A DNA stretch of 64,000 nucleotides from Planctomycetota bacterium (GTDB lineage: Bacteria > Planctomycetota > Phycisphaerae > WQYP01): the NCBI GenBank assembly GCA_021800165.1, contig JAJYZF010000002.1, forward strand, positions 1 to 64,000. Direction: 5' to 3'. Under the pieces are notes generated by a model. That model saw only the letters and a list, made by a program, of their open reading frames with translations, did no database searches and had not been told where the DNA came from. Shown piece by piece: positions 1 through 64,000 of the stretch (positions within the stretch are counted from its first letter, which is position 1; every line of letters begins with the position of its first letter). The position numbers were made by a program, and so were the translations under genes.

Positions 1-468
1 TACCACCGCCATCTCGCTGCCCGCGGCGGAGGTATCCCGCCAAATCACCCCCGCCAAGGCCGGCCCACCGGTGGCCCCCACCGTTCCAATATCCGCCGTC
101 AGAGAGCCGGCACCCGTCCAATTCTCCACCACCATGCCGGCCTGATCCGCCGTGCCGCCATTTACACCGCCCAGGCCCGTGCCCGCGGCGGTTATCTGAT
201 ACTGGTTGCTGCCGGCCGAATAGGTCACCGATCCGCCGATGGCCGGGTTGCCGATATCCACGAGCGAAAATGGAGCGGGCACCGCGCTTAACATGATTCG
301 CGGCTCCAGAGGCTCGAAGTGCCTCCGGGGCTTGCGGCCATGGCTTTCCAACGAACGCATTACCGGGCCGACCGCCGCGTGGCAGCCCAGCGCTGCGGCA
401 CGCATGGCCCCCGCAAACCGCCGCCGCAAAACCGTAGCCCCAGCACCCGTCGAATTCACCTGACCCAT
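1..468 (-). CDS. LEPR-XLL domain surface protein, N-terminal part (cut by window edge)
   Basis: Read on the minus strand from an ATG at 468, the frame stays open to base 1 (156 codons), so the C-terminus lies outside the window. Residues 51-62 read FEPLEPRIMLSA, the LEPR-XLL signature found near the N-terminus of very large extracellular proteins of Planctomycetota and relatives. After it the sequence becomes Gly/Ala/Thr-rich and beta-strand-like, with a stretch ending in a GVIWRDT-like motif that resembles the start of a DUF1349-type concanavalin-like domain. A purine-rich AAAGGCGG lies just upstream of the start. The LEPR-XLL motif is thought to take part in export or surface anchoring; the specific role is unknown. 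The family call rests on the motif and is firm; the rest of the protein cannot be seen. Confidence 0.8.
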   Translation of the reverse strand, partial: MGQVNSTGAGATVLRRRFAGAMRAAALGCHAAVGPVMRSLESHGRKPRRHFEPLEPRIMLSAVPAPFSLVDIGNPAIGGSVTYSAGSNQYQITAAGTGLGGVNGGTADQAGMVVENWTGAGSLTADIGTVGATGGPALAGVIWRDTSAAGSEMAVV

Positions 469-781
469 GGTACACCGCCTTTCGAAAAGGCCCGAAGCCG
501 CTTCGGGACTCTCTCGCTCCGCGGTATCTGGCCGTTCAGGCGACAGGGGTAAAACGGAAATGGGTAGCCAGCCGCCGGGCCATATCTTCAACTGAAAAAA
601 AACTCTACCGCGCCGCAAAACCGATTGCAAGTGAAAAAATAAAAAAATCGGCGGCGGCAAAAAAGTTTAGCGCGGCTTTAATATGAAAAGCTCGCCTGAA
701 GGCCGGGGGCGGGGTGGGGCGAGGCCGGGTTTACGCCGATGAGCGGTGTTGGGGGATTCCAAGGCACCGCTGCGTGCGGAA

Positions 782-1067
782 GTCCCGATTCATCGGGACG
801 CCGCGGCCAAATAATGGCCGGGCTGGGTGGTTGTGAGGAGCGGCCAGTCCCGATACGCTGGTCCTCCAGCATCGGGATTTCGGCATCCATGCCTTCCCGA
901 TGCTTGGCTCCTGCGACATCGGGATTTCGGCATCCATGCCGCGACGGGGGAGCGCGGCGGCTGTGGCCGCAGGAGTTAGGATTTGTGAGCGTGACGACGA
1001 TTTTTTACCACTAAGGAAACTAAGGAAACGAAGGGACGCGGTGATCCATCCCGATGGACGTCGGGAT
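782..1067. repeat. cluster of four inverted repeats sharing a TCCCGAT / ATCGGGA arm
   Basis: Four hairpin-capable pairs use the same arm: 782-789 with 792-799 (8-bp stem, 2-base loop), 848-854 with 871-877, 895-901 with 918-924, and 1048-1054 with 1061-1067. The loops differ in length and sequence while the arms are kept, the pattern of a mobile or recombining palindromic element rather than one terminator. None is followed by a T-run. Confidence 0.65.
870..940. repeat. 24-bp direct repeat, two copies
   Basis: Bases 870-893 and 917-940 are identical 24-mers beginning CATCGGGATTTCGG and ending CCATGCC, 23 bases apart. They overlap the right arms of two inverted repeats in the same cluster, so one copy probably arose by duplication of a hairpin unit. 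Two copies only; not a CRISPR. Confidence 0.75.
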
Positions 1068-1115
1068 AAACGCCTTGCACAGATTACACAGATTAAACGA
1101 CGACGATTTTTTACC
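993..1115. repeat. 17-bp direct repeat around short periodic AAGGAAAC repeats
   Basis: GACGACGATTTTTTACC occurs at 993-1009 and again at 1099-1115. After the first copy comes a short periodic stretch (1010-1035) of CTAAGGAAA-like units about ten bases long; before the second copy comes CACAGATTA repeated twice (1079-1095). Such short periodic intergenic repeats are common, poorly explained elements in large Planctomycetota and Verrucomicrobiota genomes. They are not coding. Confidence 0.55.
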
Positions 1116-1416
1116 GCAAGGGGCGCGAAGGACGGGCGCGGGATACTGCGAAACGGTCGGCGGTCAGTACCGATGGGCGGTTCCTGCCCTGATGCCGCGA
1201 GAGATGCGAAGCGGCGGATAATTTCATCGGGCCATCTTGGCACCACGGGTTGCGTCTGGGGTGTTGATCTATGGTGTTGGCTGATGGGGCGGATGAACGT
1301 AAAATGATTCCGTCGGTTCTGTTGGCGTGCCGGACGGGGATTTACGCATCGCAGGCGTGGGCCTTTTCCCGCGTTGAGCCGATGCCAGAGCCGATTGTGT
1401 CAGGTGATGAAAGGTT

Positions 1417-2520
1417 ATGATGATAAGGGACCGGACAAAAAGAACTTCACACTTTCCGTTTGGCCCTTTGGTCCGCTGGCTTCGTTGGCCGCTCCTTACA
1501 GCCCCAGAGGCAGGGTGTGCGCGTCTGTCGCGTCCGGCCAGCAACCAAAACTCCTGCGCTGTAAAATACGAATGTATTTTTTCGCGGTCCCTAAGCAGCG
1601 TTCGCCGAGGCCACCGCTTTTTTATTCTCACCTTGGTACTGTTGGTGGTGCCGGTTGGCTGTTCACAGCAGCCAACCATAGTCCGTAAGTCGCCGACACC
1701 AGCACCGTTTATGACTTTGGGGCGGCAATTGGCCATTATCAACTCTCGTGCCGCGGCATTGGCCACCTTACGCGCCAGCGGTTCCATCACCTTGACTTAC
1801 CGGGGGGCGAAAGGCCAGCGGCATCAATTTCAGGCCAATGGTACGCTGCTGGTTGATCAGGCCGCAGCGCTAAAAGATCCGGAGCATGAGACGTTGCCGG
1901 ATATGCTATTGATTGGTACGTATCTGGGACAGAATGCCTTTGAACTGGGTATGAACCGGGCGCATTACTGGATGGTCAATCATCAAAGCAAACAGGCTTG
2001 GGTCGGGCGGTCTTCGCGTGCGGGAAGGGGCGGTGAGTTGTCGGAGAACATGCCTATTGAGCCGCAGCGTGTTCTGCAGATGCTGGCGATCACGGGCTTG
2101 TACCAGACAGCGCGGCAGCGAGTGGCGATGACTGCGGCCAGCCGCGGCTCGCTGAATCGTATTTATGTTATCCGTCTGGGTAAAAAAGGGCGTACGTGGA
2201 TCCGACGAATGCTATTTTTCAATCGCCGCCGTGGGGAAATCACCGCGGTGATCCTTTTTGATCGTGCGGGGCGCAGTGTGGCGGCGGCCGGCTTGAGCTA
2301 TTACCGTCCGGTGGCGGCCCGTGGCCGACGCCCCGGTGCCAATGCGCCGCGGTTGCCATTTCGCGTGGATATCTGGTACCCCGCGGCCCGGGCGCACCTG
2401 ACGTTAAAGCTGGCGCACGCTTCGCTGACTCTGCGTGTGCCACCACGTTTTGCGTTTGCCACGCCGCAATTTTCCGGCCTCAAGGTGGTGCGGGTGAACC
2501 CGACGGGGGGCTTGCCCTAA
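1417..2520 (+). CDS. putative lipoprotein of LolA/DUF4292-like type; start uncertain
   Basis: The only in-frame ATG is at 1417, giving 367 residues, but the first 50 or so residues look like translated intergenic sequence. The credible N-terminus is the stretch with a basic head, a hydrophobic run (FFILTLVLLVVPV) and lipobox cysteine near residue 82 (VPVGC), a type II signal peptide. The mature part has repeated beta-strands (GSITLTYRG, HQFQANGTLLVDQ, IGTYLGQNAFELGM, RAHYWMVNHQSKQAWVG) like LolA/LolB-fold or DUF4292 lipoproteins that bind lipids in the envelope; that fold assignment is inference. An ATG at 1572 would start exactly at the signal peptide if one T were removed from the T6 run at 1577-1582. 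It lies 41 bases before thiL and is probably co-transcribed with it. Confidence 0.6.
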   Translation: MMIRDRTKRTSHFPFGPLVRWLRWPLLTAPEAGCARLSRPASNQNSCAVKYECIFSRSLSSVRRGHRFFILTLVLLVVPVGCSQQPTIVRKSPTPAPFMTLGRQLAIINSRAAALATLRASGSITLTYRGAKGQRHQFQANGTLLVDQAAALKDPEHETLPDMLLIGTYLGQNAFELGMNRAHYWMVNHQSKQAWVGRSSRAGRGGELSENMPIEPQRVLQMLAITGLYQTARQRVAMTAASRGSLNRIYVIRLGKKGRTWIRRMLFFNRRRGEITAVILFDRAGRSVAAAGLSYYRPVAARGRRPGANAPRLPFRVDIWYPAARAHLTLKLAHASLTLRVPPRFAFATPQFSGLKVVRVNPTGGLP

Positions 2521-2561
2521 CGCTCTGACAGAGCCATGGTCCATCGATTAGAATAACCAAC

Positions 2562-3503
2562 ATGCGTGAAAATGATTTACTTGCCTGGCTTGCCGCCAAT
2601 GCCCGTCGCCATGCCCACGTGCCGATGGGTATTGGGGATGACATGGCGGGCGTGGTTATCCAAGGCCATGGCGATGGATCAGGCGGGGTACTGGCCCTGC
2701 TGAAAATAGATCAGGCGCTGGATCGGGTGCATTTTGATTTACGAGAGCACACGCTGCGGCAGGCGGGCCTGAAGGCGGTGAACAGGTGTCTTTCCGATTG
2801 TGCGGCCATGGCCTGCCGGCCGCGGGCCATCCTCATCGCGGTGGCATTCCCGCAAGGTGCTTCGACGGAGATGGGGCAGGAATTGTTTCTGGGTTGTGAA
2901 TCAGCGGCGGGGGCATTTGAATGTCCCGTTGTCGGCGGAGACACCGCGGTCTGGGACCAGCGTCTGGCGATTACCGTGGCGGCCATGGGCGAATCTCCCG
3001 CGGCGCCGGTGCGGCGCAGTGGAGCGGTGGTGGGCGATGCCATTGTTGTGACCGGGCGTGTGGGTGGAAGTATTTTAGGCAGGCATCTGACCTTTACGCC
3101 ACGTATTGCCGAGGCCCAAGCCATCCATCAGGTTGCGGCTATTCATGCCATGATGGACCTTTCGGATGGCCTGGCCCAGGATTTGCCGCGTCTGCTAGCG
3201 GCTTCCGGCGTGGGGGCGGTGGTGGAAGCCTCCCGCATTCCCATTCACCCCGATGCCCATACGTTGGCCCGTACCGATGGCCAAACGGCTCTGGCGCACG
3301 CGCTGGCCGATGGCGAAGATTATGAATTGCTGCTGACGCTGGCCCCCGCTGATATTGCCCGAATCCAGGCCTTGGGCTTGGCGGTGGAATTCACGGTCAT
3401 CGGCACAGTTACGGCCCAGCGGGAGTTGTGGTTGCAGGACGAGCACGGCACGTTGCAGTCCTGGCCGCGCGGTGGTTGGGAATATGAAAGTGATCATCCA
3501 TGA
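2562..3503 (+). CDS. thiL: thiamine-monophosphate kinase ThiL
   Basis: A 313-residue protein of normal ThiL length. ThiL phosphorylates thiamine monophosphate to thiamine diphosphate with ATP, the last step of cofactor synthesis, in the cytosol. Visible family motifs are the N-terminal GIGDDMAG segment (Mg-nucleotide binding), the VVGGDTAVWDQRLAITVAAMG region in the middle, and MMDLSDGLAQDLPRLL, the conserved SDGL stretch of the AIRS/PurM-like fold. Its last four bases overlap the start of tsaE (ATGA), so the two are translationally coupled. Confidence 0.93.
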   Translation: MRENDLLAWLAANARRHAHVPMGIGDDMAGVVIQGHGDGSGGVLALLKIDQALDRVHFDLREHTLRQAGLKAVNRCLSDCAAMACRPRAILIAVAFPQGASTEMGQELFLGCESAAGAFECPVVGGDTAVWDQRLAITVAAMGESPAAPVRRSGAVVGDAIVVTGRVGGSILGRHLTFTPRIAEAQAIHQVAAIHAMMDLSDGLAQDLPRLLAASGVGAVVEASRIPIHPDAHTLARTDGQTALAHALADGEDYELLLTLAPADIARIQALGLAVEFTVIGTVTAQRELWLQDEHGTLQSWPRGGWEYESDHP

Positions 3504-4009
3504 GTACCGCCATCATCACGACATCCGTAGAACAAACCATGGCCTTGGGCCGGCTGCTGGGAGACCTGGCCCCGCCCGGCGCGTGTATTGCTTTGGACGG
3601 TATTTTGGGCGCGGGAAAAACCCAACTGGTTCGCGGAATGGCGGTGGGAGCGCAGGTGGAGGATTGTTCGCTGGTGTGCAGTCCTACGTATTGTCTACTG
3701 AATATCTACCGGGCGGATGCGCGCCGCACGGGATCCAAGACGTTGTATCATCTGGATGCTTATCGGGTGCTTGATGCCGACCAATTTGCGGCTGTGGGCT
3801 TTGAGGAACTGCTGGAGCAGCGGGGGTTGGTGGTCTTGGAATGGGCTTCACGGGTGCCGAGCCTATTGCCCCATGACCATCTGGCGATTGTCGGCACGGT
3901 GGAGGCGGAATTCAGCCGACGCTGGTGCATGAGAGCCGGCGGCCCGGTGTCTCATCGGTTGCTGGAGACAGCGGCGGCCGTGTGGTCGCAAAGATCAGCC
4001 AACGATTGA
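3500..4009 (+). CDS. tsaE: tRNA threonylcarbamoyladenosine biosynthesis ATPase TsaE
   Basis: 169 residues. TsaE is the ATPase of the TsaBDE complex that places threonylcarbamoyl on A37 of ANN-decoding tRNAs. The P-loop reads GILGAGKTQLVRGMA near residues 34-48; further on are the family signatures CSPTYCLLNIY, LYHLDAYRV and the C-terminal LVVLEWASRV. The protein carries a few extra residues after the Y motif (ADARRTGSKT). It starts inside the thiL stop codon, making a thiL-tsaE pair. It ends 54 bases before the convergent antiporter gene. Confidence 0.92.
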   Translation: MSTAIITTSVEQTMALGRLLGDLAPPGACIALDGILGAGKTQLVRGMAVGAQVEDCSLVCSPTYCLLNIYRADARRTGSKTLYHLDAYRVLDADQFAAVGFEELLEQRGLVVLEWASRVPSLLPHDHLAIVGTVEAEFSRRWCMRAGGPVSHRLLETAAAVWSQRSAND

Positions 4010-4062
4010 TTGGAGGAGAATTGCGTCGGCGGCGGGAATGGAGAGCGAATCGCGGCCAAGGC

Positions 4063-5580
4063 TTACAAAAATACCAGCCATACCAGAACCAGCACGGGCA
4101 GCAGCACGGGCACGGAAAAGAATGCAACATAAGCCAAGAATCCGGGGCATGCAATGCCGTGATGCTCGGCGATGCTCCGGATCATGAAATTGGGTGCATT
4201 GCCGATGTAGGTGGCGGCTCCGAAAAACACCGCCCCCAAGGCCATGGCCAGCAGATAAGGCTCAAAACGTGGATCGCGCAGCCATTGGCGCAGGGCGGCC
4301 CGGGGCAGCGCGGATGGAGGTGGGGTACGAGCTTGCGGGTGTATTACGGATGACCTTGTGGCTACAGGTGCCGTCTGACGCAGTTGTCCCAGACGCGTAT
4401 CGAGTGCAGCCAGAAATGTCGGGGCGTTGTCGAGGACGCTGGATAATCCACCGGTGAGAAAATAATACTGCCCTGGTGTGCGCAGTTGTCGGTCGAGACG
4501 GCCGACGGCGGCGCGGTTGGCCAACACGTTCAGGGCGGGCGTCATGGTAAGAAATATCCCCAGGAAGATAAGGGCTACCTCTTTCACGGGGGCAAAGCTG
4601 AAGCGGTTGTGCCGGTGAATGTGGGGCGGTGTGGCTTTAAGCGAAATTGCGGCGCAGGCCACCACCACCAGTTCCCTCCATGGCGCAGGGAGCATCGCAG
4701 CGGCAACCAGCATTCCGATCAAGATCAGGTTGAAACGCCCCAAGACTTGGAGTTGCAGCATTTCCGCCGGGGCGTTTTGCTCGGCAAGGGGCGGCTGAAG
4801 GCGAGAACCACGGCGATCCAGCACGTAAAACACCGCCAGCAACATACCTACCGCACCCATCCACGCGGGCCAGCAGTGCAGCGTGTACCACCAGAAAGGA
4901 ACTCCGGCAATATATCCCAGCAGCAGCGGGGGATCTCCCAAGGGGCTTAAAACACCGCCGATATTGGCGACGATAAAAATGAAAAACACCACGTGATAAG
5001 GCCGTATACGTCGGCGATTCAGGTGTAACCAGGGGCGAATCAGCAAAATGGCGGCTCCGGTTGTTCCCAGCACGTTGGCTAAAATGGCTCCGCCAAGTAG
5101 AAACAGCACATTGGCGGTGGGCGTGGCCGTCGCGCGGATACGCACGGCCAAACCACCGGAAATGATGAACAATCCACCCACAAAAGTGATGAATTGCACG
5201 TATCGTTGGAGGTTGGCTAGAATTTCGCCGCCGCAATGCAGGGCCAGAAGATAATAAACCGCGGTGAGTCCGCCCAGTCCAAGGCAGATCGGGGCGTAAT
5301 AACGTTGCCAGAGGTGTTTGGCCAGAAATGGCATACTGCTCAGGGCCAGCAACAGCAGCACAAATGGCAGGGTGGTCCACCCAGGCAGATGCCGGGGCAC
5401 GACCGCGGTCATATTATGGCATATCCAGTGCAGCAGGAGAATAATTCCCATGGCCAATAGTGAACCGATGGCGATAGTCGCATCGGAAGCGGGCGGGGAG
5501 GCCGTGGCCGGTGTTTCCAGCATCGGTAAGTGCGGATTGGCCGCGTTCTCGGGTGGCTGGGAATTGCAGGGTGGGGTCAT
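4063..5580 (-). CDS. sodium/proton antiporter-like membrane protein (CitMHS/NhaD superfamily)
   Basis: A 505-residue polytopic inner-membrane protein with about a dozen hydrophobic segments. The stretch NVLFLLGGAILANVLGTTGA followed by NIGGVLSPLGDPPLLLGYIAG has the paired re-entrant NxxGxxSPxGDPP signature of the ion-transporter superfamily members annotated as Na+/H+ antiporters or citrate transporters. A second half repeats the architecture (LDNAPTFLAAL, GAATYIGNAPNFMIRSIAE). A Pro/Ala-rich head of about 35 residues precedes the first membrane span. GGAG lies 5 bases before the ATG. Transported ions cannot be told from sequence; Na+ or a carboxylate are both possible. It is divergent from the glycosyltransferase at 5845. 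Confidence 0.82.
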   Translation of the reverse strand: MTPPCNSQPPENAANPHLPMLETPATASPPASDATIAIGSLLAMGIILLLHWICHNMTAVVPRHLPGWTTLPFVLLLLALSSMPFLAKHLWQRYYAPICLGLGGLTAVYYLLALHCGGEILANLQRYVQFITFVGGLFIISGGLAVRIRATATPTANVLFLLGGAILANVLGTTGAAILLIRPWLHLNRRRIRPYHVVFFIFIVANIGGVLSPLGDPPLLLGYIAGVPFWWYTLHCWPAWMGAVGMLLAVFYVLDRRGSRLQPPLAEQNAPAEMLQLQVLGRFNLILIGMLVAAAMLPAPWRELVVVACAAISLKATPPHIHRHNRFSFAPVKEVALIFLGIFLTMTPALNVLANRAAVGRLDRQLRTPGQYYFLTGGLSSVLDNAPTFLAALDTRLGQLRQTAPVATRSSVIHPQARTPPPSALPRAALRQWLRDPRFEPYLLAMALGAVFFGAATYIGNAPNFMIRSIAEHHGIACPGFLAYVAFFSVPVLLPVLVLVWLVFL

Positions 5581-5844
5581 GAATTCTCCATTGGCGTTCC
5601 GTCAACCCGCAATTGTAGCTGCGCGAGAGCACTTGGGAAAAGTAACGAGGTGGGATTGTGAGCAGAGAAAACTTTCAGAGCTTGTCGGTGTCGTGAAAAC
5701 ATCCGGTATCACCGCCGAACCATCACCCGGCTCAACGGATGCCAAGACGATGTGGAGGTTTCAAGACACGTGACGCACAGACAGGGCGCTGCAACAAGTG
5801 CGTCGCTGGAGCGTTTTCCTTCATAAGATGCCGCAGTTATTTGC

Positions 5845-7719
5845 ATGGACATTCTACACATGAAAACCGCCTTGCTATCGCTTCCAATGGCGGTGCCACT
5901 TTCGGCAAAGCCGACCGCGGTTTTTCCGCACAGTTTGGAAAACCATCCTCGGCAGTGGATGGTCTACGCGCTGCTGGCCATGTTGGTGGGGCTTTTCGGC
6001 TGGGCCGTGGCTGGATTTCATCAGCCGGCCAATTCGGGCGTCGATCAGAATGGCTACATGACCACGGCGCGCATGCTGGTGGAGCATCATCGGCTTTATT
6101 TTATCCCGCACAATCCTTATCAATTCGTCGGCCACATGATGATTCAAACTCCGGATGGCCGCATTTATGCCAAGTACCCGCCCGGCATGGGGGTGCTTGG
6201 GGCGCTGGCGTGGATCATCGGCGGCGGGCCGTGGGCGATGTATTTGGTGGATCCGGTTTGCACGGTGTTGGCGTGCCTGTTGAGCTTTTTTATTTTTCGT
6301 CGGATGCTCGGTAATTTCCTTTCGCTGATGGGGGTGATTTGGCTGGCCTGCAACCCGGTAACACTTACCTACGCCAACGATGCCAATTCCCACGGAGCGG
6401 CCCTGTTTTTTACGGTGCTGGGCTTTTGGAACCTGTTGGCCTGGTGGGAAAAGGGCGGAGTCGGGCGAGCTATGATTGCGGGTTTGGCGTTGGGTTTTTG
6501 TTGTTGGATCCGCTACACGGAATTTTTATGGGTGGTGCCGCTGATCTTCGTTGTAGCCATGCAATGGTGGTCGGCCAGACGTCCGTGGTGGGAATACATG
6601 GTGGTTTTGGCGGCATTTTGTATTCCGGTGGCCATTTTGGCGGGTATTCAATGGATTTCGTTTGGTCAGCCCTGGCGCACGGGCTACGCCTTTTGTAAAG
6701 AGCAAACCGGTTTTAGCTGGAAATACTTTAGCGGCAATCCGGGCGGTATTCACCCGCGGCAAGGCAACTGGCAAACCGTGTTGGAGCAATTTTCAAACCT
6801 GGGGCTTTTTCTGTTATTTCCGCTGGCGATTGCGGGCCTGGTGCGTCTTTTTTGGGTGCATTGGAAGCCGGCTTTGATGTTGGTGCTGTGGGTGGTGCCC
6901 AGTGCTACGCTGTACATGTTTTATTACTGGGCACCCACCAACATCAACACGACCGGTTACCTGCGGTTCTTTCTGGATATTTTTCCGGCTCTAATTTTGG
7001 CCGCGCTGTGGCTGTTGGATCAGGCCATGGGGCAGGACAAAGCCGCCACGGCCATTACCGTGGGTTTGTTGACGTTGTTGGGCGGGGCCTACAATTTGTA
7101 CACCATGGCTCCGCGTCTGCTGGCGCAAAGCGCCCAGAAATTAAATCTGGTGCAGGCCAGAGAAGTGGTCAAGCGTGATTTACCCCGCGGCAGTGTGATT
7201 TTTGTGGATCAGGGAATCGGCAATTATCTCAACAGCGTGAGCCGCGATCGGCTTTATGCCGCGGAAATGTTTTCACCCAATTTTTTCAGATGGATGCAAA
7301 ACGCCGCCGAACAAACAGGCCCGCATGGTCTGCAAAAGGCCCGTTCGGAGGCGTACCTGAAACTGCTGGGGCGGAAAGGCCCAAACGGAAAACTTCAGGC
7401 CAGGTCCGCGGTGCAACTGCGGCAGATGGAACTTAAGCTGATTCGCCGGGCGTGGAGGAAGCATCGCACGGTGGCCTTTTTAATGCGTCGGCAGGCGCTG
7501 CCGCAGTTTGTGCCTACCGGGCGCAATTTGAAAACCATTCTCCTGGCCAGTTGGCAGGCGCCGATGGTTCACCCATGGTTGAATGCCCTCTGGATGAACT
7601 GGTTTCAGGGGCACGGCCCGGCGGCCCAACGCCGCTGGCAGCGTAGGCGATGGAACTGGCGACGCAACAATCAATGGGCGCTGATGGAAATTACGCCCAG
7701 CAACCATAAAGGGCCATAG
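5845..7719 (+). CDS. membrane glycosyltransferase, GT39/ArnT-like
   Basis: A 624-residue integral membrane protein. After a cytosolic head of about 35 residues comes a first span (MVYALLAMLVGLFGWAVAGF), then a luminal loop with GVDQNGYMTTARMLVEHHRLYF and later KYPPGMGVLGALAWIIGGG, the loop typical of PMT/ArnT-type enzymes that use polyprenyl-phosphate sugars. About ten further spans follow to residue 420 or so, then a 200-residue soluble, basic C-terminal domain rich in Arg and Trp. The start could also be the ATG at 5860 (MKTALL); neither has a clear ribosome binding site. Substrate unknown; lipid or glycan decoration of the envelope is likely. Confidence 0.75.
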   Translation: MDILHMKTALLSLPMAVPLSAKPTAVFPHSLENHPRQWMVYALLAMLVGLFGWAVAGFHQPANSGVDQNGYMTTARMLVEHHRLYFIPHNPYQFVGHMMIQTPDGRIYAKYPPGMGVLGALAWIIGGGPWAMYLVDPVCTVLACLLSFFIFRRMLGNFLSLMGVIWLACNPVTLTYANDANSHGAALFFTVLGFWNLLAWWEKGGVGRAMIAGLALGFCCWIRYTEFLWVVPLIFVVAMQWWSARRPWWEYMVVLAAFCIPVAILAGIQWISFGQPWRTGYAFCKEQTGFSWKYFSGNPGGIHPRQGNWQTVLEQFSNLGLFLLFPLAIAGLVRLFWVHWKPALMLVLWVVPSATLYMFYYWAPTNINTTGYLRFFLDIFPALILAALWLLDQAMGQDKAATAITVGLLTLLGGAYNLYTMAPRLLAQSAQKLNLVQAREVVKRDLPRGSVIFVDQGIGNYLNSVSRDRLYAAEMFSPNFFRWMQNAAEQTGPHGLQKARSEAYLKLLGRKGPNGKLQARSAVQLRQMELKLIRRAWRKHRTVAFLMRRQALPQFVPTGRNLKTILLASWQAPMVHPWLNALWMNWFQGHGPAAQRRWQRRRWNWRRNNQWALMEITPSNHKGP

Positions 7720-8213
7720 CGGGTAGTGGTCAAGGGGTATCTTGTCGGAGAGACTGGTGTGGTCAGGCCTTTGTACGCCGGGCCAGTGTCGCTGAACATC
7801 ATTTATTGTTGGGGTGTCATGGGTTGGTTGCGAACTGCGGCGATTGGGGGCATCACCGGCGACGGAGCGGCGGAAGGGCCAGGGCATGACTGGCCGGGGG
7901 TAGTTTTCGATCTGATCAGGCCTTCCGAAGATTGGAGAAATCCCCGTTAACGGACAACGACGAACTCGTTGGGCGTGGGCGCAAGATATGATCTGGACGG
8001 ATTGCATGTTGGCATCTGGGGAGAATGGGGGCAAAGAGGTTATCGCTTATCTGACTGCGGATACGGTGGTTCATGTGGAAAAAGCGCGCCATCACAGCGT
8101 TTCAACCCATGAAGATGGGTCATTGGCTGGAAAGCCGAAAGTGGAATATTCGCCCGGTCGGTTTGGCACAATTTTCTGCCTTGATTGTTGCGGCGGGCCC
8201 CGATAGACACCAT
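7720..8213. other. non-coding gap between glycosyltransferase and regulator
   Basis: 494 bases between two converging genes. Open frames of 72-74 codons on the plus strand (from 7726 and 7988) have no family resemblance, no good ribosome binding site and an atypical composition. I see no strong terminator hairpin, tRNA or repeat here. Confidence 0.5.
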
Positions 8214-9476
8214 TTACGAGAAGTCGTGCGGGTTACTCTGCATGGGAAAACGAGATTGCAGATGTCGTTCGCGAAAATTCCGCGGAGTTACACCCACCTC
8301 CCGATGAAAAGCAAATGTAAAGTGTCGCCTCGAAGCAAACCCCGCCGCTTCGGCGATTTTGGAAATCGATTGTGGAGTATCTTGCAGCAGCCGCATGGCG
8401 GTTTCAAAGCGAACGCGATTGATTTCGGCGGCGGGACTTCGCCCGAGCGCTGTCATAAAACGCCGATATAACGTGAGCCGAGATATCGGTTTGGAGAGCT
8501 TGTATAAAAGAGTTTTGGAGGAGATGTTTTCCGCCAGATGCCGACGAATCAATTGCAGTGCTTCCTGCACCAGCTTGTCATCCACCGCGAATAGATCGGA
8601 AGAACGCCGCGTGATAATCCGCAGTGGCGGAATCAGAATCTCGCTCGGGTGACGCCCGGGCGTGTGCCGTCCCTTTCCACGGCGGTGCTTTACTGCGGTG
8701 GCCAGGGCATTGATAGCGTTGTGCCCGATCTGTTGCGTGTCGAGCATCACGCTGGATATGGGTGGACTGTGCAATTGACCAAACAAGTCGTCGTTGTCGC
8801 AACCCACGACCGCAATGTCTTCGGGCACACGAAGGCCTTTCGTGCAGCAGGCCTCGATGACGCCATTGGCAATGCGGTCGTTGGAGGCAAATAACGCGCA
8901 ACCATCAGGCAATGCGGTGAGCCATCGCGAAAGGTCTTTGCGAGAGCCTTTTGGATAGCTCATGTTTTCCCGACAATTGAATCTGGAAACCGATAGGATG
9001 CCGTGTTCTTGCGCATAACTGGTAAAGCCTCTATAACGGCGGATCGACCAAGATAAGGCTTCATCCCCGCAAAACGCCAAACGGCGATATCCTCGTGCCA
9101 TAAAATATGCCGCCACGATACGGCCCACCTGCACATCATCGGAAATGACACGCTGGAAGGGGGACACGTCCGTGGCGGCCGACACATCCACCACTGGGAT
9201 ATGCAGTCGTTGTACGACCGCGGTGACGACTTGGTATATTCTGGCGGTGTCCTTGTCACCGCCCACCAGTATCCCGAGGGGTTTAATAGCGCAGATTTCC
9301 TGAACATCGTTTGTGTCTGGAGAATGGAACAGATAAATTCTGGCGGGAAAATATTGGTGGGCGGCTTGAGCTACGGCCCGCAGAATATCGCGGTTGTACA
9401 TTCCCGCAGTGTCGCCGCAAAATACCAGGCGATGAGCTGCGCCATTGCCTTGCGGCTTGTCGTTACGTGTGACCAT
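8214..9476 (-). CDS. XylR-like transcriptional regulator: LacI-type sugar-binding domain plus AraC HTH
   Basis: 420 residues when started at the ATG at 9476, which has AAGGAA 8 bases upstream; a GTG at 9587 and an ATG at 9497 in the same frame have no such site. The first 280 residues form a LacI/GalR-type periplasmic-binding domain: RLVFCGDTAGMYNRDILRA at the start, then GILVGGDKDTAR, ALFASNDRIANGVIEA and DIAVVGCDNDDLFGQL. The last 110 residues hold the two helix-turn-helices of the AraC family (TLYRRFMTALGRSPAAEINR, SISKIAEAAGFASRRHFTFA). This order matches the XylR activator of xylose genes, but the sugar here is unknown. It is divergent from the pseudopilin and hydrolase genes starting at 9875, its probable targets. 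Confidence 0.88.
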   Translation of the reverse strand: MVTRNDKPQGNGAAHRLVFCGDTAGMYNRDILRAVAQAAHQYFPARIYLFHSPDTNDVQEICAIKPLGILVGGDKDTARIYQVVTAVVQRLHIPVVDVSAATDVSPFQRVISDDVQVGRIVAAYFMARGYRRLAFCGDEALSWSIRRYRGFTSYAQEHGILSVSRFNCRENMSYPKGSRKDLSRWLTALPDGCALFASNDRIANGVIEACCTKGLRVPEDIAVVGCDNDDLFGQLHSPPISSVMLDTQQIGHNAINALATAVKHRRGKGRHTPGRHPSEILIPPLRIITRRSSDLFAVDDKLVQEALQLIRRHLAENISSKTLLYKLSKPISRLTLYRRFMTALGRSPAAEINRVRFETAMRLLQDTPQSISKIAEAAGFASRRHFTFAFHREVGVTPRNFRERHLQSRFPMQSNPHDFS

Positions 9477-9874
9477 GTCATGTTCCTTCGTCGCCATCAA
9501 AGCATCTGAGTTTACTGGCCGAACATTGCCTTTGTTCAGGTCCGCAGCGAGAGATCGCGGCAATCTTTGGCGCTGGGCGCGTTCCACAGACGGCGCACCC
9601 GTCTTCCGGCCTGATACAAGGCTCGAGGCTATATTGTTGCCTGCCGACAGGTCTCCTGCAACACCGCCCCAACGGTAGCCTTAACCAGAATAGCGCAGCG
9701 TTCTATATTTGTGAGCGCCTTAAAGAGATGAAACAAAATCAACCCTTTTTGTTGCCAATATGCTCTTTCAACGCCGCTGTCACATCCTATAGAATTGTGT
9801 GGCAGGAATATTGGCCCTGCCACCGTGGTTTTATTTCATGAACTACGGCTGGACTGTAACGAGGCTTGCCAGCC
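9477..9874. promoter_or_regulatory. divergent control region between XylR-like regulator and pseudopilin
   Basis: About 400 bases separating two divergent genes. It contains an inverted repeat GAACA / TGTTC (9521-9525 and 9533-9537) close to the regulator start, and a strong hairpin at 9799-9823 close to the pseudopilin. A weak sigma70-like TTTCAA / TATAGA pair sits near 9766-9793 on the plus strand. No open frame here is credible. Confidence 0.45.
9799..9823 (+). promoter_or_regulatory. 8-bp stem hairpin in leader of pseudopilin gene
   Basis: GTGGCAGG at 9799-9806 pairs perfectly with CCTGCCAC at 9816-9823 around a 9-base loop. It lies about 50 bases before the start codon of the pseudopilin. 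It could be an operator or a leader RNA structure; no T-run follows, so it is not a classical terminator. Confidence 0.5.
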
Positions 9875-10759
9875 ATGATGCACGTGAGAATCTACACCAC
9901 ACCGGGACGCAAGAGTTTCACGATTGTGGAATTGTTGGTAGTTATCCTGATCATCAGCGTGCTCATTGCTTTGCTGCTTCCGGCGCTGGCGATGGCGCAA
10001 AGGACGGCGCGGCAGGTCGTATGCCTGAATAAGCTCCAGCAGATCGGGTTGGCGGAGGCGATGTATGCGCAGACTAATAATGCGACCTTGCCGCCGGTGT
10101 TCTGGCAATTTACGCCTACCACCGGAACGAACACGAGTGCCGGTTGGATTCAATTTCTGGTGCCGTATCTGCTTCCTGGCGAAATGACCCCACCATATGG
10201 CCCAACCAGCGACTTTGTCTGGGCAGGTTCAACGCAACAGAAATCGCTGCGGGCCAGCGCTGCGCTGTTATGCCCGGAACAGATACTCAATTACCCGCTG
10301 GTTTGGTGGGACGCAACAACCTACGGCATGAACCGTGACCTGCCGCCGTATCTGCCGGTTTACCACGTCACCAATGGGGTGTGGTCGCCGGCACCAATCG
10401 ATTCCAATTTTCCTCAACTTTCACAGGTTGTGGCCCCGGCGGCTACCTGTCTGGTGGCCGATGGCAATTTCGATTTCCAATATCCCCCCGGCTATACGTG
10501 GGCATTTATTTCCATCGATTCGTATAATATCAGGCCGCCGGGTTGGATTGAAACTCCGAACATCACGGGGCCGGGCGTCGGCGTCTTCCAATCCGGTGAA
10601 ATGACGGGGGCGGTGCACCCAGGCGGGGATAACGTTTTGTTCTGTGATTTCCACGCCGCAACGATAGAGCCGTCGCAAATTCCAACCGTCGCCATCCCTT
10701 CAGCCCCTTCGTTAGCCGGGGCCAATGTGGCATCCTTGCGCTTTTGGGCGGGCCAATAG
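9875..10759 (+). CDS. pseudopilin-like protein with prepilin N-terminal methylation motif and H-X9-D motif
   Basis: 294 residues from the ATG at 9875, chosen because GAGG lies 10 bases upstream; a TTG at 9866 is too near that site. The N-terminus shows the type III signal: basic head GRKSFT, then [22 protein letters not shown], with Glu at position 5 of the mature protein as in pilins. The body is a globular domain seen in very many copies in Planctomycetota genomes. Near the C-terminus [13 protein letters not shown] is the H-X9-DG motif with Phe in place of Gly. Likely processed by prepilin peptidase and exposed on the cell surface or in a secretion pseudopilus. It precedes a secreted hydrolase, so a role in polysaccharide binding or uptake is possible but unproven. 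Confidence 0.88.
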
Positions 10760-10976
10760 AATTCGGCACGGGGGAGATTAAAGCTCATGCCGTGGCATGT
10801 AGGGCTGGGGTTGTCACAAGTCGGGGTGCGTGGTTCCTAAGAAATCAGAATGGTCAAGGTTTTAACTTGTTGTGCACGGGCGAACATCTCATCAGGCAAT
10901 GGAGTAAGAACTCCGCCGAGGTTAAGATTGTTTTTCGTTTGTAACTGTGGGGAACCATCCTATCGAAAGGTCTTTA

Positions 10977-13946
10977 ATGACACCGATCGCAACTGTCTCT
11001 CGTCAGGGCGGCTATCGCTGCGGCATGTGGTGGATGTCGCTGACCATGATTTCTACGGCGCTGTTGAGCCTCTCGTCCGCCTCCGCGGCCAGTTGGCTGG
11101 TAAATCTGGCTACCGTTGCCAATCGGGCTTTGCTGGACCATGGCTCCGCCAGGTTTCCCCGCGGTTGGTCCAAGCAGGGGCCGGACAATTCGCTGCGACA
11201 TTTGAAGGCGGGCCGTCACACCTTCGACCATATCCCATTCCGGATAATCCATGGTAAAACGAACCATGGCGCTGCCATCATAGCATTCGCGGCAGCACAG
11301 GTGCCGGGCCGTGTGACCACCGTAACCGTGGCAGCGCCGCAGTTGCCCCAGTCCATAAAGAGCCCGTTGAATCTGTACGTACTGCATACGGCCTGTTTTG
11401 CGGGAAGTGCCGACCATGGTGTGATCGGTACCATTACAGTTCATTACCCGCATCAGAAATCCGTGGTGTTTACCGTACGCAATCACCGTGACGTAGCAGA
11501 TTGGTGGCATCCGGTAAGCCAGTCCAACGCGCGGGTTGTGTATACGGAAAACAACGGTTCCGCACGTGTGGGCGTGTATCTGTCGCGCTTCGATCTGCCG
11601 GCCGGTCCAGCGACACCACAGAGTATTTCCCTGCATACCGCGAAAGGTCCGGAATGGATTGTTTTGGCTATGACACTCTCAAGCCAATCCATCAATTTAT
11701 CGGCGGGTAACGGCGTGCATACCATCATCGCGAATCGCAAGTGGAAGAGGGTACATTTTGGCCGTTTGCTGGTGCGGTCAGGGACCGCGCTGGACATGTC
11801 GTTTTTGATTCCTAAACCGGCCGGCAAATACGGCTTTGTGACGATCAACCATCTTGGACAACTGGTTTTTGCGGATCGTCCATCGCAGCCACTGCGTTTC
11901 CTCTGCGACAGCCAAGGTATGGCGACCCTGCCGGCGGAGCTCACCCCCATGACCCACCGGCGCATGAATGAATTTGCGCAGCAGGAGGCTCGCATGGGCT
12001 TCAACGCCATCCGCTCGCACATGCTCGACGCCTTCCTTATGTTTGGTTCCCGAGAGGACGGCGTGTTTGATCCGCAACAGCTTAAGTTGTGGGACTATTT
12101 CTCCGCGGCTTTGAAAAGGCAGGGTATATACCTGTTTCTTGATATCACCTCGGACATGATGTTTCCTAAGGGCGTGACGGCCCACAATTTCTGGCGACCG
12201 ATCGCGTACAAGCGTCATTTTGATACGCGGTTGTACTGGGATCCCTATGTGCGCAAAATTTGGAAAAAGGGCGTGACTGAATTGTTGGATCACGTCAATC
12301 CCTACACCGGGCTGGCGCTAAAAAATAATCCGCAGGTCATCGTTATGCAGACCCGCAATGAGTCGACGCTGTTTAAGTTTTTGAGTTTCGACAAAAAACG
12401 TCCCCATCCGGGGCTTTTAAATCTTTTTCGGCAATGGTTGCAAACCCGTTATGGAAACACTGCGGCCCTGCGGCTGGCCTGGACGCAGAAATGGAGCGAC
12501 GGTGTCGACCGGTGCGATCTGCCGGAGGGCCAGACGTTAAAGACCGTGCAATTCCCGAAAAATATGTATACCGGTCCCGCGGCGCGCGATTTTCAGCGGT
12601 TTTGCATCGACACGGATAAGAAACTATTCCTTTGGATGCACGGCATTCTGCAACACCTGGGTGCCAAAGTCCCGGCGACGGATTTTAACTACGTCCCCAG
12701 CTATGGCATGGACATCACCCGCGATGTGCTGCCTCTGGTGGATATGCATTGTTATCACGAGCTTCCCAGTCATTATCTTTTACCAGGGTCGCAGCAACTT
12801 GGATACAGCTCGCTCAATGCCAAGAACCCCCTAGGATATCTTTGTACGCTGGCTGGATGTCGACAATGGGGCAAGCCATTTACGGTCAGTGAAACCGGAG
12901 AGCCTTTCTGGAACAGGTGGCGCTTTGAAGCGGGTTTCTGTTGGCCATCAATGGCGGCCCTCCAAGGTTGGAACATGGTGTGTAATTTTGGAGAGGTGGT
13001 GATGTTTCCTCCAGCACAGCCCAAAGACATGATCATCCGGCCATTTCAAAACGCCTTCGATCCTGCCAATAGGGCCGGCCAGTACATCGCGGCTCTGCTC
13101 TACCTGCGTGGCGACCTGCGTCGCTCGCCCCATCTGATCGATGTCCGTCTCAATGCCAGAGCGATTCTGCGTCATGCTGATAGTTTTGCCGGTATACCAG
13201 CACACATCGCGCGACTGGCGCTGCTGTCCGGCTTTGGTTGTCATGTGGCCGACGACGCGCAGGCTGCACCGTGCGCCCCTTTTACGCCGAATCTGGTGAT
13301 CCCAATCAACCGTGGCGCACGCGTCGTCGCCGACAGGCAGGGTGCCAACATAAAAGCAGCCGGTGCCGGCGGCGACAAGCTGGCGCGATTCGTCCACACG
13401 CTTCAAGTAAAAGGCATCTTGAGTCCACACAATCGTACCAATGTCGCGGCCGGACGATATCAGAGTGACACGGGGCAGATCTACATCAACACGCACCAGC
13501 TTCATATACAGGTGGTGACGCCGGCCAGTGAGGGCGGGACACTGCTCCGTGGAAAAACAATGCACTTGCCGGGTTTGCGCGTCAAAAATTATGGTACGCC
13601 GGTCGGCGTATTTCTGGGTGCGTTGGATGGTCGTCCGCTTGCGAAGAGTTCCCATTTAATTTTGCTGATTACCTCAGACGCGGTGAATTCGGGCATTCAA
13701 TTTACGAATCATCGGCGAATCTTGGAAGAGATAGGCCATGCGCCGATACTCGCGCGGATAGTGCATTTGAGGATCACTATGCGTCATGTGGCACCAGCAG
13801 GGCTGAAACTATGGGCCTTGGCCTATGACGGAGCAAGGGTGGCAAGGCTGCCGTTGAAGGTGCTCGGCAGCCATCTCACCGCGATGATCAATACCGGTGA
13901 TTTGCCGGGTGGTCCTACACCATTTTTTGAGCTTGGCTATAAGTGA
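10977..13946 (+). CDS. secreted glycoside hydrolase of clan GH-A type (family not assigned)
   Basis: 989 residues from the ATG at 10977, which has GAAAGG 6 bases upstream; an ATG ten codons earlier does not. A signal peptide is clear (MISTALLSLSSASA then ASW). Residues 30-270 look like a beta-sandwich accessory domain. The catalytic barrel follows: LGFNAIRSH-like text reads MGFNAIRSHMLDAFL, then a likely acid/base Glu462 in TRNES and a likely nucleophile Glu639 in TVSETGEPFWN, the spacing and context expected of a retaining GH-A enzyme such as GH5, GH2-like or GH42-like. The C-terminal 250 residues are again beta-rich. Substrate unknown. It sits between a pseudopilin and a PEP-CTERM protein. 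Confidence 0.75.
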   Translation: MTPIATVSRQGGYRCGMWWMSLTMISTALLSLSSASAASWLVNLATVANRALLDHGSARFPRGWSKQGPDNSLRHLKAGRHTFDHIPFRIIHGKTNHGAAIIAFAAAQVPGRVTTVTVAAPQLPQSIKSPLNLYVLHTACFAGSADHGVIGTITVHYPHQKSVVFTVRNHRDVADWWHPVSQSNARVVYTENNGSARVGVYLSRFDLPAGPATPQSISLHTAKGPEWIVLAMTLSSQSINLSAGNGVHTIIANRKWKRVHFGRLLVRSGTALDMSFLIPKPAGKYGFVTINHLGQLVFADRPSQPLRFLCDSQGMATLPAELTPMTHRRMNEFAQQEARMGFNAIRSHMLDAFLMFGSREDGVFDPQQLKLWDYFSAALKRQGIYLFLDITSDMMFPKGVTAHNFWRPIAYKRHFDTRLYWDPYVRKIWKKGVTELLDHVNPYTGLALKNNPQVIVMQTRNESTLFKFLSFDKKRPHPGLLNLFRQWLQTRYGNTAALRLAWTQKWSDGVDRCDLPEGQTLKTVQFPKNMYTGPAARDFQRFCIDTDKKLFLWMHGILQHLGAKVPATDFNYVPSYGMDITRDVLPLVDMHCYHELPSHYLLPGSQQLGYSSLNAKNPLGYLCTLAGCRQWGKPFTVSETGEPFWNRWRFEAGFCWPSMAALQGWNMVCNFGEVVMFPPAQPKDMIIRPFQNAFDPANRAGQYIAALLYLRGDLRRSPHLIDVRLNARAILRHADSFAGIPAHIARLALLSGFGCHVADDAQAAPCAPFTPNLVIPINRGARVVADRQGANIKAAGAGGDKLARFVHTLQVKGILSPHNRTNVAAGRYQSDTGQIYINTHQLHIQVVTPASEGGTLLRGKTMHLPGLRVKNYGTPVGVFLGALDGRPLAKSSHLILLITSDAVNSGIQFTNHRRILEEIGHAPILARIVHLRITMRHVAPAGLKLWALAYDGARVARLPLKVLGSHLTAMINTGDLPGGPTPFFELGYK

Positions 13947-14028
13947 GAGGCGGCGAGAAGGTCGTCATTTGAGGCCGGCCCCGCCGTTGTCGCTGCAAAC
14001 TTGCTGCCGATCATCGAGATTCGCCATT

Positions 14029-14056
14029 TTGCATGAGACAAAATCCACCTTATTTT
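14029..14056 (+). promoter_or_regulatory. possible sigma70 promoter of first PEP-CTERM gene
   Basis: TTGCAT at 14029-14034 and TATTTT at 14051-14056, spacer 16. It would give a leader of about 125 bases containing the hairpin at 14130. Reasonable but not unique in this AT-richer stretch. Confidence 0.35.
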
Positions 14057-14129
14057 TGCCACAAATGGGCTTTTTTCCCGGCAACTACGGTGTAACATTG
14101 AGAAGTGTCAACTTTGGGTTTTGTTTTGA

Positions 14130-14144
14130 GCCTGCGTCGCAGGC
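14130..14144 (+). promoter_or_regulatory. leader hairpin upstream of PEP-CTERM gene
   Basis: GCCTGC (14130-14135) pairs with GCAGGC (14139-14144) over a 3-base loop, followed at once by a weaker CCGC/GCGG stem. It ends about 40 bases before the start codon. The second PEP-CTERM gene in the window has a similarly placed 6-bp hairpin, suggesting a shared leader structure. Confidence 0.5.
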
Positions 14145-14186
14145 CGCAAAACGCGGTTGATTTTTCTTAAAGGGAAAGGAAATTGT

Positions 14187-15071
14187 ATGAGTAAGGCAAA
14201 CCGAGCTAAACCTGGTTTTCTCGTGGTAGCCATGGCGGCTGCGATATCCGCCGGAATTTGCAGCACAAGCGCCCCGATGGCGTCAGCGACGCTACTGGCC
14301 TACGAACCTTTTAACTACACCCCTGGCACGAGCTTGGTAGGCACAACCACCACAGGCACAGGGTTTACGGGCACTTGGTCGGACACGGGGTCAGGTGGCG
14401 GAACCGAGAGCTTCAGCGTTTCATCCGGAAGCTTAACCTATTCCAGCTTGGCCACTGCCGATAATTCTGTCACTGGAATTACGGCGACATCGGGTACCTA
14501 TCCTAACGACGTGGAGACTCTGGCAACGCCAATTGCCGGACCGACGGCCACGGACACTTCTGTTACTACGTGGTACAGCGTGCTTATAAGAACGCCATCC
14601 AGCGTCAGCAATCCTGGCGGACTTGACATTGTAGCCACAGGCCACACCATCTTTGCCGGTACCTCCAGCAGCAGTGCGTGGGGGCTCAGTTACGTCGGAG
14701 GGGGGAACGGAAGCACCGGGGCAAGTACCATCAGCGCTGATACAACGTATTTGGTAGTGTTGGAAAATGTAGCCACGTATGTTTCGGGCGCGGAGAGCGA
14801 TACATGGAGCCTCTATGTCGATCCTACGGTAGGCCAGACATCTCCGGGTGTGGCGGCGACGGTAGTCAACACGACGCTGGTAGCAGGGAAAGTTACCGCC
14901 ATTGGGATGTCTTCCGTAAAACCCTATTCCTGGGATGAAATCCGAGTTGGTACAACTTATGCGTCCGTGACACCGGCGGTGCCTGAGCCGGCCACACTGG
15001 GGCTTCTGCTATTGGCCGGCGGCAGCCTGCTTCTTAAAAAGCGCAGACCCTCGGCTCAAGGGCCTCGATAA
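14187..15071 (+). CDS. PEP-CTERM sorted exported protein
   Basis: 294 residues from the ATG at 14187 (AAAGGAAA 6 bases upstream); an earlier start at 14157 would put a 10-residue tail before the signal peptide. The N-terminus is a Sec signal (FLVVAMAAAISAGICSTSA). The body is Ser/Thr/Gly-rich and beta-stranded, opening with LLAYEPFNYTPGTSL, the usual start of a LamG/concanavalin-like domain in these proteins. The C-terminus reads VPEPATLGLLLLAGGSLLLKKRR: PEP motif, membrane span, basic tail, the signal cut by exosortase. It is therefore expected in the envelope or extracellular matrix. No exosortase gene is visible in the window. The partner role with the upstream hydrolase is inference. Confidence 0.92.
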   Translation: MSKANRAKPGFLVVAMAAAISAGICSTSAPMASATLLAYEPFNYTPGTSLVGTTTTGTGFTGTWSDTGSGGGTESFSVSSGSLTYSSLATADNSVTGITATSGTYPNDVETLATPIAGPTATDTSVTTWYSVLIRTPSSVSNPGGLDIVATGHTIFAGTSSSSAWGLSYVGGGNGSTGASTISADTTYLVVLENVATYVSGAESDTWSLYVDPTVGQTSPGVAATVVNTTLVAGKVTAIGMSSVKPYSWDEIRVGTTYASVTPAVPEPATLGLLLLAGGSLLLKKRRPSAQGPR

Positions 15072-15301
15072 GACGCCGATGATGACCCAGCGGTAGAGGG
15101 CGGCAAGAGCGCGAAAGCCATCGGACTTTACGGATCGGGAAATGGATCCGAATGCGGTCGCTGGTTCGGCTGGCGTTGGCAGGCGGTGGGCAACCGGCGG
15201 TGGATCGGCACGGGGTATGTCATGGCATTTTGTAGCCCAATTCAAACGTCTGCGTGTGACGTCCTTAGTTTTACGATGTTCTACTTGGGGAACGGGATAC
15301 G

Positions 15302-15673
15302 ATGATTGTCGCCGCGTGCGGTGTGATGGTCTTCGATTGTGGATTCGCGTCGCTTCCGGGGGAAACCCGCGTTGCAGCCGAGAGAACGTCCACGGCCTCC
15401 ACTACCATGATCGAAAGCCAGTCGGTTAAGATTCCGACAAGGGTAAGCATTGATTCAAAAGACGTGGACAGGTGGCGCGCATTTTTACCTGGTAATGGCA
15501 GGGAACAGGGATTCTTTTTAGGGTTCGGGCGTCTGGGGCGTATGACTGTGCGGTTGCCAACGACCGGCCATCAGCCCTGGCGATCGGCGGGGATGCCGGC
15601 TGCGTTGGTGCTGGTGAAGTTGGGAGATGGCGGTGGGGGCAGGCTGTGCCACGATGCAGTAGTCGTCGGGTGA
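15302..15673 (+). CDS. hypothetical small protein, possibly a gene remnant
   Basis: A 123-codon frame starting at an ATG with GGGAACGGG upstream. Codon use is similar to that of real genes here, and the first 18 residues (MIVAACGVMVFDCGFASL) are mildly hydrophobic. A stretch DSKDVDRWRAFLPGNGREQG could belong to a beta-sandwich domain. No family is recognisable and the C-terminus becomes Gly-rich and ends abruptly. It may be a short exported protein or the decayed head of a larger gene. The 230 bases before it (15072-15301) hold no recognisable feature. Confidence 0.3.
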   Translation: MIVAACGVMVFDCGFASLPGETRVAAERTSTASTTMIESQSVKIPTRVSIDSKDVDRWRAFLPGNGREQGFFLGFGRLGRMTVRLPTTGHQPWRSAGMPAALVLVKLGDGGGGRLCHDAVVVG

Positions 15674-15855
15674 TGGATGTTGAGCGATGATATCAGGCGG
15701 ACTCTATTGACCTTTCGACCGCAGTTATTTTGCGGTGTGGGCTTTTGTCTGGCGTGATGGGGAGGGGTAGAATTGGCGGGACCGACGCCTGCTATGGGCG
15801 GGGCGGAAAAGCGAGAGTGGGTGGTTAAGAATGGTTCGATATTCACGGAGGTTTT

Positions 15856-17391
15856 ATGGCTACGATGCCGGCCCGTCCGAATATATTGCTCATTACCAGT
15901 GATCAGCAACACTATGATACGCTGGGACGAAGCAACGCACGCATCGACACCCCGCACCTGGATCGGTTGGCGCGCGAGGGCACCAACTTCACCCGGGCGT
16001 ATTGCAATAATCCGGTGTGCTCGCCATCGCGTTCCACCATAATCACGGGCATGTATCCGGCGTGGCACGGCTGCTGGACCATCGGGGTGAAATTGCCGGA
16101 GGATGTGCCCACCGTGGGGGAAGTGTTTCAAAAACATGGCTACCACACGTCGCTGATCGGCAAGGCTCATTTTCAGCCGCTGCGGTCCGAGCCGGGCAGC
16201 GAATCCATTGAATGTCAACCCACGCTGCGAAATCTGGATTTCTGGCGGAATTTTCATGGCCCCTGGTACGGTTTTGACCATATCGAAACATGCCGCAACC
16301 ATGGGGACGAATCGCACGTGGGCGGGCATTATGCGATTTGGTTGGAGGAACACGGCCTGAAAAACTGGGCGGATTATTTTGTCAAGGTGGATCCGGTCAG
16401 TGGTCATGGGGCCGGACCTTCCCGGCGTGGGGCGTGGAACCTACCACAAGAATTACACTATAGCACTTGGACGGCGGAGCGCACGATTGCGGATATGGAG
16501 CGATCGGTACGTGCGGGCCGACCATTTTTTACCTGGGCGAGTTTTCATGATCCGCACCCGCCGTATCTGGTGCCGCAGCCGTGGGCTTCGATGTATGCGC
16601 CGGCGGAAATGCGACCCGGCGAGTACAGCCCCGGCGAGTTTGACCAGATGCCGCCGCATTTTGCGATGACCCGCGATCCTCAGGCGGACTGGTCGGTGTA
16701 TGAGGAAGCAGGTGGTAATTGGGTTCATGGATTTCATTCGCATCTGCATCGCCGGGAAGACTTGCAGGCGGACATGGCGATTTATTATGGCATGATCAGC
16801 TTTATGGATCAGCAGATTGGTCGGATTTTGGAGACGCTGGCGCGATTGGGAGTGGCGGATCATACCCTGGTGGTGTTTACAACGGATCACGGCCATTTTT
16901 TGGGGCAGCACGGGTTGATCGCCAAAGGGGCGTTTCATTATGAGGATTTGTTGCGGGTACCATTTCTCGTCCGCTATCCGGGGCGCGTTGCCGCCGGGCG
17001 TGAAATAGGAGCGTTGCAGGGGCTCGTCGATCTGGCACCCACTTTTTTGAGCGCCTGCAACATTGTGGTGCCGGGGGCGATGCAAGGTGTGAACCAATGG
17101 CCGGTGTGGACCAACCAGGCCCAGGCTGCCAGAGGCGATGTGGTGGTGGAGTTTCGGCACCAGCCCACGAAGGTGCATTTACGCACCCTGATCACGGAGC
17201 GTCATAAATTGACGGTGTATCGAGATCATACCTATGGAGAATTATTTGATTTGGCCAACGACCCCGGCGAGATTCATAATCGCTGGAATGACGCGACGTA
17301 CGCCGGCGTAAAGGCCGAACTGTTCGGGCGGTTTATGAATGCCGAACTGGTGCGTGAGCCTACCCGTATGCCACGGATTGCCGGGGCGTAG
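15856..17391 (+). CDS. sulfatase of the formylglycine (S1) family
   Basis: 511 residues; GGAGG lies 6 bases before the ATG. Sulfatases hydrolyse sulfate esters; in this lineage they usually act on sulfated polysaccharides. Residues 9-18 (NILLITSDQQ) hold the first metal ligand. Cys55 in CSPSR is the cysteine converted to formylglycine, followed by STIITGMYP. Later DHTLVVFTTDHGHFLGQHGLIAKG is the second metal-binding region with the conserved DHG. No signal peptide is evident, so it may act in the cytosol or be exported by another route. A dedicated formylglycine-generating enzyme is not in the window. It stands alone and is convergent with the glycosyltransferase at 17501. Confidence 0.93.
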   Translation: MATMPARPNILLITSDQQHYDTLGRSNARIDTPHLDRLAREGTNFTRAYCNNPVCSPSRSTIITGMYPAWHGCWTIGVKLPEDVPTVGEVFQKHGYHTSLIGKAHFQPLRSEPGSESIECQPTLRNLDFWRNFHGPWYGFDHIETCRNHGDESHVGGHYAIWLEEHGLKNWADYFVKVDPVSGHGAGPSRRGAWNLPQELHYSTWTAERTIADMERSVRAGRPFFTWASFHDPHPPYLVPQPWASMYAPAEMRPGEYSPGEFDQMPPHFAMTRDPQADWSVYEEAGGNWVHGFHSHLHRREDLQADMAIYYGMISFMDQQIGRILETLARLGVADHTLVVFTTDHGHFLGQHGLIAKGAFHYEDLLRVPFLVRYPGRVAAGREIGALQGLVDLAPTFLSACNIVVPGAMQGVNQWPVWTNQAQAARGDVVVEFRHQPTKVHLRTLITERHKLTVYRDHTYGELFDLANDPGEIHNRWNDATYAGVKAELFGRFMNAELVREPTRMPRIAGA

Positions 17392-17500
17392 CGGGAGCCA
17401 AATTGCATGTCGCGGTGGGGGAGCTTGGCCGCTGGGGACACGATCGGGCAGGCCAGGCTTGGGCTGTGGCGGGTATGCTGTCGGCCAGAAGTGGCGGAAG

Positions 17501-18760
17501 TCAGATACGGGATCTTTTCAGGGTCACGCAGTTCTGATAGATGGCCTCAAGCCGTTTCAGGTAAGACTCGGGATCCAGTCCTTGGGTGGCCTTGCGGGCC
17601 AGACTGGCGAGTTTGGTCCGGTCGGCTTGGGAGTGAGGCAGTGCATCCAAAGCGCGAGCCATGGCCTGCACATCGGTGGGAGAGTTCACGATAGTCCCCG
17701 CATGGTGCCTTTCCACCAAGTCAAAGCATCCCAGGAAACGGGTACTGATCACCGGCAGGCCATGGGCCATCGCCTCTAAGGCGACGAGTCCGAAGCTTTC
17801 ATAGAAGGTGGGAAAGAGCAGGGCATCGGCACTGGCATAGGCTCGACTCATCTCGTGAGTTGGTCCGACGAAGATCACACGCTCGGCGAGTCCCAGCCAT
17901 TGGGCCAAGTGCAGATATTCGCGTGTTTTACCAAGGCCGACTACCAACAATTTCCAGGGAGCCTGCGTGACAGCGAGCGTGCGAATAGCCCAGGTAAGAC
18001 CTTTGCGGCGAAAATCGTGGCCGGCAAACAGGGCCACGCGATCTTGCGGGGCGAGACTATAGTGACTGCGGAACCAATCGCGATATTCCAGCAAAAGGGG
18101 CGGGGGAGGGGCTGGTGTCATGAGGGGATTGTCCAGGCGAATGAGCCGGTCATGGCGAACGTGATAATGCCGCTGGAAATCAGAAAGCATTGTTGCGCCC
18201 AGGCATAAAATTTGTCGGGCACCACCCTGTTGCGGGCCGGCCAAGGCTCGGCGTTCCAATTTCAGCAAGGTCTGCTGCTTATCGGAGAATTGCAGCATCC
18301 AGCGTTTGAGTACGGCCTGGCGGAAGGTTTCCCGGCTGGCCACGGCCTGTTCATGAATGCTCGCGTAGACGCCGGCGTGGGGATGATATAAGTCGCCGGG
18401 GCAAGCTACGGTCATGGAGTGAATGATGTCGGGGGCATGAGTGGCGCACCATGCGGCGGCGCGGCGGCCGAACAGGCGAAACCCCAGACCGGTGCGAAGT
18501 TTAAGGCCGCGCAGCCGGTGGACGCGTACGCCGGCGGGTGGATCGGGCATGGCGGGCGAACTGGATTGGCGAGACCGCTCGGCATCATGTGATGCCCCGT
18601 GGCTGGCGGCATGATAGCGGTTGAAACGGGGGGTGTGGTCGTGACAAAGTACGCAAACATCATGGCCCGCAGCGGCTAATTGTCCGCTTAGCCAGACGGT
18701 TATGGCCTCGGCACCGCCGCGGGTGGCATCAAAATGTTCAATGACGAGGGCGATTTTCAT
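17501..18760 (-). CDS. GT4-family glycosyltransferase, WaaG-like
   Basis: 419 residues from the ATG at 18760, whose ATGA overlaps the stop of the upstream gene; a longer frame to 18829 lies inside that gene. The start MKIALVIEHFDATRGGAEAI has the GGAE loop of GT4 enzymes. The C-terminal domain shows ALFAGHDFRRKGLTWAIRTL, YASADALLFPTFYESFGLVALEAMAHGLPVIST, the E-x7-E donor-binding motif. Closest in style to WaaG-type lipopolysaccharide core transferases. Coupled translation with the GT9 enzyme supports a common job in lipopolysaccharide core or other envelope glycan assembly. Donor and acceptor unknown. Confidence 0.88.
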   Translation of the reverse strand: MKIALVIEHFDATRGGAEAITVWLSGQLAAAGHDVCVLCHDHTPRFNRYHAASHGASHDAERSRQSSSPAMPDPPAGVRVHRLRGLKLRTGLGFRLFGRRAAAWCATHAPDIIHSMTVACPGDLYHPHAGVYASIHEQAVASRETFRQAVLKRWMLQFSDKQQTLLKLERRALAGPQQGGARQILCLGATMLSDFQRHYHVRHDRLIRLDNPLMTPAPPPPLLLEYRDWFRSHYSLAPQDRVALFAGHDFRRKGLTWAIRTLAVTQAPWKLLVVGLGKTREYLHLAQWLGLAERVIFVGPTHEMSRAYASADALLFPTFYESFGLVALEAMAHGLPVISTRFLGCFDLVERHHAGTIVNSPTDVQAMARALDALPHSQADRTKLASLARKATQGLDPESYLKRLEAIYQNCVTLKRSRI

Positions 18761-20106
18761 GGGCGGGCCATCCCCCATTGGCGGAGCAGTGCGGCCTGTA
18801 CCATCGGTACGGTCAGGCGATTCATGCAACGGTGGTCGATTGGACAGTGTTTCCGCTGGCAGGGGCCGCAGGGGACGGCTACATGAAGCTGAATCTCGCG
18901 GTCATAAAATACGTCGGCCCATCGCGGGTCGGTGGGGCCAAAGAGGGAAACCAACGGCGTGGCCAGGGCGGCTGCGAAATGGCGTGGGCCGGTGTCATTG
19001 CATAGCATGACGTTAGCCCGGCGCACAATTTCCTTCAGCGCTCCCAGAGCCACACCACGGCCATCATGGACCAAGGATAACGGAACCACAGGCCGACGCA
19101 ATGGGGTGAGATGGGGAGAGAAAAAACGACCTGCGGTGATGGCGGTGCGTTTAAGCAGGGCATCGACGAGAGGTTGTTCTGCCGGCGCTGCGGCGATGAG
19201 GACGCGGGTTTTGAAGGGGCCATCGGGATTGATGAGGGTGGCGGTGATCTGGGCAAAATTTTCGATGGGCCAGCATTTGGAACTGCCAAAACTTGCTCCC
19301 GGCACGAGTATCACAAACGGCTGGCCCTCAAAGACTTCCAACTGGGCCAGAGCGTCCAAGGCCTGTTGGCGTTCGGTGGGGGTAATTCCGAGAATCATTT
19401 TACGTTGGTGATAGCGTGACCCTAAATAATGGGCCAAGGCCATGTAATAGTCGATGGCGGGGGTAGGTTGATAGTTATGCCAGCGGGCGGCAAAACGTTC
19501 GATGCTGCTCATACGGGCGGTGGTGGTGGTAACGGATCCATTGGGCTGTTGCACGGTGAAAATCCATTGATCCGGCTGATCGGGATCTGGTGTAACCGCG
19601 AGCACTTCGCTTTGGGCGGCGGCGGGGTTGCCCTGACGTTTTTCGGCGGTGATGAATTCGATGGCCTTGTTTCTAGCCCATTGAAGCTGGGTTTCATCAT
19701 CGGATCGGCGGCTGGGACGCAGAAAATCCGTTAGCAAAAAACGTCGCCCATCGCGGGCGTAACCAAGGCGGTGGGGAATTCCGGCGCGGTGGGCGAGTAT
19801 GGCCGTTCGAAAATTGTTGGGGAGTAAAACCGCTAGATCAAATTTCAACTTTTTCAGCAGGGACACCGTGGCGGCGGCATCGATGGAAGTACCGTCGTCC
19901 GAGAGGCAATATTGCAGCGACTCGTCGACGATAGGTAAACCGGAAAGGACGGCTTGGGCTAAGCGGCCGCCGATGGCGGAAATTTGGCTCTGCGGATACA
20001 GAATTCGCAAGGCTTTGAGCAACGGCGTGGCCATAACCGCGTCTCCCAGCGGGTTGGGCATGAAAACCAGAATACGCTGGGCAGGAATAGAACGGCCAAG
20101 GGTCAT
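18757..20106 (-). CDS. GT9-family glycosyltransferase, lipopolysaccharide heptosyltransferase II-like
   Basis: 449 residues, about 100 longer than typical WaaF. The N-terminal motif RILVFMPNPLGDAVMATPLL and the C-terminal NDTGPRHFAAALATPLVSLFGPTDPRW are diagnostic of ADP-heptose:LPS heptosyltransferases (GT9). A central block (about residues 150-230, rich in Gln, Thr and Arg) has no counterpart in the usual enzyme. The first gene of a two-gene minus-strand operon with the GT4 enzyme, divergent from rpoB. It implies a lipopolysaccharide-like outer membrane. Whether the sugar is heptose is not proven. Confidence 0.87.
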   Translation of the reverse strand: MTLGRSIPAQRILVFMPNPLGDAVMATPLLKALRILYPQSQISAIGGRLAQAVLSGLPIVDESLQYCLSDDGTSIDAAATVSLLKKLKFDLAVLLPNNFRTAILAHRAGIPHRLGYARDGRRFLLTDFLRPSRRSDDETQLQWARNKAIEFITAEKRQGNPAAAQSEVLAVTPDPDQPDQWIFTVQQPNGSVTTTTARMSSIERFAARWHNYQPTPAIDYYMALAHYLGSRYHQRKMILGITPTERQQALDALAQLEVFEGQPFVILVPGASFGSSKCWPIENFAQITATLINPDGPFKTRVLIAAAPAEQPLVDALLKRTAITAGRFFSPHLTPLRRPVVPLSLVHDGRGVALGALKEIVRRANVMLCNDTGPRHFAAALATPLVSLFGPTDPRWADVFYDREIQLHVAVPCGPCQRKHCPIDHRCMNRLTVPMVQAALLRQWGMARP

Positions 20107-20301
20107 GGTCAGATTGTCGCTGAAGTGCCGAGCAACGGCAAATGATAGCCGCGGATAAGGCCGCGAAAAATGGCCGGACAGCGATGGCTATATTCGCCAT
20201 TAGAAAAATATAATGAGATGGCCATGGTCAAACCAACGTGGGCATAACCTTCGACCACACCCTTGTTTTTGATTTAAGACCGGGGGTAGCTTGATGTTCG
20301 C

Positions 20302-20330
20302 TTGCATTGTCAAAAGGCTTGGGGTATATT
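20302..20330 (+). promoter_or_regulatory. sigma70-type promoter of rpoBC
   Basis: TTGCAT (20302-20307) and TATATT (20325-20330) with the optimal 17-base spacer, about 120 bases before rpoB. The transcript leader would be some 115 bases long. No ribosomal protein genes precede rpoB here, so this promoter probably drives rpoBC on its own. Confidence 0.6.
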
Positions 20331-20455
20331 AAAGGGCTATGAAGTGCCGGGCCGGGATCATAAATAGTGTCTTTCCTTCCTCGCAGATTGCGATAACAGA
20401 ATTGTTCGGTCGCGGCGACCTGAATTAGTTGTGACCATCAACCAGAGGTGTTTTC

Positions 20456-23400
20456 ATGCGTACCATGCCAGTGCGTGACTATTCCAAGCGCGGTGATGCT
20501 CTTGCCGTGCCCAATCTTATCGAGGTGCAAACAGCCGCGTATGCCCGGTTTTTGCAAACCGATGCGGAAAATAACAAGCGGAAGAATGAAGGGTTGGAAG
20601 CGTTGCTGCGCGAAGTGTTTCCAATCGAGTCCTACGACGGCAACATGAAGCTGGAGTACATAAGCTATGACCTGGGCAAGGCGCGTTACACCCAGGATGA
20701 GTGCCGGGCGTTGCGTTTGACCTACGGGATGCCGCTGCGTGTGACGGTGCGTCTAAGCCGCAAGGATAAGCCGGATATCATCGAGGAATCCATTTATCTC
20801 GGTGAGCTGCCGATTATGACCGGGGGCGGGGAATTCATTATTAACGGTGCGGAACGGGTGATCGTTTCGCAGTTGCACCGGTCGCCGGGCGTCGATTTTG
20901 TCATTGACAGCCGGGAAGGTGATCGTCCGCTGCACGCGTGCCGGGTGATACCGGAACGGGGCAGTTGGCTGGAAATTAATGTCACCAAGAAAGACATGCT
21001 GGTGGTGCGGATCGACCAATCCTCAAAAATTCCGGCCACGACATTTCTGCGGGCGATGAGCGAAACCTACGGTTCCGACGAGGCCATTATCCGGGCCTTT
21101 TATGAAACTCGGGTGGTGCCGGTGGGGCAGCTTAAGAGCGAATTTTATGCAGTCGGTGCCCTGGTAGACACGGAAACCGGGGAAGAACTGGTCAAGTCCG
21201 GCGCGATGATCGGTGATCGGGTGGCAAAAATTCAAGCCAGTTCCATCAAAAAGGTGGAAGTGGTGGAGAAAGTGGTTGATCCTGTCATTCTCAACACCAT
21301 GCAAGAGGATGACTCGCACAGTCATAAAGAAGCTTTGCGGAAAATATACGCCCGTTTGCGTCCTGGCAATCCACCCAATGACGATAAGGCCAAGGCGTTG
21401 TTCAATGAGAAATTTTTTGACGGCAATCGTTATCGGTTGGGCCGGGTGGGCCGGTTCCGCATCAATCGGAAGTTTGAGCAAAATGTGCCGGAAGATGTGA
21501 TGACGCTGCGTGCGGAAGACATTGTGGGCAGTTTGCGCTACATCATTGATCTGCGGGCGGGCAAGGGTTATGTGGACGATATCGACCACCTGGGCAATCG
21601 TCGGTTGCGGGCCATTGATGAATTGGCGCAAGAGGAATTGCGCAAAGGCTTTTTGAAGCTTCGCCGCACGGTGCAGGAACGCATGTCCCTGAAAAATCCG
21701 GAAGAAGTGGCCAAAATTGTCGAATTGGTCAATTCCAAGAGCATCAGCAGTTCGGTGGAATTTTTCTTCGGACGCAGTGAACTCTCGCAGGTGGTGGACC
21801 AGACCAATCCACTCTCGCAGTTGACCCATGAACGCCGGCTTTCGGCATTGGGGCCGGGTGGTTTGAATCGCAAGCGTGCGGGTTTTGAAGTGCGTGACGT
21901 GCATAATTCGCACTATGGCCGCGTCTGCCCGATTGAAACGCCGGAAGGTACCAATATCGGCCTGATCGCGTCGCTGGGAATTTATGCCGGCGTGGACGCG
22001 TACGGATTTTTAATTACGCCGTACCGGGTGGTGGAGAACGGCAAAGTGAACGGCCAGGTTAAATATCTGCGTGCCGATGAGGAGATGAAATGTGTGCTGG
22101 CTCCACCGGAGGTGGTAAGTCCGGACAGCGGCAAGGTGAAGCAGGAATTGGTTTTGGCCCGCCAGAATGGCGAACTCCAGCAGGTGCGGGGTGCGGAAAT
22201 ATCTTATGTGGATATTTCGCCAAAACAGACGGTGGCCATCTCGGCGGCCTTGATTCCGTTTTTGGAACATGATGACGCCAACCGGGCTTTGATGGGATCC
22301 AACATGCAGCGGCAAGCGGTGCCGCTGCTGATTACCGATCCACCGATCGTGGCGACGGGCATGGAAAAGCACGTGCCGGTCAATAGTGGCATGGTGGTGC
22401 GGGCGGAGCGTTCGGGCACGGTGACGTATGTGGATGCCAAGCGCATCGTGGTGGATAATTCCGACGAATATGAATTGCGCAAACACGCCGGGCTTAACGA
22501 TAAGACCTGTCTGACGCAAAAGCCGCTGGTGGGGATGGGCCAGAAGGTGAAAAGGGGGCAGATCATCGCCGATGGGCCGGCGTGCCGCAATGGCGAATTG
22601 GCGTTGGGGCGCAATGTGCTGGTGGCGTTTATGACCTACGACGGTTACAACTTTGAAGACGCCATCGTCATCAGCGAAAAGCTGGTGAAAAAGGATGTAT
22701 TCACGTCAATACATATCGAGGAATTTGATATTGAAATCCGGGAAACCAAGCTGGGGCGTGAGGAATTTACCCGGGACATCCCCAATGTCAGCGAAAAGGC
22801 CCTGAAAAATCTGGATGATGGGGGCGTGGTGCGGGTAGGTACGCGTGTTGGGCCGGGCGATATTCTTGTAGGGAAGGTCTCACCGAAGAGTAAGACGGAG
22901 CTTTCTCCGGAAGAAAAGCTGCTGCATGCGATTTTCGGCCGGGCCGGTGAAGATGTGAAAAATGATTCGCTGGAGGTGCCGGCGGGTACGGAAGGCGTGG
23001 TGGTGGGAGCACAGCGCTTCAGCCGTCGGATGCATCTGGGTGACGAGCAGAAAAAACAACTGCTCAAGGACCAGAAAAAGTACGCCGCGGAGATGGATAC
23101 GCGTATTGCCGCCATGTTCCGCCGGATGACCGAAGAAATTAATGAAGCCACGGGGCAGACGATGATTGATCCGTCCACGCGGCAGAAGGTGGGCAAGTCG
23201 GATCTGGACGAAGTTATTCTGGAGCAGGTGGAAGGTTTCAGTGCCAACTGGATCAAAGGTTCGGAAGAGGCGCGCAAACGCGGGGAAGAAATTTATTACC
23301 GCTATAAGTCGCGTCTCAATGAGCTGCGCGAGGAAAAGGAACGCCGTCTGGAACACATGAAGCGCGGTGATGAACTGCCGGCGGGCGTGTTGGAAATGGT

Positions 23401-24202
23401 CAAGGTGTATCTGGCCACCAAGCGGCCGCTGTCGGTGGGTGACAAAATGGCCGGACGGCACGGTAACAAGGGCGTCATTGCTCGTATTGTGCCGGAAGAG
23501 GATATGCCGTTCATGGAGGATGGAACCTCGGTGGAGATACTGCTGAATCCATTGGGTGTGCCGTCACGTATGAATGTGGGACAGATTCTCGAAACCCACC
23601 TCGGTTGGGCGGCGGCGGTACTGGGTTTTCAGGCCGTGACTCCGGTGTTCGATGGTGCGACCGAGGCGGAAATTAACAAGGTGGTGGAAGAGGCCAACGA
23701 GCATGTGCGTAAGCGCCGCAAGGAAACGGCGGACAAGAAGCAGCCGCCTCCGGCGGGTGAGATTTCCGTGGAAATGCCGCCGGCTTTGAAGATGACGTTG
23801 TTTGACGGTCGCACCGGCGAGCCGTTTGAGCAGAAGGTGACTGTGGGTTACATGTACATGCTCAAGCTGCACCATTTGGTGGATGACAAAATTCATGCCC
23901 GTTCGACCGGCCCGTACAGCCTTATTACGCAGCAGCCGCTGGGTGGCAAGGCCCGTACCGGCGGTCAGCGCTTTGGAGAGATGGAAGTTTGGGCGCTGGA
24001 AGCCTACGGCGCAGCGTACGTGTTGCAGGAACTGCTGACAGTGAAATCCGATGACGTGGAAGGCCGTACAAAAATTTATGAAAGTATGGTGAAGGGCAAC
24101 AACACCCTGGAGGCCGGAACGCCCGTATCCTTTGATGTTCTGTGCAATGAAATCAGGGGATTGGGCCTGAACATTACGCTGGAGAAAAAGAAGGGAATAT
24201 AG
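20456..24202 (+). CDS. rpoB: DNA-directed RNA polymerase subunit beta
   Basis: 1248 residues, full length. Catalytic core subunit of RNA polymerase. The N-terminus [19 protein letters not shown] matches the family. The rifampicin region reads [20 protein letters not shown], then [20 protein letters not shown] and [16 protein letters not shown]; later [29 protein letters not shown] and the C-terminal [23 protein letters not shown] are all present. AGAGGTG lies 9 bases before the ATG. Preceded by its own promoter and followed, after a 350-base interval, by rpoC. In the rifampicin pocket the positions equal to E. coli Phe514 and Met515 are both Val. Confidence 0.98.
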
Positions 24203-24242
24203 GCGGATCGTATTATGCGGCGTTTTCCGCGGCGGTGGCACC

Positions 24243-24508
24243 ATGAATTGGAACAAGCGAGTTGTAAGAGCGCTGGTGGCCCGTTACCTCAAGAGCCACC
24301 AGTCGCGGAAATTTGCCCTGGCGGCGAAAGAGTCGTGCGGAATGGTGAATACTGGTACGTGCTGGTGCCGCCGGATAAATCAGGAGGTCGGGCTCTTGAT
24401 TATAAAGGCAATCTAGCGGATACGGAGGAGGACATTCGCCAGCACGAGCGGCAACCTCCGAACCTTTTGCTGATTCCCGTTCTGCCGCCCGATGCCGATG
24501 GTCGGTGA
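24243..24508 (+). pseudogene. small gene between rpoB and rpoC, apparently split by a frameshift
   Basis: Two overlapping frames each look coding over half their length. From an ATG at 24243 one frame reads MNWNKRVVRALVARYLKSH and on to KFALAAKESCG, basic and helical with good codon use. From about 24327 the frame one base back reads ERVVRNGEYWYVLVPPDKSG and continues to a TGA at 24508 (IPVLPPDADGR). Joined with a -1 shift near 24325-24340 they give a sensible protein of about 90 residues. In the second frame alone an open frame from 24215 gives 97 residues, but its first third looks random. It may be a true frameshift, a sequencing error or a small intact gene starting at 24215. Function unknown. 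Confidence 0.4.
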
Positions 24509-24552
24509 CGGAAGGAAAATGAATCTAAACTCTTTGTCAGGAGATTAATAAC

Positions 24553-27500
24553 ATGGCTGAAATTGTATACGACCGGATTAATGATTACGGTGGCGTCAAA
24601 ATTACGCTGGCCAGCCCCAACGATATTCGTTCTTGGAGCTTTGGTGAGGTCAAAAAGCCGGAAACCATCAATTATCGAACATACCGTCCGGAACGGGATG
24701 GACTGTTTTGCGAGCGCATCTTCGGTCCGGAGCGGGATTGGGAATGTGCCTGCGGTAAGTACAAAGGCACCAAATACAAGGGTGTCATCTGTGATCGTTG
24801 CGGGGTGAAAGTTACCCACAGCCGGGTGCGTCGCAAGCGCATGGGTCATATCACGCTCGCCGCGCCGGTCGTGCATATCTGGTTTTTCAAGGCCATGCCG
24901 AGCCGTCTGGGCAACCTGATCGACATGAAGACCAGCGACCTGGAGAAGGTGATCTACTACCAGGATTACTGTGTGACCAATCCGGGCAATACGCCGCTGA
25001 AGCGTAAGCAGCTTCTTTCGGAAGATGAATACCGCGAAGCCCGCGAAAAGTACAAGGAAGAGTTTGAATGTAAAATGGGTGCCGATGCGGTCCATGCGCT
25101 GTTGGCCTCGATGGATCTGGCGGAGGTCTCCGCGAAAATTCGCCTGGATATAGAGAACACCAACAGCAAGCAGAAGATCAAGGACCTGACCAAGCGGCTG
25201 AAAATTGTAGAGGCCATCCGCAAGTCGGAAAACAAGTCCGACTGGATGATCTATGAAGTCATACCGGTGATTCCACCGGATCTTCGGCCGCTGGTGCTGC
25301 TGGAGTCCGGCAATTTCGCCACCAGTGACCTCAACGATTTGTATCGGCGCATCATCAACCGCAACAACCGGCTCAAGAAGCTCTGCGATCTCAACGCCCC
25401 GGAAGTGATTATCCGCAATGAAAAGCGGATGCTCCAGCAGGCGGTGGATTCGCTTTTTGACAATGGCCGGTGCCGTCGCCCGGTGCTCGGTTCGTCCAAT
25501 CGTCCACTCAAGTCGCTCACGGATATGATCAAGGGAAAGCAGGGTCGTTTCCGCGAAAATCTGCTGGGTAAGCGGGTGGATTATTCCGCCCGTTCGGTCA
25601 TTGTGGTAGGTCCGGAACTGAAGATTCACCAGTGCGGTATGCCCAAAAAAATCGCCCTGGAATTGTTCCAGCCGTTTATTATCCGTAAGCTCAAGGAATA
25701 TGGTCTGGCTGACACGATCAAATCGGCCAAGAAGATGATTGAACGCCGGGATCAGGAAATCTGGGACATCCTGGAAGAGGTCATCAAAGGTCACCCGGTG
25801 ATGCTGAACCGGGCACCCACGTTACACCGCATGGGTATTCAGGCGTTTGAACCGGTATTAATTGAAGGCAACGCCATTAAGATTCACCCGCTGGTGTGCA
25901 AGGGCTTCAATGCCGATTTCGACGGCGACCAGATGGCGGTGCATCTGCCTTTGTCCATTGAAGCCCAGGCGGAGGCGCATGTGCTGATGTTGGCGACGCA
26001 TAACATTTTCTCGCCGGCCAACGGTTCTCCGATCATCGGCCCATCGCAGGATATTGTCTTGGGAATTTACTATATCACCACCATGCGCCGCGGAGAAGCG
26101 GGAGAGCGTCCGGAAGGTCGTGAACTGGCCTTCCGTGATTTCCATGAAGCGTGGTTGGCCTTTGATGAGCGGAAGATCGGCATGCACACGCCCATTCGTG
26201 TGCGCATCAACCGTGATGCGGTCGTGAGCGGTCAAAATAAGGGGGCGGAGCCGGTGCCCGCCAATCGGTCGATTATCACCACGGTGGGCCGTTGTTTGTT
26301 TAATGATATCCTGCCCGCGAAGATGCCGTTTTATAACTACGCTCTTTCCAGCAAGGGCGGCAGCCGCGTGATTGCCGATTGTTACCGTATTTTGGGCCGG
26401 CCCGCCACCATCAATCTGCTTGATGATATGAAGGAGCTTGGTTTCAAACGGTCGACGCTTGCGGGCCTGAGCTTCGGTATCACCGATCTGCGCATTCCCG
26501 GTCGTAAAGCCCAGATCATTGAGGATTCGCAGAAAAAAGCCGATCGGGTGGAAAAGAATCTGAACCTTGGAGCCATTACTGAACGCGAACGTTATAACCA
26601 GCTTCTGGACATCTGGGCGCACGCTCGTGAAGAAGTAACCAAGGACATGATGCAGGAGTTGGAACACGATACCCGTGACGCGAAAAATACGCTCTTGCCG
26701 CCCAATGATTCCCGCGGCAAGCCCTACCTGAACCCGATATTTCTGATGGCTGATTCGGGTGCCCGTGGTAACGTAGACAACTTCCGGCAGTTGGCGGGTA
26801 TGCGGGGGCTGATGAGCCGACCGTCGGGCGAAATCATGGAAACTCCCATTCGTACCAATTTCCGTGAAGGTCTTTCGGTGCTGGAATACTTCACCTCCAC
26901 CCACGGTGCCCGTAAAGGTTTGGCGGATACCGCGTTGAAAACGGCGGATTCGGGTTATCTGACGCGCAAACTCGCCGACGTGGCCCAGAATGTGATTGTC
27001 AGCCAGCACGACTGCGGTACCCAAAATGGGATAAAAAAGAGTGCCATCTACAAGGGGGACCAGATTGACGTACCCCTGCGGGAAATCATTATTGGTCGCT
27101 GCGCCGCTGATTCCTTGGTTAACCCCATCACCGATGAAGTGATCGTCAAGGAAGGTCAGATCATCACCGATGCGGTGGCCCGTAAAATCGAAGACCTGAA
27201 TATGGAAACCGTGCGGGTGCGCAGTCCGCTGACGTGCGAGGCCCCCACAGGTGTGTGCGCCTGCTGCTACGGCGTGGATTTGTCTACCAATGCCCTGGTG
27301 GAAGAGGGCATGGCGGTGGGTATCATCGCGGCCCAGTCCATCGGAGAACCGGGCACGCAGCTTACCATGCGTACGTTTCATACCGGTGGTTCGGCCACAC
27401 GTATTCTGGAGAAAAACGATGTGCGTTCCGGCGTGGCGGGCATCGTGGAATACCGTGACCTCAACGCGGTGGAGTCGCGCGATGCCGAAGGCAACAAGCA

Positions 27501-28968
27501 CACGATGGTGCTTAAACGCAACGGCGAAATCCTGGTGCGGGACGCCAAAGGCCGCGAATTGGAAAAGTATAAAATCCCGTATGGTGCGGCCCTGCACGTG
27601 AAGGATGGTGAAAGTGTTCGAGCTGGTCAGCAGCTTTGTAGCTGGGATCAGCACCGGACGCCCATTCTGGCGGAAAAGGCTGGGGTCATTAAATTTGAAG
27701 ACATTCAGGAAGGTGAAACGGCCCGGGTGGAAAGCGAAGGTAAAGGTGGCAGCAAGCGCCTGGTCATCGTGGAACACCGCGGGGAACGCCATCCGCGAAT
27801 TGTAATTGAAGATCCCGATGACGGTAAAATTCTGGACTTCCACTATCTGCCGGCCAAGGCCCGTATCGACGTGGATGCCGGTCAGAAGGTGCAACCCGGT
27901 ACATTGCTGGCCCGGCAGCCGCGGGAAATCAAAGGCACCTCCGATATTACCTCCGGTTTGCCGCGGGTGACGGAAATCTTTGAGGCTCGTAAGCCCAAGG
28001 ATACGGCGATCATGGCGGAGATTTCCGGTACGGTGGAACTGCGCAACGACAAGCGTCGGGGCAAGATGACCATCATCATCCGGGGTGGCGGCGATGTGGA
28101 AAAGGATCATCATGTGCCGCAGGATCGACAGTTGCGTGTGCATACCGGCGATCAGGTGGAAGCGGGCGATCCTTTAATCGATGGTCCCATGGTACCGCAT
28201 GATATTCTGCGCATCAGGGGTGAGGATGCCTTGCAGGAATATCTTATCACCGAGGTGCAAAATGTTTATCGCACGCAGAATCAGCGGATCAGCGACAAGC
28301 ACATCGAAGTGATTGTTTCGCAGATGCTGCACAAGGTTAAAGTTGAGAATCCGGGCGACACCGCGTTTCTGCCGGGCGAGGTGTTGGATAAGTTTCGTTT
28401 CCGCCGCGGAAATGAAGCGGTGGCCAAACTGCATCGCGTGGAAGATCCGGGCGATAGCGAACTGGCTGTTGGGACGCTGCTTACCCGTGAGCAGGTCAAA
28501 GAGGTGGTCGCGACGGTTGAGGGCAAAGGTGGCAAGCCACCCAAAACCCGTCGAGCGCGGCCGGCCAACGCGAAAACTCTGCTCCTGGGTATTACCAAGG
28601 CCAGCCTGCAAAGTGAATCGTTTGTATCCGCGGCAAGCTTCCAGGAGACTACCAAGGTGCTTACCGAGGCGGCTTTGGCCGGTCGTGAAGACACCCTGCA
28701 AGGGTTGAAGGAAAATGTCATTCTCGGCCATTTGATTCCGGCCGGGACGGCTTTCCGGCAATATCAGAATCTGCAGATCTCGCACCTCGGCGAGCCTGTG
28801 CCGGAAACGGATATGGAAATTCCCATCATCAATCGGTTGCCGCTGGCAGAAGCCATGCGGGTAACAGGGGGTGCTGCCGCCGTTGCTGAATCCGCGGCCA
28901 CCGAAACCGCCGCCACGGAGTCTTCCGCGGTTGTGGCCGAGCCGCCCAAGGAAACCGCCGGAGCCTGA
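24553..28968 (+). CDS. rpoC: DNA-directed RNA polymerase subunit beta'
   Basis: 1471 residues. The N-terminal zinc finger begins with CACGKYKG and [10 protein letters not shown] (residues about 68-88). The catalytic loop [12 protein letters not shown] holds Asp455, Asp457 and Asp459, which bind the active-site magnesium. The second zinc site lies near residues 895-905 ([13 protein letters not shown]). [20 protein letters not shown] is the bridge-helix/trigger-loop region. GGAG lies 9 bases before the ATG. The last 60 residues form an Ala/Thr/Glu-rich tail beyond the usual end. The region 1150-1330 holds a family-typical beta-rich insertion. A strong terminator follows. Confidence 0.98.
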
Positions 28969-28995
28969 CGCGGGAAAATTCGTACGCCAAAGATC

Positions 28996-29037
28996 AAAGG
29001 GCCGATGTTGTTCTTTACAACACCGGCCCTTTTTTTT
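28996..29037 (+). terminator. Rho-independent terminator of rpoBC
   Basis: AAAGGGCCG-A-TGTTG (28996-29010) pairs with CAACA-C-CGGCCCTTT (29018-29032) around a 7-base loop, one mismatch, and runs directly into eight T residues (29030-29037). The clearest terminator in the window. Confidence 0.93.
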
Positions 29038-29205
29038 ATCAATAGGCTGGCATTTTTTGGGGATGTGGTTGGATCGGGTGTGCCGCCATCACCATCGGGG
29101 CGGGGTGCGCCAGGCGAACCGCTGCGTCAGTGCTGTGAAGGTTCGGTGCCGTTGGCCACTGGGATTCCTGATGTTGCGGCACCAGCCTGGATCATCAACA
29201 GCGCG

Positions 29206-29442
29206 ATGATGAAACCGACATGCAACGGGTTGGCGCTCTTGAAACGCATGGCCATACGCCAACGCCGGTTGTTGGTGTTCTGGCAGAATGGGGGCGGGTC
29301 GGATTTACCCGCCGCACCAGAGCTTACGTACATGGTGGACGATTGTTATGGTGGTGGCGAGCGGGTTGTCCTTATCGGTCCTGTTGAAAAAATGATTGAG
29401 ATGTTTCAGCGTCTGGATGAGCAAATGCCGATAGATTGTTGA
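29206..29442 (+). CDS. hypothetical small protein
   Basis: 78 codons from paired ATGs at 29206/29209; the frame is open further upstream but that part overlaps the rpoC terminator. No family is recognised. The last 40 residues (LTYMVDDCYGGGERVVLIGP, then VEKMIEMFQRLDEQMP) look like a real folded segment with strand and helix. Its stop is two bases before the ATG of the next gene, which supports both as a pair. There is no clear ribosome binding site. Confidence 0.45.
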   Translation: MMKPTCNGLALLKRMAIRQRRLLVFWQNGGGSDLPAAPELTYMVDDCYGGGERVVLIGPVEKMIEMFQRLDEQMPIDC

Positions 29443-29444
29443 CC

Positions 29445-30125
29445 ATGATTAAGAGCAAGACTTATCCTCCTACAACCTGTGGCAGCGGCATGCCCGAAAG
29501 CCTGCATTTATCCGGTTTGCTTACCAGATATGATCCGGAAAGCTCAATCGGTGAATTATCAGACCGTCGGTCAGGGCGGTTGCGCGTGCAGGCTACCGCC
29601 ACTTCAGTAACGGCGCATCGGCGTACAACGGTGCGCCCGTCGGCGCTGGTCGCCCCAGATCCGCTGGCCGAGTTGGGAATCCTTAGTGCGGAGATAAGTC
29701 GCGGGGGCATTGGCAGTTCGCGGTTGCCAGCCCATGGAAAGCGTGTACCCATGGGAGTGATTTCCGTGCTGGTTGTGGTTATAGCAACCTTGGTGGTGGG
29801 CTTTGCGTGCCGTCGGCCGTTGGGCCATCTGCTGGTGTCCGGACCTGCACCTCTTGCTTACAAAACCGACACGCCCCGCGGGATTGCAGCACCTGCGCCG
29901 CGGCGGAAGCCGACATCCGGCCTGGCTGATTCGCAACAGCGGGGAAGGCAAGCACCTGTTTCAGCGGCTCCAACCCGCGCACTTTCATCGCCCAAAGGCC
30001 GCCGTGGGCACCGGGTCGTCACTCACTTACCGGCCAAAACCGCAGACAACATCAGCGGTGGTTCGGAGACCTTCTCCAGTGATCCGCCCGGAGCTTTGTT
30101 CACGCATATTGGCACTGCGCAGTAA
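29445..30125 (+). CDS. hypothetical single-span membrane protein
   Basis: 226 residues from the ATG at 29445, two bases after the preceding stop. About 100 polar residues come first, then one membrane span (VISVLVVVIATLVVGFACRRPL near residues 105-125) and a basic, Pro/Ala/Ser-rich tail of 100 residues. No known domain is visible. The tail could cross the periplasm or bind the cell wall or nucleic acid; that is a guess. Convergent with lipB. Confidence 0.5.
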   Translation: MIKSKTYPPTTCGSGMPESLHLSGLLTRYDPESSIGELSDRRSGRLRVQATATSVTAHRRTTVRPSALVAPDPLAELGILSAEISRGGIGSSRLPAHGKRVPMGVISVLVVVIATLVVGFACRRPLGHLLVSGPAPLAYKTDTPRGIAAPAPRRKPTSGLADSQQRGRQAPVSAAPTRALSSPKGRRGHRVVTHLPAKTADNISGGSETFSSDPPGALFTHIGTAQ

Positions 30126-30301
30126 GCCGTTGGGGCAAAACCCGTGGGATTGTTCCCTGTACTCTGGGCGGGAAAGGCTGATTTTCAGTTGCAGTTCGCT
30201 GTTGGTACGTACACCATGAACGACGTGGCCTGAAGTCAAAAGTGTGGCGGAATGATGGTAAAGGCCCGTGGCTGCAAACCGCGGCCCATGTTGTGACTAT
30301 C

Positions 30302-31033
30302 TTAGGATAGCGGGGAGCTTTCTTTGTGCCGGGGCAGGTTGTTGGGCAGGGCCGTTCTGAATTGATCCACCACCGCCATTTTTACCTGAGCCATGGTTGG
30401 CGTATGCCGGCCGAGTAATACCGTCAGTGAAGTTACCGGACGACCCAGGCCACAGGGATTGATGAGGTCAAAAAATGAAAGGTCGGTGGTGATGTTCAAG
30501 GCCAGACCATGCAAGCTGACCCAGCGCCGGAGCTTTATACCCATGGCACAAATCTTTGCCGGTGCCGAGGTGCCCGCACCGGCGACCCAAACGCCGGTGG
30601 CTCCGGGGCTGCGCAGGCCGGTGACGGAGAATCGTGCCAACACCTCAATAACCACTTGTTCCAACAGCCGCATGTAATCGTGCAGTTTGAGATTGTAGGT
30701 GTTAAGTGGAATGATTGGGTACACGACAAGCTGCCCCGGCCCATGAAAGGTAATATCTCCGCCACGGTCGGTTTCCAGCACTTCCACGTGCCGGGCGCTA
30801 AGCGTGGCGGGGGAGGCCAAGAGATGGCGGCGAGCATCCGGATGGCGACCGATGGTAATGGTGGGTGGATGTTCAACGAGTATCAGGATCCCGGCGGGGA
30901 ATTCACCCGAGAGAACGCGCTGGTGTAAAGCCAACTGCATATCCCAAGCCGCCAGATAGCCCATAATGCCCACATCAAGGGTGGCGATGGTCGCGTTATG
31001 GCCTTTGGAAAGATTGGCAATAGCGGTATTCAT
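30302..31033 (-). CDS. lipB: octanoyl-[acyl carrier protein]:protein N-octanoyltransferase LipB
   Basis: 243 residues. LipB transfers octanoate from acyl carrier protein to lipoyl domains, the first step of lipoate synthesis. Motifs in order: ILILVEHPPTITIGRHPD, TDRGGDITFHGPGQLVVYPI (the RGG-x-THGPGQ active region), then KICAMGIKLRRWVSLHGLALN with the catalytic lysine, and FDLINPCGL with the catalytic cysteine. It has about 20 extra residues at each end. Its start overlaps the stop of lon by four bases (ATGA), an unusual pairing that makes lipB dependent on lon translation. Confidence 0.94.
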   Translation of the reverse strand: MNTAIANLSKGHNATIATLDVGIMGYLAAWDMQLALHQRVLSGEFPAGILILVEHPPTITIGRHPDARRHLLASPATLSARHVEVLETDRGGDITFHGPGQLVVYPIIPLNTYNLKLHDYMRLLEQVVIEVLARFSVTGLRSPGATGVWVAGAGTSAPAKICAMGIKLRRWVSLHGLALNITTDLSFFDLINPCGLGRPVTSLTVLLGRHTPTMAQVKMAVVDQFRTALPNNLPRHKESSPLS

Positions 31034-33921
31034 GGGTGGATTTCCATGCTTCGTGAGTGGGTGGGGCGGCCACGGGAAGGAGCTAGCCGCACCTGTGGCT
31101 GACGGACCAACGCCTTTTTTCGCGGGCTGATTTTCAGATGGGGGGTGTCAGCCAAGCTAAACGCTTGGCGCAATACTTCGTCCACATTTTCCACAAATAC
31201 AAAGGATACATCCTTGCGGACTTGTGTGCTGACTTCATCAATATGTTTGCGATTGCGTTGGGGCAAAATCACGCGGCGGATGCCGGCACGCTGGGCGGCG
31301 ATAACTTTTTCCTTCACCCCACCGATAGGCAACACCAGCCCCCGCAGGGTTATTTCACCGGTCATGGCCAGATCAGGTCGCACCGGCCGATTCAAAAACA
31401 GTGAAGCCAACGCAGTATACATAGCCACCCCTGCGGAGGGGCCGTCCTTGGGCACCGCGCCAGCCGGCACGTGGATATGCACATCGGTTTGACTGAAGGA
31501 TGTGGCGTCAAGATGAAGTTTTTGCGCATTGCTTTTGAGAAGTGAATAAGCCGCCTGGGCCGATTCACGCATGACCTCACCGATTTGGCCGGTGAGTTTT
31601 AATCGTCCCTTGCCGGGCATGCGGGTGGCTTCCACAAATAAAATATCGCCGCCAAATGGCGTGTACGCCAAACCTGTGGCCACGCCGGGCGTGGCGGTGC
31701 GCAGCGCCACCTCGGATTCAAACATGGGCGGTCCGAGAAACTGTGGTAAATCGGCGGGTTTCACGGTGATGCGCGGAGCCTTTTTCAAGGCCGTGCGAAT
31801 GACTTGCGAAAAATTATCTACAGTCGCGGGCCTGGTGGTCTGGCCGGTTTTGTTGTCAGGCTTGTCCGACGGAGTACCGGTGCCGACATCAGGGGAGGGG
31901 GCGGATTTTGCCGCCGCTTTATTTTGGGCCGTACCGCGTGCGGCCGGAGATGGAATGGTTTCGGCCAGCCGGGCCGCGATTCCGCGTGCGACGGATCCGA
32001 TGGCCCGTTCCAGACTGCGCACACCCGCCTCACGGGTGTATTGGTCAATAATGATTGCCAGTGTGGGCAGGGGAATGGAGCACTGCCGAGCGGTGATGCC
32101 ATTCTCCGCGAGTTGCCGCGGCACCAGGTATTTGCGGGCAATGAGAAGTTTATCTTTTTGGGTATAACCGGGAATTTCGATGATTTCCATGCGATCTTTC
32201 AGCGCGGGTGGAACCGGTTCCATATAGTTGGCGGTGCAGATAAAAATAGTGCGGCTCAAATCGAACGGAACGCCCAGGTAATGATCCTCAAATGTGGCGT
32301 TCTGTTGCGGATCGAGCACTTCCAGCAATGCGGCCGCGGGATCTCCACGAAAATCAGCACCGAGCTTGTCAATTTCATCGAGCATCATCACTGGATTGTT
32401 GGCTCCACATTTGCGCAACTCCTGGAGTATCCGGCCCGGCATAGCGCCGATATACGTGCGACGATGACCACGGATATCCGCTTCATCGCGCACCCCTCCC
32501 AGGCTCATACGCACAAATTTTCGTCCCAGGGACTCGGCAATCGATTTTCCCAGACTGGTTTTACCGACTCCGGGCGGGCCTAAAAAGCAAAGTATTGGAC
32601 CGTGTCCCTTCGGATTGAGTTTTCTTACCGCCAGAAATTCCACGATACGCTTTTTGATTTTTTCAAGGTCGTAATGGTCCCGATCCAAAATGGCTTTGGC
32701 CCGCTGAATATCGAGCTTATCAGCGGTGGACACAGACCATGGCAACTCCGCCACCGTCTCGAGAAATGAGCGTATAACCCCAAATTCCGGCGAGGCTTGC
32801 GGAATATTGGCCAGGCGGGAAAGCTCGCGATCGGTCTCCTTTTTTACTATGTCCGGCACCCGGGCGGCGTCGATGCGTTTGCGTAAATCCGCCACTTCCT
32901 CAGACTGGTCTTCCTCTCCGCCAAGTTCCTTTTGAATGGCCTTAAGCTGCTCCTGGAGAAAATATTTGCGCTGGGTTTTGTCGATACTGGATCGGACCTG
33001 TTTTTGAATGGTCTCCTGCAACTCCAGCAGTTCAATACGGGTGGCCAGTTTTTCGCGGACCCGTTCCAGCCGCTTGGTCACGTCCGCTTCCTCCAGCAGC
33101 GATTGTTTTTCCACCACGGATTCGTTGAGATTGGCGGCTAAAAAGTCCGCCAGTGTTCCCGGCGCTTCTATTTCATTTAAAATCCCGTTGGCTTCATCAG
33201 GGATATTCGGAGAAAGCTCAATCATCCGTTGTGCGGCCTGACGAACGCTTTGCACCAGCATCAGAAATTCCGCCGTCGGTTTTTCCGGCGTGGTATCGGC
33301 CAGAGGCTCTACCCGGGCTTTCAAATAAGGTTCCGTCTGCACCACTTCCAGGATGCGAAAACGCATCAGTCCATGGACGACGATACTTTGTTGGCCTTCG
33401 GGGTGGCGCACCATTTTGACCACCACCGAAACGGTACCCATGGAATACAGGTCAGAGGCTTGCGGATCTTCCACGCTGTCATTTTTTTGTGTGACAACCC
33501 CCAGCGTTTTGTCCGCCGGCATGACCACATCCAGCACGCGTCGACTTTTATCGCGGCCGATGGACAGCGGTATGACCGCCCCTGGAAAAGCCACCGCATC
33601 GCGCACCGGCAGGATGGGGAGAATCTCAGGTATTCGCACCTGGTGGACCAACGGGCCAGCGACACCGGCGGTATGGACCGGCGTGGATTGGCTTGACGCT
33701 TCCGCGGGCTTGGACGCAGGATCGGATGCTGGAACCGGCTCTTTCTTAACAGTTGCTGGAGCATTTTCGTTGCGGCCTTGTGGCGGTCCAGCAGCGGTTT
33801 GATCCGAAGCCGAAGGGGCTTGGGCCTGGTCCGACGGTGGTGCGGGTTGGTCCGCATGGTCCGGGCCGGCTTCCGAAACAGGCTGGGAAGAATTCTCTGA
33901 ATCTGACGGGTTCTTTGGCAA
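31030..33921 (-). CDS. lon: ATP-dependent protease Lon
   Basis: 963 residues, longer than the usual 780-820. Order of parts: a Pro/Ala/Glu-rich, low-complexity head of about 110 residues; the LAN substrate-binding domain ([20 protein letters not shown]); a coiled coil; the AAA+ module with Walker A GPPGVGKT at 448-455 and Walker [12 protein letters not shown]; a 60-residue low-complexity linker rich in Pro, Ala, Lys and Thr between AAA+ and protease domains; then the protease with Ser829 in [11 protein letters not shown] and the lysine pair at 870/872 in GGVKEK. Degrades misfolded and regulatory proteins. Lies between hsp20 and lipB on the same strand, so it may be heat-induced. Confidence 0.96.
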
Positions 33922-33984
33922 TTTTTAAATCCTGAAAAGGTCATGACGTTGGCCGGCAATTATTTGCCATGCTCGCTGCCGGGG

Positions 33985-34004
33985 TACCTGAGAATTTTCA
34001 GGTA
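33985..34004 (-). terminator. hairpin between hsp20 and lon
   Basis: TACCTGA (33985-33991) pairs with TCAGGTA (33998-34004) around a 6-base loop. It lies just after the hsp20 stop on the minus strand. There is no T-run, so it may only weaken read-through into lon or protect an RNA end. Confidence 0.4.
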
Positions 34005-34019
34005 GGTCCGGCGTGGTGG

Positions 34020-34472
34020 CTAGAGTTTGTGTTTTCGGCCTTGCTGCACGCCAGCTCCGGAAGCTTTGGGCAGTGTTATCCAAAGCAGCCCGGTGTCGTA
34101 ATGAGCCGAAATGGCTTTTTCGTCCACATTGGACGGCATCTCCAGATTGCGGCTGAAGCTGCCATGATCTATTTCCATCAGGTGTACGGCCACGGCGCGA
34201 TCGTGTGCCGAGGGCATGGGGCACGCTCGTCGGCCCCGGATGATCAATTGATTTTTATCGACGCGCACCTCAATATCGCTTTTATCCATGCCCGCAAGGT
34301 CTACACATACTAGAAATGCCAGACGGCTTTCATACAAGTTCACATCGGGTCGCCAGGATTCTGTTGTCCAAAAGCCGAAGAAACTTCGACTCAGAACCGT
34401 ATCAGTTATAGCGCCTCCGGGCCGCGAAAATAGATCCGACTCCTGTGAGCTGGCCACCACTATTTCAACCAT
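34020..34472 (-). CDS. Hsp20/alpha-crystallin family small heat shock protein
   Basis: 150 residues, normal size. ATP-independent chaperone that holds unfolding proteins. The alpha-crystallin domain begins at WRPDVNLYESRLAFLVCVDL, then AGMDKSDIEVRVDKNQLIIRG with the family's strand pattern, and ends LLWITLPKA; the usual A-x-x-x-NGVL-x-I motif appears as AHYDTGLLWITL, without the Asn-Gly. Followed on the same strand by lon after about 100 bases, a sensible proteostasis pair. The upstream region (34473-34560) contains no CIRCE-like repeat. Confidence 0.9.
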   Translation of the reverse strand: MVEIVVASSQESDLFSRPGGAITDTVLSRSFFGFWTTESWRPDVNLYESRLAFLVCVDLAGMDKSDIEVRVDKNQLIIRGRRACPMPSAHDRAVAVHLMEIDHGSFSRNLEMPSNVDEKAISAHYDTGLLWITLPKASGAGVQQGRKHKL

Positions 34473-34710
34473 GGTCTGACTCCGCTTTCTGACTCAAGAC
34501 GACACCCTTATCATAGCCGCCACATCATGATTTTATTCGCAAATGCCGGTTTAAGCCAAATGGTTGGCCTGGCCTCGGGGTGGGTACGAGTGGTTGGGGC
34601 CATTTTGAGGGCGATACCGCCGGGATGGAATATCTCTATCGTCAACGCGACAGCGCTGGCGATGCGGGGGAATTGCGACGGAGAATGCGCTGGGCGAGGT
34701 CAAGCTATGG

Positions 34711-34737
34711 TTGCAATCAAGAATGCAAGCGTATAAT
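34711..34737 (+). promoter_or_regulatory. promoter with embedded palindromic operator upstream of ThuA-like gene
   Basis: TTGCAA (34711-34716) and a perfect TATAAT (34732-34737) with a short 15-base spacer. Bases 34711-34728 form an almost perfect 18-bp palindrome (TTGCAATC AA GAATGCAA, one mismatch), of the size of a LacI-family operator and filling the space between the two promoter boxes. The rest of the 312-base gap from 34473 shows no gene. Confidence 0.55.
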
Positions 34738-34784
34738 GATTGTGTTCATCGGCGGGTGGTGCATCGGTCATTTGGAGTTCACTT

Positions 34785-35570
34785 ATGGCGGCAATTATTC
34801 ACGTCACGGTTTGGAATGAATTCAGGCATGAAAAAACAAATCCTAAGGTGAAGGAAATTTATCCGCATGGCATGCATGTGGCCATTGCCGAGGCGCTGCG
34901 CAAGGCTGGCGGCATAACCGCTGGTACCGCCACGCTGGACGAACCGGAACATGGTCTTACGTCGGCCGTATTGGAAAAAACGGATGTGCTGATATGGTGG
35001 GGGCATGCCGCCCATGATCAGGTTCAAGATGAAATTGTGGCTCGTGTCCACAAACGTGTGCTGGAAGGTATGGGGCTGGTAGTGTTGCATTCCGGGCATT
35101 ATTCCAAGATTTTCAAACGCTTAATGGGAACCACGTGCAGCCTGACCTGGCGCGAGGCCGGCGAAAGAGAACGACTTTGGGTGTGCAACCCTGGGCATCC
35201 GATTGTGCAGGGAATTGACCGCTATTTTGAGCTGGAAAACGAAGAAATGTACGGTGAGCCATTTGGTATTGCCGATCCGGATGAAACGATCTTCGTTTCC
35301 TGGTTTCAGGGGGGCGAAGTTTTTCGTAGCGGCTGCACGTTTCACCGCGGCAATGGCAAGATTTTCTATTTTCGGCCCGGCCACGAAATGTACCCCACCT
35401 ATCACAGCCCGCAGGTGCAGCGGGTGTTGGCCAATGCGGTTCACTGGGCGGCCCCAAGCGGTGGTCGCTGGATAGATGCCTGTCCCAATGTGCCGATCGA
35501 AAAAGCACCGGAAAAGATCACTGCCAGGGGGGCTACATTGCATAAACCCGGCGAACAGGGATTTCGGTAA
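34785..35570 (+). CDS. ThuA-like trehalose-utilisation family protein
   Basis: 261 residues from the ATG at 34785 with GGAG 7 bases upstream; the frame is open 15 codons earlier without a site. The fold is a class I glutamine amidotransferase-like domain. Visible parts: [59 protein letters not shown], and the C-terminal [20 protein letters not shown]. ThuA proteins are linked to disaccharide (trehalose, sucrose) catabolism through 3-keto sugars in rhizobia; the chemistry is unsettled. It lacks a signal peptide. A single-gene unit behind its own promoter and operator. Confidence 0.88.
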
Positions 35571-35638
35571 GCGTTGCGTCCGGCCCATGGCGGTGGCACA
35601 GCCCTCACGATACCGGTCCCGGCAAGCGATGATCGACG

Positions 35639-36889
35639 TTACAAGGGAGCGGGCAGTGCGACGGGTCGGCGAATCAGATAAATCCAGTAAGCCAGCCCGA
35701 TGATGAGCATCGGCACGCTGTAGATGACTCCCAGGCTAATCCAGTGTCCGAAGATCAACTTCGGCTGGTCGCCTTGACGGAATTGTTCTCCGATAATGCG
35801 CATGATGGGATAAAAGACCGCAAAGGCCCCGCTGGCCATACCGGCCTTGCGCCAATTGCGACCGATGAACCAGCAGATGAGGAAAAGCACCAGACCTTCA
35901 AAAAAAGCCTCAATGAGTTGGGACGGAATCCGCGGTTCGAGAATGTGGCGCAGTTGGGTGATGACCATGGTATTGCCTTGGCGGGCCAGGTGGATAATTT
36001 GGAGGCGGGCGGAAAAGGGCAGTGGTCCGTGGAAATTTGGATGCAGGCTTTGCCACAGGTGGCGGACGTTGACGTTGAGTTGTATTTGCCGCAGAAAATC
36101 GGGCACCTGGCGCAGTTGGTGCTGTAAAAACGGATATTTACCGGTTTTAGCCAGCCGCACAATTTCGGCTTGCGGATGTATGGCCAGCGCTTGCATGAGG
36201 TTGGGATGATGGGCCTGCAGGTGCCGGGTTAGAAAAGTGACCATACCGGCGACAGGATTGTGCTCCATAAATTGGGCCAGATGGGGGTGAGTGCTGGTCA
36301 GTTTGCCGGCCAGATGACGGATGCGTGCATCCAGCGGTTGCGACTGATAGATCAATTCTGTGGGGAACTGTACCGCCAGGCGGGAATGCCACACATGGCC
36401 GTAGAGTTCACCGTTAATGAAGTTGGCCAAGCGTCCAAAACCGATGCCAATAGGGGCAACCATGGCACCGGCGTCGATGAGGTTGAGGAAACTGCTCTTG
36501 TGGCGGCGGGCGAAAATAAAGGTGGCTACAAAAACGCCGATGATGCCGCCATGGGCAGACATTCCCCCATCCTGCACCATCAGCAGGCTCCAATAGGGAA
36601 AGTGGTGCGTAAAGGTGGTGAACATGCCGGGACGATAGAGGGCGGCCTCTCCGAGTCGGCCCCCGATGACCACTCCAAAAATAGCGACAAACAACACAAA
36701 ATCGGGCAATTTGGCCGCGGGTAAATGTAGTTGGTGATCCTTGATAAGTTTTTTGAGGATAAAGTAGGCCAAGATGAAACCGGTCAGGTATGCGGTACCG
36801 TACCAGCGAATACCAAACCCGGAATGACCCCACTGCCAGATAAAGGGGCTTAGTGTCTGGATGTAGTAGGCAAGAATCAAAATCGGCAA
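35639..36889 (-). CDS. lgt: prolipoprotein diacylglyceryl transferase with a large insertion
   Basis: 416 residues against the usual 260-300. Lgt moves diacylglycerol from phosphatidylglycerol to the lipobox cysteine in the inner membrane. Signature parts are WYGTAYLTGFILAYFIL, GGRLGEAALYRPG, GGMSAHGGIIG (catalytic His region), GFGRLANFINGELYG (conserved Arg) and, near the end, LRIIGEQFRQGD-like text reading MRIIGEQFRQGDQP. Between about residues 185 and 310 lies a His/Gln-rich, mostly hydrophilic insert that splits the family domain and should form an extramembrane loop. Start is TTG at 36889 or the next in-frame TTG at 36880, close to GGAG. Needed for the several lipoproteins in this window. 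Confidence 0.92.
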   Translation of the reverse strand: MPILILAYYIQTLSPFIWQWGHSGFGIRWYGTAYLTGFILAYFILKKLIKDHQLHLPAAKLPDFVLFVAIFGVVIGGRLGEAALYRPGMFTTFTHHFPYWSLLMVQDGGMSAHGGIIGVFVATFIFARRHKSSFLNLIDAGAMVAPIGIGFGRLANFINGELYGHVWHSRLAVQFPTELIYQSQPLDARIRHLAGKLTSTHPHLAQFMEHNPVAGMVTFLTRHLQAHHPNLMQALAIHPQAEIVRLAKTGKYPFLQHQLRQVPDFLRQIQLNVNVRHLWQSLHPNFHGPLPFSARLQIIHLARQGNTMVITQLRHILEPRIPSQLIEAFFEGLVLFLICWFIGRNWRKAGMASGAFAVFYPIMRIIGEQFRQGDQPKLIFGHWISLGVIYSVPMLIIGLAYWIYLIRRPVALPAPL

Positions 36890-37052
36890 AACTCCATCAT
36901 GGTGGCCGCTTTCAACCGGGCTTCATCGTTGCCTGGATGCGGCACCGGCCTTGGTTGGCGGAAAGCTTTCCACGGCAAGGCAGGATAGTCGGTTTAAGCG
37001 CGCGGAACAAGGGCTCGTACTCTCTGGTAAAGCACCTGTGTCTGGCCGGGAT

Positions 37053-38744
37053 CTAATCTCCGCTGTCAGCAGGAGAGAAATTCCGGTATTGGCCGGCATT
37101 TTCCTGGGCAATCATTTGCATCGTTGCCGCGGCTTTGTCGCCGCGTGGCATCAGGGTGTAGGTAAAAATATGAGCTTGCACTCGTTTGTTCAGGTGATGC
37201 ACGTAGTTGGCCAATTGCGCGCTGCAGCCGGAGCCGGTGAGAAAGAAAATGGTTTGCGGATGCAGGTGAAGAGCGGCTTTGAACGGGCGGGTAAAGTGGG
37301 TCAGTTGGCGGCCGGGTGATGCCAATGGGGTCACGCCGCGGAGCAGCCGCAGGCACCGCTTCTTATTTTGGACGGTGGCCATAACCAGGCGGTGCGGGCC
37401 TACGAAGCGGTCATGGCGGCAAAAAACGATGACCGCAAATTGCTGGGTCGGGTTGAGTCGATTGATCGAAACGACGAGTTGGCGGCGCAGCAAGCCAAAA
37501 CAGTGCTGCAGGCAGCCTTCATGATCCACAATATAGACAATTTTGCCCGCATGATCGGATGCTCCCCAGAATCGCACCACCGGGCCGCGCATATTGCGGG
37601 TGTCCGTTTTTAACCGGATTTTGGCGATCTGGAGAGCCTGAGTCTGCCGGATCAGGTCCTTTTTATCAGCCAGCTTTCGGTCCGATCGTATCTGGCTTTT
37701 AAGGTTGGTAATGGCTTGTTGGTCGGCCTTGATGATAATAGCGTAGGCGTTTATGGATGATGGGTCCAAGTTTTTCAAGGCGGCAGGGGCATCCTTCCAA
37801 GGCGTTTCGGTGGAGGATGCCGGGTCGGGCAGAATCATTTTTGGTGGAGCGCAAAAAATCCGGCCTACGGGGCTATGCAAGAGGTTGCCGATACGCCGGC
37901 TAACCCTGGCCAGATCCAGGAGGACCGCGGCACGTGCCGCCAAGAGTTTATTTTGCTGTATCTGGGCGGCAAAGAGTTGTTGACGCTCCGCGTTAACCGG
38001 GTTATTCCACGCATCGGAATTGGTTAGATGGACAAGGATGGCAATATGTTTCTGGTTGACGCGGCCCTGGGTGTTGATATCACGCAGTTTTTTCAGGTCC
38101 GTGCGATATCGTGTCAACAGAGTGTTTTCGAATTGGAGAAACCGGCGGGTTACCTTGTCTGTAGAGTGTTGTTTCGTGATGGAAACCCAAGTGGCTCCAT
38201 AGCGGATCAGCCCCTTGGTGGCCATACGTTTTTGCAACTCGGCATCGGCGATGATGAATGCCGCGCGCAGGGTACGAAAGCGCAGGGACCGGCTGGCCAC
38301 CATCGCGTTGATTTGCGAGCAAACATTGTCGTAGACCTGGTGGCCGCCGGGATGAGCGGACAGCGCCTTTAGGTAATAGGTGCAAGCATGCAAAGGATGA
38401 TTTTGGGTTTCCGCCAGGACCGCCATGTTATTTAAGTCCGCAGGGTCGTACGGTGTGCGGGCCAGAGCCTTGAGCAAGTATTTTTTAGCGGCGGCCAGGC
38501 GCTGCTGTTGAAACGCCAGCACGGCCCGCAATCCCCAGCTTTCGCCCCAATATGGATCCAGCCGACAGGCTATACGAATTTTGGCGGCCGCGGCACCATC
38601 ATGATGGGCGTGGAGCAACGCTATCGCCTGCGAATCAAGATCCTGGGCCTGGGCTTTGGGAGTTGCGCCCATTGCCACCCCCGTGGTATACGTGGTCACC
38701 AGTACACCGGTAAGGAAACCCAAACATCGCAAGGCCCACCTCAT
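37053..38744 (-). CDS. exported TPR protein with degenerate von Willebrand A domain
   Basis: 563 residues from the ATG at 38744, chosen because it begins a signal peptide (MRWALRCLGFLTGVLVTTYT, cleavage after AKAQA-like text ATPKAQA); the frame is open back to a TTG at 38867. Residues 35-160 are TPR-like helices (GESWGLRAVLAFQQQRLAAA, PYDPADLNNMAVLAE). The middle is helical. From about residue 400 comes a vWA-like domain: KIVYIVDHEGCLQHCFGLL, where the metal site DxSxS is replaced (Asp407, Glu409, Cys411), then QFAVIVFC, and FFLTGSGCSAQL in place of the usual LTDG. The adhesion metal site is therefore lost. Planctomycete paralogues with intact sites are common. Divergent from the type VII-like cluster. 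Confidence 0.75.
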   Translation of the reverse strand: MRWALRCLGFLTGVLVTTYTTGVAMGATPKAQAQDLDSQAIALLHAHHDGAAAAKIRIACRLDPYWGESWGLRAVLAFQQQRLAAAKKYLLKALARTPYDPADLNNMAVLAETQNHPLHACTYYLKALSAHPGGHQVYDNVCSQINAMVASRSLRFRTLRAAFIIADAELQKRMATKGLIRYGATWVSITKQHSTDKVTRRFLQFENTLLTRYRTDLKKLRDINTQGRVNQKHIAILVHLTNSDAWNNPVNAERQQLFAAQIQQNKLLAARAAVLLDLARVSRRIGNLLHSPVGRIFCAPPKMILPDPASSTETPWKDAPAALKNLDPSSINAYAIIIKADQQAITNLKSQIRSDRKLADKKDLIRQTQALQIAKIRLKTDTRNMRGPVVRFWGASDHAGKIVYIVDHEGCLQHCFGLLRRQLVVSINRLNPTQQFAVIVFCRHDRFVGPHRLVMATVQNKKRCLRLLRGVTPLASPGRQLTHFTRPFKAALHLHPQTIFFLTGSGCSAQLANYVHHLNKRVQAHIFTYTLMPRGDKAAATMQMIAQENAGQYRNFSPADSGD

Positions 38745-38943
38745 TGTATTAGCTGCATATCCAAGACCAGCCTGCCCATCGAAGGTGGCACGTCGATCTG
38801 GAATGATGCGCGCATCCCCGCTGTTCATTGAAATGCCAGAATAGCGTATATTTGGCAGCCGGGTCAAGCGCGAGGGAAAGGGAAGTCTCGGCCCGGGGCC
38901 AGGGTTTGGAAGCGACGCGGCCCTGGGCTGTTGTGACTGGCCG

Positions 38944-38973
38944 TTGGAAAGTGAGCTACAAGTACACTATAGT
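38944..38973 (+). promoter_or_regulatory. promoter of the type VII-like cluster
   Basis: TTGGAA (38944-38949) and TATAGT (38968-38973), spacer 18, with the ribosome binding site AAGGAG at 38982-38987 and the ATG at 38995. The leader would be only some 15 bases long. Confidence 0.6.
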
Positions 38974-38994
38974 GATATGGTAAGGAGTTGGCTT

Positions 38995-39267
38995 ATGGCA
39001 AAAGCAAATGTGGATCCGGTGGAACTCCGGCGCTTTGCGCAGGATTTAAATCGTTTCAATAATGACCTGCAAGGGTTGGTGGGCAGTTTGCAGGCGCGGT
39101 TGCGCGGTTTGGAAAGCGTATGGCAGGATCAGGAACAGCGCAAGTTTACCGAGGCTTTCGAGCAAACCTTGAAGACCATTGCTATTTTTCTGGAAGAATC
39201 GCACCAACATGCGCAGCTCCTGGCCAAAAAAGCCAATGTGATAGAGGAATATCTTAAACAGCGTTAA
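38995..39267 (+). CDS. WXG100-like (ESAT-6 superfamily) protein, first of cluster
   Basis: 90 residues from the ATG at 38995, with AAGGAG 7 bases upstream. Length and pattern fit the helix-turn-helix WXG100 fold: helix one VDPVELRRFAQDLNRFNNDL, a central turn at SVWQDQEQRKF where the family has W-x-G, then a helix FTEAFEQTLKTIAIFLEESH and a Lys/Ala-rich third part. The Trp and the Phe seven residues later are kept; Gly is Asp. No signal peptide, as expected for a type VII substrate. First gene of a cluster that ends with a large FtsK/EssC-like ATPase. The assignment rests on size, motif and context. Confidence 0.75.
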   Translation: MAKANVDPVELRRFAQDLNRFNNDLQGLVGSLQARLRGLESVWQDQEQRKFTEAFEQTLKTIAIFLEESHQHAQLLAKKANVIEEYLKQR

Positions 39268-39295
39268 AGACACCGGATTGGCGCTGGGAGTGACT

Positions 39296-40318
39296 ATGGC
39301 TGAAGGCGCAAAAGTTCATGACATTGATGCGATCAAACGGTTTCGCGCGTACCTGGCCAAAGTCGGCGAGGTTGCGGGGTTGGCGCTGGGTGATGCGGAA
39401 TCGGATATCAACCGCACCATGACCTGGCTGGAAACGGAACAAAGCACGTACTGGAGCGGGCAAATCCGCAAGCGTCAGGAAGTGCTCAAGCGGGCTCAGC
39501 AGGCCTTGCGCGACAAGCAGTTGTACAAAGATGCCAGCGGATCCCAGCCGTCGGTGGTGGAAGAACAAAAAGCGGTGCTCAAGGCTAAAAACAGCCTGCT
39601 GGAAGCGGAACAGAAATTGGCCAATACCAAAGCCTGGATTCGGCGATTGCCCAAGGAAATATCCCTGTATCGGGGTGGTGTACAGCCGCTGGGCAACACG
39701 GTGGCGGCGGGTATGCCCGCGGCTCTGGCCCATCTGACCAATGCGCTGGAGAGTCTGGATCGCTACGTTGCTTCGCCGGTGGAGGCGCAGTCGGCGGCAC
39801 CGGCGGTGATCGGTTTGGAAAGCGCCGGTACCGGCGGTGGGCCGGACATGGCGCGGTCCCCCACCCCAGCGGATGAGGGCAAAACAGAAAATGAAGCGGC
39901 TGTGCTGCGGAGGGCTATTCCAACCGGCGATATTCTCTCGCAGGCCGTACCGGTCGAGCCGGGCCATAACGTGGTGTTGTCCCTGCCGGTGTTCAGCGGT
40001 GTGGAACGAGCACGTATGGTCACGGTGGGCTTATCACTGGAACTCCAACCTGATGAGCCGGTGACGATAGCTGAAAATGACACGCCCGGGGGGCAATGGT
40101 TGTTGACCCGTCTAAGTCAGGGCGGAGTTTATATAGGGCCGGTGGATGGCCCCGCGCCGATAAGATACCGGATGGTTCCCCTGGGACGGTTGTTGGCCAT
40201 GCGTTCTGATCTGGCGGAAGCGATGGCGCTGGGCGCGGGTTTTATGCTGCTGGTTGGGCCGCAGGGGTTGCTGCGAATTTTCAATCAGCGCGATGTCCGG
40301 CTGTGGTCGCGTGCTTAG
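39296..40318 (+). CDS. coiled-coil protein of type VII-like cluster, possible structural part or secreted effector
   Basis: 340 residues from the ATG at 39296, GGAG 5 bases upstream. Residues 1-150 are strongly helical and charged (DIDAIKRFRAYLAKVGEVAG, EEQKAVLKAKNSLLEAEQKL), reminiscent of long WXG100/LXG-type N-terminal domains. A Pro/Gly/Ala linker spans about 165-205. The C-terminal 135 residues form an unrecognised mixed alpha/beta domain (AIPTGDILSQAVPVEPGH, GAGFMLLVGPQGLLRIFNQR). No signal peptide or membrane span. It follows the first WXG100-like gene by 28 bases. The layout helical head - linker - novel domain is that of LXG effectors, but no toxin motif or immunity gene can be seen, so a structural role is equally possible. 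Confidence 0.6.
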   Translation: MAEGAKVHDIDAIKRFRAYLAKVGEVAGLALGDAESDINRTMTWLETEQSTYWSGQIRKRQEVLKRAQQALRDKQLYKDASGSQPSVVEEQKAVLKAKNSLLEAEQKLANTKAWIRRLPKEISLYRGGVQPLGNTVAAGMPAALAHLTNALESLDRYVASPVEAQSAAPAVIGLESAGTGGGPDMARSPTPADEGKTENEAAVLRRAIPTGDILSQAVPVEPGHNVVLSLPVFSGVERARMVTVGLSLELQPDEPVTIAENDTPGGQWLLTRLSQGGVYIGPVDGPAPIRYRMVPLGRLLAMRSDLAEAMALGAGFMLLVGPQGLLRIFNQRDVRLWSRA

Positions 40319-40375
40319 AAGTGGATCGATCCTGGCGGGTGCGGCCATGGCGGTGAATGATCAAAGGTGGTGCCC

Positions 40376-40588
40376 ATGAGTATGCATGAGAGCCGTTCGA
40401 ATATAAGTAAGCTGGTGCGGGAGGTGGAGAACCGTTGGAGTGAGCTGGAGATGGTGTGGAACGATGCCAACAGCCATGCCTTTGAGGAGCGTTTTATCCG
40501 GCCGCTGGTAGAGGATTCGCGTGCAGCCGTTGGCGCGATGGATTATATGAACCGGATTTTGGCTGATATCAAGCGTGATTGCGGATAA
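40376..40588 (+). CDS. second WXG100-like protein, short form
   Basis: 70 residues from the ATG at 40376 (AAAGGTGG upstream). Two helices flank a turn with MVWNDANSHAFEERF: again Trp is followed by x-Asp instead of x-Gly, and Phe follows at the family spacing. It is shorter than the 100-residue norm. Ends 7 bases before the ATPase gene, implying co-translation. Probably a partner of the 38995 protein; these proteins usually form heterodimers or homodimers. Confidence 0.65.
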   Translation: MSMHESRSNISKLVREVENRWSELEMVWNDANSHAFEERFIRPLVEDSRAAVGAMDYMNRILADIKRDCG

Positions 40589-40595
40589 GAGGACG

Positions 40596-43500
40596 ATGAC
40601 TGAAGAAACCGATGCTAGCCCCGTGGCGGCTGGAGAAGCAGATGCGGCTGAAGGTGTTAACCCTGGAAGTATGGCACCTGTCGCGGAATCCGCGGTGGAT
40701 TTACCGCGCAAAGTCTTGCGCGATCTGATGGAGTTGGCTGCGGAATGTGCCGCCCGCGAGGCCGCGCTGGAACGCGAGTACAATGCGGCCACCGCGGAAG
40801 TAGACGCGCGCGAAAAGCGCACGCTTGCCAATCTGGAAGGGAGTCGGCGGCATGCCCAAGAACAGCTCTTAAAAAAGTTTCAGGAGCAGCAGGACCAAGC
40901 TCAGGCCAAGCGGATGCAGCAAACCGAAGAGGTCAGGGCGGCGGATGCCGCGGCACAAAAACAAGCTCGACAGACCTGTGACGCGATCCAGGCGCAGCTC
41001 AAGAAAAACTACGAGCAGGTAGTCTGGGAAGCGGATATTCAACTGGAAGCCGAGCAAAACCGGTTGCGTGCGGAGCTGGCACAGATGCGCCAAACCAATG
41101 CCGCCACTCTGAAGGCCAAACACGATCAGCTCTTTGCTCTACTGGCTCGATATGGGCACGTTCCGGATGCGGAAGCCGCGTTGGCGGGCGATCCATCCGA
41201 TCGGCCGACCATTCCGACGGATACGGCGGAGATTCAGGCGCAATTCGGCCGTCATGTGGCGGACATTGATCAGGCTCTGAAGATGTTGGAACAAACTGAT
41301 TCGGCTAAGTTCTTTGTGGGGGTGTGGCCATACCTGCTATTTGCGGTGGTGGTGCTGTTGGCCGTGGGGATACCGCAATTGTTGCCGGGAGTGATCTGGC
41401 CGGATTTAAATCTGATGGGTGTGACCGGTACGGGGGCCGTGGTGTTGATGGCGTTGCTGCTGTTGTTGCTGCGCTGGCGGGCCCGTCGGGCGGTTCGGCG
41501 GGCATACCGTCCGGGGCATTATGCTTTGTTTTACGCCGACCTGGAAGCCCGAGCGGTGTTGGAGGCGGCCCAAAAGACGCATGATGCCGACTTGGCCAAG
41601 GCCCGGCATCGCCACAAGACGGAAGTGCACAGCGAAAAGGCCAAGGCTGAAGTTATTCTGGAAAAGGCCAAGGCCGCCCGCGATGCCGCCTTGGCAGCCA
41701 GCGCAGCTTCCTGCCAGACCAACTTGTTGCGGGTGGAGGAAGATTATGGCATAGCGGAACGCGAAATACGACGATGGCGCGATGAACGTGAGACCCAGAC
41801 GCAACAAAAGTATCAACAGGAGCTGGAAAACATTCGACAGGGCATAGCGGCGGACCGGTTACGTATCAAAACCCACCGCGAGTCCCAACGGGCCGAGTTG
41901 GAGCAAAAGTGGACGCAGGGTCTATCCAGATTGCAAACCCCAGTGGAAACGGAAGCGGGCGGGCCGGCTGTGGCCACCGGTCAATGGGACCATTGGGTGC
42001 CACCACGCACCTTCGCGCAGACCGTGCGGTTTGGTGAATTGGCCGTGGATGTGCAGGCGATTGTGCGCCAGGCCGCCAAAGACGGGCCATTTACGCTGGA
42101 GATTCCCAGCCGCTTTGCGATGCCGGCGCTGCTGGCGTTTCCGCGGCACGCTTCATTGTTGATGCACGCGGACCGTGCCGGCCGCCCGGCGGCGCTGGCG
42201 GCATTGCAGGCCGTCATGACGCGGCTGCTTACCACCTTGCCGCCGGGGCGGGCCAGGTTCACACTGGTTGATCCGGTGGGTCTGGGGCAGAATTTCGCGG
42301 GCTTCATGCACCTGACGGATTATGACGAAGCGTTGGTGGGGGGCCGTATCTGGACGCAGGCAGAACAAATTGATCAACGACTGGCGGATTTGACGGACCA
42401 CATGGAAACCGTAATCCAGAAATACCTCCGCAATGAGTTTGAAACCATTGATGATTACAACATTCAGGCGGGTGAACTGGCCGAACCTTACCGTTTTCTG
42501 GTGATTGCGGATCTGCCGGTCGGTTTTTCCGACGAATCGCTGCGGCGGCTCAGCAGCATTGCCACCACCGGCGCGCGGTGCGGAGTTTACACCCTGGTTT
42601 TCCGCGATACGCGGGTGGCCGTGCCGGCGGGCACCCATTTGGAAGATTTGGAGTCGCACAGCATCAACCTGGTTTATCAGGATGATCGGTTCGTCTGGCG
42701 GGATGAGGTGTTCAGTCGGTTTCCGCTGACGCTGGATGCCGCACCCGAGGAAAACGATTTGACCACCATTTTGCATCTGGTGGGCAAGCAGGCGCGGGAA
42801 TCCAAGCGGGTGGAGGTTTCGTTTGCGGCCATTGCTCCGGATCCGGATTCGTTTTGGACACGCCACAGCGATGCTGACCTGCATGCGGCAGTGGGGCGGT
42901 GCGGAGCCACGCGGCTGCAAACGTTCCGTCTGGGCAAGGGTGTGGCGCAGCACGCTCTGGTGACCGGTAAAACCGGTTCCGGCAAGTCCACGCTCATGCA
43001 CGTGTTGGTGACGAATCTGGCGATGTGGTATTCGCCGCAGGAACTGGAACTCTATCTCATCGATTTTAAAAAGGGCGTGGAGTTCAAAACCTATGCCACC
43101 CATCGCCTGCCCCATGCCCGGGCCATAGCGGTGGAAAGTGATCGAGAATTTGGCCTAAGCGTCTTGCAGCGTATTGATGCGGAACTGGGCCGGAGGGGGG
43201 ATCTATTCCGGGCGGTTGGCGCGCAGGATCTGGCGGGGTATCGGCAGGCGTCCAAACAACCGTTGGCACGGACGCTGCTGGTGATTGATGAATTTCAGGA
43301 ATTTTTCAGTGAAGATGACAAACTGGGGCAGGATGCGGCCCTGCTGTTGGATCGGCTGGTGCGGCAGGGGCGGGCGTTTGGGATTCATGTCTTGTTGGGT
43401 TCGCAGACGATTGCCGGATCTTCCGGCTTGTCGCGCAGCACCATCGGCCAGGTTGCGGTACGCATTGCGCTGCAGACCACCGAGGCGGATTCGCAAGTGG

Positions 43501-44564
43501 TGCTGGCGGACGGCAATTCGGCGGCCCGGCTGCTCTCCCGTCCGGGCGAGGCTATTTACAACGATGCCGGCGGATTGGTGGAAGGCAACAGCCCGTTTCA
43601 GGTGGCATGGCTGGCTGATGAACAGCGGGATCGATATCTGGAAGCGGTACGGGAAAAGGCCGACCTTCTGGATGTGCGCACGGAACCCACCATTATTTTT
43701 GAAGGTAACACGGCGGCGGATATCCGCAAGAACCGGCAGTTGTTGACGCTGCTGGAAACCCCGCGTGTGGCGGTTAATCCCAGGGTGTGGTTGGGCGAGC
43801 CGGTGGCTATTAAGGAACCCACCAGCATCGTATTTCGGCGGCAAAGCGGCGGCAATGTGATGCTGATCGGCCAATCCGAAGAGCAGGCTTTGGCGATCAT
43901 GTCGGCGGCGATGTTGGCCCTGGCGGCGCAGCAGCCTCCGGATACCAGTCTGTACATTTTCGACGGTAGCGCAACGGATTCACCATCCTATGGGGTATTG
44001 CCGGCTACCGCCGCAGTCACAAAACTGGTCTATAAGAATGTCGAATATCGCGCCGTGCCGGAAGTCATCAAGCAACTGGCGAAGGAATTACAGCAGCGGC
44101 AGGGTGGAACGGTGACCGCGCCGCCGGCAATTTTTATCTTTGTACTGGGTCTGCAGCGCTACCGGCCGCTGCGAAAATCGGAAGATGCTTTCGGGTTTTC
44201 CAGTGGCGGCGGTGATGACAAAGAGGCTGATCCGAGCAAACAGTTCGCCGATCTGCTGCGCGAAGGCCCGGCGTGGGGTATCCATCTGATCATCTGGACC
44301 GATACCGTGGTATCCGTCGACCGCGCTTTAGACCGCAATTCCATGCGTGAATTTGATACGCGGGTACTCTTTCAGATGAGTGCATCGGACAGCAGCAACC
44401 TCATTGATTCCCCGGCGGCCAACCGCCTTGGCCCGTGCCGGGCTTTGGCCTATAGCGAAGAACAGGGCACGCTGGAAAAGTTCCGCACTTACGCGGTGCC
44501 GGACGTAGAGTTTCTGCAGGAAGCCCAACGGAAATTAACCGCCAAACCGGTTAGTCCCGGCTAA
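40596..44564 (+). CDS. FtsK/SpoIIIE-type membrane ATPase, EssC/EccC-like
   Basis: 1322 residues from the ATG at 40596 (AAGAGG upstream). Order of parts: about 220 residues of Glu/Ala/Gln-rich coiled coil; two membrane spans (PYLLFAVVVLLAVGIPQLL and GTGAVVLMALLLLLL, near 245-290); a second coiled coil to about 440; a beta-rich connecting domain; then an FtsK-type ATPase with Walker A GKTGSGKS at 791-798 and Walker B TLLVIDEFQEF around 892-902, followed by RQGRAFGIHVLLGSQTIAG; then a second ATPase-like domain from about 1060 whose P-loop is degenerate (LIGQSEEQ, Gly1092). Type VII motors likewise have one active and later degenerate ATPase domains. No FHA domain. Adjacent WXG100-like genes make a secretion motor far more likely than DNA translocation. 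Confidence 0.85.
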   Translation: MTEETDASPVAAGEADAAEGVNPGSMAPVAESAVDLPRKVLRDLMELAAECAAREAALEREYNAATAEVDAREKRTLANLEGSRRHAQEQLLKKFQEQQDQAQAKRMQQTEEVRAADAAAQKQARQTCDAIQAQLKKNYEQVVWEADIQLEAEQNRLRAELAQMRQTNAATLKAKHDQLFALLARYGHVPDAEAALAGDPSDRPTIPTDTAEIQAQFGRHVADIDQALKMLEQTDSAKFFVGVWPYLLFAVVVLLAVGIPQLLPGVIWPDLNLMGVTGTGAVVLMALLLLLLRWRARRAVRRAYRPGHYALFYADLEARAVLEAAQKTHDADLAKARHRHKTEVHSEKAKAEVILEKAKAARDAALAASAASCQTNLLRVEEDYGIAEREIRRWRDERETQTQQKYQQELENIRQGIAADRLRIKTHRESQRAELEQKWTQGLSRLQTPVETEAGGPAVATGQWDHWVPPRTFAQTVRFGELAVDVQAIVRQAAKDGPFTLEIPSRFAMPALLAFPRHASLLMHADRAGRPAALAALQAVMTRLLTTLPPGRARFTLVDPVGLGQNFAGFMHLTDYDEALVGGRIWTQAEQIDQRLADLTDHMETVIQKYLRNEFETIDDYNIQAGELAEPYRFLVIADLPVGFSDESLRRLSSIATTGARCGVYTLVFRDTRVAVPAGTHLEDLESHSINLVYQDDRFVWRDEVFSRFPLTLDAAPEENDLTTILHLVGKQARESKRVEVSFAAIAPDPDSFWTRHSDADLHAAVGRCGATRLQTFRLGKGVAQHALVTGKTGSGKSTLMHVLVTNLAMWYSPQELELYLIDFKKGVEFKTYATHRLPHARAIAVESDREFGLSVLQRIDAELGRRGDLFRAVGAQDLAGYRQASKQPLARTLLVIDEFQEFFSEDDKLGQDAALLLDRLVRQGRAFGIHVLLGSQTIAGSSGLSRSTIGQVAVRIALQTTEADSQVVLADGNSAARLLSRPGEAIYNDAGGLVEGNSPFQVAWLADEQRDRYLEAVREKADLLDVRTEPTIIFEGNTAADIRKNRQLLTLLETPRVAVNPRVWLGEPVAIKEPTSIVFRRQSGGNVMLIGQSEEQALAIMSAAMLALAAQQPPDTSLYIFDGSATDSPSYGVLPATAAVTKLVYKNVEYRAVPEVIKQLAKELQQRQGGTVTAPPAIFIFVLGLQRYRPLRKSEDAFGFSSGGGDDKEADPSKQFADLLREGPAWGIHLIIWTDTVVSVDRALDRNSMREFDTRVLFQMSASDSSNLIDSPAANRLGPCRALAYSEEQGTLEKFRTYAVPDVEFLQEAQRKLTAKPVSPG

Positions 44565-44752
44565 ATTGTACGTAATATGGATTTCCCTGCGGATGGGGGA
44601 GTAGGCAGTTTCCGGATCAACGGCGCATCTGTGGTGCGGCCAGGAAAATTGTAATATTGCCATTCTTTCCCGCCAGACGCTGGCTGCTGTTCAACAGGGC
44701 TGGCGGTGGTACCATCATGAGGGAAACTCGGAATCCGGCTCGGGGGTTTTAT

Positions 44753-45748
44753 ATGGCTGTCCGCTGCGACGTGTGCGGTGATCTCATCGACGATGCCGCT
44801 TCAGCGCGACTGATCGGCGGCCGGGCAATCTGCGGGCCATGCCATGCCAAACTCCAGCACCCGTTAGCAGATGCCCCAGGGCCGACGGGTGAAACACCGA
44901 GTCTGCGTAAGCCATGGCGAGAAAAAATTGCCGATATCGCGTGGGTTGCGTTGGTGGCGGCGGCGATTGTGCTGCTGGCCGGGACTTTGCTGTGGATGCT
45001 ACCGCCTGTGCGCATTGTGGTGGGGGTGGGTGCTATGCTGCTTTTTCATAGCTTTGGCGTTGTTATAGTGGCCATGGTCGTGCTGCTTGTTGTGCTTATT
45101 ATTCGACGGATGCGTGCCCGGCCGGCGGTGGACGGCATAGCGCGGGTGCGTGAGGCGGGGCCAGCCCCGCAGCCAACAAATCCACAGCGGGTAAAGGCGT
45201 CTGTTCGAACAATGTTGGGAATAGTCGCCACTGCGTTGACGCTGGCCGGTGTCGTGGCACTGATTGGGTGGATACTGGCTTTGCCAATCCTCTTGCTCTT
45301 GACGTTGCTGGCGGATTCCACGCCTGACCGGACCCCCATTTTTCTCATACCGTTAGAGGCAATTGCGGCGCTGCTGGTTGCACGCCTGCTGGCGTACGTC
45401 GGCCAGTTAGGGGTACCCAAGAGACAATTCGCGTGGAGCTTGCCCGAGCTGGCACTGCGCTCGGTAGGCCGCATACTTATGTTGGTCGTGAATTCGGCGA
45501 TTTCGGTGTTTTTCATTTTGTGCCTCTTGACGGTGGCCGGGCCGAGCAACTGGTGGGCTTTTATTTTCGGGTTGGGCGTGGCGGCGGGGATTGGGGTCTG
45601 GTTTCTGCGGCGAAGGCCAGGCGCGAAGCCGGGCTTTAACCTGAGAAGTATCGGGTCCTACTTTTTACGGACTTTTCTGTTCTGGTGTGCGGTGTGGTTG
45701 GCGATTGGCCTAGCCAATCATGTGTGGCCCGACTGGCAACGATGGTGA
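44753..45748 (+). CDS. zinc-ribbon polytopic membrane protein
   Basis: 331 residues from the ATG at 44753, preceded by GGGGG at 8 bases; in-frame starts at 44717 and 44657 would add a non-conserved tail. Residues 4-30 form a four-cysteine ribbon: CDVCGDLIDD then ICGPCHAKL. A short linker is followed by about seven membrane spans (WVALVAAAIVLLAGTLLWML, FGVVIVAMVVLLVVLII, LAGVVALIGWILALPILLLL and others). No known family. It follows the ATPase by 188 bases on the same strand and might be a membrane partner of that system, but it may also be independent. Confidence 0.6.
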   Translation: MAVRCDVCGDLIDDAASARLIGGRAICGPCHAKLQHPLADAPGPTGETPSLRKPWREKIADIAWVALVAAAIVLLAGTLLWMLPPVRIVVGVGAMLLFHSFGVVIVAMVVLLVVLIIRRMRARPAVDGIARVREAGPAPQPTNPQRVKASVRTMLGIVATALTLAGVVALIGWILALPILLLLTLLADSTPDRTPIFLIPLEAIAALLVARLLAYVGQLGVPKRQFAWSLPELALRSVGRILMLVVNSAISVFFILCLLTVAGPSNWWAFIFGLGVAAGIGVWFLRRRPGAKPGFNLRSIGSYFLRTFLFWCAVWLAIGLANHVWPDWQRW

Positions 45749-45760
45749 AGAGTGGGACAT

Positions 45761-45794
45761 TGGCCACGAGGCGGAGCTGAGTTGGTCGTGGCCA
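45761..45794. terminator. 9-bp stem hairpin after zinc-ribbon gene
   Basis: TGGCCACGA (45761-45769) pairs perfectly with TCGTGGCCA (45786-45794) over a 16-base loop, shortly after the stop at 45748. No T-run follows. It may end the cluster transcript or lie between the two convergent units; the remaining 180 bases to 45974 hold nothing recognisable. Confidence 0.45.
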
Positions 45795-45974
45795 GGGCGT
45801 GAATAGTTCAGACGCAGTTGCCTTGGCGTTTTACCAGGGGCTGGGCTGGGGCAAGAATGTGGAGGCTAACTTTTTGTGTGCCCAGGGAATCACAGGTGCG
45901 GGTGGGGGTGCCACTTCCACTCAATTGTTTTTCATGCCGCCACCATTGCAAGCGTGCGCTTTGGCCCGGCCAGA

Positions 45975-46811
45975 TCAGGGCCGATGCGTCGGCCCGGCCT
46001 TGCTTCCGGGAAGTGTCGCATTTGGATTCACTGGAATTCCCATACGATGCAGTGCTATGACCGCCTCAACATGGCTGGCACCGTAGAATGAGTAATGGCC
46101 GGCGGCAAGCTGGAAATACCGGATCGCGTCCTTGCGGTCGCCGTTGAGTTTCAGAAATTCACCGACGGTAAAGAGAAGGACCGGATGCCAGATGCGATCA
46201 TGGCGATTTTCAAGCTGGTCGACCGCCTTAAGGTCCAGCGGTTGGTGTAACTTCAGGGCCTTTTGAAAAAGCTCGGCCAGTTGGGTGTACGCAGCCAGCG
46301 GAGCCATGTGCCAAGTTGCAGCCCTGGCGATAAGGCTGTCCCGCAATGCGGAATCATGGAGGGAATCCGCTAACATTGCGGCTTGGAGCAGATCCAACTG
46401 TGGATCGGGGGCCCCAAAGCGTACACAAGCCAGATAAACCTGGATGGCGCGGTGCGGATGGCCGGTCAGGGCATCAAATGCCGCCCCGGTCATGAGTTCA
46501 CGGACGTTTAAGTGCGGCAGCGAGCGTACGGCGAATGCTCGGGCTGCGGCGATATTGCCATGCTGTTCCATCGCGCACCAGAAATACCAGAGGCATCCGT
46601 TGTACGAGGGATAATGTTGGGTGTCGCGCCGGATCCAGGTTTCGCCCGCGGCCCAGTCGCCAAGGGCTGCATAGCATCTTGCCGCAGCCATCATCGGTGC
46701 GGCTGCCTGGGTTTGAGCGGTTGGAACGACGATGCGCTGGGCCTGATGGTAGTGGCCGCGCCGCATCAGGAAATTGGCCAGAGTTGCCGCCCTGGCTTGC
46801 GGCAAGCTCAC
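45975..46811 (-). CDS. TPR-like hypothetical protein
   Basis: 278 residues starting at a GTG (46811) that overlaps the stop of the propeller gene by four bases (GTGA), so it is translated by coupling. The protein is a series of helix pairs of TPR type: LPQARAATLANFLMRRGHYH, AAPMMAAARCYAALGDWAAG, GAAFDALTGHPHRAIQVYLA and, near the end, VGEFLKLNGDRKDAIRYFQL. No signal peptide or catalytic motif. Last gene of the minus-strand polysaccharide module. It may scaffold or sense the products of the hydrolases; that is a guess. Confidence 0.6.
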   Translation of the reverse strand: MSLPQARAATLANFLMRRGHYHQAQRIVVPTAQTQAAAPMMAAARCYAALGDWAAGETWIRRDTQHYPSYNGCLWYFWCAMEQHGNIAAARAFAVRSLPHLNVRELMTGAAFDALTGHPHRAIQVYLACVRFGAPDPQLDLLQAAMLADSLHDSALRDSLIARAATWHMAPLAAYTQLAELFQKALKLHQPLDLKAVDQLENRHDRIWHPVLLFTVGEFLKLNGDRKDAIRYFQLAAGHYSFYGASHVEAVIALHRMGIPVNPNATLPGSKAGPTHRP

Positions 46812-47851
46812 GGCTGGACTGAAAACTTCATATACGACTGCTCCTTGCCATAGTGGCCGGCACTGTAAAACATCGCCACGCCGCCACCCGGCAGAACCAG
46901 AATATGATGCCGCCAGAAGTTGCCCTCTTCGCCGTTAGCGCGGGCTTCAGGAGGCACATCCTTCATCCATTCAATTGGATCCGGCAGCCAACGCCAATTC
47001 TGAATTGGAAATTCTTCATCGCATACCGCAAATCCGCCCAAACTCGGTGGAGGTTCTTCCGTCCAGATCTCCTTGTTGGCGGGATCGGGAGCGGTGGGGG
47101 AGGCATTGTAGAGTCCCACCCAGCGGTGATTGGTGCCGGGAATCAGTTGCATGCCGCCCACCCATCCCGCGGCCCAATGGCCTTTTTGCTGGCACGGGGG
47201 AAGCACTTCACCGAGTTTGACTATCCCGGGCTTGTCCAGATGCTCGACCGCCGCCGCCGAAGCACTTCCGTAGGGCGATACCGTGCGGGCTTGGGGCTGC
47301 TGCGGATAGCCCATGTAAAAATAAAGTATTTCCCGGCGCTGGGGAAAATAAAATCCGGAGACGGCATCCACATGCTTTTCATCGAAGCTGCCGGGGCCGC
47401 CGCGGCCGATGAGCGCACTTTTTTCCCAGGTCCACGGTCCGGCCAGGGAAGTGGACCAGGCCCGATGCACGTATTTATTCGGCTCAATGCCGACACTAAG
47501 CAGGCAATAACGGCCGTCAATGAGAGCTGCCTCATTAAGGCCGTGGGCATTTTGCACAATCCACGGCTTATGGGTGGAGCCGGGCAGCACTTCCGGATTG
47601 GTAAACTCCAGGGGAGTTGGAAACGACCAATGGCCGGGGCCGACCTGATCCAGCGACCGGCAGATGGACTGGCCATGGCCAGGCGGATCAAAAAATAGAA
47701 ACATCCGATACCCTCCGAGGCTTGGATCGCGTACGATGGATGCGCCGCCAATCACGGAACAGCCTAAACCCGTCGCCGGCCGGGTGATGGTGCGCCCGCC
47801 ATGCCGCCATTTTGCGGGTATCGACAGCCCATGGACATTTATCGTTGACAT
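46808..47851 (-). CDS. beta-propeller glycosidase-like protein, copy 2
   Basis: 347 residues with the blade pattern of five-bladed propeller glycosidases (GH43/GH32/GH130-like): SIVRDPSLGGYRMFLFFDPP, THKPWIVQNAHGLNEAALID, AWSTSLAGPWTWEK, KHVDAVSGFYFPQRREILYF. Repeated Asp and Glu residues at blade starts (RDP, NEA, DEKHVDAV) could be the catalytic and stabilising acids, but the family is not assigned. No signal peptide, so a cytosolic enzyme on imported oligosaccharides is suggested. Very similar along its whole length to the next gene upstream (47906-48952), with long identical stretches such as GHWAAGWVGGMQ, so the pair arose by tandem duplication. Confidence 0.6.
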   Translation of the reverse strand: MSTINVHGLSIPAKWRHGGRTITRPATGLGCSVIGGASIVRDPSLGGYRMFLFFDPPGHGQSICRSLDQVGPGHWSFPTPLEFTNPEVLPGSTHKPWIVQNAHGLNEAALIDGRYCLLSVGIEPNKYVHRAWSTSLAGPWTWEKSALIGRGGPGSFDEKHVDAVSGFYFPQRREILYFYMGYPQQPQARTVSPYGSASAAAVEHLDKPGIVKLGEVLPPCQQKGHWAAGWVGGMQLIPGTNHRWVGLYNASPTAPDPANKEIWTEEPPPSLGGFAVCDEEFPIQNWRWLPDPIEWMKDVPPEARANGEEGNFWRHHILVLPGGGVAMFYSAGHYGKEQSYMKFSVQP

Positions 47852-47905
47852 GCGTGAACCTCATCATAGTAAGAACATTCAATCTGGGGATTCCAGCCGG
47901 TGCCA

Positions 47906-48952
47906 TCAGCCCGCACCCGCCGCAAACTTAACGTAAAGCTGCTCCTGTCCGTAATGGCCGGCGTTGTAGAACATCGCCACGCCGCCATCGGGCAGTATTA
48001 AAATATGATGCCGCCACAAATTACCATCCTCGCCCGCGGCCCGGGCCGTCGCGGGAATGTCTTCCAATCGCTGCAAGGGGGCATCAGACCAGCGCCAATT
48101 GGCAATCGGGAATTCCTCATCACACACCGCAAAGCCACCGAGACTCGGGGGCGGCTCTTCCGTCCAGATCGCTTTGTTGATCGGGTCCGGAGGGGTGGGT
48201 GAGGCGTTTATTAAACCGACCCAACGCGATTTCAAGCCGGGCAAAATCTGCATGCCGCCCACCCAACCCGCGGCCCAATGGCCTTTTTGCCGGCATGGGG
48301 GAAGCACTTCACCGAGTTTCACCACTCCCGGCTGCCCCACACGTGCAATGGCGGCCCCTTGGGCATTGCCGAAGGGGGAAACCGCACGCGGCTGGGGCTG
48401 TCGCGGATAGCCCATGTAGCAGTACAGAATCTCGCCGCGGCGCGGAAAATAGAATGCGGAAACCGCATCGGCATGTTTTTCATCAAAGCTGCCCGGGCCG
48501 CCGCCCACAATCAGTGGTTGTTTCTCCCACGTCCACGGCCCGGCCAGCGAACTGGCCCATCCCCGGTGAATATATTTACTTTGGCCCATGCCCACGCTCA
48601 CCAAACAGTAGCGCCCATCAATTTGGGCCGCCTCGTTGGGCCGATGGGCATCCTGCACGATGTACGGCTTGTGCGTGCCATCGGGGATAACCTCCGGATT
48701 GGTAAACTCCAACGGCACCGGAGCGGACCACTGACCTGGGCCGACCGCGGTTAAGGAGCGGCAGATGGATTGGCCATGACCGGGGGGATAAAGAAACAAA
48801 AACATGCGATATCCCCCCACCGCCGGATCGCGCACAATGCATGGATCACCAACGACATGCGAGCCTGGGCCGCTGGTGGGGCGGGTGAGCACCCGCCCCC
48901 CGTGGATCCAGCGCGCGGGAAGAGCAAATTTGGGCAAGAAAATATCCGGCAT
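47906..48952 (-). CDS. beta-propeller glycosidase-like protein, copy 1
   Basis: 348 residues, paralogue of the gene at 46808. The same landmarks occur in the same order: CIVRDPAVGGYRMFLFLYPP, THKPYIVQDAHRPNEAAQID, GWASSLAGPWTWEK, KHADAVSAFYFPRRGEILYC, FAVCDEEFPIANWRW. Most differences are at the N-terminus (first 30 residues) and in surface loops (PNGSA-like region near residue 200 and the stretch before GEDGNLWRHHILILPDGG). The acidic residues are kept in both, so both may be active with different substrate range. It lies 40 bases after the GH gene and 54 before copy 2. Confidence 0.6.
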   Translation of the reverse strand: MPDIFLPKFALPARWIHGGRVLTRPTSGPGSHVVGDPCIVRDPAVGGYRMFLFLYPPGHGQSICRSLTAVGPGQWSAPVPLEFTNPEVIPDGTHKPYIVQDAHRPNEAAQIDGRYCLVSVGMGQSKYIHRGWASSLAGPWTWEKQPLIVGGGPGSFDEKHADAVSAFYFPRRGEILYCYMGYPRQPQPRAVSPFGNAQGAAIARVGQPGVVKLGEVLPPCRQKGHWAAGWVGGMQILPGLKSRWVGLINASPTPPDPINKAIWTEEPPPSLGGFAVCDEEFPIANWRWSDAPLQRLEDIPATARAAGEDGNLWRHHILILPDGGVAMFYNAGHYGQEQLYVKFAAGAG

Positions 48953-48992
48953 GGATGAAGTTCCTTTTTACAATAATCCCCCAGGAGCGGCC

Positions 48993-51932
48993 CTAGCGCG
49001 ATACGCCCCAGAAGGCTTCGCAGGGCAGACGCTGACACCAAGTTGGCGGGAAGGACCCGTTGGATCGCCAATGCCGAAACACACCCGCCAGAGCACTGTA
49101 ATTCATGGAACCGTCCACCACGTGCTGGGAATTGTACAAGATCAGGCCGAAGCGGAAGCGTTTGAGGGCCGGGCTAAAGAGCTTCAGGTGCGAGCGCGGA
49201 ATGGCGATTTCGTAGAGCGTGAGATGAGAAGCCCGATGGCGTGTGATTTTGATCAGGCCGCCCGGAACCGGCCCGATGCCGGGGGTAGGTGCCGCCTGAT
49301 AACCATTGCGCCGGGCGGTATTGGGTCCCCAGACGCGCGTCAGCATGTCGCCGGTGGTGGACGTATTGGCAAAGTAGGCGTAATCGGTATCGTAAAATGT
49401 TCCCTTCCAGGCCCACCGATCGCTCATTTGCCGGCCCCAGCCGGGCACACGCGGGCGAAAGCCAAACGCAAATTCCAGCACATCACCGCAGTTGATCGGA
49501 TAACCAAGTCCGTTGGGGAGCCCATTTTTATACGGCACCAAAATTTTGCCGCCGCTGCGCCCGGCCAGGGCCGGCGTACCGACGGTGCAGGAAAAATGCC
49601 GCTGCAGCACGGCCACACCGAGATACACATATCGGCGGCTGTAGGCAGTGTAAATCCGGGCGATAATTCTGCCTTTGCCGCCGACGGCGGTGGGCAATTT
49701 TAAATCCGGGTTGCGCAGATAACGCGTGATATCCAGGTGCTTGGCAAACATGCGGCTGTCCATGAGCACCGGCGTTAGCCCGCGCCAATCGGAAAGCTGG
49801 CCGGTGAAATGGACGCTTCGCCGGACAAACCGCGCCGTCGAAAGCAATTGCTTTTTGCGAAAGGGCACAAAAGTATCGCCCGCGTGGTCGGGGTTGACCA
49901 CGGCCTGGAGGGAGACGCCGTAATCGTTGTCGCGGGCCACGGTTACGCCTGGCCACGCGATGGGCACCTCCACAAGCCTGCCCGGTCCAACCACGAAGGG
50001 ACTGGACACGGTTTTGCCGGCGGCCGCGATTTTCATGCTCAATGTGCCATGGAGGGTTTCCGGCAGTTGATTTTCCAGCCGCACCATAACCGTTTGCCGC
50101 TGGTTGGCCGGCTGCATCAGCGATAGGGCGTAACAATTCACGGCGGTAACATGGCTGATGTGCGCCCCGCGAATGAGGTGATACAAACGCATCACGCTAA
50201 GCGTGTTGGTGGTGATGTAGACGGGATTGTCATTTAACGGCAGCACCAGTCGCCCCCGCGTTGGAGCAATGCGTCGGCCCGTCATGTCATAGGCGAGCAG
50301 GCCGCGCGGATGGGCAATGGTCAGCGTGCCGGTTCGGTCCACCGCCTGATCGGACTGGCCGGTGCAGGACCATAGCACCGCCACCTTGGTCGGGTCCAGC
50401 CCGCGACTTGCGGGAATGGACACGCCCCAGCGGGCAGAAATCTGCCGGGCCCGCGGCAAACGCCGTACCTGCGGGGTAATCCACCGTGGATCGGCAAAGA
50501 TGGCCCCATGGATTAATTCCTCCCGCGGCCAGATATCCGCCACGATCGGCCGGTCCTCCAAAAAGTAGGTCATCACCGCGAAGGTGGTGTTGCTGCACGT
50601 CCACTTGGGGCCATAGCCGATGTTAAGCTGCATGTTGCCCATGAACATGCCATCCAGCGCGGCTTGAACAAAGTATTGCACAATTTTAAAGGCGTTGTGG
50701 CGGTTGTTCATCCAACTGCCGAAATAGTGTAACCCCTGGGGCTTGGCCCGGCCCACCGGGTATTGCGTGCCGCCTTCAGTAAGATAGGTGTATTTCAGGC
50801 CCATGCGCGCGGCGGCTTGTTTGGCGTCATCCATGGATCGCAAATTATCCCCCGCCCGCCAGTTCGCCGCGCCGCCGCTATATGTATACGGATGATGGGT
50901 CAGACCGGAAAGCAATCCCTTCCAGCAGGACGGAGCAAATTCGATATGGTCCACGATAAACGCGGAACTGTTACCCGCCAGCATCCGAACATGGGGATTG
51001 AGCCGGAGCGCCATTTGGCATATTTGGCGCTGCAAGACCCGGTACTTGGCACCGGTGGCCGCCCAGGTCCAGCCGAAAATCCAAGGCTCATTCCAGAATT
51101 CATAGGTATGAATCTGCGGGAAATGCTGCATCCACACCCGCCAGGTCTGCACAAACTGGCCGTAATCATTGGGCGGTCCGTACATGTGCAAGGCCCGGGC
51201 CAGCGGCGTTACATTGGCCACATTGGCACCCTGGAGCGCATAACCGATCGACGGCAGCCACCAGATTCCATGGGCCGTGTCCGCCGCCCATTCACGATCC
51301 AGCATTTTAAAACTCTGCGGCACGGCCTGGCCCCTGGGCAGGGTGTGAATCCAGGAGGAATTTGTTACCTTGAGAACCGGGTTGGGTTCCACCCGCGCCA
51401 CCTTCATGCCGATGGCTTGCAAAAAAGCCAACGTCTTGCCCATGGGCACGTTTAAGTTGGAGGCGAAAAACGAATTGGGCCGCAGTCCGGGATGCCACGG
51501 CGGTATCACTCCGATGTTGGTCAGGCCAACCGCCGCCGCACCCGCCAGATGAGCACTGATTAAAAAATATCCCATCCCCCCATGAAATTTTACGATCGCA
51601 GCAACGGCCCGACCGCCCGGCACATTGCCCAGATGCACCGTCTGGTGCCACGCCACACGATGCCCAAAAATATCCCGGGCGGTGAGCACCACCGTAGCGC
51701 CGGAGAGCGGTGTGGGGCTTTCCACAGTCAAACGTAAGTGCACGGGCCGTGCCACCGGACCTCCCGATGCGGGCATGGGCCGGGTGAACATATTATAAAT
51801 GCCTCCCACGGGCGTCAGGGTAAGCCGTGGGGCTGCGGCGCAGATTGCGGTGGGGCCGGCCAAGAACAGCCCGAGCAACACCAAGAAAGCCGGGAAAGCC
51901 GCCCGATACTTTTGAACCCGAAAATAGTGCAT
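48993..51932 (-). CDS. secreted glycoside hydrolase of clan GH-A type with C-terminal carbohydrate-binding-like domain
   Basis: 979 residues from the ATG at 51932 (AAGG upstream), beginning with a signal peptide (FPAFLVLLGLFLAGPTAICAAA). A beta-sandwich head (about 30-160) leads to a TIM barrel with likely acid/base Glu282 in YEFWNEPWIFGW and likely nucleophile Glu386 in YTYLTEGGTQYP, the pattern of GH39/GH79-like retaining enzymes. A beta-rich domain follows, and the last 250 residues (DWRGLTPVLMDSRMFAK, RRYVYLGVAVLQRHF, YEIAIPRSHLKLFSP) resemble CBM9/DOMON-like sugar-binding domains. Family and substrate are not settled. First structural gene after the GntR-type regulator. Confidence 0.75.
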   Translation of the reverse strand: MHYFRVQKYRAAFPAFLVLLGLFLAGPTAICAAAPRLTLTPVGGIYNMFTRPMPASGGPVARPVHLRLTVESPTPLSGATVVLTARDIFGHRVAWHQTVHLGNVPGGRAVAAIVKFHGGMGYFLISAHLAGAAAVGLTNIGVIPPWHPGLRPNSFFASNLNVPMGKTLAFLQAIGMKVARVEPNPVLKVTNSSWIHTLPRGQAVPQSFKMLDREWAADTAHGIWWLPSIGYALQGANVANVTPLARALHMYGPPNDYGQFVQTWRVWMQHFPQIHTYEFWNEPWIFGWTWAATGAKYRVLQRQICQMALRLNPHVRMLAGNSSAFIVDHIEFAPSCWKGLLSGLTHHPYTYSGGAANWRAGDNLRSMDDAKQAAARMGLKYTYLTEGGTQYPVGRAKPQGLHYFGSWMNNRHNAFKIVQYFVQAALDGMFMGNMQLNIGYGPKWTCSNTTFAVMTYFLEDRPIVADIWPREELIHGAIFADPRWITPQVRRLPRARQISARWGVSIPASRGLDPTKVAVLWSCTGQSDQAVDRTGTLTIAHPRGLLAYDMTGRRIAPTRGRLVLPLNDNPVYITTNTLSVMRLYHLIRGAHISHVTAVNCYALSLMQPANQRQTVMVRLENQLPETLHGTLSMKIAAAGKTVSSPFVVGPGRLVEVPIAWPGVTVARDNDYGVSLQAVVNPDHAGDTFVPFRKKQLLSTARFVRRSVHFTGQLSDWRGLTPVLMDSRMFAKHLDITRYLRNPDLKLPTAVGGKGRIIARIYTAYSRRYVYLGVAVLQRHFSCTVGTPALAGRSGGKILVPYKNGLPNGLGYPINCGDVLEFAFGFRPRVPGWGRQMSDRWAWKGTFYDTDYAYFANTSTTGDMLTRVWGPNTARRNGYQAAPTPGIGPVPGGLIKITRHRASHLTLYEIAIPRSHLKLFSPALKRFRFGLILYNSQHVVDGSMNYSALAGVFRHWRSNGSFPPTWCQRLPCEAFWGVSR

Positions 51933-52028
51933 CAAATTTACCTTAAAAAATGGATAACCACGAAAATTGGTCGTCTGTGGCCCCGCTTTGGTTGCGATCG
52001 CCACGACGTTACGCGACGTTTATGGCAT

Positions 52029-53183
52029 TTAGCGGACAATCAGCCGCGGCGGCACCATCCGCAGTTGGGGGCCTTCTCCAGCGGTTCCCGCAATGCGGGC
52101 CTGTAGCAGGTGGACCATTTCCTGCCCAATGAGAAAGTTTTGCTTATCCACCGTCACGGACGGAATGGAAGATTCCACTTCCTGCTCCGGGCTGTCGCCA
52201 TAATAGTTATCGTATCCGGCTAGAAAAATATCTTTCTGGGGCTGGCGCCCGAACATACGACACGCCGCCGCCACCGAAAATACCTCGCCGTCGCTGCTGG
52301 CCATAATCGCGTCAATCGCATCTGATTTGGTCAGGTACGGTACCAGTTGGCCCGCCAGATAGCTCGATTTCACGCGGAAATGCTCGACCGTATAATGGCC
52401 GCCGATATCCTCCACCCACAGCGTCGGCAATGGTTCCAGAGAGTTTTCCCGCATGGCCCGGGCATAGCCCGCGAGTCGGCCGCGTTTCCAATACAGATCC
52501 TTCGGGTTCTCAAACAAAGGCAAAATGCGGCGGCACCCGCGCTGCAATAAATGTTGGGTCAGCATATAAGCCCCCGCCTCGTGGTCCGAAATCACGCGGT
52601 CATATTCCTGGTCCAGCGGCCCATCGCCATATACCACCACCGGGATGCCTTCACGGGTTAGAATACGTATAAAGTCCACCAATGCCTGGCGCTCGGCACC
52701 GGCCATCTCGCAAACCAGCAGACCCGATGGGCGCACGGAAAGCATAGTGTTGGAAGGCTGGTCTAACAGCCGCGCTGGGGCCAGACTTAGCACCCCCCGC
52801 CCCGCCTGCCGAGCAGCCGCCGCCGCTCCGATGCCGATATATTCCGACCATCCGGGTTGGGCATGCCCGTCCAGCGGAGCTTGGGCTGGGGCGAGAATCA
52901 TTAAGGTCTGACGCAAAATGGCCGAGACTGTACTTGAGGCCGCATTCGCCAGCAGACGGGTATGGCCATCGCGGACCTGAATGAGGCCTTCCGAGGTTAA
53001 GACACGCAGCGCCCGCTGCACCGTCGCCAAACCCACGCCAATGTGCCGGCATAACTCGCGTTCCGACGGCAGAGGCATTCCGGGTTGCAAGCGGCCTTTT
53101 TCAATCCATTCGCGCAGGGTGGCAATAGCCTTGGCCCGTGGTGAGCCGTTACGAAAAACTCTTGGTTGAACTGTGGCATCCAT
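52029..53183 (-). CDS. GntR-type HTH regulator with LacI-like sugar-binding domain
   Basis: 384 residues from the ATG at 53183, with GGAGG 10 bases upstream; the open frame extends 17 codons further without a site. Residues 15-85 are a GntR winged helix (AIATLREWIEKGRLQPGMPL, PSERELCRHIGVGLATVQRA, LRVLTSEGLIQVRDGHTRLL). The rest is a periplasmic-binding-protein-like effector domain: GLLVCEMAGAERQALVDFIR, IPVVVYGDGPLDQEYDRVIS, AIMASSDGEVFSVAAACRMF, DIFLAGYDNYYGDSPEQEVE. This is the AraR-like layout (GntR head, LacI body). It heads the five-gene minus-strand module, which it probably represses until sugar appears, and faces the PEP-CTERM gene divergently. Confidence 0.88.
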   Translation of the reverse strand: MDATVQPRVFRNGSPRAKAIATLREWIEKGRLQPGMPLPSERELCRHIGVGLATVQRALRVLTSEGLIQVRDGHTRLLANAASSTVSAILRQTLMILAPAQAPLDGHAQPGWSEYIGIGAAAAARQAGRGVLSLAPARLLDQPSNTMLSVRPSGLLVCEMAGAERQALVDFIRILTREGIPVVVYGDGPLDQEYDRVISDHEAGAYMLTQHLLQRGCRRILPLFENPKDLYWKRGRLAGYARAMRENSLEPLPTLWVEDIGGHYTVEHFRVKSSYLAGQLVPYLTKSDAIDAIMASSDGEVFSVAAACRMFGRQPQKDIFLAGYDNYYGDSPEQEVESSIPSVTVDKQNFLIGQEMVHLLQARIAGTAGEGPQLRMVPPRLIVR

Positions 53184-53280
53184 CGTCTTAAAGCCTCCAA
53201 GCTTAAACCTGGGCACCTTTCGCAGTTGCCTCAATGCAGGTTAAGAGCCAACAACCCTGTGTTTGACTCCATCAGGTTGC

Positions 53281-53308
53281 AGTTTAGCAGAACGTCTGAT
53301 TGTGTCAA
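53281..53308 (-). promoter_or_regulatory. sigma70 promoter of GntR-type regulator and hydrolase module
   Basis: On the minus strand TTGACA (complement of 53303-53308) and TAAACT (complement of 53281-53286) with a 16-base spacer, about 100 bases before the regulator start. A consensus -35 box makes this one of the best promoters in the window. Confidence 0.65.
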
Positions 53309-53332
53309 ATATTTCCAAAAGTTTATTTTGAC
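53304..53332. promoter_or_regulatory. imperfect inverted repeat overlapping the module promoter, candidate operator
   Basis: GTCAAATA (from 53304) and TATTTTGAC (to 53332) face each other around the -35 box of the regulator promoter. A second small palindrome CCAATTATTTGG follows at 53334-53345. The position is right for autoregulation by the GntR-type protein, but the match is imperfect. Confidence 0.35.
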
Positions 53333-53635
53333 CCAATTATTTGGTTGAACAGTGTCGTTCTTGACTTTTCGGTTGGGCATGGAGATGAGCCTTAAGTACC
53401 TTTTTTTAGGATGGTCTTCTGGCGGCTGCTGGACGAAGGCCTTTATAGGTGGCGGAATTGCGTTGGATTTTGGGAATGGATGTTGATACTGTGCGGCTGA
53501 TTTGCAGGTCTTTAGCTGATCGATGTTGGCGGTTGCTGCGCCCGTTCAAGACGAACCTAAATAATTCATAAAAGGGAATATAATTAAATCAAGTGACCCA
53601 AAAAAAGGGAGTCAAAAAAAAATTAATTTTTTTAC

Positions 53636-53664
53636 TTGCAATCAAAAAAACATTTTGTTACAAT
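53636..53664 (+). promoter_or_regulatory. sigma70 promoter of second PEP-CTERM gene
   Basis: TTGCAA (53636-53641) and TACAAT (53659-53664), spacer exactly 17, preceded by an A/T-rich tract (53575-53640) that could act as an UP element. About 105 bases of leader follow. The rest of the 590-base intergenic region from 53184 holds the divergent promoter and operator candidates and no gene. Confidence 0.7.
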
Positions 53665-53688
53665 AACTCTCGTTGACTCGATGCGGTC

Positions 53689-53734
53689 TTTTTGATTGTT
53701 CCTTCTTGTGGCTTTCGCCACAGGCGATCAAAAA
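53689..53734 (+). promoter_or_regulatory. two-tier stem-loop in leader of PEP-CTERM gene
   Basis: Outer stem TTTTTGAT (53689-53696) with ATCAAAAA (53727-53734), inner stem TGTGGC (53707-53712) with GCCACA (53717-53722) over a 4-base loop. It sits between the promoter and the start codon, 38 bases before the latter. A structured leader that may stabilise the mRNA or control translation. Confidence 0.6.
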
Positions 53735-53772
53735 AATCCCGGGCCAAGGCCTTTATGGAAAGGGAACAAGTT

Positions 53773-54597
53773 ATGTTCAACTCTAAATCACTACTTCTGG
53801 CGGGCGCAGCCGCAGGCGTGTTTGCGGCAATCGGGCTGGGCAACGGCATGGCACGGGCCAATACCATCACGGACAATTTCAATTCCGATACAGTCGGGGC
53901 CTTCAGCAGTTCCGGCGATACGCTGTTTACCAACAGCAGTGGCGCGGTCAACATCGTGACCGTTGCCACGGGCAACAACGTGGCGCAGTTCAACGCTGCG
54001 GCCAACCTTGATACCCAAACCGCTAACGGAAACGCCCCGTGGAAACCCACGCTAGCCGCGCCGCTCACTATCACCGGCGACTGGACGTTTGTATCCGCAC
54101 CGGATTACAACGACGAGTTGCACATCTACACCCGCGAAAGCGCGAGCGGTAACGGCATCCGGTTTGGAATTGGGATTGATCAGGGGGCGAGCGGCGGCCC
54201 AGCCTATATTTTCGCGGACCTGTCCGGTGCCACAGGAACCGGCACCATCTCGGTTGGCACGCCGGTTTATACTGGCAATTTCACAACCAGTGTCGCCCTC
54301 AAGGATGTGCTGGCTTTTACCGTAACGGATAATGGGAATAGCATCTCGCTGAATGTTACCGACAACAACACCGGGGCCACCGCGTCACTGACCGGAACCA
54401 GCGACTACACGCCAACCAACAACGACTACCTGGTAAGCTTCCTGAGCAACGAGTCCTACACGGGTAGTGGCACCGGCAAGGGCAACCTCGACAACGTTAC
54501 CATTACCAATGCGGCGGTTCCCGAGCCGGCCACTTTGGGCCTGATGGCTGTGGCCGGCACAGCGATTCTGCTGGTGGGCAAACGCAAGGGGGCTTGA
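53773..54597 (+). CDS. PEP-CTERM sorted exported protein
   Basis: 274 residues from the ATG at 53773; the frame is open 27 codons earlier, but that part lies inside the leader stem-loop. AAGGGAA precedes the start. Signal peptide LLLAGAAAGVFAAIGLGNGMARA, then a Thr/Asn/Gly-rich beta domain (TITDNFNSDTVGAFSSS, ITGDWTFVSAPDYNDELHIY) like a concanavalin-type fold, and the sorting tail VPEPATLGLMAVAGTAILLV with a basic KRK end. Exosortase substrate expected on the surface or in the matrix. The strong promoter and structured leader suggest high expression. Followed by an 11-bp hairpin and a pseudopilin gene. Confidence 0.93.
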   Translation: MFNSKSLLLAGAAAGVFAAIGLGNGMARANTITDNFNSDTVGAFSSSGDTLFTNSSGAVNIVTVATGNNVAQFNAAANLDTQTANGNAPWKPTLAAPLTITGDWTFVSAPDYNDELHIYTRESASGNGIRFGIGIDQGASGGPAYIFADLSGATGTGTISVGTPVYTGNFTTSVALKDVLAFTVTDNGNSISLNVTDNNTGATASLTGTSDYTPTNNDYLVSFLSNESYTGSGTGKGNLDNVTITNAAVPEPATLGLMAVAGTAILLVGKRKGA

Positions 54598-54633
54598 TAA
54601 GCGGAAAAAGCCCGCGCCATAAAATGAATGGGA

Positions 54634-54665
54634 GGAAGGGCCGATGGTGGGATCTCGGCCCTTCC
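54634..54665 (+). terminator. strong hairpin between PEP-CTERM and pseudopilin genes
   Basis: GGAAGGGCCGA (54634-54644) pairs perfectly with TCGGCCCTTCC (54655-54665), an 11-bp stem with a 10-base loop. Only TT follows, so it may be a partial terminator or an RNA-processing barrier that lets the first gene be expressed above the second. Confidence 0.6.
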
Positions 54666-54702
54666 TTGCCTTAGCCGGCGAGGCTGCTTGTGGAGAATCG
54701 TT

Positions 54703-55644
54703 ATGAAGCCCGACGATATCAGTTGTAAATCTCCGGCTAACGGCGCAAAGTGCGGTGCGTTGCCGTCTGTTGGGCCGCTAGGCAAGCCGGTTGCGAAATC
54801 ACCCTGCGCGGGGCAATTGGCGGGATTTTCGCTGGTCGAATTGCTGGTGGTCATCACCATTATCGGCATTTTGCTGGCCCTGTTGCTGCCCGCGCTTTCC
54901 GCGGCCAGAGAAGATTCCCGCCAGACAATATGTCTTTCCAATCTCCATGAACTGGGCTTGGCCACGACCGAATACACCACCGAGAACAATAATTTTTATC
55001 CGGACCATCGCAGCAATGAGGCCGAAACCCTCTACGCCACCACCGAACCTTCCTGGGCCGGCACCATGGCCTATTGGCCGGTCGACTACCGCAAAGAAAT
55101 TGGGCCGTACCTGGCCGCCAATGCCGATGCCACCAAATGGTCGCCTAACTATGGCGTGTTCTATTGCCCGGATATGCTCGATGCCAGTTATCTGTTTACC
55201 CATCCGCACCCGCTGATGGTTTATACCACCAACCCGCAGGCCATGTGGCTGGGCACCACGACCGGGGACGGTGCTACCGATGGGCGCTGCAACAGCAATT
55301 ACCAGATTGCCGAAGGCTTCTTGCGGACTTATGCCAATAGTTTTACCTTTGCTCAGACCAATGGAACCACTTTAATCGCTAATCCCGGTGATAACCAAAG
55401 CTTCAGTCTGCGGGTGAGCCAAATTCAAAATCCCGGCAATACCGTGGTCATAGCGGATACCGTGGCCTTTGGCATCAATTTTTATGGGTTGGGATCCTTC
55501 CAATTGCCGGGTTACACCCCGCATGGGTCTGGTGCCAATGCCCTTTTTGCCGATGGCCACGCGGCCTGGCAGCCACTAAACACCCTTAAGCCTCAGTATG
55601 GCCAAGGCTGGGGAAGCAGTGCGCAATTTGTTTACTATTGGTAA
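54703..55644 (+). CDS. pseudopilin-like protein with prepilin motif and H-X9-DG motif
   Basis: 313 residues from the ATG at 54703 (GGAG 7 bases upstream). A polar head of about 40 residues leads to the prepilin cleavage site and hydrophobic helix [20 protein letters not shown], with Glu at mature position 5. The body carries the usual [20 protein letters not shown] helix and aromatic-rich loops. Near the C-terminus [13 protein letters not shown] is a complete H-X9-DG motif. Related to the gene at 9875 but with a different body. Processed by prepilin peptidase; likely surface or pseudopilus component working with the neighbouring PEP-CTERM protein. Confidence 0.92.
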
Positions 55645-55960
55645 TCCGGTGTTATCGCGGCCCAGTCGCGCTTGGTTGATAAAAGCCTTAAAAAAATTGG
55701 CAAATAACGCGGGGAGAGCTTCGCGCAGACCGCAATGGGGCGCTCATGCGGCCATGGGAATGTGCAGGCAATTTTCTCCGCGCTGCGGCGACGGACGACG
55801 GTTTGTGAACGTAGAAGGCCCAGGGTTGAGATGGCGGCTGCGGCCGCGTGGCGGGGGAGAGCTTCTAAAATGGGGCGGTACCGATTAAGCTCATGTGGCG
55901 GCTGTACGCGGGCGGCTGTGGAACAGGCTGCCGGTGGTTTTTGTTTTTTTGGAGATGACA
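55645..55960. other. intergenic region before GH4 gene
   Basis: 316 bases. Frames of about 80-100 codons occur on both strands but overlap and are of mixed composition. No clear promoter, repeat or terminator stands out apart from a T-rich stretch at 55938-55950 just ahead of the ribosome binding site. Confidence 0.45.
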
Positions 55961-57565
55961 ATGGCTCTTAAGATTGCGATGGTCGGGGCGGGTTCAATCG
56001 GTTTTACGCGCGGGTTGATGCGCGACATCCTGGGCGTGCCGGAACTGGCGGATACCACCTTTAGCTTTACAGACATTTCGGAAAAGAATCTGGATATGGT
56101 GGGGCAGCTTTGTCGCAAGGATATTGCGGCCAATAAACTTCCGGCAAAAGTGGTTGCGGCTAAAAATCCGCGGGAGGCATTTGCGGGGGCGGATTACGTG
56201 ATTTCGACCATTCGCCAGGGAGGTTTGGAGGCGTTTCAGACGGACATCGATATTCCACTGAAGTACGGTGTGGACCAATGCGTGGGAGATACGATCTGTG
56301 CCGGGGGCATTATGTACGGGCAGCGCACCATTGCGGCACTTCTGGAGGTGTGCCGGGATATCAAGGCGGTGGCAAAGCCGGGGGTTTTATTTTTGAATTA
56401 TTCCAATCCCATGGCCATGAACACCTGGGCCTGCAATAAATATGGGGGGGTGAAGACGATCGGGCTGTGCCATGGTATACAGGGTGGGCATTGGCAGATT
56501 ACCAAGTGTATAGAGCTGTGGGCGCACAAGGAAGGGCTGATCAAGAAGGATGAAAAGCTGCATCGTCGCGATGTGGATATAATTGCCGCAGGCATCAATC
56601 ACCAGACCTGGTACATCAAAGTGCAGTGGCGGGGCATGGACATGGTGCCGCGGCTTCTGGAATTGTTTCAAGCCCATCCGGAATATGCCAAGACGGAGAA
56701 AGTACGAATTGATGTGCTGCGGCGGTTTGGGTATTACTCCACGGAATCCAACGGACATTTGAGTGAATATGTTCCATGGTATCGGAAGCGGCCGGCGGAA
56801 ATTAAAAATTGGATTGATCTGGGTAGTTGGATTAATGGCGAGACGGGCGGCTACTTGCGGGTATGCACCGAAGGGCGCAACTGGTTTGAGACGGATTTTC
56901 CGAACTGGCTCTCGGAACCAAGTCCGAAAATCGGACCGGAACATCGGAGTGAGGAACATGGGTCTTATATTATTGAAGGGCTGGAAACAGGGCGGGTCTA
57001 TCGCGGGCATTTTAATGTGCCCAACAGAGGCCATATCCCCAATTTACCGGATGAGGCCATCGTGGAAATTCCGGGTTATGTGGATCGCACCGGCATCAAC
57101 ATGCCGGTGGTGGGACCGTTGCCGTTGGCGTGTGCGGCCACCTGCGCAGTGAGTATTCGGGTGCAAGAAATGGCCATGGAGGCGGCGGTACATGGAGATG
57201 TAACCCTGCTCAAGCAGGCCATGCTTCATGATCCGCTGGTGGGGGCGGTATGCAACCCGGAAGAAGTGTGGCAAATGACCGATGAGATGTTGGTGGCCCA
57301 GGCCCGGTGGTTGCCACAATTTAAGGCGCATATCCCGGCGGCAGCGCAGCGGCTGGCGCAGGCGGCGCAAGACGGTACGCGGGTGAAGTTACGCAGTGAT
57401 TATCAGGGGGCGGCGCGCGTACACACGAAGACCGTGCAGGAAATGGCCCGTGATCGGCAAGCGGCACGGGATAACGCTTCCGCTGCAGACAAGGGTAAAA
57501 TGACCAAGACCAGTACGGCGGCCGTGGGTGGGGGAGGCCAGGGGGCGAAAAGAAAACGCGGATGA
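55961..57565 (+). CDS. glycoside hydrolase family 4 protein (alpha-galactosidase/alpha-galacturonidase-like)
   Basis: 534 residues from the ATG at 55961, GGAG 6 bases upstream. GH4 enzymes cleave glycosides by an NAD- and Mn-dependent redox mechanism in the cytosol. The NAD loop is LKIAMVGAGSIGFTRGLMRD at the N-terminus; ADYVISTIRQGG, VDQCVGDTICAGGIMYGQR, LNYSNPMAMNTWACNKYG, GLCHGIQGGHWQ (metal-binding Cys with the CHG form) and GINHQTWYIKV (second metal ligand His) follow in family order. The CHG variant is usual among alpha-galactosidase/alpha-galacturonidase members rather than phospho-glucosidases. The last 60 residues are a basic, low-complexity tail beyond the family end. Confidence 0.92.
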   Translation: MALKIAMVGAGSIGFTRGLMRDILGVPELADTTFSFTDISEKNLDMVGQLCRKDIAANKLPAKVVAAKNPREAFAGADYVISTIRQGGLEAFQTDIDIPLKYGVDQCVGDTICAGGIMYGQRTIAALLEVCRDIKAVAKPGVLFLNYSNPMAMNTWACNKYGGVKTIGLCHGIQGGHWQITKCIELWAHKEGLIKKDEKLHRRDVDIIAAGINHQTWYIKVQWRGMDMVPRLLELFQAHPEYAKTEKVRIDVLRRFGYYSTESNGHLSEYVPWYRKRPAEIKNWIDLGSWINGETGGYLRVCTEGRNWFETDFPNWLSEPSPKIGPEHRSEEHGSYIIEGLETGRVYRGHFNVPNRGHIPNLPDEAIVEIPGYVDRTGINMPVVGPLPLACAATCAVSIRVQEMAMEAAVHGDVTLLKQAMLHDPLVGAVCNPEEVWQMTDEMLVAQARWLPQFKAHIPAAAQRLAQAAQDGTRVKLRSDYQGAARVHTKTVQEMARDRQAARDNASAADKGKMTKTSTAAVGGGGQGAKRKRG

Positions 57566-57695
57566 CGGTGATGGCAGCGGTGGCTGCAACCAGGTGGTTT
57601 TCAGGCGTTTGGCTAGAGAGCGGCAGTTGTGTTGTCGCAGGCCGTTGATAGCGATAAAATAACGTCAATCAGCGGAATTGGTCGGAGTATGCGTC

Positions 57696-58787
57696 ATGAA
57701 AAAACAGCCATTGACCCTGTTGTTTGGAGCGTTGGTGTTGGCCGTGGGTGGCATGATGGCGGGATGCCAAACGGTGCAGCGGGTGAATATTCCACCCGCC
57801 CAGGATCAGGCGGCTTACCAGCCGGTGCCTTATTCCAAACCGTTACCTCCGGGAGCCTTTGGCCAGACCGGCGGAATTGGCCAGCATGTGCCGCTGCCGG
57901 ATGAAGCCGCGTATGTGCGGGCCTATGAGGCCCAGCGCAGCCCGCGAATGATGGTGCTGGTAACGTATCCGACGAGCAAATTGGCGATGCAAAAGACCGG
58001 CATTTTGCCCAACGATTATCAGGCCATCCAGATTTCAATGATTGATTATCTTGAGGCCGGCGGACAGGTGGATATTCAAGATCCGCAGATGGCCCAGCAG
58101 GTCTTGGATCGGGAGAGCTTTTTGCGTTTGCAAAATGGAGATCCGCGCGTGTTGCCGCTGATTCAGCATCAATTGAATACGGATATACTGGTGGAGGTGC
58201 AGGCGGCACCGACCAATCAGGCGGCGGCGGGTCCGGCAATTCGTCTGTTGGCCCAGGCGATTGGGACCACGAATGGTCAGGTGCTGGGGGCGGAATATGT
58301 GGACATGCCGTTGCCGATGAGTAAGACCAACATCAATTTGTACACGGGCTTTCTTGCCGATAAGTTGATGCAGAAGCTCGCGAGCATCTGGGGTGGTGTC
58401 GCGGGCGCATTTAATCCCATTAGCGTGCGGATATATAATGCGGCAACGGTCGAAGATGTGCTTAAGATTCAGCATTTTGTGGAAAAAGTGCCCGGAGTGC
58501 AGCGGGTGGTGGAACAGGGGATTACCGGTTCGAGTTCGACGGCGTATGGTACGCTGGCAGTTCAATACCAGGGGTCCCCGGCCCGCTTTTACCTGGCGTT
58601 AAAGAGAGAACTGGGTGTTTCCAGCGGGCTTAAGGCGACGGATATCCAAAACAACACGGTGGATATGGAAATTACCGGGCCGATGACGTTGAAAACGACG
58701 TCGATTACGACCAGAACGCAGGTACGTACGGAAACGCAGACTGTTACCAAGACCGTACAGGATAATCCAATTCAGCCGGCCAAATGA
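57696..58787 (+). CDS. LpoB/CsgG-like lipoprotein
   Basis: 363 residues from the ATG at 57696 (GGAG upstream). The head MKKQPLTLLFGALVLAVGGM and lipobox MAGC give a type II signal peptide. After a Pro/Gln-rich spacer the domain RMMVLVTYPTSKLAMQKTG, QVDIQDPQMAQQVLDRESFL, LNTDILVEVQAAPTN fits the LpoB/CsgG-type fold (helices alternating with strands, L-x-TDILVEV strand). A further C-terminal domain (VRIYNAATVEDVLKIQHFVE, VPGVQRVVEQGITGSSST) is extra. LpoB activates penicillin-binding proteins in enterobacteria. The next gene encodes a YcfL-like lipoprotein, and in E. coli ycfL and lpoB are neighbours too, which supports the call. Its stop overlaps a possible start of the next gene. Confidence 0.65.
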   Translation: MKKQPLTLLFGALVLAVGGMMAGCQTVQRVNIPPAQDQAAYQPVPYSKPLPPGAFGQTGGIGQHVPLPDEAAYVRAYEAQRSPRMMVLVTYPTSKLAMQKTGILPNDYQAIQISMIDYLEAGGQVDIQDPQMAQQVLDRESFLRLQNGDPRVLPLIQHQLNTDILVEVQAAPTNQAAAGPAIRLLAQAIGTTNGQVLGAEYVDMPLPMSKTNINLYTGFLADKLMQKLASIWGGVAGAFNPISVRIYNAATVEDVLKIQHFVEKVPGVQRVVEQGITGSSSTAYGTLAVQYQGSPARFYLALKRELGVSSGLKATDIQNNTVDMEITGPMTLKTTSITTRTQVRTETQTVTKTVQDNPIQPAK

Positions 58788-58831
58788 TGGTGCAGGCCAC
58801 GAGAATTGTACTTTCGGCAAAGGGTATTTTT

Positions 58832-59296
58832 ATGTTGAACCGACGGGTGTCTTTACAGGATCGGGCGTTGCCGGGCGGAAGGCGGGTGGGCCGTGGGGCG
58901 GGATTGCGGGTGGCCATGTTTCTGGGAGTGGTGTTGTTGGGGGTGGGGTTGGCGGGATGCGGGCCGATTGTGCCGTTTCAAGATAACATGAACCCGTATC
59001 CGCAGGTGGAGTTAACGAATTGGAATCTGCTGGGTAAGATCGTGGTACGCGAGCCAATTGCTTCGCGGGTGGGCGACGGGCAGTTGCACATTGTGGTGCC
59101 GCTGCGGAATTTGACGGGGCATGAACTGTACCTGGAATATCAGTATCGCTTCTTAAATGCCAAGGGTGTGCAGGTGGAGCAAACGTCCGGCTGGAACACG
59201 GTTCGGGTACAGGCGCATGGGATGGCGCAGATTCATTTTACCAGTTTAACGGCGCTAGCCAACGATTTTAATGTGGACATTCGGCCGCTGCAGTAG
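58832..59296 (+). CDS. YcfL-like (DUF1425) lipoprotein
   Basis: 154 residues from the ATG at 58832 (AAGGG 8 bases upstream); an alternative ATG at 58784 overlaps the previous stop. The signal peptide ends in the lipobox GLAGC after VAMFLGVVLLGVG. The mature domain is a small beta-sandwich: IVVREPIASRVGDGQLHIVV, PLRNLTGHELYLEYQYRFLN, GVQVEQTSGWNTVRV, the typical DUF1425 pattern of periplasmic lipoproteins. Pairs with the LpoB-like lipoprotein. Function in planctomycetes is unknown; a role in envelope or cell-wall synthesis is inferred from the pairing. Confidence 0.75.
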   Translation: MLNRRVSLQDRALPGGRRVGRGAGLRVAMFLGVVLLGVGLAGCGPIVPFQDNMNPYPQVELTNWNLLGKIVVREPIASRVGDGQLHIVVPLRNLTGHELYLEYQYRFLNAKGVQVEQTSGWNTVRVQAHGMAQIHFTSLTALANDFNVDIRPLQ

Positions 59297-59341
59297 GTCA
59301 AACGCGAATGTGGTGCCAGGCCACAGGGTGTTGCCTGTTGG

Positions 59342-60094
59342 CTATGGTTGGGTCGGCATCCCGGCGGTGCCCAAATAGCGCTGAAAAAAGGCCGATGTCA
59401 AATTCCAAGCGTCGGCGGCCACCGCGGGGTTGTGGCTATCGCGGTGGTCATTGGCAAAGGCGTGACCGGCTCCGGAGAATACGTGCAGACCAAAAGTTTT
59501 CCCGGCCGCGGCCAGGGCGGCGGTAATGCGGCCAATTTCTTCAGGTAAAATGGCCTTGTCTTGGGCACCGTAATGAAGCAGCAGCGGTGATTGAATCTGG
59601 GAAATAGCGGGCAGGAGAGAAGGAACCGCTGCGTAGCGCGGATCTTTCGAGTCTATCCCGCCACCGTAATATGCGACTGTGGCTTGAATGTGGTCGCCCA
59701 GGGCGGTGGCGGCGAGAAAGGCCCATCGGCCTCCGAGACAAAAGCCCATCTGTCCGGTATGGCCTGGTAAGACGCGGGGATGGTTTTGCAAAAAGGTGAC
59801 CGAATCGCGGGCGTGGGTTACAAATTGGGTATCGGTGATGGCGCGGGCGGCCGACAACGCCGCCGGCACTTCGTGGTAGCCAAATACCTTTCCGCCCAGC
59901 ACATCCGGCACCAAGGCCACGTAGCCCATGGCGGCAACTTTGCGTGCCAGTGCCTTAAAGTGTTCGTCAAGACCGAAAATCTCATAGTAAATCAGGATCG
60001 CGGGGCAGGGATGCGCGCCGGGCGGTATAGCCAGAAAGCCTTTGAGATTGGGGGAAATTGGCACCGACTGGGTCTGAATTTCTGCGTTGATCAT
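59342..60094 (-). CDS. dienelactone hydrolase family protein
   Basis: 250 residues from the ATG at 60094, AGGA 8 bases upstream. Alpha/beta hydrolase: PAILIYYEIFGLDEHFKALA at the N-terminus, nucleophile cysteine in QMGFCLGGRWAFLAAT, then an Asp region (LLHYGAQDKAILPEE) and the C-terminal histidine in GAGHAFANDHRD, which together form the Cys-Asp-His triad of carboxymethylenebutenolidases. The real substrate is often unknown in this family. Separated by about 270 bases from the AraC-type gene upstream on the same strand; the TATGAT at about 60129-60134 (minus strand) could be its -10 box. Confidence 0.9.
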   Translation of the reverse strand: MINAEIQTQSVPISPNLKGFLAIPPGAHPCPAILIYYEIFGLDEHFKALARKVAAMGYVALVPDVLGGKVFGYHEVPAALSAARAITDTQFVTHARDSVTFLQNHPRVLPGHTGQMGFCLGGRWAFLAATALGDHIQATVAYYGGGIDSKDPRYAAVPSLLPAISQIQSPLLLHYGAQDKAILPEEIGRITAALAAAGKTFGLHVFSGAGHAFANDHRDSHNPAVAADAWNLTSAFFQRYLGTAGMPTQP

Positions 60095-60369
60095 ACCAAT
60101 CATCCTGTTTTATGAGGTTAGCATTATCGTCTCCCGATTATCATAGCTACGGAGGCCCAAGACGGCCAGATGGAGCGGTTTGATTGCCTGCGGTGTGAGA
60201 AAAACTAAGAGCAAGAGCCATTGAGAGGTGGTGGAAACGCAAGCGGTGTGCTCGGCGGCCCGGCGGCAGAGTGCCGACGGGACATCCGGCACGATCGGTG
60301 GGACGGGCAACTCCACGCGGTTGCGGCCACAGGCGCGAGGGGGCGCTGCCCGTGGGGGAGGATTCGGGC

Positions 60370-61449
60370 TTAGCGAGGGCGTGCCGACAGATCTTTGGAT
60401 GCGGCAGAAAAATTGATGGATTGTGGCACGGGATGGCGGTCCTTTGCGGACGGGCTGCTTTTTCTCCAGGATCTGGGCGAACGGCTGGTGTGCTTGCGAA
60501 ACACGGTGGCAAAATATTGACTGGAGGCAAATCCACATTCCTGGGCGACCTGGGTAATGGACAACCGCGGCCGTTGGAGCAAAAGTCGTTGTCCCCGGCT
60601 CACGCGGCAGGCCTCGAGAAATTGGCGGGGAGTCATGTTGGTTAGTTCCCGGCAATAATGGCTGAATTGGCTGCGGCCCAAATGGCACTGACGGGCCATG
60701 GAGGAGAGGTTCCAGTTTGGTCCGGGCTGTGGACGGATCTGGGATAGAAACAATTCCACGCGTTTTTGGGCCTCGATGGGAACAAGGTTGGGTTGAGTGC
60801 GGCGATGTTGCAACATTTCCAGAATGGCCACCAGCAGTTCGTTGATATGCAAAGCCAAGCGCGTGGCTGTGTGGGCATCAAAGGGGGCGGTGATGGTTTC
60901 GCCGAGCCGTTGGAAATAGACTTCCATCTCCGGAGCGGCCGGCCAGACCGATTGGTTGTTTTCGCAGAGCAACCGGGTGAGGCGGCGCTGATCCGTCGGC
61001 GAACAGACCAACCAATTGGGCCAACGCCAGGCCTGCTGGGGCCGCCGTACTCCCACGTCCAGGATCAGCCAATAAAGTCGGCTGGCCGCGACGTGAGGAT
61101 TGCCCACGCGATGAATTTGCCAGGGCCGGCAAAGTGTCAGATCGCCCTTGCGCAGCGCATGGGGTACTTCATCAACGGCGAAGCTTAGATTTCCACGGGC
61201 CAGATAGGTTAATTCCAAGCCTTCGTTGCGATGCCAATCAAGTCCCCAGGTTTGGGGATGGGCGGCGTTCCAGAGGCCTACCGAACGCAATTCAGGCAGA
61301 ACATGCGGCGGCAGTCGTTGGCCAGGGTACCCGCCACGGGCCAAGGCCTTGAGCGTCACCTGGCCATGGGCTGCCGCAGCCCGCAGAGAGCGGCAGGTAT
61401 CGGCGTGATAAATGGTTTGCCCGGTCTTAAGCATTTTGTGTACCGTCAT
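60370..61449 (-). CDS. AraC-family transcriptional regulator
   Basis: 359 residues from the ATG at 61449; the frame is open 57 codons further but that stretch is unlike a protein head and lies in the divergent promoter region. Residues 30-150 form the cupin-like sugar-sensing domain (GLDWHRNEGLELTYLARGNL, ALRKGDLTLCRPWQIHRVG). The C-terminal 100 residues hold both AraC helix-turn-helices: LSSMARQCHLGRSQFSHYCR and SITQVAQECGFASSQYFATV. Basic tail of about 30 residues. Divergent from the ThuA - oxidoreductase - isomerase operon, its likely target. A long inverted repeat lies just in front of its start. Confidence 0.9.
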   Translation of the reverse strand: MTVHKMLKTGQTIYHADTCRSLRAAAAHGQVTLKALARGGYPGQRLPPHVLPELRSVGLWNAAHPQTWGLDWHRNEGLELTYLARGNLSFAVDEVPHALRKGDLTLCRPWQIHRVGNPHVAASRLYWLILDVGVRRPQQAWRWPNWLVCSPTDQRRLTRLLCENNQSVWPAAPEMEVYFQRLGETITAPFDAHTATRLALHINELLVAILEMLQHRRTQPNLVPIEAQKRVELFLSQIRPQPGPNWNLSSMARQCHLGRSQFSHYCRELTNMTPRQFLEACRVSRGQRLLLQRPRLSITQVAQECGFASSQYFATVFRKHTSRSPRSWRKSSPSAKDRHPVPQSINFSAASKDLSARPR

Positions 61450-61457
61450 GAAAGCCA

Positions 61458-61489
61458 ATGGGCAATGTTCAAGATTTACCACTGCCCAT
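61458..61489. promoter_or_regulatory. inverted repeat in divergent AraC / ThuA control region
   Basis: ATGGGCA (61458-61464) and TGCCCAT (61483-61489); counting flanks the arms match 9 of 10 bases (61455-61464 against 61483-61492) around an 18-base gap. It sits directly in front of the AraC-type gene and 150 bases before the divergent operon. Candidate operator. Confidence 0.45.
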
Positions 61490-61636
61490 TTGTGGAAGAT
61501 TATGCCATTGCCTGCGGTCATAATCAAACTGGCAAACGGGGCCACGTGGCGGCCTGAAGGCGCTGTGGCGCGGCTTGGCGGCTTGCCGGGGTGTGGTAGG
61601 GGTGGCTGCAAAGAAGGCAACGTTGGAGAAGTGTGT

Positions 61637-62305
61637 ATGAAAAATATAGTATTTCATATTGGCGGGCCGGAGTTTCATCCGGTGGAGCAGCAATCGCAGG
61701 TCATTGCCGGGTGGTTGGGTTCGGCGTTTGATTACCGCTGGTACGACGGTGTGGATGCGTTTGAGCATTTGGATAGTTGCGATTTATTGGTGTTGATGGG
61801 GCTGCATTGGAGGGGAATGGCTCCTCTGCCATACCGGCCGATGCGGGAGAATCACCAGAAAGCATTTCGAGACTACGTGGCTTCGGGGCGGCCATTGATT
61901 GCCCACCATGGTGCCATCGCCAGTTATGATGATTGGCCGAATTTTGGGGGTCTGATCGGTTTTTCGTGGGTGTGGAACCTGACCACTCATTCACCGGTGG
62001 GCGATTACACCATCGGCGTGCTGACCAGTGGTCATCCGGTGGTTCGCGGGGTGGTGGATTACCGCCTGCATGATGAGTTGTACTACAACATTCAGATTGC
62101 CGCGGAATTTAAGCCGACGATACACGCGCAAGTGCTGTGGGATTTGCAGCGGCGGCCGATGGTGATGACGGCGGAGGGCGGGCGGATTGCGGGAGCAGGC
62201 AAAGTTGTATATCTGGCCAACGGCCATGATATGCGGGCATTTGAAAGTTCGGCATTGCAGCGGCTGTGGATCAACGCGGTGAAATGGTGTTTGAATATGC
62301 AATGA
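61637..62305 (+). CDS. ThuA-like protein
   Basis: 222 residues from the ATG at 61637 with GGAG 8 bases upstream. Class I glutamine-amidotransferase-like fold: KNIVFHIGGPEFHPVEQQSQ, CDLLVLMGLHWRGM, RPLIAHHGAIASYDDWPNFG and the C-terminal GAGKVVYLANGHDMRAFESS. Shorter than, and only distantly similar to, the ThuA-like protein at 34785. First gene of an operon with a Gfo/Idh/MocA oxidoreductase and a sugar isomerase-like protein, the set usually found in 3-keto sugar and related catabolism. Cytosolic. Confidence 0.85.
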   Translation: MKNIVFHIGGPEFHPVEQQSQVIAGWLGSAFDYRWYDGVDAFEHLDSCDLLVLMGLHWRGMAPLPYRPMRENHQKAFRDYVASGRPLIAHHGAIASYDDWPNFGGLIGFSWVWNLTTHSPVGDYTIGVLTSGHPVVRGVVDYRLHDELYYNIQIAAEFKPTIHAQVLWDLQRRPMVMTAEGGRIAGAGKVVYLANGHDMRAFESSALQRLWINAVKWCLNMQ

Positions 62306-62343
62306 CTACAGGAAACTGAGAATTTTTATAAAGGAAACAACGC

Positions 62344-63396
62344 ATGGAAAAGAAGTACAAAGCGGCGATTATTGGGGTGGGAGCGGCCAAGGCCAGCGGT
62401 AATAAGGGCGGAGGCCATCAGATTGCCTATGCCCATGCCACCGCGTATCAAGGTAATCCGCGGGTGGAGTTGGAATCGGGTGTGGATATCAACGCGGAGA
62501 ATCTCAAGGCTTTCCAGCATAAATTTAACGTGCCAAAGGGATTTGGCGATTATCAAAGGATGCTCAAAGAAACGCGGCCAGATTTGGTCAGCATTTGCAC
62601 GTATGTGGGACTGCACCATGCGATGATTGCCGCGGGGGCCGCCGCGGGGGTCAAGGGAATTATCTGCGAGAAGCCCTTTGTGATTAGTCCGGCGGCCCTG
62701 AAAGAGGTGCAGCGGGCCGTGCAAAAAACGGGAGTGAAGATTCAGGTGTGTCATATTCGCCGCTATTTACCATCTTTTATACGGGCCAGGGACTTGTATC
62801 AATCGGGTGCGGTGGGTGAGCCGCTGATGTGCATTGCCGGCATCGCCGGGTGGGATCTTTCCGAATGGGGTTCACATTGGTTGGATATGTTCCGCTTTTT
62901 TCATGGCGACAGGGCGGTGCGGTGGGTGTTTGGGCAGGCGCGCGTGCGGGGCCTGCGGGGTTATGGCCACGCCATGGAAGATCACGCGGTGGCGTACTTT
63001 GAATTTGACGGCGGAGGCAAAGGAATTCTGGATGGCGGCATGGCCATGAACGGTCCGTGGACGATGACGCTGGTGGGCACACAAGGGACGATTCGTATTG
63101 AGCGTGAAGACACGGTTGTGGTCGACACGGCCGCGGGGCGGAAGACGGAAAAGTTTTCCATCGATTATGGGCAACTCTGGCACCAGATGGTGGCCGATAT
63201 GTTGGCGTGGATTGAAGGCGGCTCGGAACCGGTGACGGGCTTTACCAGCATGGCCAAATCGGCGGAGCTTAATTTGGCGGCATATATCAGTGCGGTACGT
63301 GGAGACCGTGTGGATCTGCCGCTGAAGGATGCGGATGAACAGATCGATGAATGGCCAGTGGAAGTGCTGGCGCGGCGTAAGCAATCCGGGCAGTGA
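62344..63396 (+). CDS. Gfo/Idh/MocA family oxidoreductase
   Basis: 350 residues. NAD(P)-dependent sugar or inositol dehydrogenase-like. The Rossmann domain starts KYKAAIIGVGAAKASGNKGG, has an insert after the Gly-rich loop, and continues DLVSICTYVGLHHAMIAAGA and GIICEKPFVISPAALKEVQ with the family EKP motif. The C-terminal domain carries GIAGWDLSEWGSHWLDMFRF (conserved His near the active site) and GGKGILDGGMAMNGPWTM. Follows the ThuA-like gene by 38 bases and precedes the TIM-barrel isomerase by 35. Confidence 0.93.
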   Translation: MEKKYKAAIIGVGAAKASGNKGGGHQIAYAHATAYQGNPRVELESGVDINAENLKAFQHKFNVPKGFGDYQRMLKETRPDLVSICTYVGLHHAMIAAGAAAGVKGIICEKPFVISPAALKEVQRAVQKTGVKIQVCHIRRYLPSFIRARDLYQSGAVGEPLMCIAGIAGWDLSEWGSHWLDMFRFFHGDRAVRWVFGQARVRGLRGYGHAMEDHAVAYFEFDGGGKGILDGGMAMNGPWTMTLVGTQGTIRIEREDTVVVDTAAGRKTEKFSIDYGQLWHQMVADMLAWIEGGSEPVTGFTSMAKSAELNLAAYISAVRGDRVDLPLKDADEQIDEWPVEVLARRKQSGQ

Positions 63397-63431
63397 CTTG
63401 GCGTGGATGATCATGGATAGGAGATTTTATC

Positions 63432-64000
63432 ATGGGAAAAATCAGTTTGGGCATCAACATGGAATTTGTCCGCCACGACGATAAACCGTTTGAATGGGGG
63501 GTGGAAAAAGCGGCGGCATTGGGCTACAGCTATGTGGAACCGATGGTGCATTGGGGCCGGGAATTGCTAAGTGAAGCAGGTTATTTTCATAGCGTGTCCA
63601 TGCTGGACGATCCGTACCGGGTGAAACGCGCGTGCGAGAAAGCGGGCATAAAACTCTCGGGGCTTTCTTCGCATACGCCATTGGGGCGGCCGGAAATCGG
63701 CACCGAATATCTGAAACAGGCGGTGCGGTTTGCGGCGGAATGTGGGGCGCCGGTGGTGAACACGGATGAAGGCCCCAAGGCCCCCTGGACGACGGAGGAA
63801 GAAGATTTTGTGTTGATGAAATATACATTGCGCGAGGTGGCCGCCGTGGCCGAACCACGCAAGGTGCTCCTGGGGTTGGAACCGCATCAGCAATACAGTA
63901 AAAATCCCGCGGGGTTGGATCGAATATGGCAGTTGGTATCGTCGCCGGTGATAGGAATTAACTTCGATACGGGCAACAGTTATCTGTGCGGGCATGATCC
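63432..64000 (+). CDS. sugar phosphate isomerase/epimerase-like TIM-barrel protein (cut by window edge)
   Basis: The frame opens at the ATG at 63432 (AGGAGA upstream) and runs off the right edge after about 189 codons. The start KISLGINMEFVRHDDKPFEW and the strands GYSYVEPMVHWGRELLSEAG, IKLSGLSSHTPLGRPEIGTE, CGAPVVNTDEGPKAPW, VLLGLEPHQQYSKN and IGINFDTGNSYLCG follow the pattern of the xylose isomerase-like / AP endonuclease 2 family, with metal-binding Glu and Asp/His at the usual strand ends. Third gene of the ThuA operon; it probably isomerises or epimerises the keto sugar made by its neighbour. Confidence 0.88.
   Translation, partial: MGKISLGINMEFVRHDDKPFEWGVEKAAALGYSYVEPMVHWGRELLSEAGYFHSVSMLDDPYRVKRACEKAGIKLSGLSSHTPLGRPEIGTEYLKQAVRFAAECGAPVVNTDEGPKAPWTTEEEDFVLMKYTLREVAAVAEPRKVLLGLEPHQQYSKNPAGLDRIWQLVSSPVIGINFDTGNSYLCGHD

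Follow-up and report, generated by a model that had tools for sequence, protein, structure and literature searches.

A probable dead remnant of a two-gene HEPN module between rpoB and rpoC in a Planctomycetota bacterium, and its intact relatives in the class

Among described systems, the HEPN/MNT pair (HepT/MntA) resembles the module studied here in having two small adjacent genes, one of them encoding a HEPN protein, and BrnT/BrnA resembles it as a pair of small genes, of which BrnT is found, in other members of the class, in the same gap between rpoB and rpoC. The HEPN superfamily includes members without its catalytic motif, as described in the HEPN review (PMC3710099). The present locus lies in the window, the whole 64,000-nucleotide stretch analyzed here (Planctomycetota bacterium, Phycisphaerae, contig JAJYZF010000002.1), where rpoB and rpoC are separated by 350 bp. 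Genes between rpoB and rpoC are unusual. The flanks of the gap read as follows:

20456..24202, + strand: rpoB (1,248 aa; ORF list), matched in 40 of the 41 genomes searched, its own included
24539..24543, + strand: AGGAG, a ribosome-binding-like site of rpoC (direct sequence reading)
24553..28968, + strand: rpoC (1,471 aa; ORF list)

The rpoB stop codon is TAG at 24200–24202. In many bacteria rplJ-rplL lie directly ahead of rpoBC; here the ORF 5′ of rpoB (18757–20456, from the ORF list only) runs on the other strand, leaving rpoBC without a direct rplJ-rplL lead-in. Rfam gave no match over window positions 20000–30000, and the window ORFs matched no Pfam or NCBIfam family, which also left no trace of BrnT/BrnA in this gap. 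Sigma-70-like and terminator-like sites were about as frequent as in shuffled sequence, both in the window stretch and in an intact locus of the same family (G005); the exception was an excess of terminator-like sites in the window stretch (four, with 1.4 expected), all of which lie outside the rpoB–rpoC gap.

In six genomes of the same family (G005, G015, G022, G024, G042 and G043), the rpoB–rpoC gap holds a full module, consisting of a HEPN gene of ~122–132 codons followed by a gene of 86–90 codons, here called the partner. The two genes overlap as ATGA in 6 of the 7 loci tabulated, so they are probably translationally coupled. Among the 28 family genomes searched (the window's own included), nine contain the partner, every match being inside the rpoB–rpoC gap; one of them (G020) has an intact partner and only a stump of the last part of HEPN. 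The gap measures 40–131 bp in eight other family members (G007, G008, G010, G011, G014, G019, G021 and G023), and in G012 it is occupied by BrnT and a small gene that is BrnA-like by eye. Two genomes of the window's own genus (G004 and G002) have gaps of 312 and 387 bp with no recognizable module. Candidate HEPN crumbs in these two gaps were rejected, as the profile gave at most 0.7 bits and blastn found only the last ~40–57 bp beside rpoC in common with the window; both gaps were counted as empty.

Two ORFs were confirmed in the window gap, 24243–24416 (57 aa) and 24215–24508 (97 aa). A first-pass annotation had read them as a single small frameshifted gene within the rpoBC operon, with the first half in one frame and the second half in the frame one base back. 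The gap was scored with a partner profile built from intact relatives; the control was a set of 500 order-1 Markov versions of it, read in all six frames (best 6.4 bits). The following features were assigned:

24209..24236, + strand: last recognizable piece of the HEPN gene (codons for ..YYAAFSAAV..), from blastn of the gap, with the junction as in G001
24215..24508, + strand: 97-aa single-frame ORF, its first ~38 residues off-frame relative to intact homologs and the rest being the partner 3′ part
24243..24331, + strand: 5′ part of the partner gene in the frame of 24243 (MNWNKRVVRALVARYLKSHQSRKFALAAKE..), profile positions 1–38, 32.1 bits
24326..24335 (about), + strand: frame change, net −1 or +2 relative to intact relatives, from profile frames and sequence comparison
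24329..24508, + strand: 3′ part of the partner gene including the stop codon (..RVVRNGEYWYVLVPPDKSGGRALDYKGNLADTEEDIRQHERQPPNLLLIPVLPPDADGR), profile positions 30–87, 76.7 bits (frame of 24215)

The 3′ part is 63% identical to the partner of G005, and the window genome contains no further partner copy at E ≤ 1e-3. With both halves scoring above the control in their two frames and the gene unbroken in relatives, the frameshifted reading is borne out, and the frame change falls within 24310–24350, the stretch named in the first pass. The relatives' gap, proposed as the place to look, contains an unbroken single-frame gene at the same place in the six same-family genomes. A conserved protein therefore exists, while none of the family copies read conserves a 97-aa product in the 24215 frame. 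The small gene is thus real, but it is half of a two-gene module that the first pass had not seen. The suggestion that a ~90-residue protein is made in the window is not supported, as the gene is the frame-broken half of a decayed module whose HEPN gene is almost wholly deleted.

The HEPN gene is reduced in the window to ~28 bp recognizable by DNA. Using blastn, the gap matched the HEPN genes of G005 (26 nt at 88%, E 1.7e-5), G042 (28 nt at 86%, E 1.8e-5) and G043 (24 nt at 87.5%, E 2e-4); as a protein profile, the same piece scored 5.8 bits, where the best control reached 5.5, and so was not clearly above chance. The HEPN-to-partner junction is common to the window and G001, a genome of the same genus, and the lesions differ: G001 has more of HEPN left and a broken partner, with other lesions that include a lost stop codon. 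The common junction indicates that HEPN was largely deleted before the two genomes parted. The partner would then have broken separately in the window genome and in G001, with loss of HEPN making the partner dispensable and so open to decay.

Between the 3′ parts of the window and G001, differences fall at 6/3/7 of 43 first/second/third codon positions, compared to 2/0/18 of 100 for rpoB in the same comparison and to 9/5/20 of 88, 22/10/38 of 87/87/86 and 5/8/26 of 86 in three pairs of intact partners. The third-position share is 7/16 between the remnants versus 20/34, 38/70 and 26/39 in the intact pairs, a weak contrast. From these small numbers, which are no proof alone, the comparison leans toward relaxed constraint. 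Taken together, the gap feature is almost certainly a decayed remnant, and we consider it likely that 24203–24508 in particular is what is left of a dead module of HEPN and a ~88-residue partner, the intact form of which is toxin–antitoxin-like in its inferred function. In itself, the gene in the window is an unremarkable pseudogene.

Sequencing or assembly error, by which the partner would really be intact here as an orphan without HEPN, is an improbable alternative. A single small indel would account for the frame change, and in G020 an orphan partner does stay intact. However, no homopolymer longer than three lies at the frame-change spot, the G001 copy of the same genus is damaged by other lesions, the substitutions seem little constrained (on small numbers) and HEPN is lost either way. 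Far less probable is that the 97-aa ORF starting at 24215 encodes a new, functional protein joining an off-frame N-terminal half to the partner's C-terminal half: it is open from an ATG and shares the stretch WHHE.EQA..K.AGGPLPQEP with G001 in that frame, but in G001 a stop precedes the C-terminal half, and DNA identity between the window and G001 (82% over 343 bp) explains the common stretch. Programmed −1 frameshifting into one ~90-residue protein, entertained in the first pass, is hardly credible even with two long, recognizable halves, as every intact copy in the family (7 of 7, alignment A1) is single-frame with the two-frame arrangement not conserved, no X-XXY-YYZ slippery heptamer was seen by eye at 24320–24340 and the damage in G001 differs. 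The intact single-frame relatives, the near-complete deletion of HEPN and the differently damaged G001 together argue for a decayed module, in which the shift is a lesion.

The decay order in the window has parallels elsewhere. The partner is kept without an intact HEPN in G020, in G165 (HEPN split) and in G035 (no HEPN detected); G145, also with no HEPN detected, is perhaps HEPN-less, its partner match being partial (positions 24–82 only). Wherever a module was read with HEPN intact, an ORF occupies the partner position, although in G068 and G310 this ORF has no profile score and was recognized by position and by eye. Loss of the partner with HEPN kept was not clearly seen, G068 and G310 being counterexamples if their ORFs are not partners. 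HEPN thus seems to go first.

The distribution of the module was assessed across the class. Of 397 class genomes, 24 matched the partner profile (E ≤ 1e-3). A HEPN profile (E ≤ 1e-16) added another 10, all with an ORF where the partner would lie, giving a module in 34 of 397 genomes when dead and HEPN-less copies are included. Records recovered with the partner profile (8 loci) come from MAGs labeled Planctomycetota, Phycisphaerales and Phycisphaerae. Inspection of weaker HEPN matches (above E 1e-16) was confined for the most part to genomes already read and L205, and there may be lone HEPN genes among these weaker matches. In L205, HEPN follows a fragment that is nucleotidyltransferase-like by eye. 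By site, the 34 genomes divide into rpoB–rpoC (19), iscS–iscU (7) and elsewhere (8), the last group having no rpoB, rpoC, iscS or iscU match within the ~3-kb locus; as the A1 seeds were rpoB–rpoC copies only, these counts may lean toward that site. The iscS–iscU modules (L058, L062, L064, L194, L201, L202 and L203) come from seven genomes of four families. Two modules share the rpoB–rpoC gap of G172, with an acetyltransferase-like gene (by eye) between them, and G375 carries a second module elsewhere. A phylum-wide search for the partner in 392 genomes gave three matches at E ≤ 1e-5, the window and two genomes of family f72. In one of these f72 genomes, the module (L175, 983–1614) sits between the C-terminus of a glutamate-synthase large subunit (GXGXG) and a small-subunit-like gene (gltB–gltD), and in the other (L174) it is followed by 36 codons similar to the L175 small-subunit gene.

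A tree of 32 HEPN-plus-partner rows, with several long branches and 10 of 29 inner branches open, separated the iscS–iscU copies from all other rows by a single branch, recovered in 82% of bootstrap trees (support 84/85). Over all rows, site required 7 changes (least possible 3) and host family 14 (least possible 9), each clustered, with 0 of 300 shuffles as low; 7 and 14 do not make a fair direct comparison, since site has 4 labels and family has 10. We reduced the set to rpoB–rpoC and iscS–iscU rows with one row of family f1 kept (19 rows). Site then required a single change (mean of shuffles 5.8, with 0 of 300 as low), and host family required 10 (least 7; mean of shuffles 12.0, with 21 of 300 as low). 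Single clades were rejected for f4 and f14, the families with modules at both sites (p-AU 0.0019 and 2.3e-7, for groups picked after the tree was seen). The clean split by site and the rejection of f4 and f14 indicate that rpoB–rpoC and iscS–iscU carry separate lineages, which do not follow the boundaries of host families. This pattern would fit both ancient inheritance followed by many losses and same-site transfer via recombination in flanking genes.

The HEPN protein was recognized as Pfam PF05168 above the gathering score of 22 bits in the three proteins scanned (23.7 and 31.9 bits, and 25.1 in L175). Its AlphaFold2 model (pLDDT 90) has the helical fold, with the archaeal HEPN protein 2hsb as the best solved match (Z 16.9, rmsd 2.3, 118 aligned). 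The catalytic Rx4-6H is missing from its helix-4 place in all but one of 32 aligned copies, 31 having R..[AS]DY and one R..ADH, so the RNase activity of this HEPN protein is unsure. An invariant His (32 of 32) lies between helices 2 and 3 (residue 60 in the first row of A6), 33 residues before the helix-4 Arg.

The intact partner had no Pfam or NCBIfam match at cut-off and none in PADLOC, no relative in viral contigs and no plasmid match; against PDB sequences it returned nothing useful (two chains at E 0.5 and 0.63). Its model (pLDDT 85) has the order helix-strand-strand-helix-strand, an alpha-beta-beta-alpha-beta arrangement that we take to be KH-II-like. The nearest solved matches were modest and belonged to RbfA (Z 8.6 for 1jos, then 8.0 and 7.8), with Era and RimP at up to Z 7.4; Ohr/OsmC-type proteins, MamM and BolA gave Z 6.4–7.2, and the Z of 8.6 is near the level of such unrelated models. 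Foldseek with the partner model gave no match at E ≤ 0.001 (best E 0.03).

As for what the intact module does, the chances seem to us about even that it is a toxin–antitoxin-like pair traveling as a passenger in housekeeping operons. This reading draws on the small coupled genes, the HEPN fold, the patchy presence, the company of BrnT and the HEPN-first decay. Type II-like traits found are the two small adjacent coupled genes (ATGA at 6 of 7 loci) and their patchiness (34 of 397 class genomes). On this reading HEPN would act on RNA and inhibit growth, and the translationally coupled, small KH-II-like partner would restrain it; because no promoter above chance level was found, the module would be transcribed along with the RNA polymerase operon. 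Loss of HEPN with the partner kept fits a toxin and its antitoxin without being proof. The absence of the usual RNase motif from HEPN and the position of HEPN as the first gene weigh against such a pair.

The chief alternative is that the intact module regulates the gene downstream of it locally, at the RNA level: by binding or cutting the intergenic mRNA, HEPN and its KH-like partner would tune expression of rpoC or iscU. We regard this as rather unlikely. Loyalty to rpoB–rpoC and iscS–iscU (19 and 7 of 34 genomes), together with gltB–gltD in L175, speaks for regulation, as do the KH-II-like partner model and the non-catalytic RNA-binding roles proposed for motif-less HEPN proteins in the HEPN review (PMC3710099). 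However, the 8 of 34 genomes without a match to any of the four genes in the ~3-kb locus, the close relatives that live without the module and the unrelated small genes that also occupy the gap all speak against it. Returning to the toxin–antitoxin-like pair, we tentatively picture, with somewhat less than even confidence, a promoter-poor planctomycete family of HEPN and KH-like genes adapted to sites between genes for cooperating subunits of housekeeping complexes (rpoB|rpoC, iscS|iscU and gltB|gltD), moving between hosts at the same site, perhaps by flanking-gene recombination, with its addiction tied to an essential operon and the window copy having died toxin-first.

The rpoB–rpoC gap was also surveyed as a habitat. 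Among 95 further class genomes fetched, a set that left out most same-genus repeats and 12 genomes in which rpoB and rpoC were matched as one piece (short gaps), 27 have gaps of at least 250 bp; the median gap is 106 bp over 133 loci with both ends, a set that includes loci fetched for holding the module. The 27 long gaps contain BrnT in four cases (L085, L088, L121 and L136, by Pfam), an acetyltransferase-like gene in eight (L079, L090, L092, L110, L141, L158, L170 and L171, with L079 and L158 below the Pfam cut-off) and, as other Pfam assignments, a 23S-IVP protein in three, PDDEXK_3 in one and a glyoxalase in one. A lipoprotein-like gene (by eye) is present in four, all of family f4 (L129, L139, L146 and L167); Pfam gave no match for those of L129, L139 and L146, L167 being outside the scan. 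Six long gaps are without assignment (L094 outside the Pfam scan). The gap BrnT genes of other class members (L017, L025, L085, L088, L121 and L136) each stand beside a small gene with no Pfam match at cut-off, and the acetyltransferase-like gene is single and recurrent, often with a string like GTEVDFCEELGF.

Among the matches listed in the literature searched (titles and abstract openings, with most subscription journals outside), no description was found of a HEPN–partner module or of a toxin–antitoxin system between rpoB and rpoC. The module appears to be a new form among HEPN-based two-gene systems, pairing HEPN with an unclassified small partner. What gives the window pseudogene its value is the module behind it, whose place within RNA polymerase and iron–sulphur operons suggests a little-noticed toxin–antitoxin-like element sheltering among essential genes. 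With BrnT and other small genes gathering in the same gap of one class, this is a concrete case of selfish or stress modules sheltering in essential operons.

Compared to known proteins, the partner model has the alpha-beta-beta-alpha-beta arrangement in common with RbfA, the KH domain of Era and the N-terminal domain of RimP (best Z 8.6, 7.4 and 7.4), but the partner differs from all three in matching no Pfam family at cut-off and in gene context, and the fold match is modest. The HEPN protein is alike in fold to AF_0298 (2hsb; Z 16.9) and TT1696 (1ufb; Z 14.7), at sequence identities of 16% and 21%, respectively. Structures of HepT and its relatives are also among its fold matches (Z 8.3–9.6). 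Unlike HEPN/MNT, the module has no nucleotidyltransferase partner that we could find, its partner is downstream and modeled with another fold, and Rx4-6H is replaced by R..[AS]DY in 31 of 32 copies. BrnT/BrnA, for all its likeness in size and site, consists of unrelated proteins. In gene order the module has HEPN first, unlike many type II systems as described in the HEPN review (PMC3710099).
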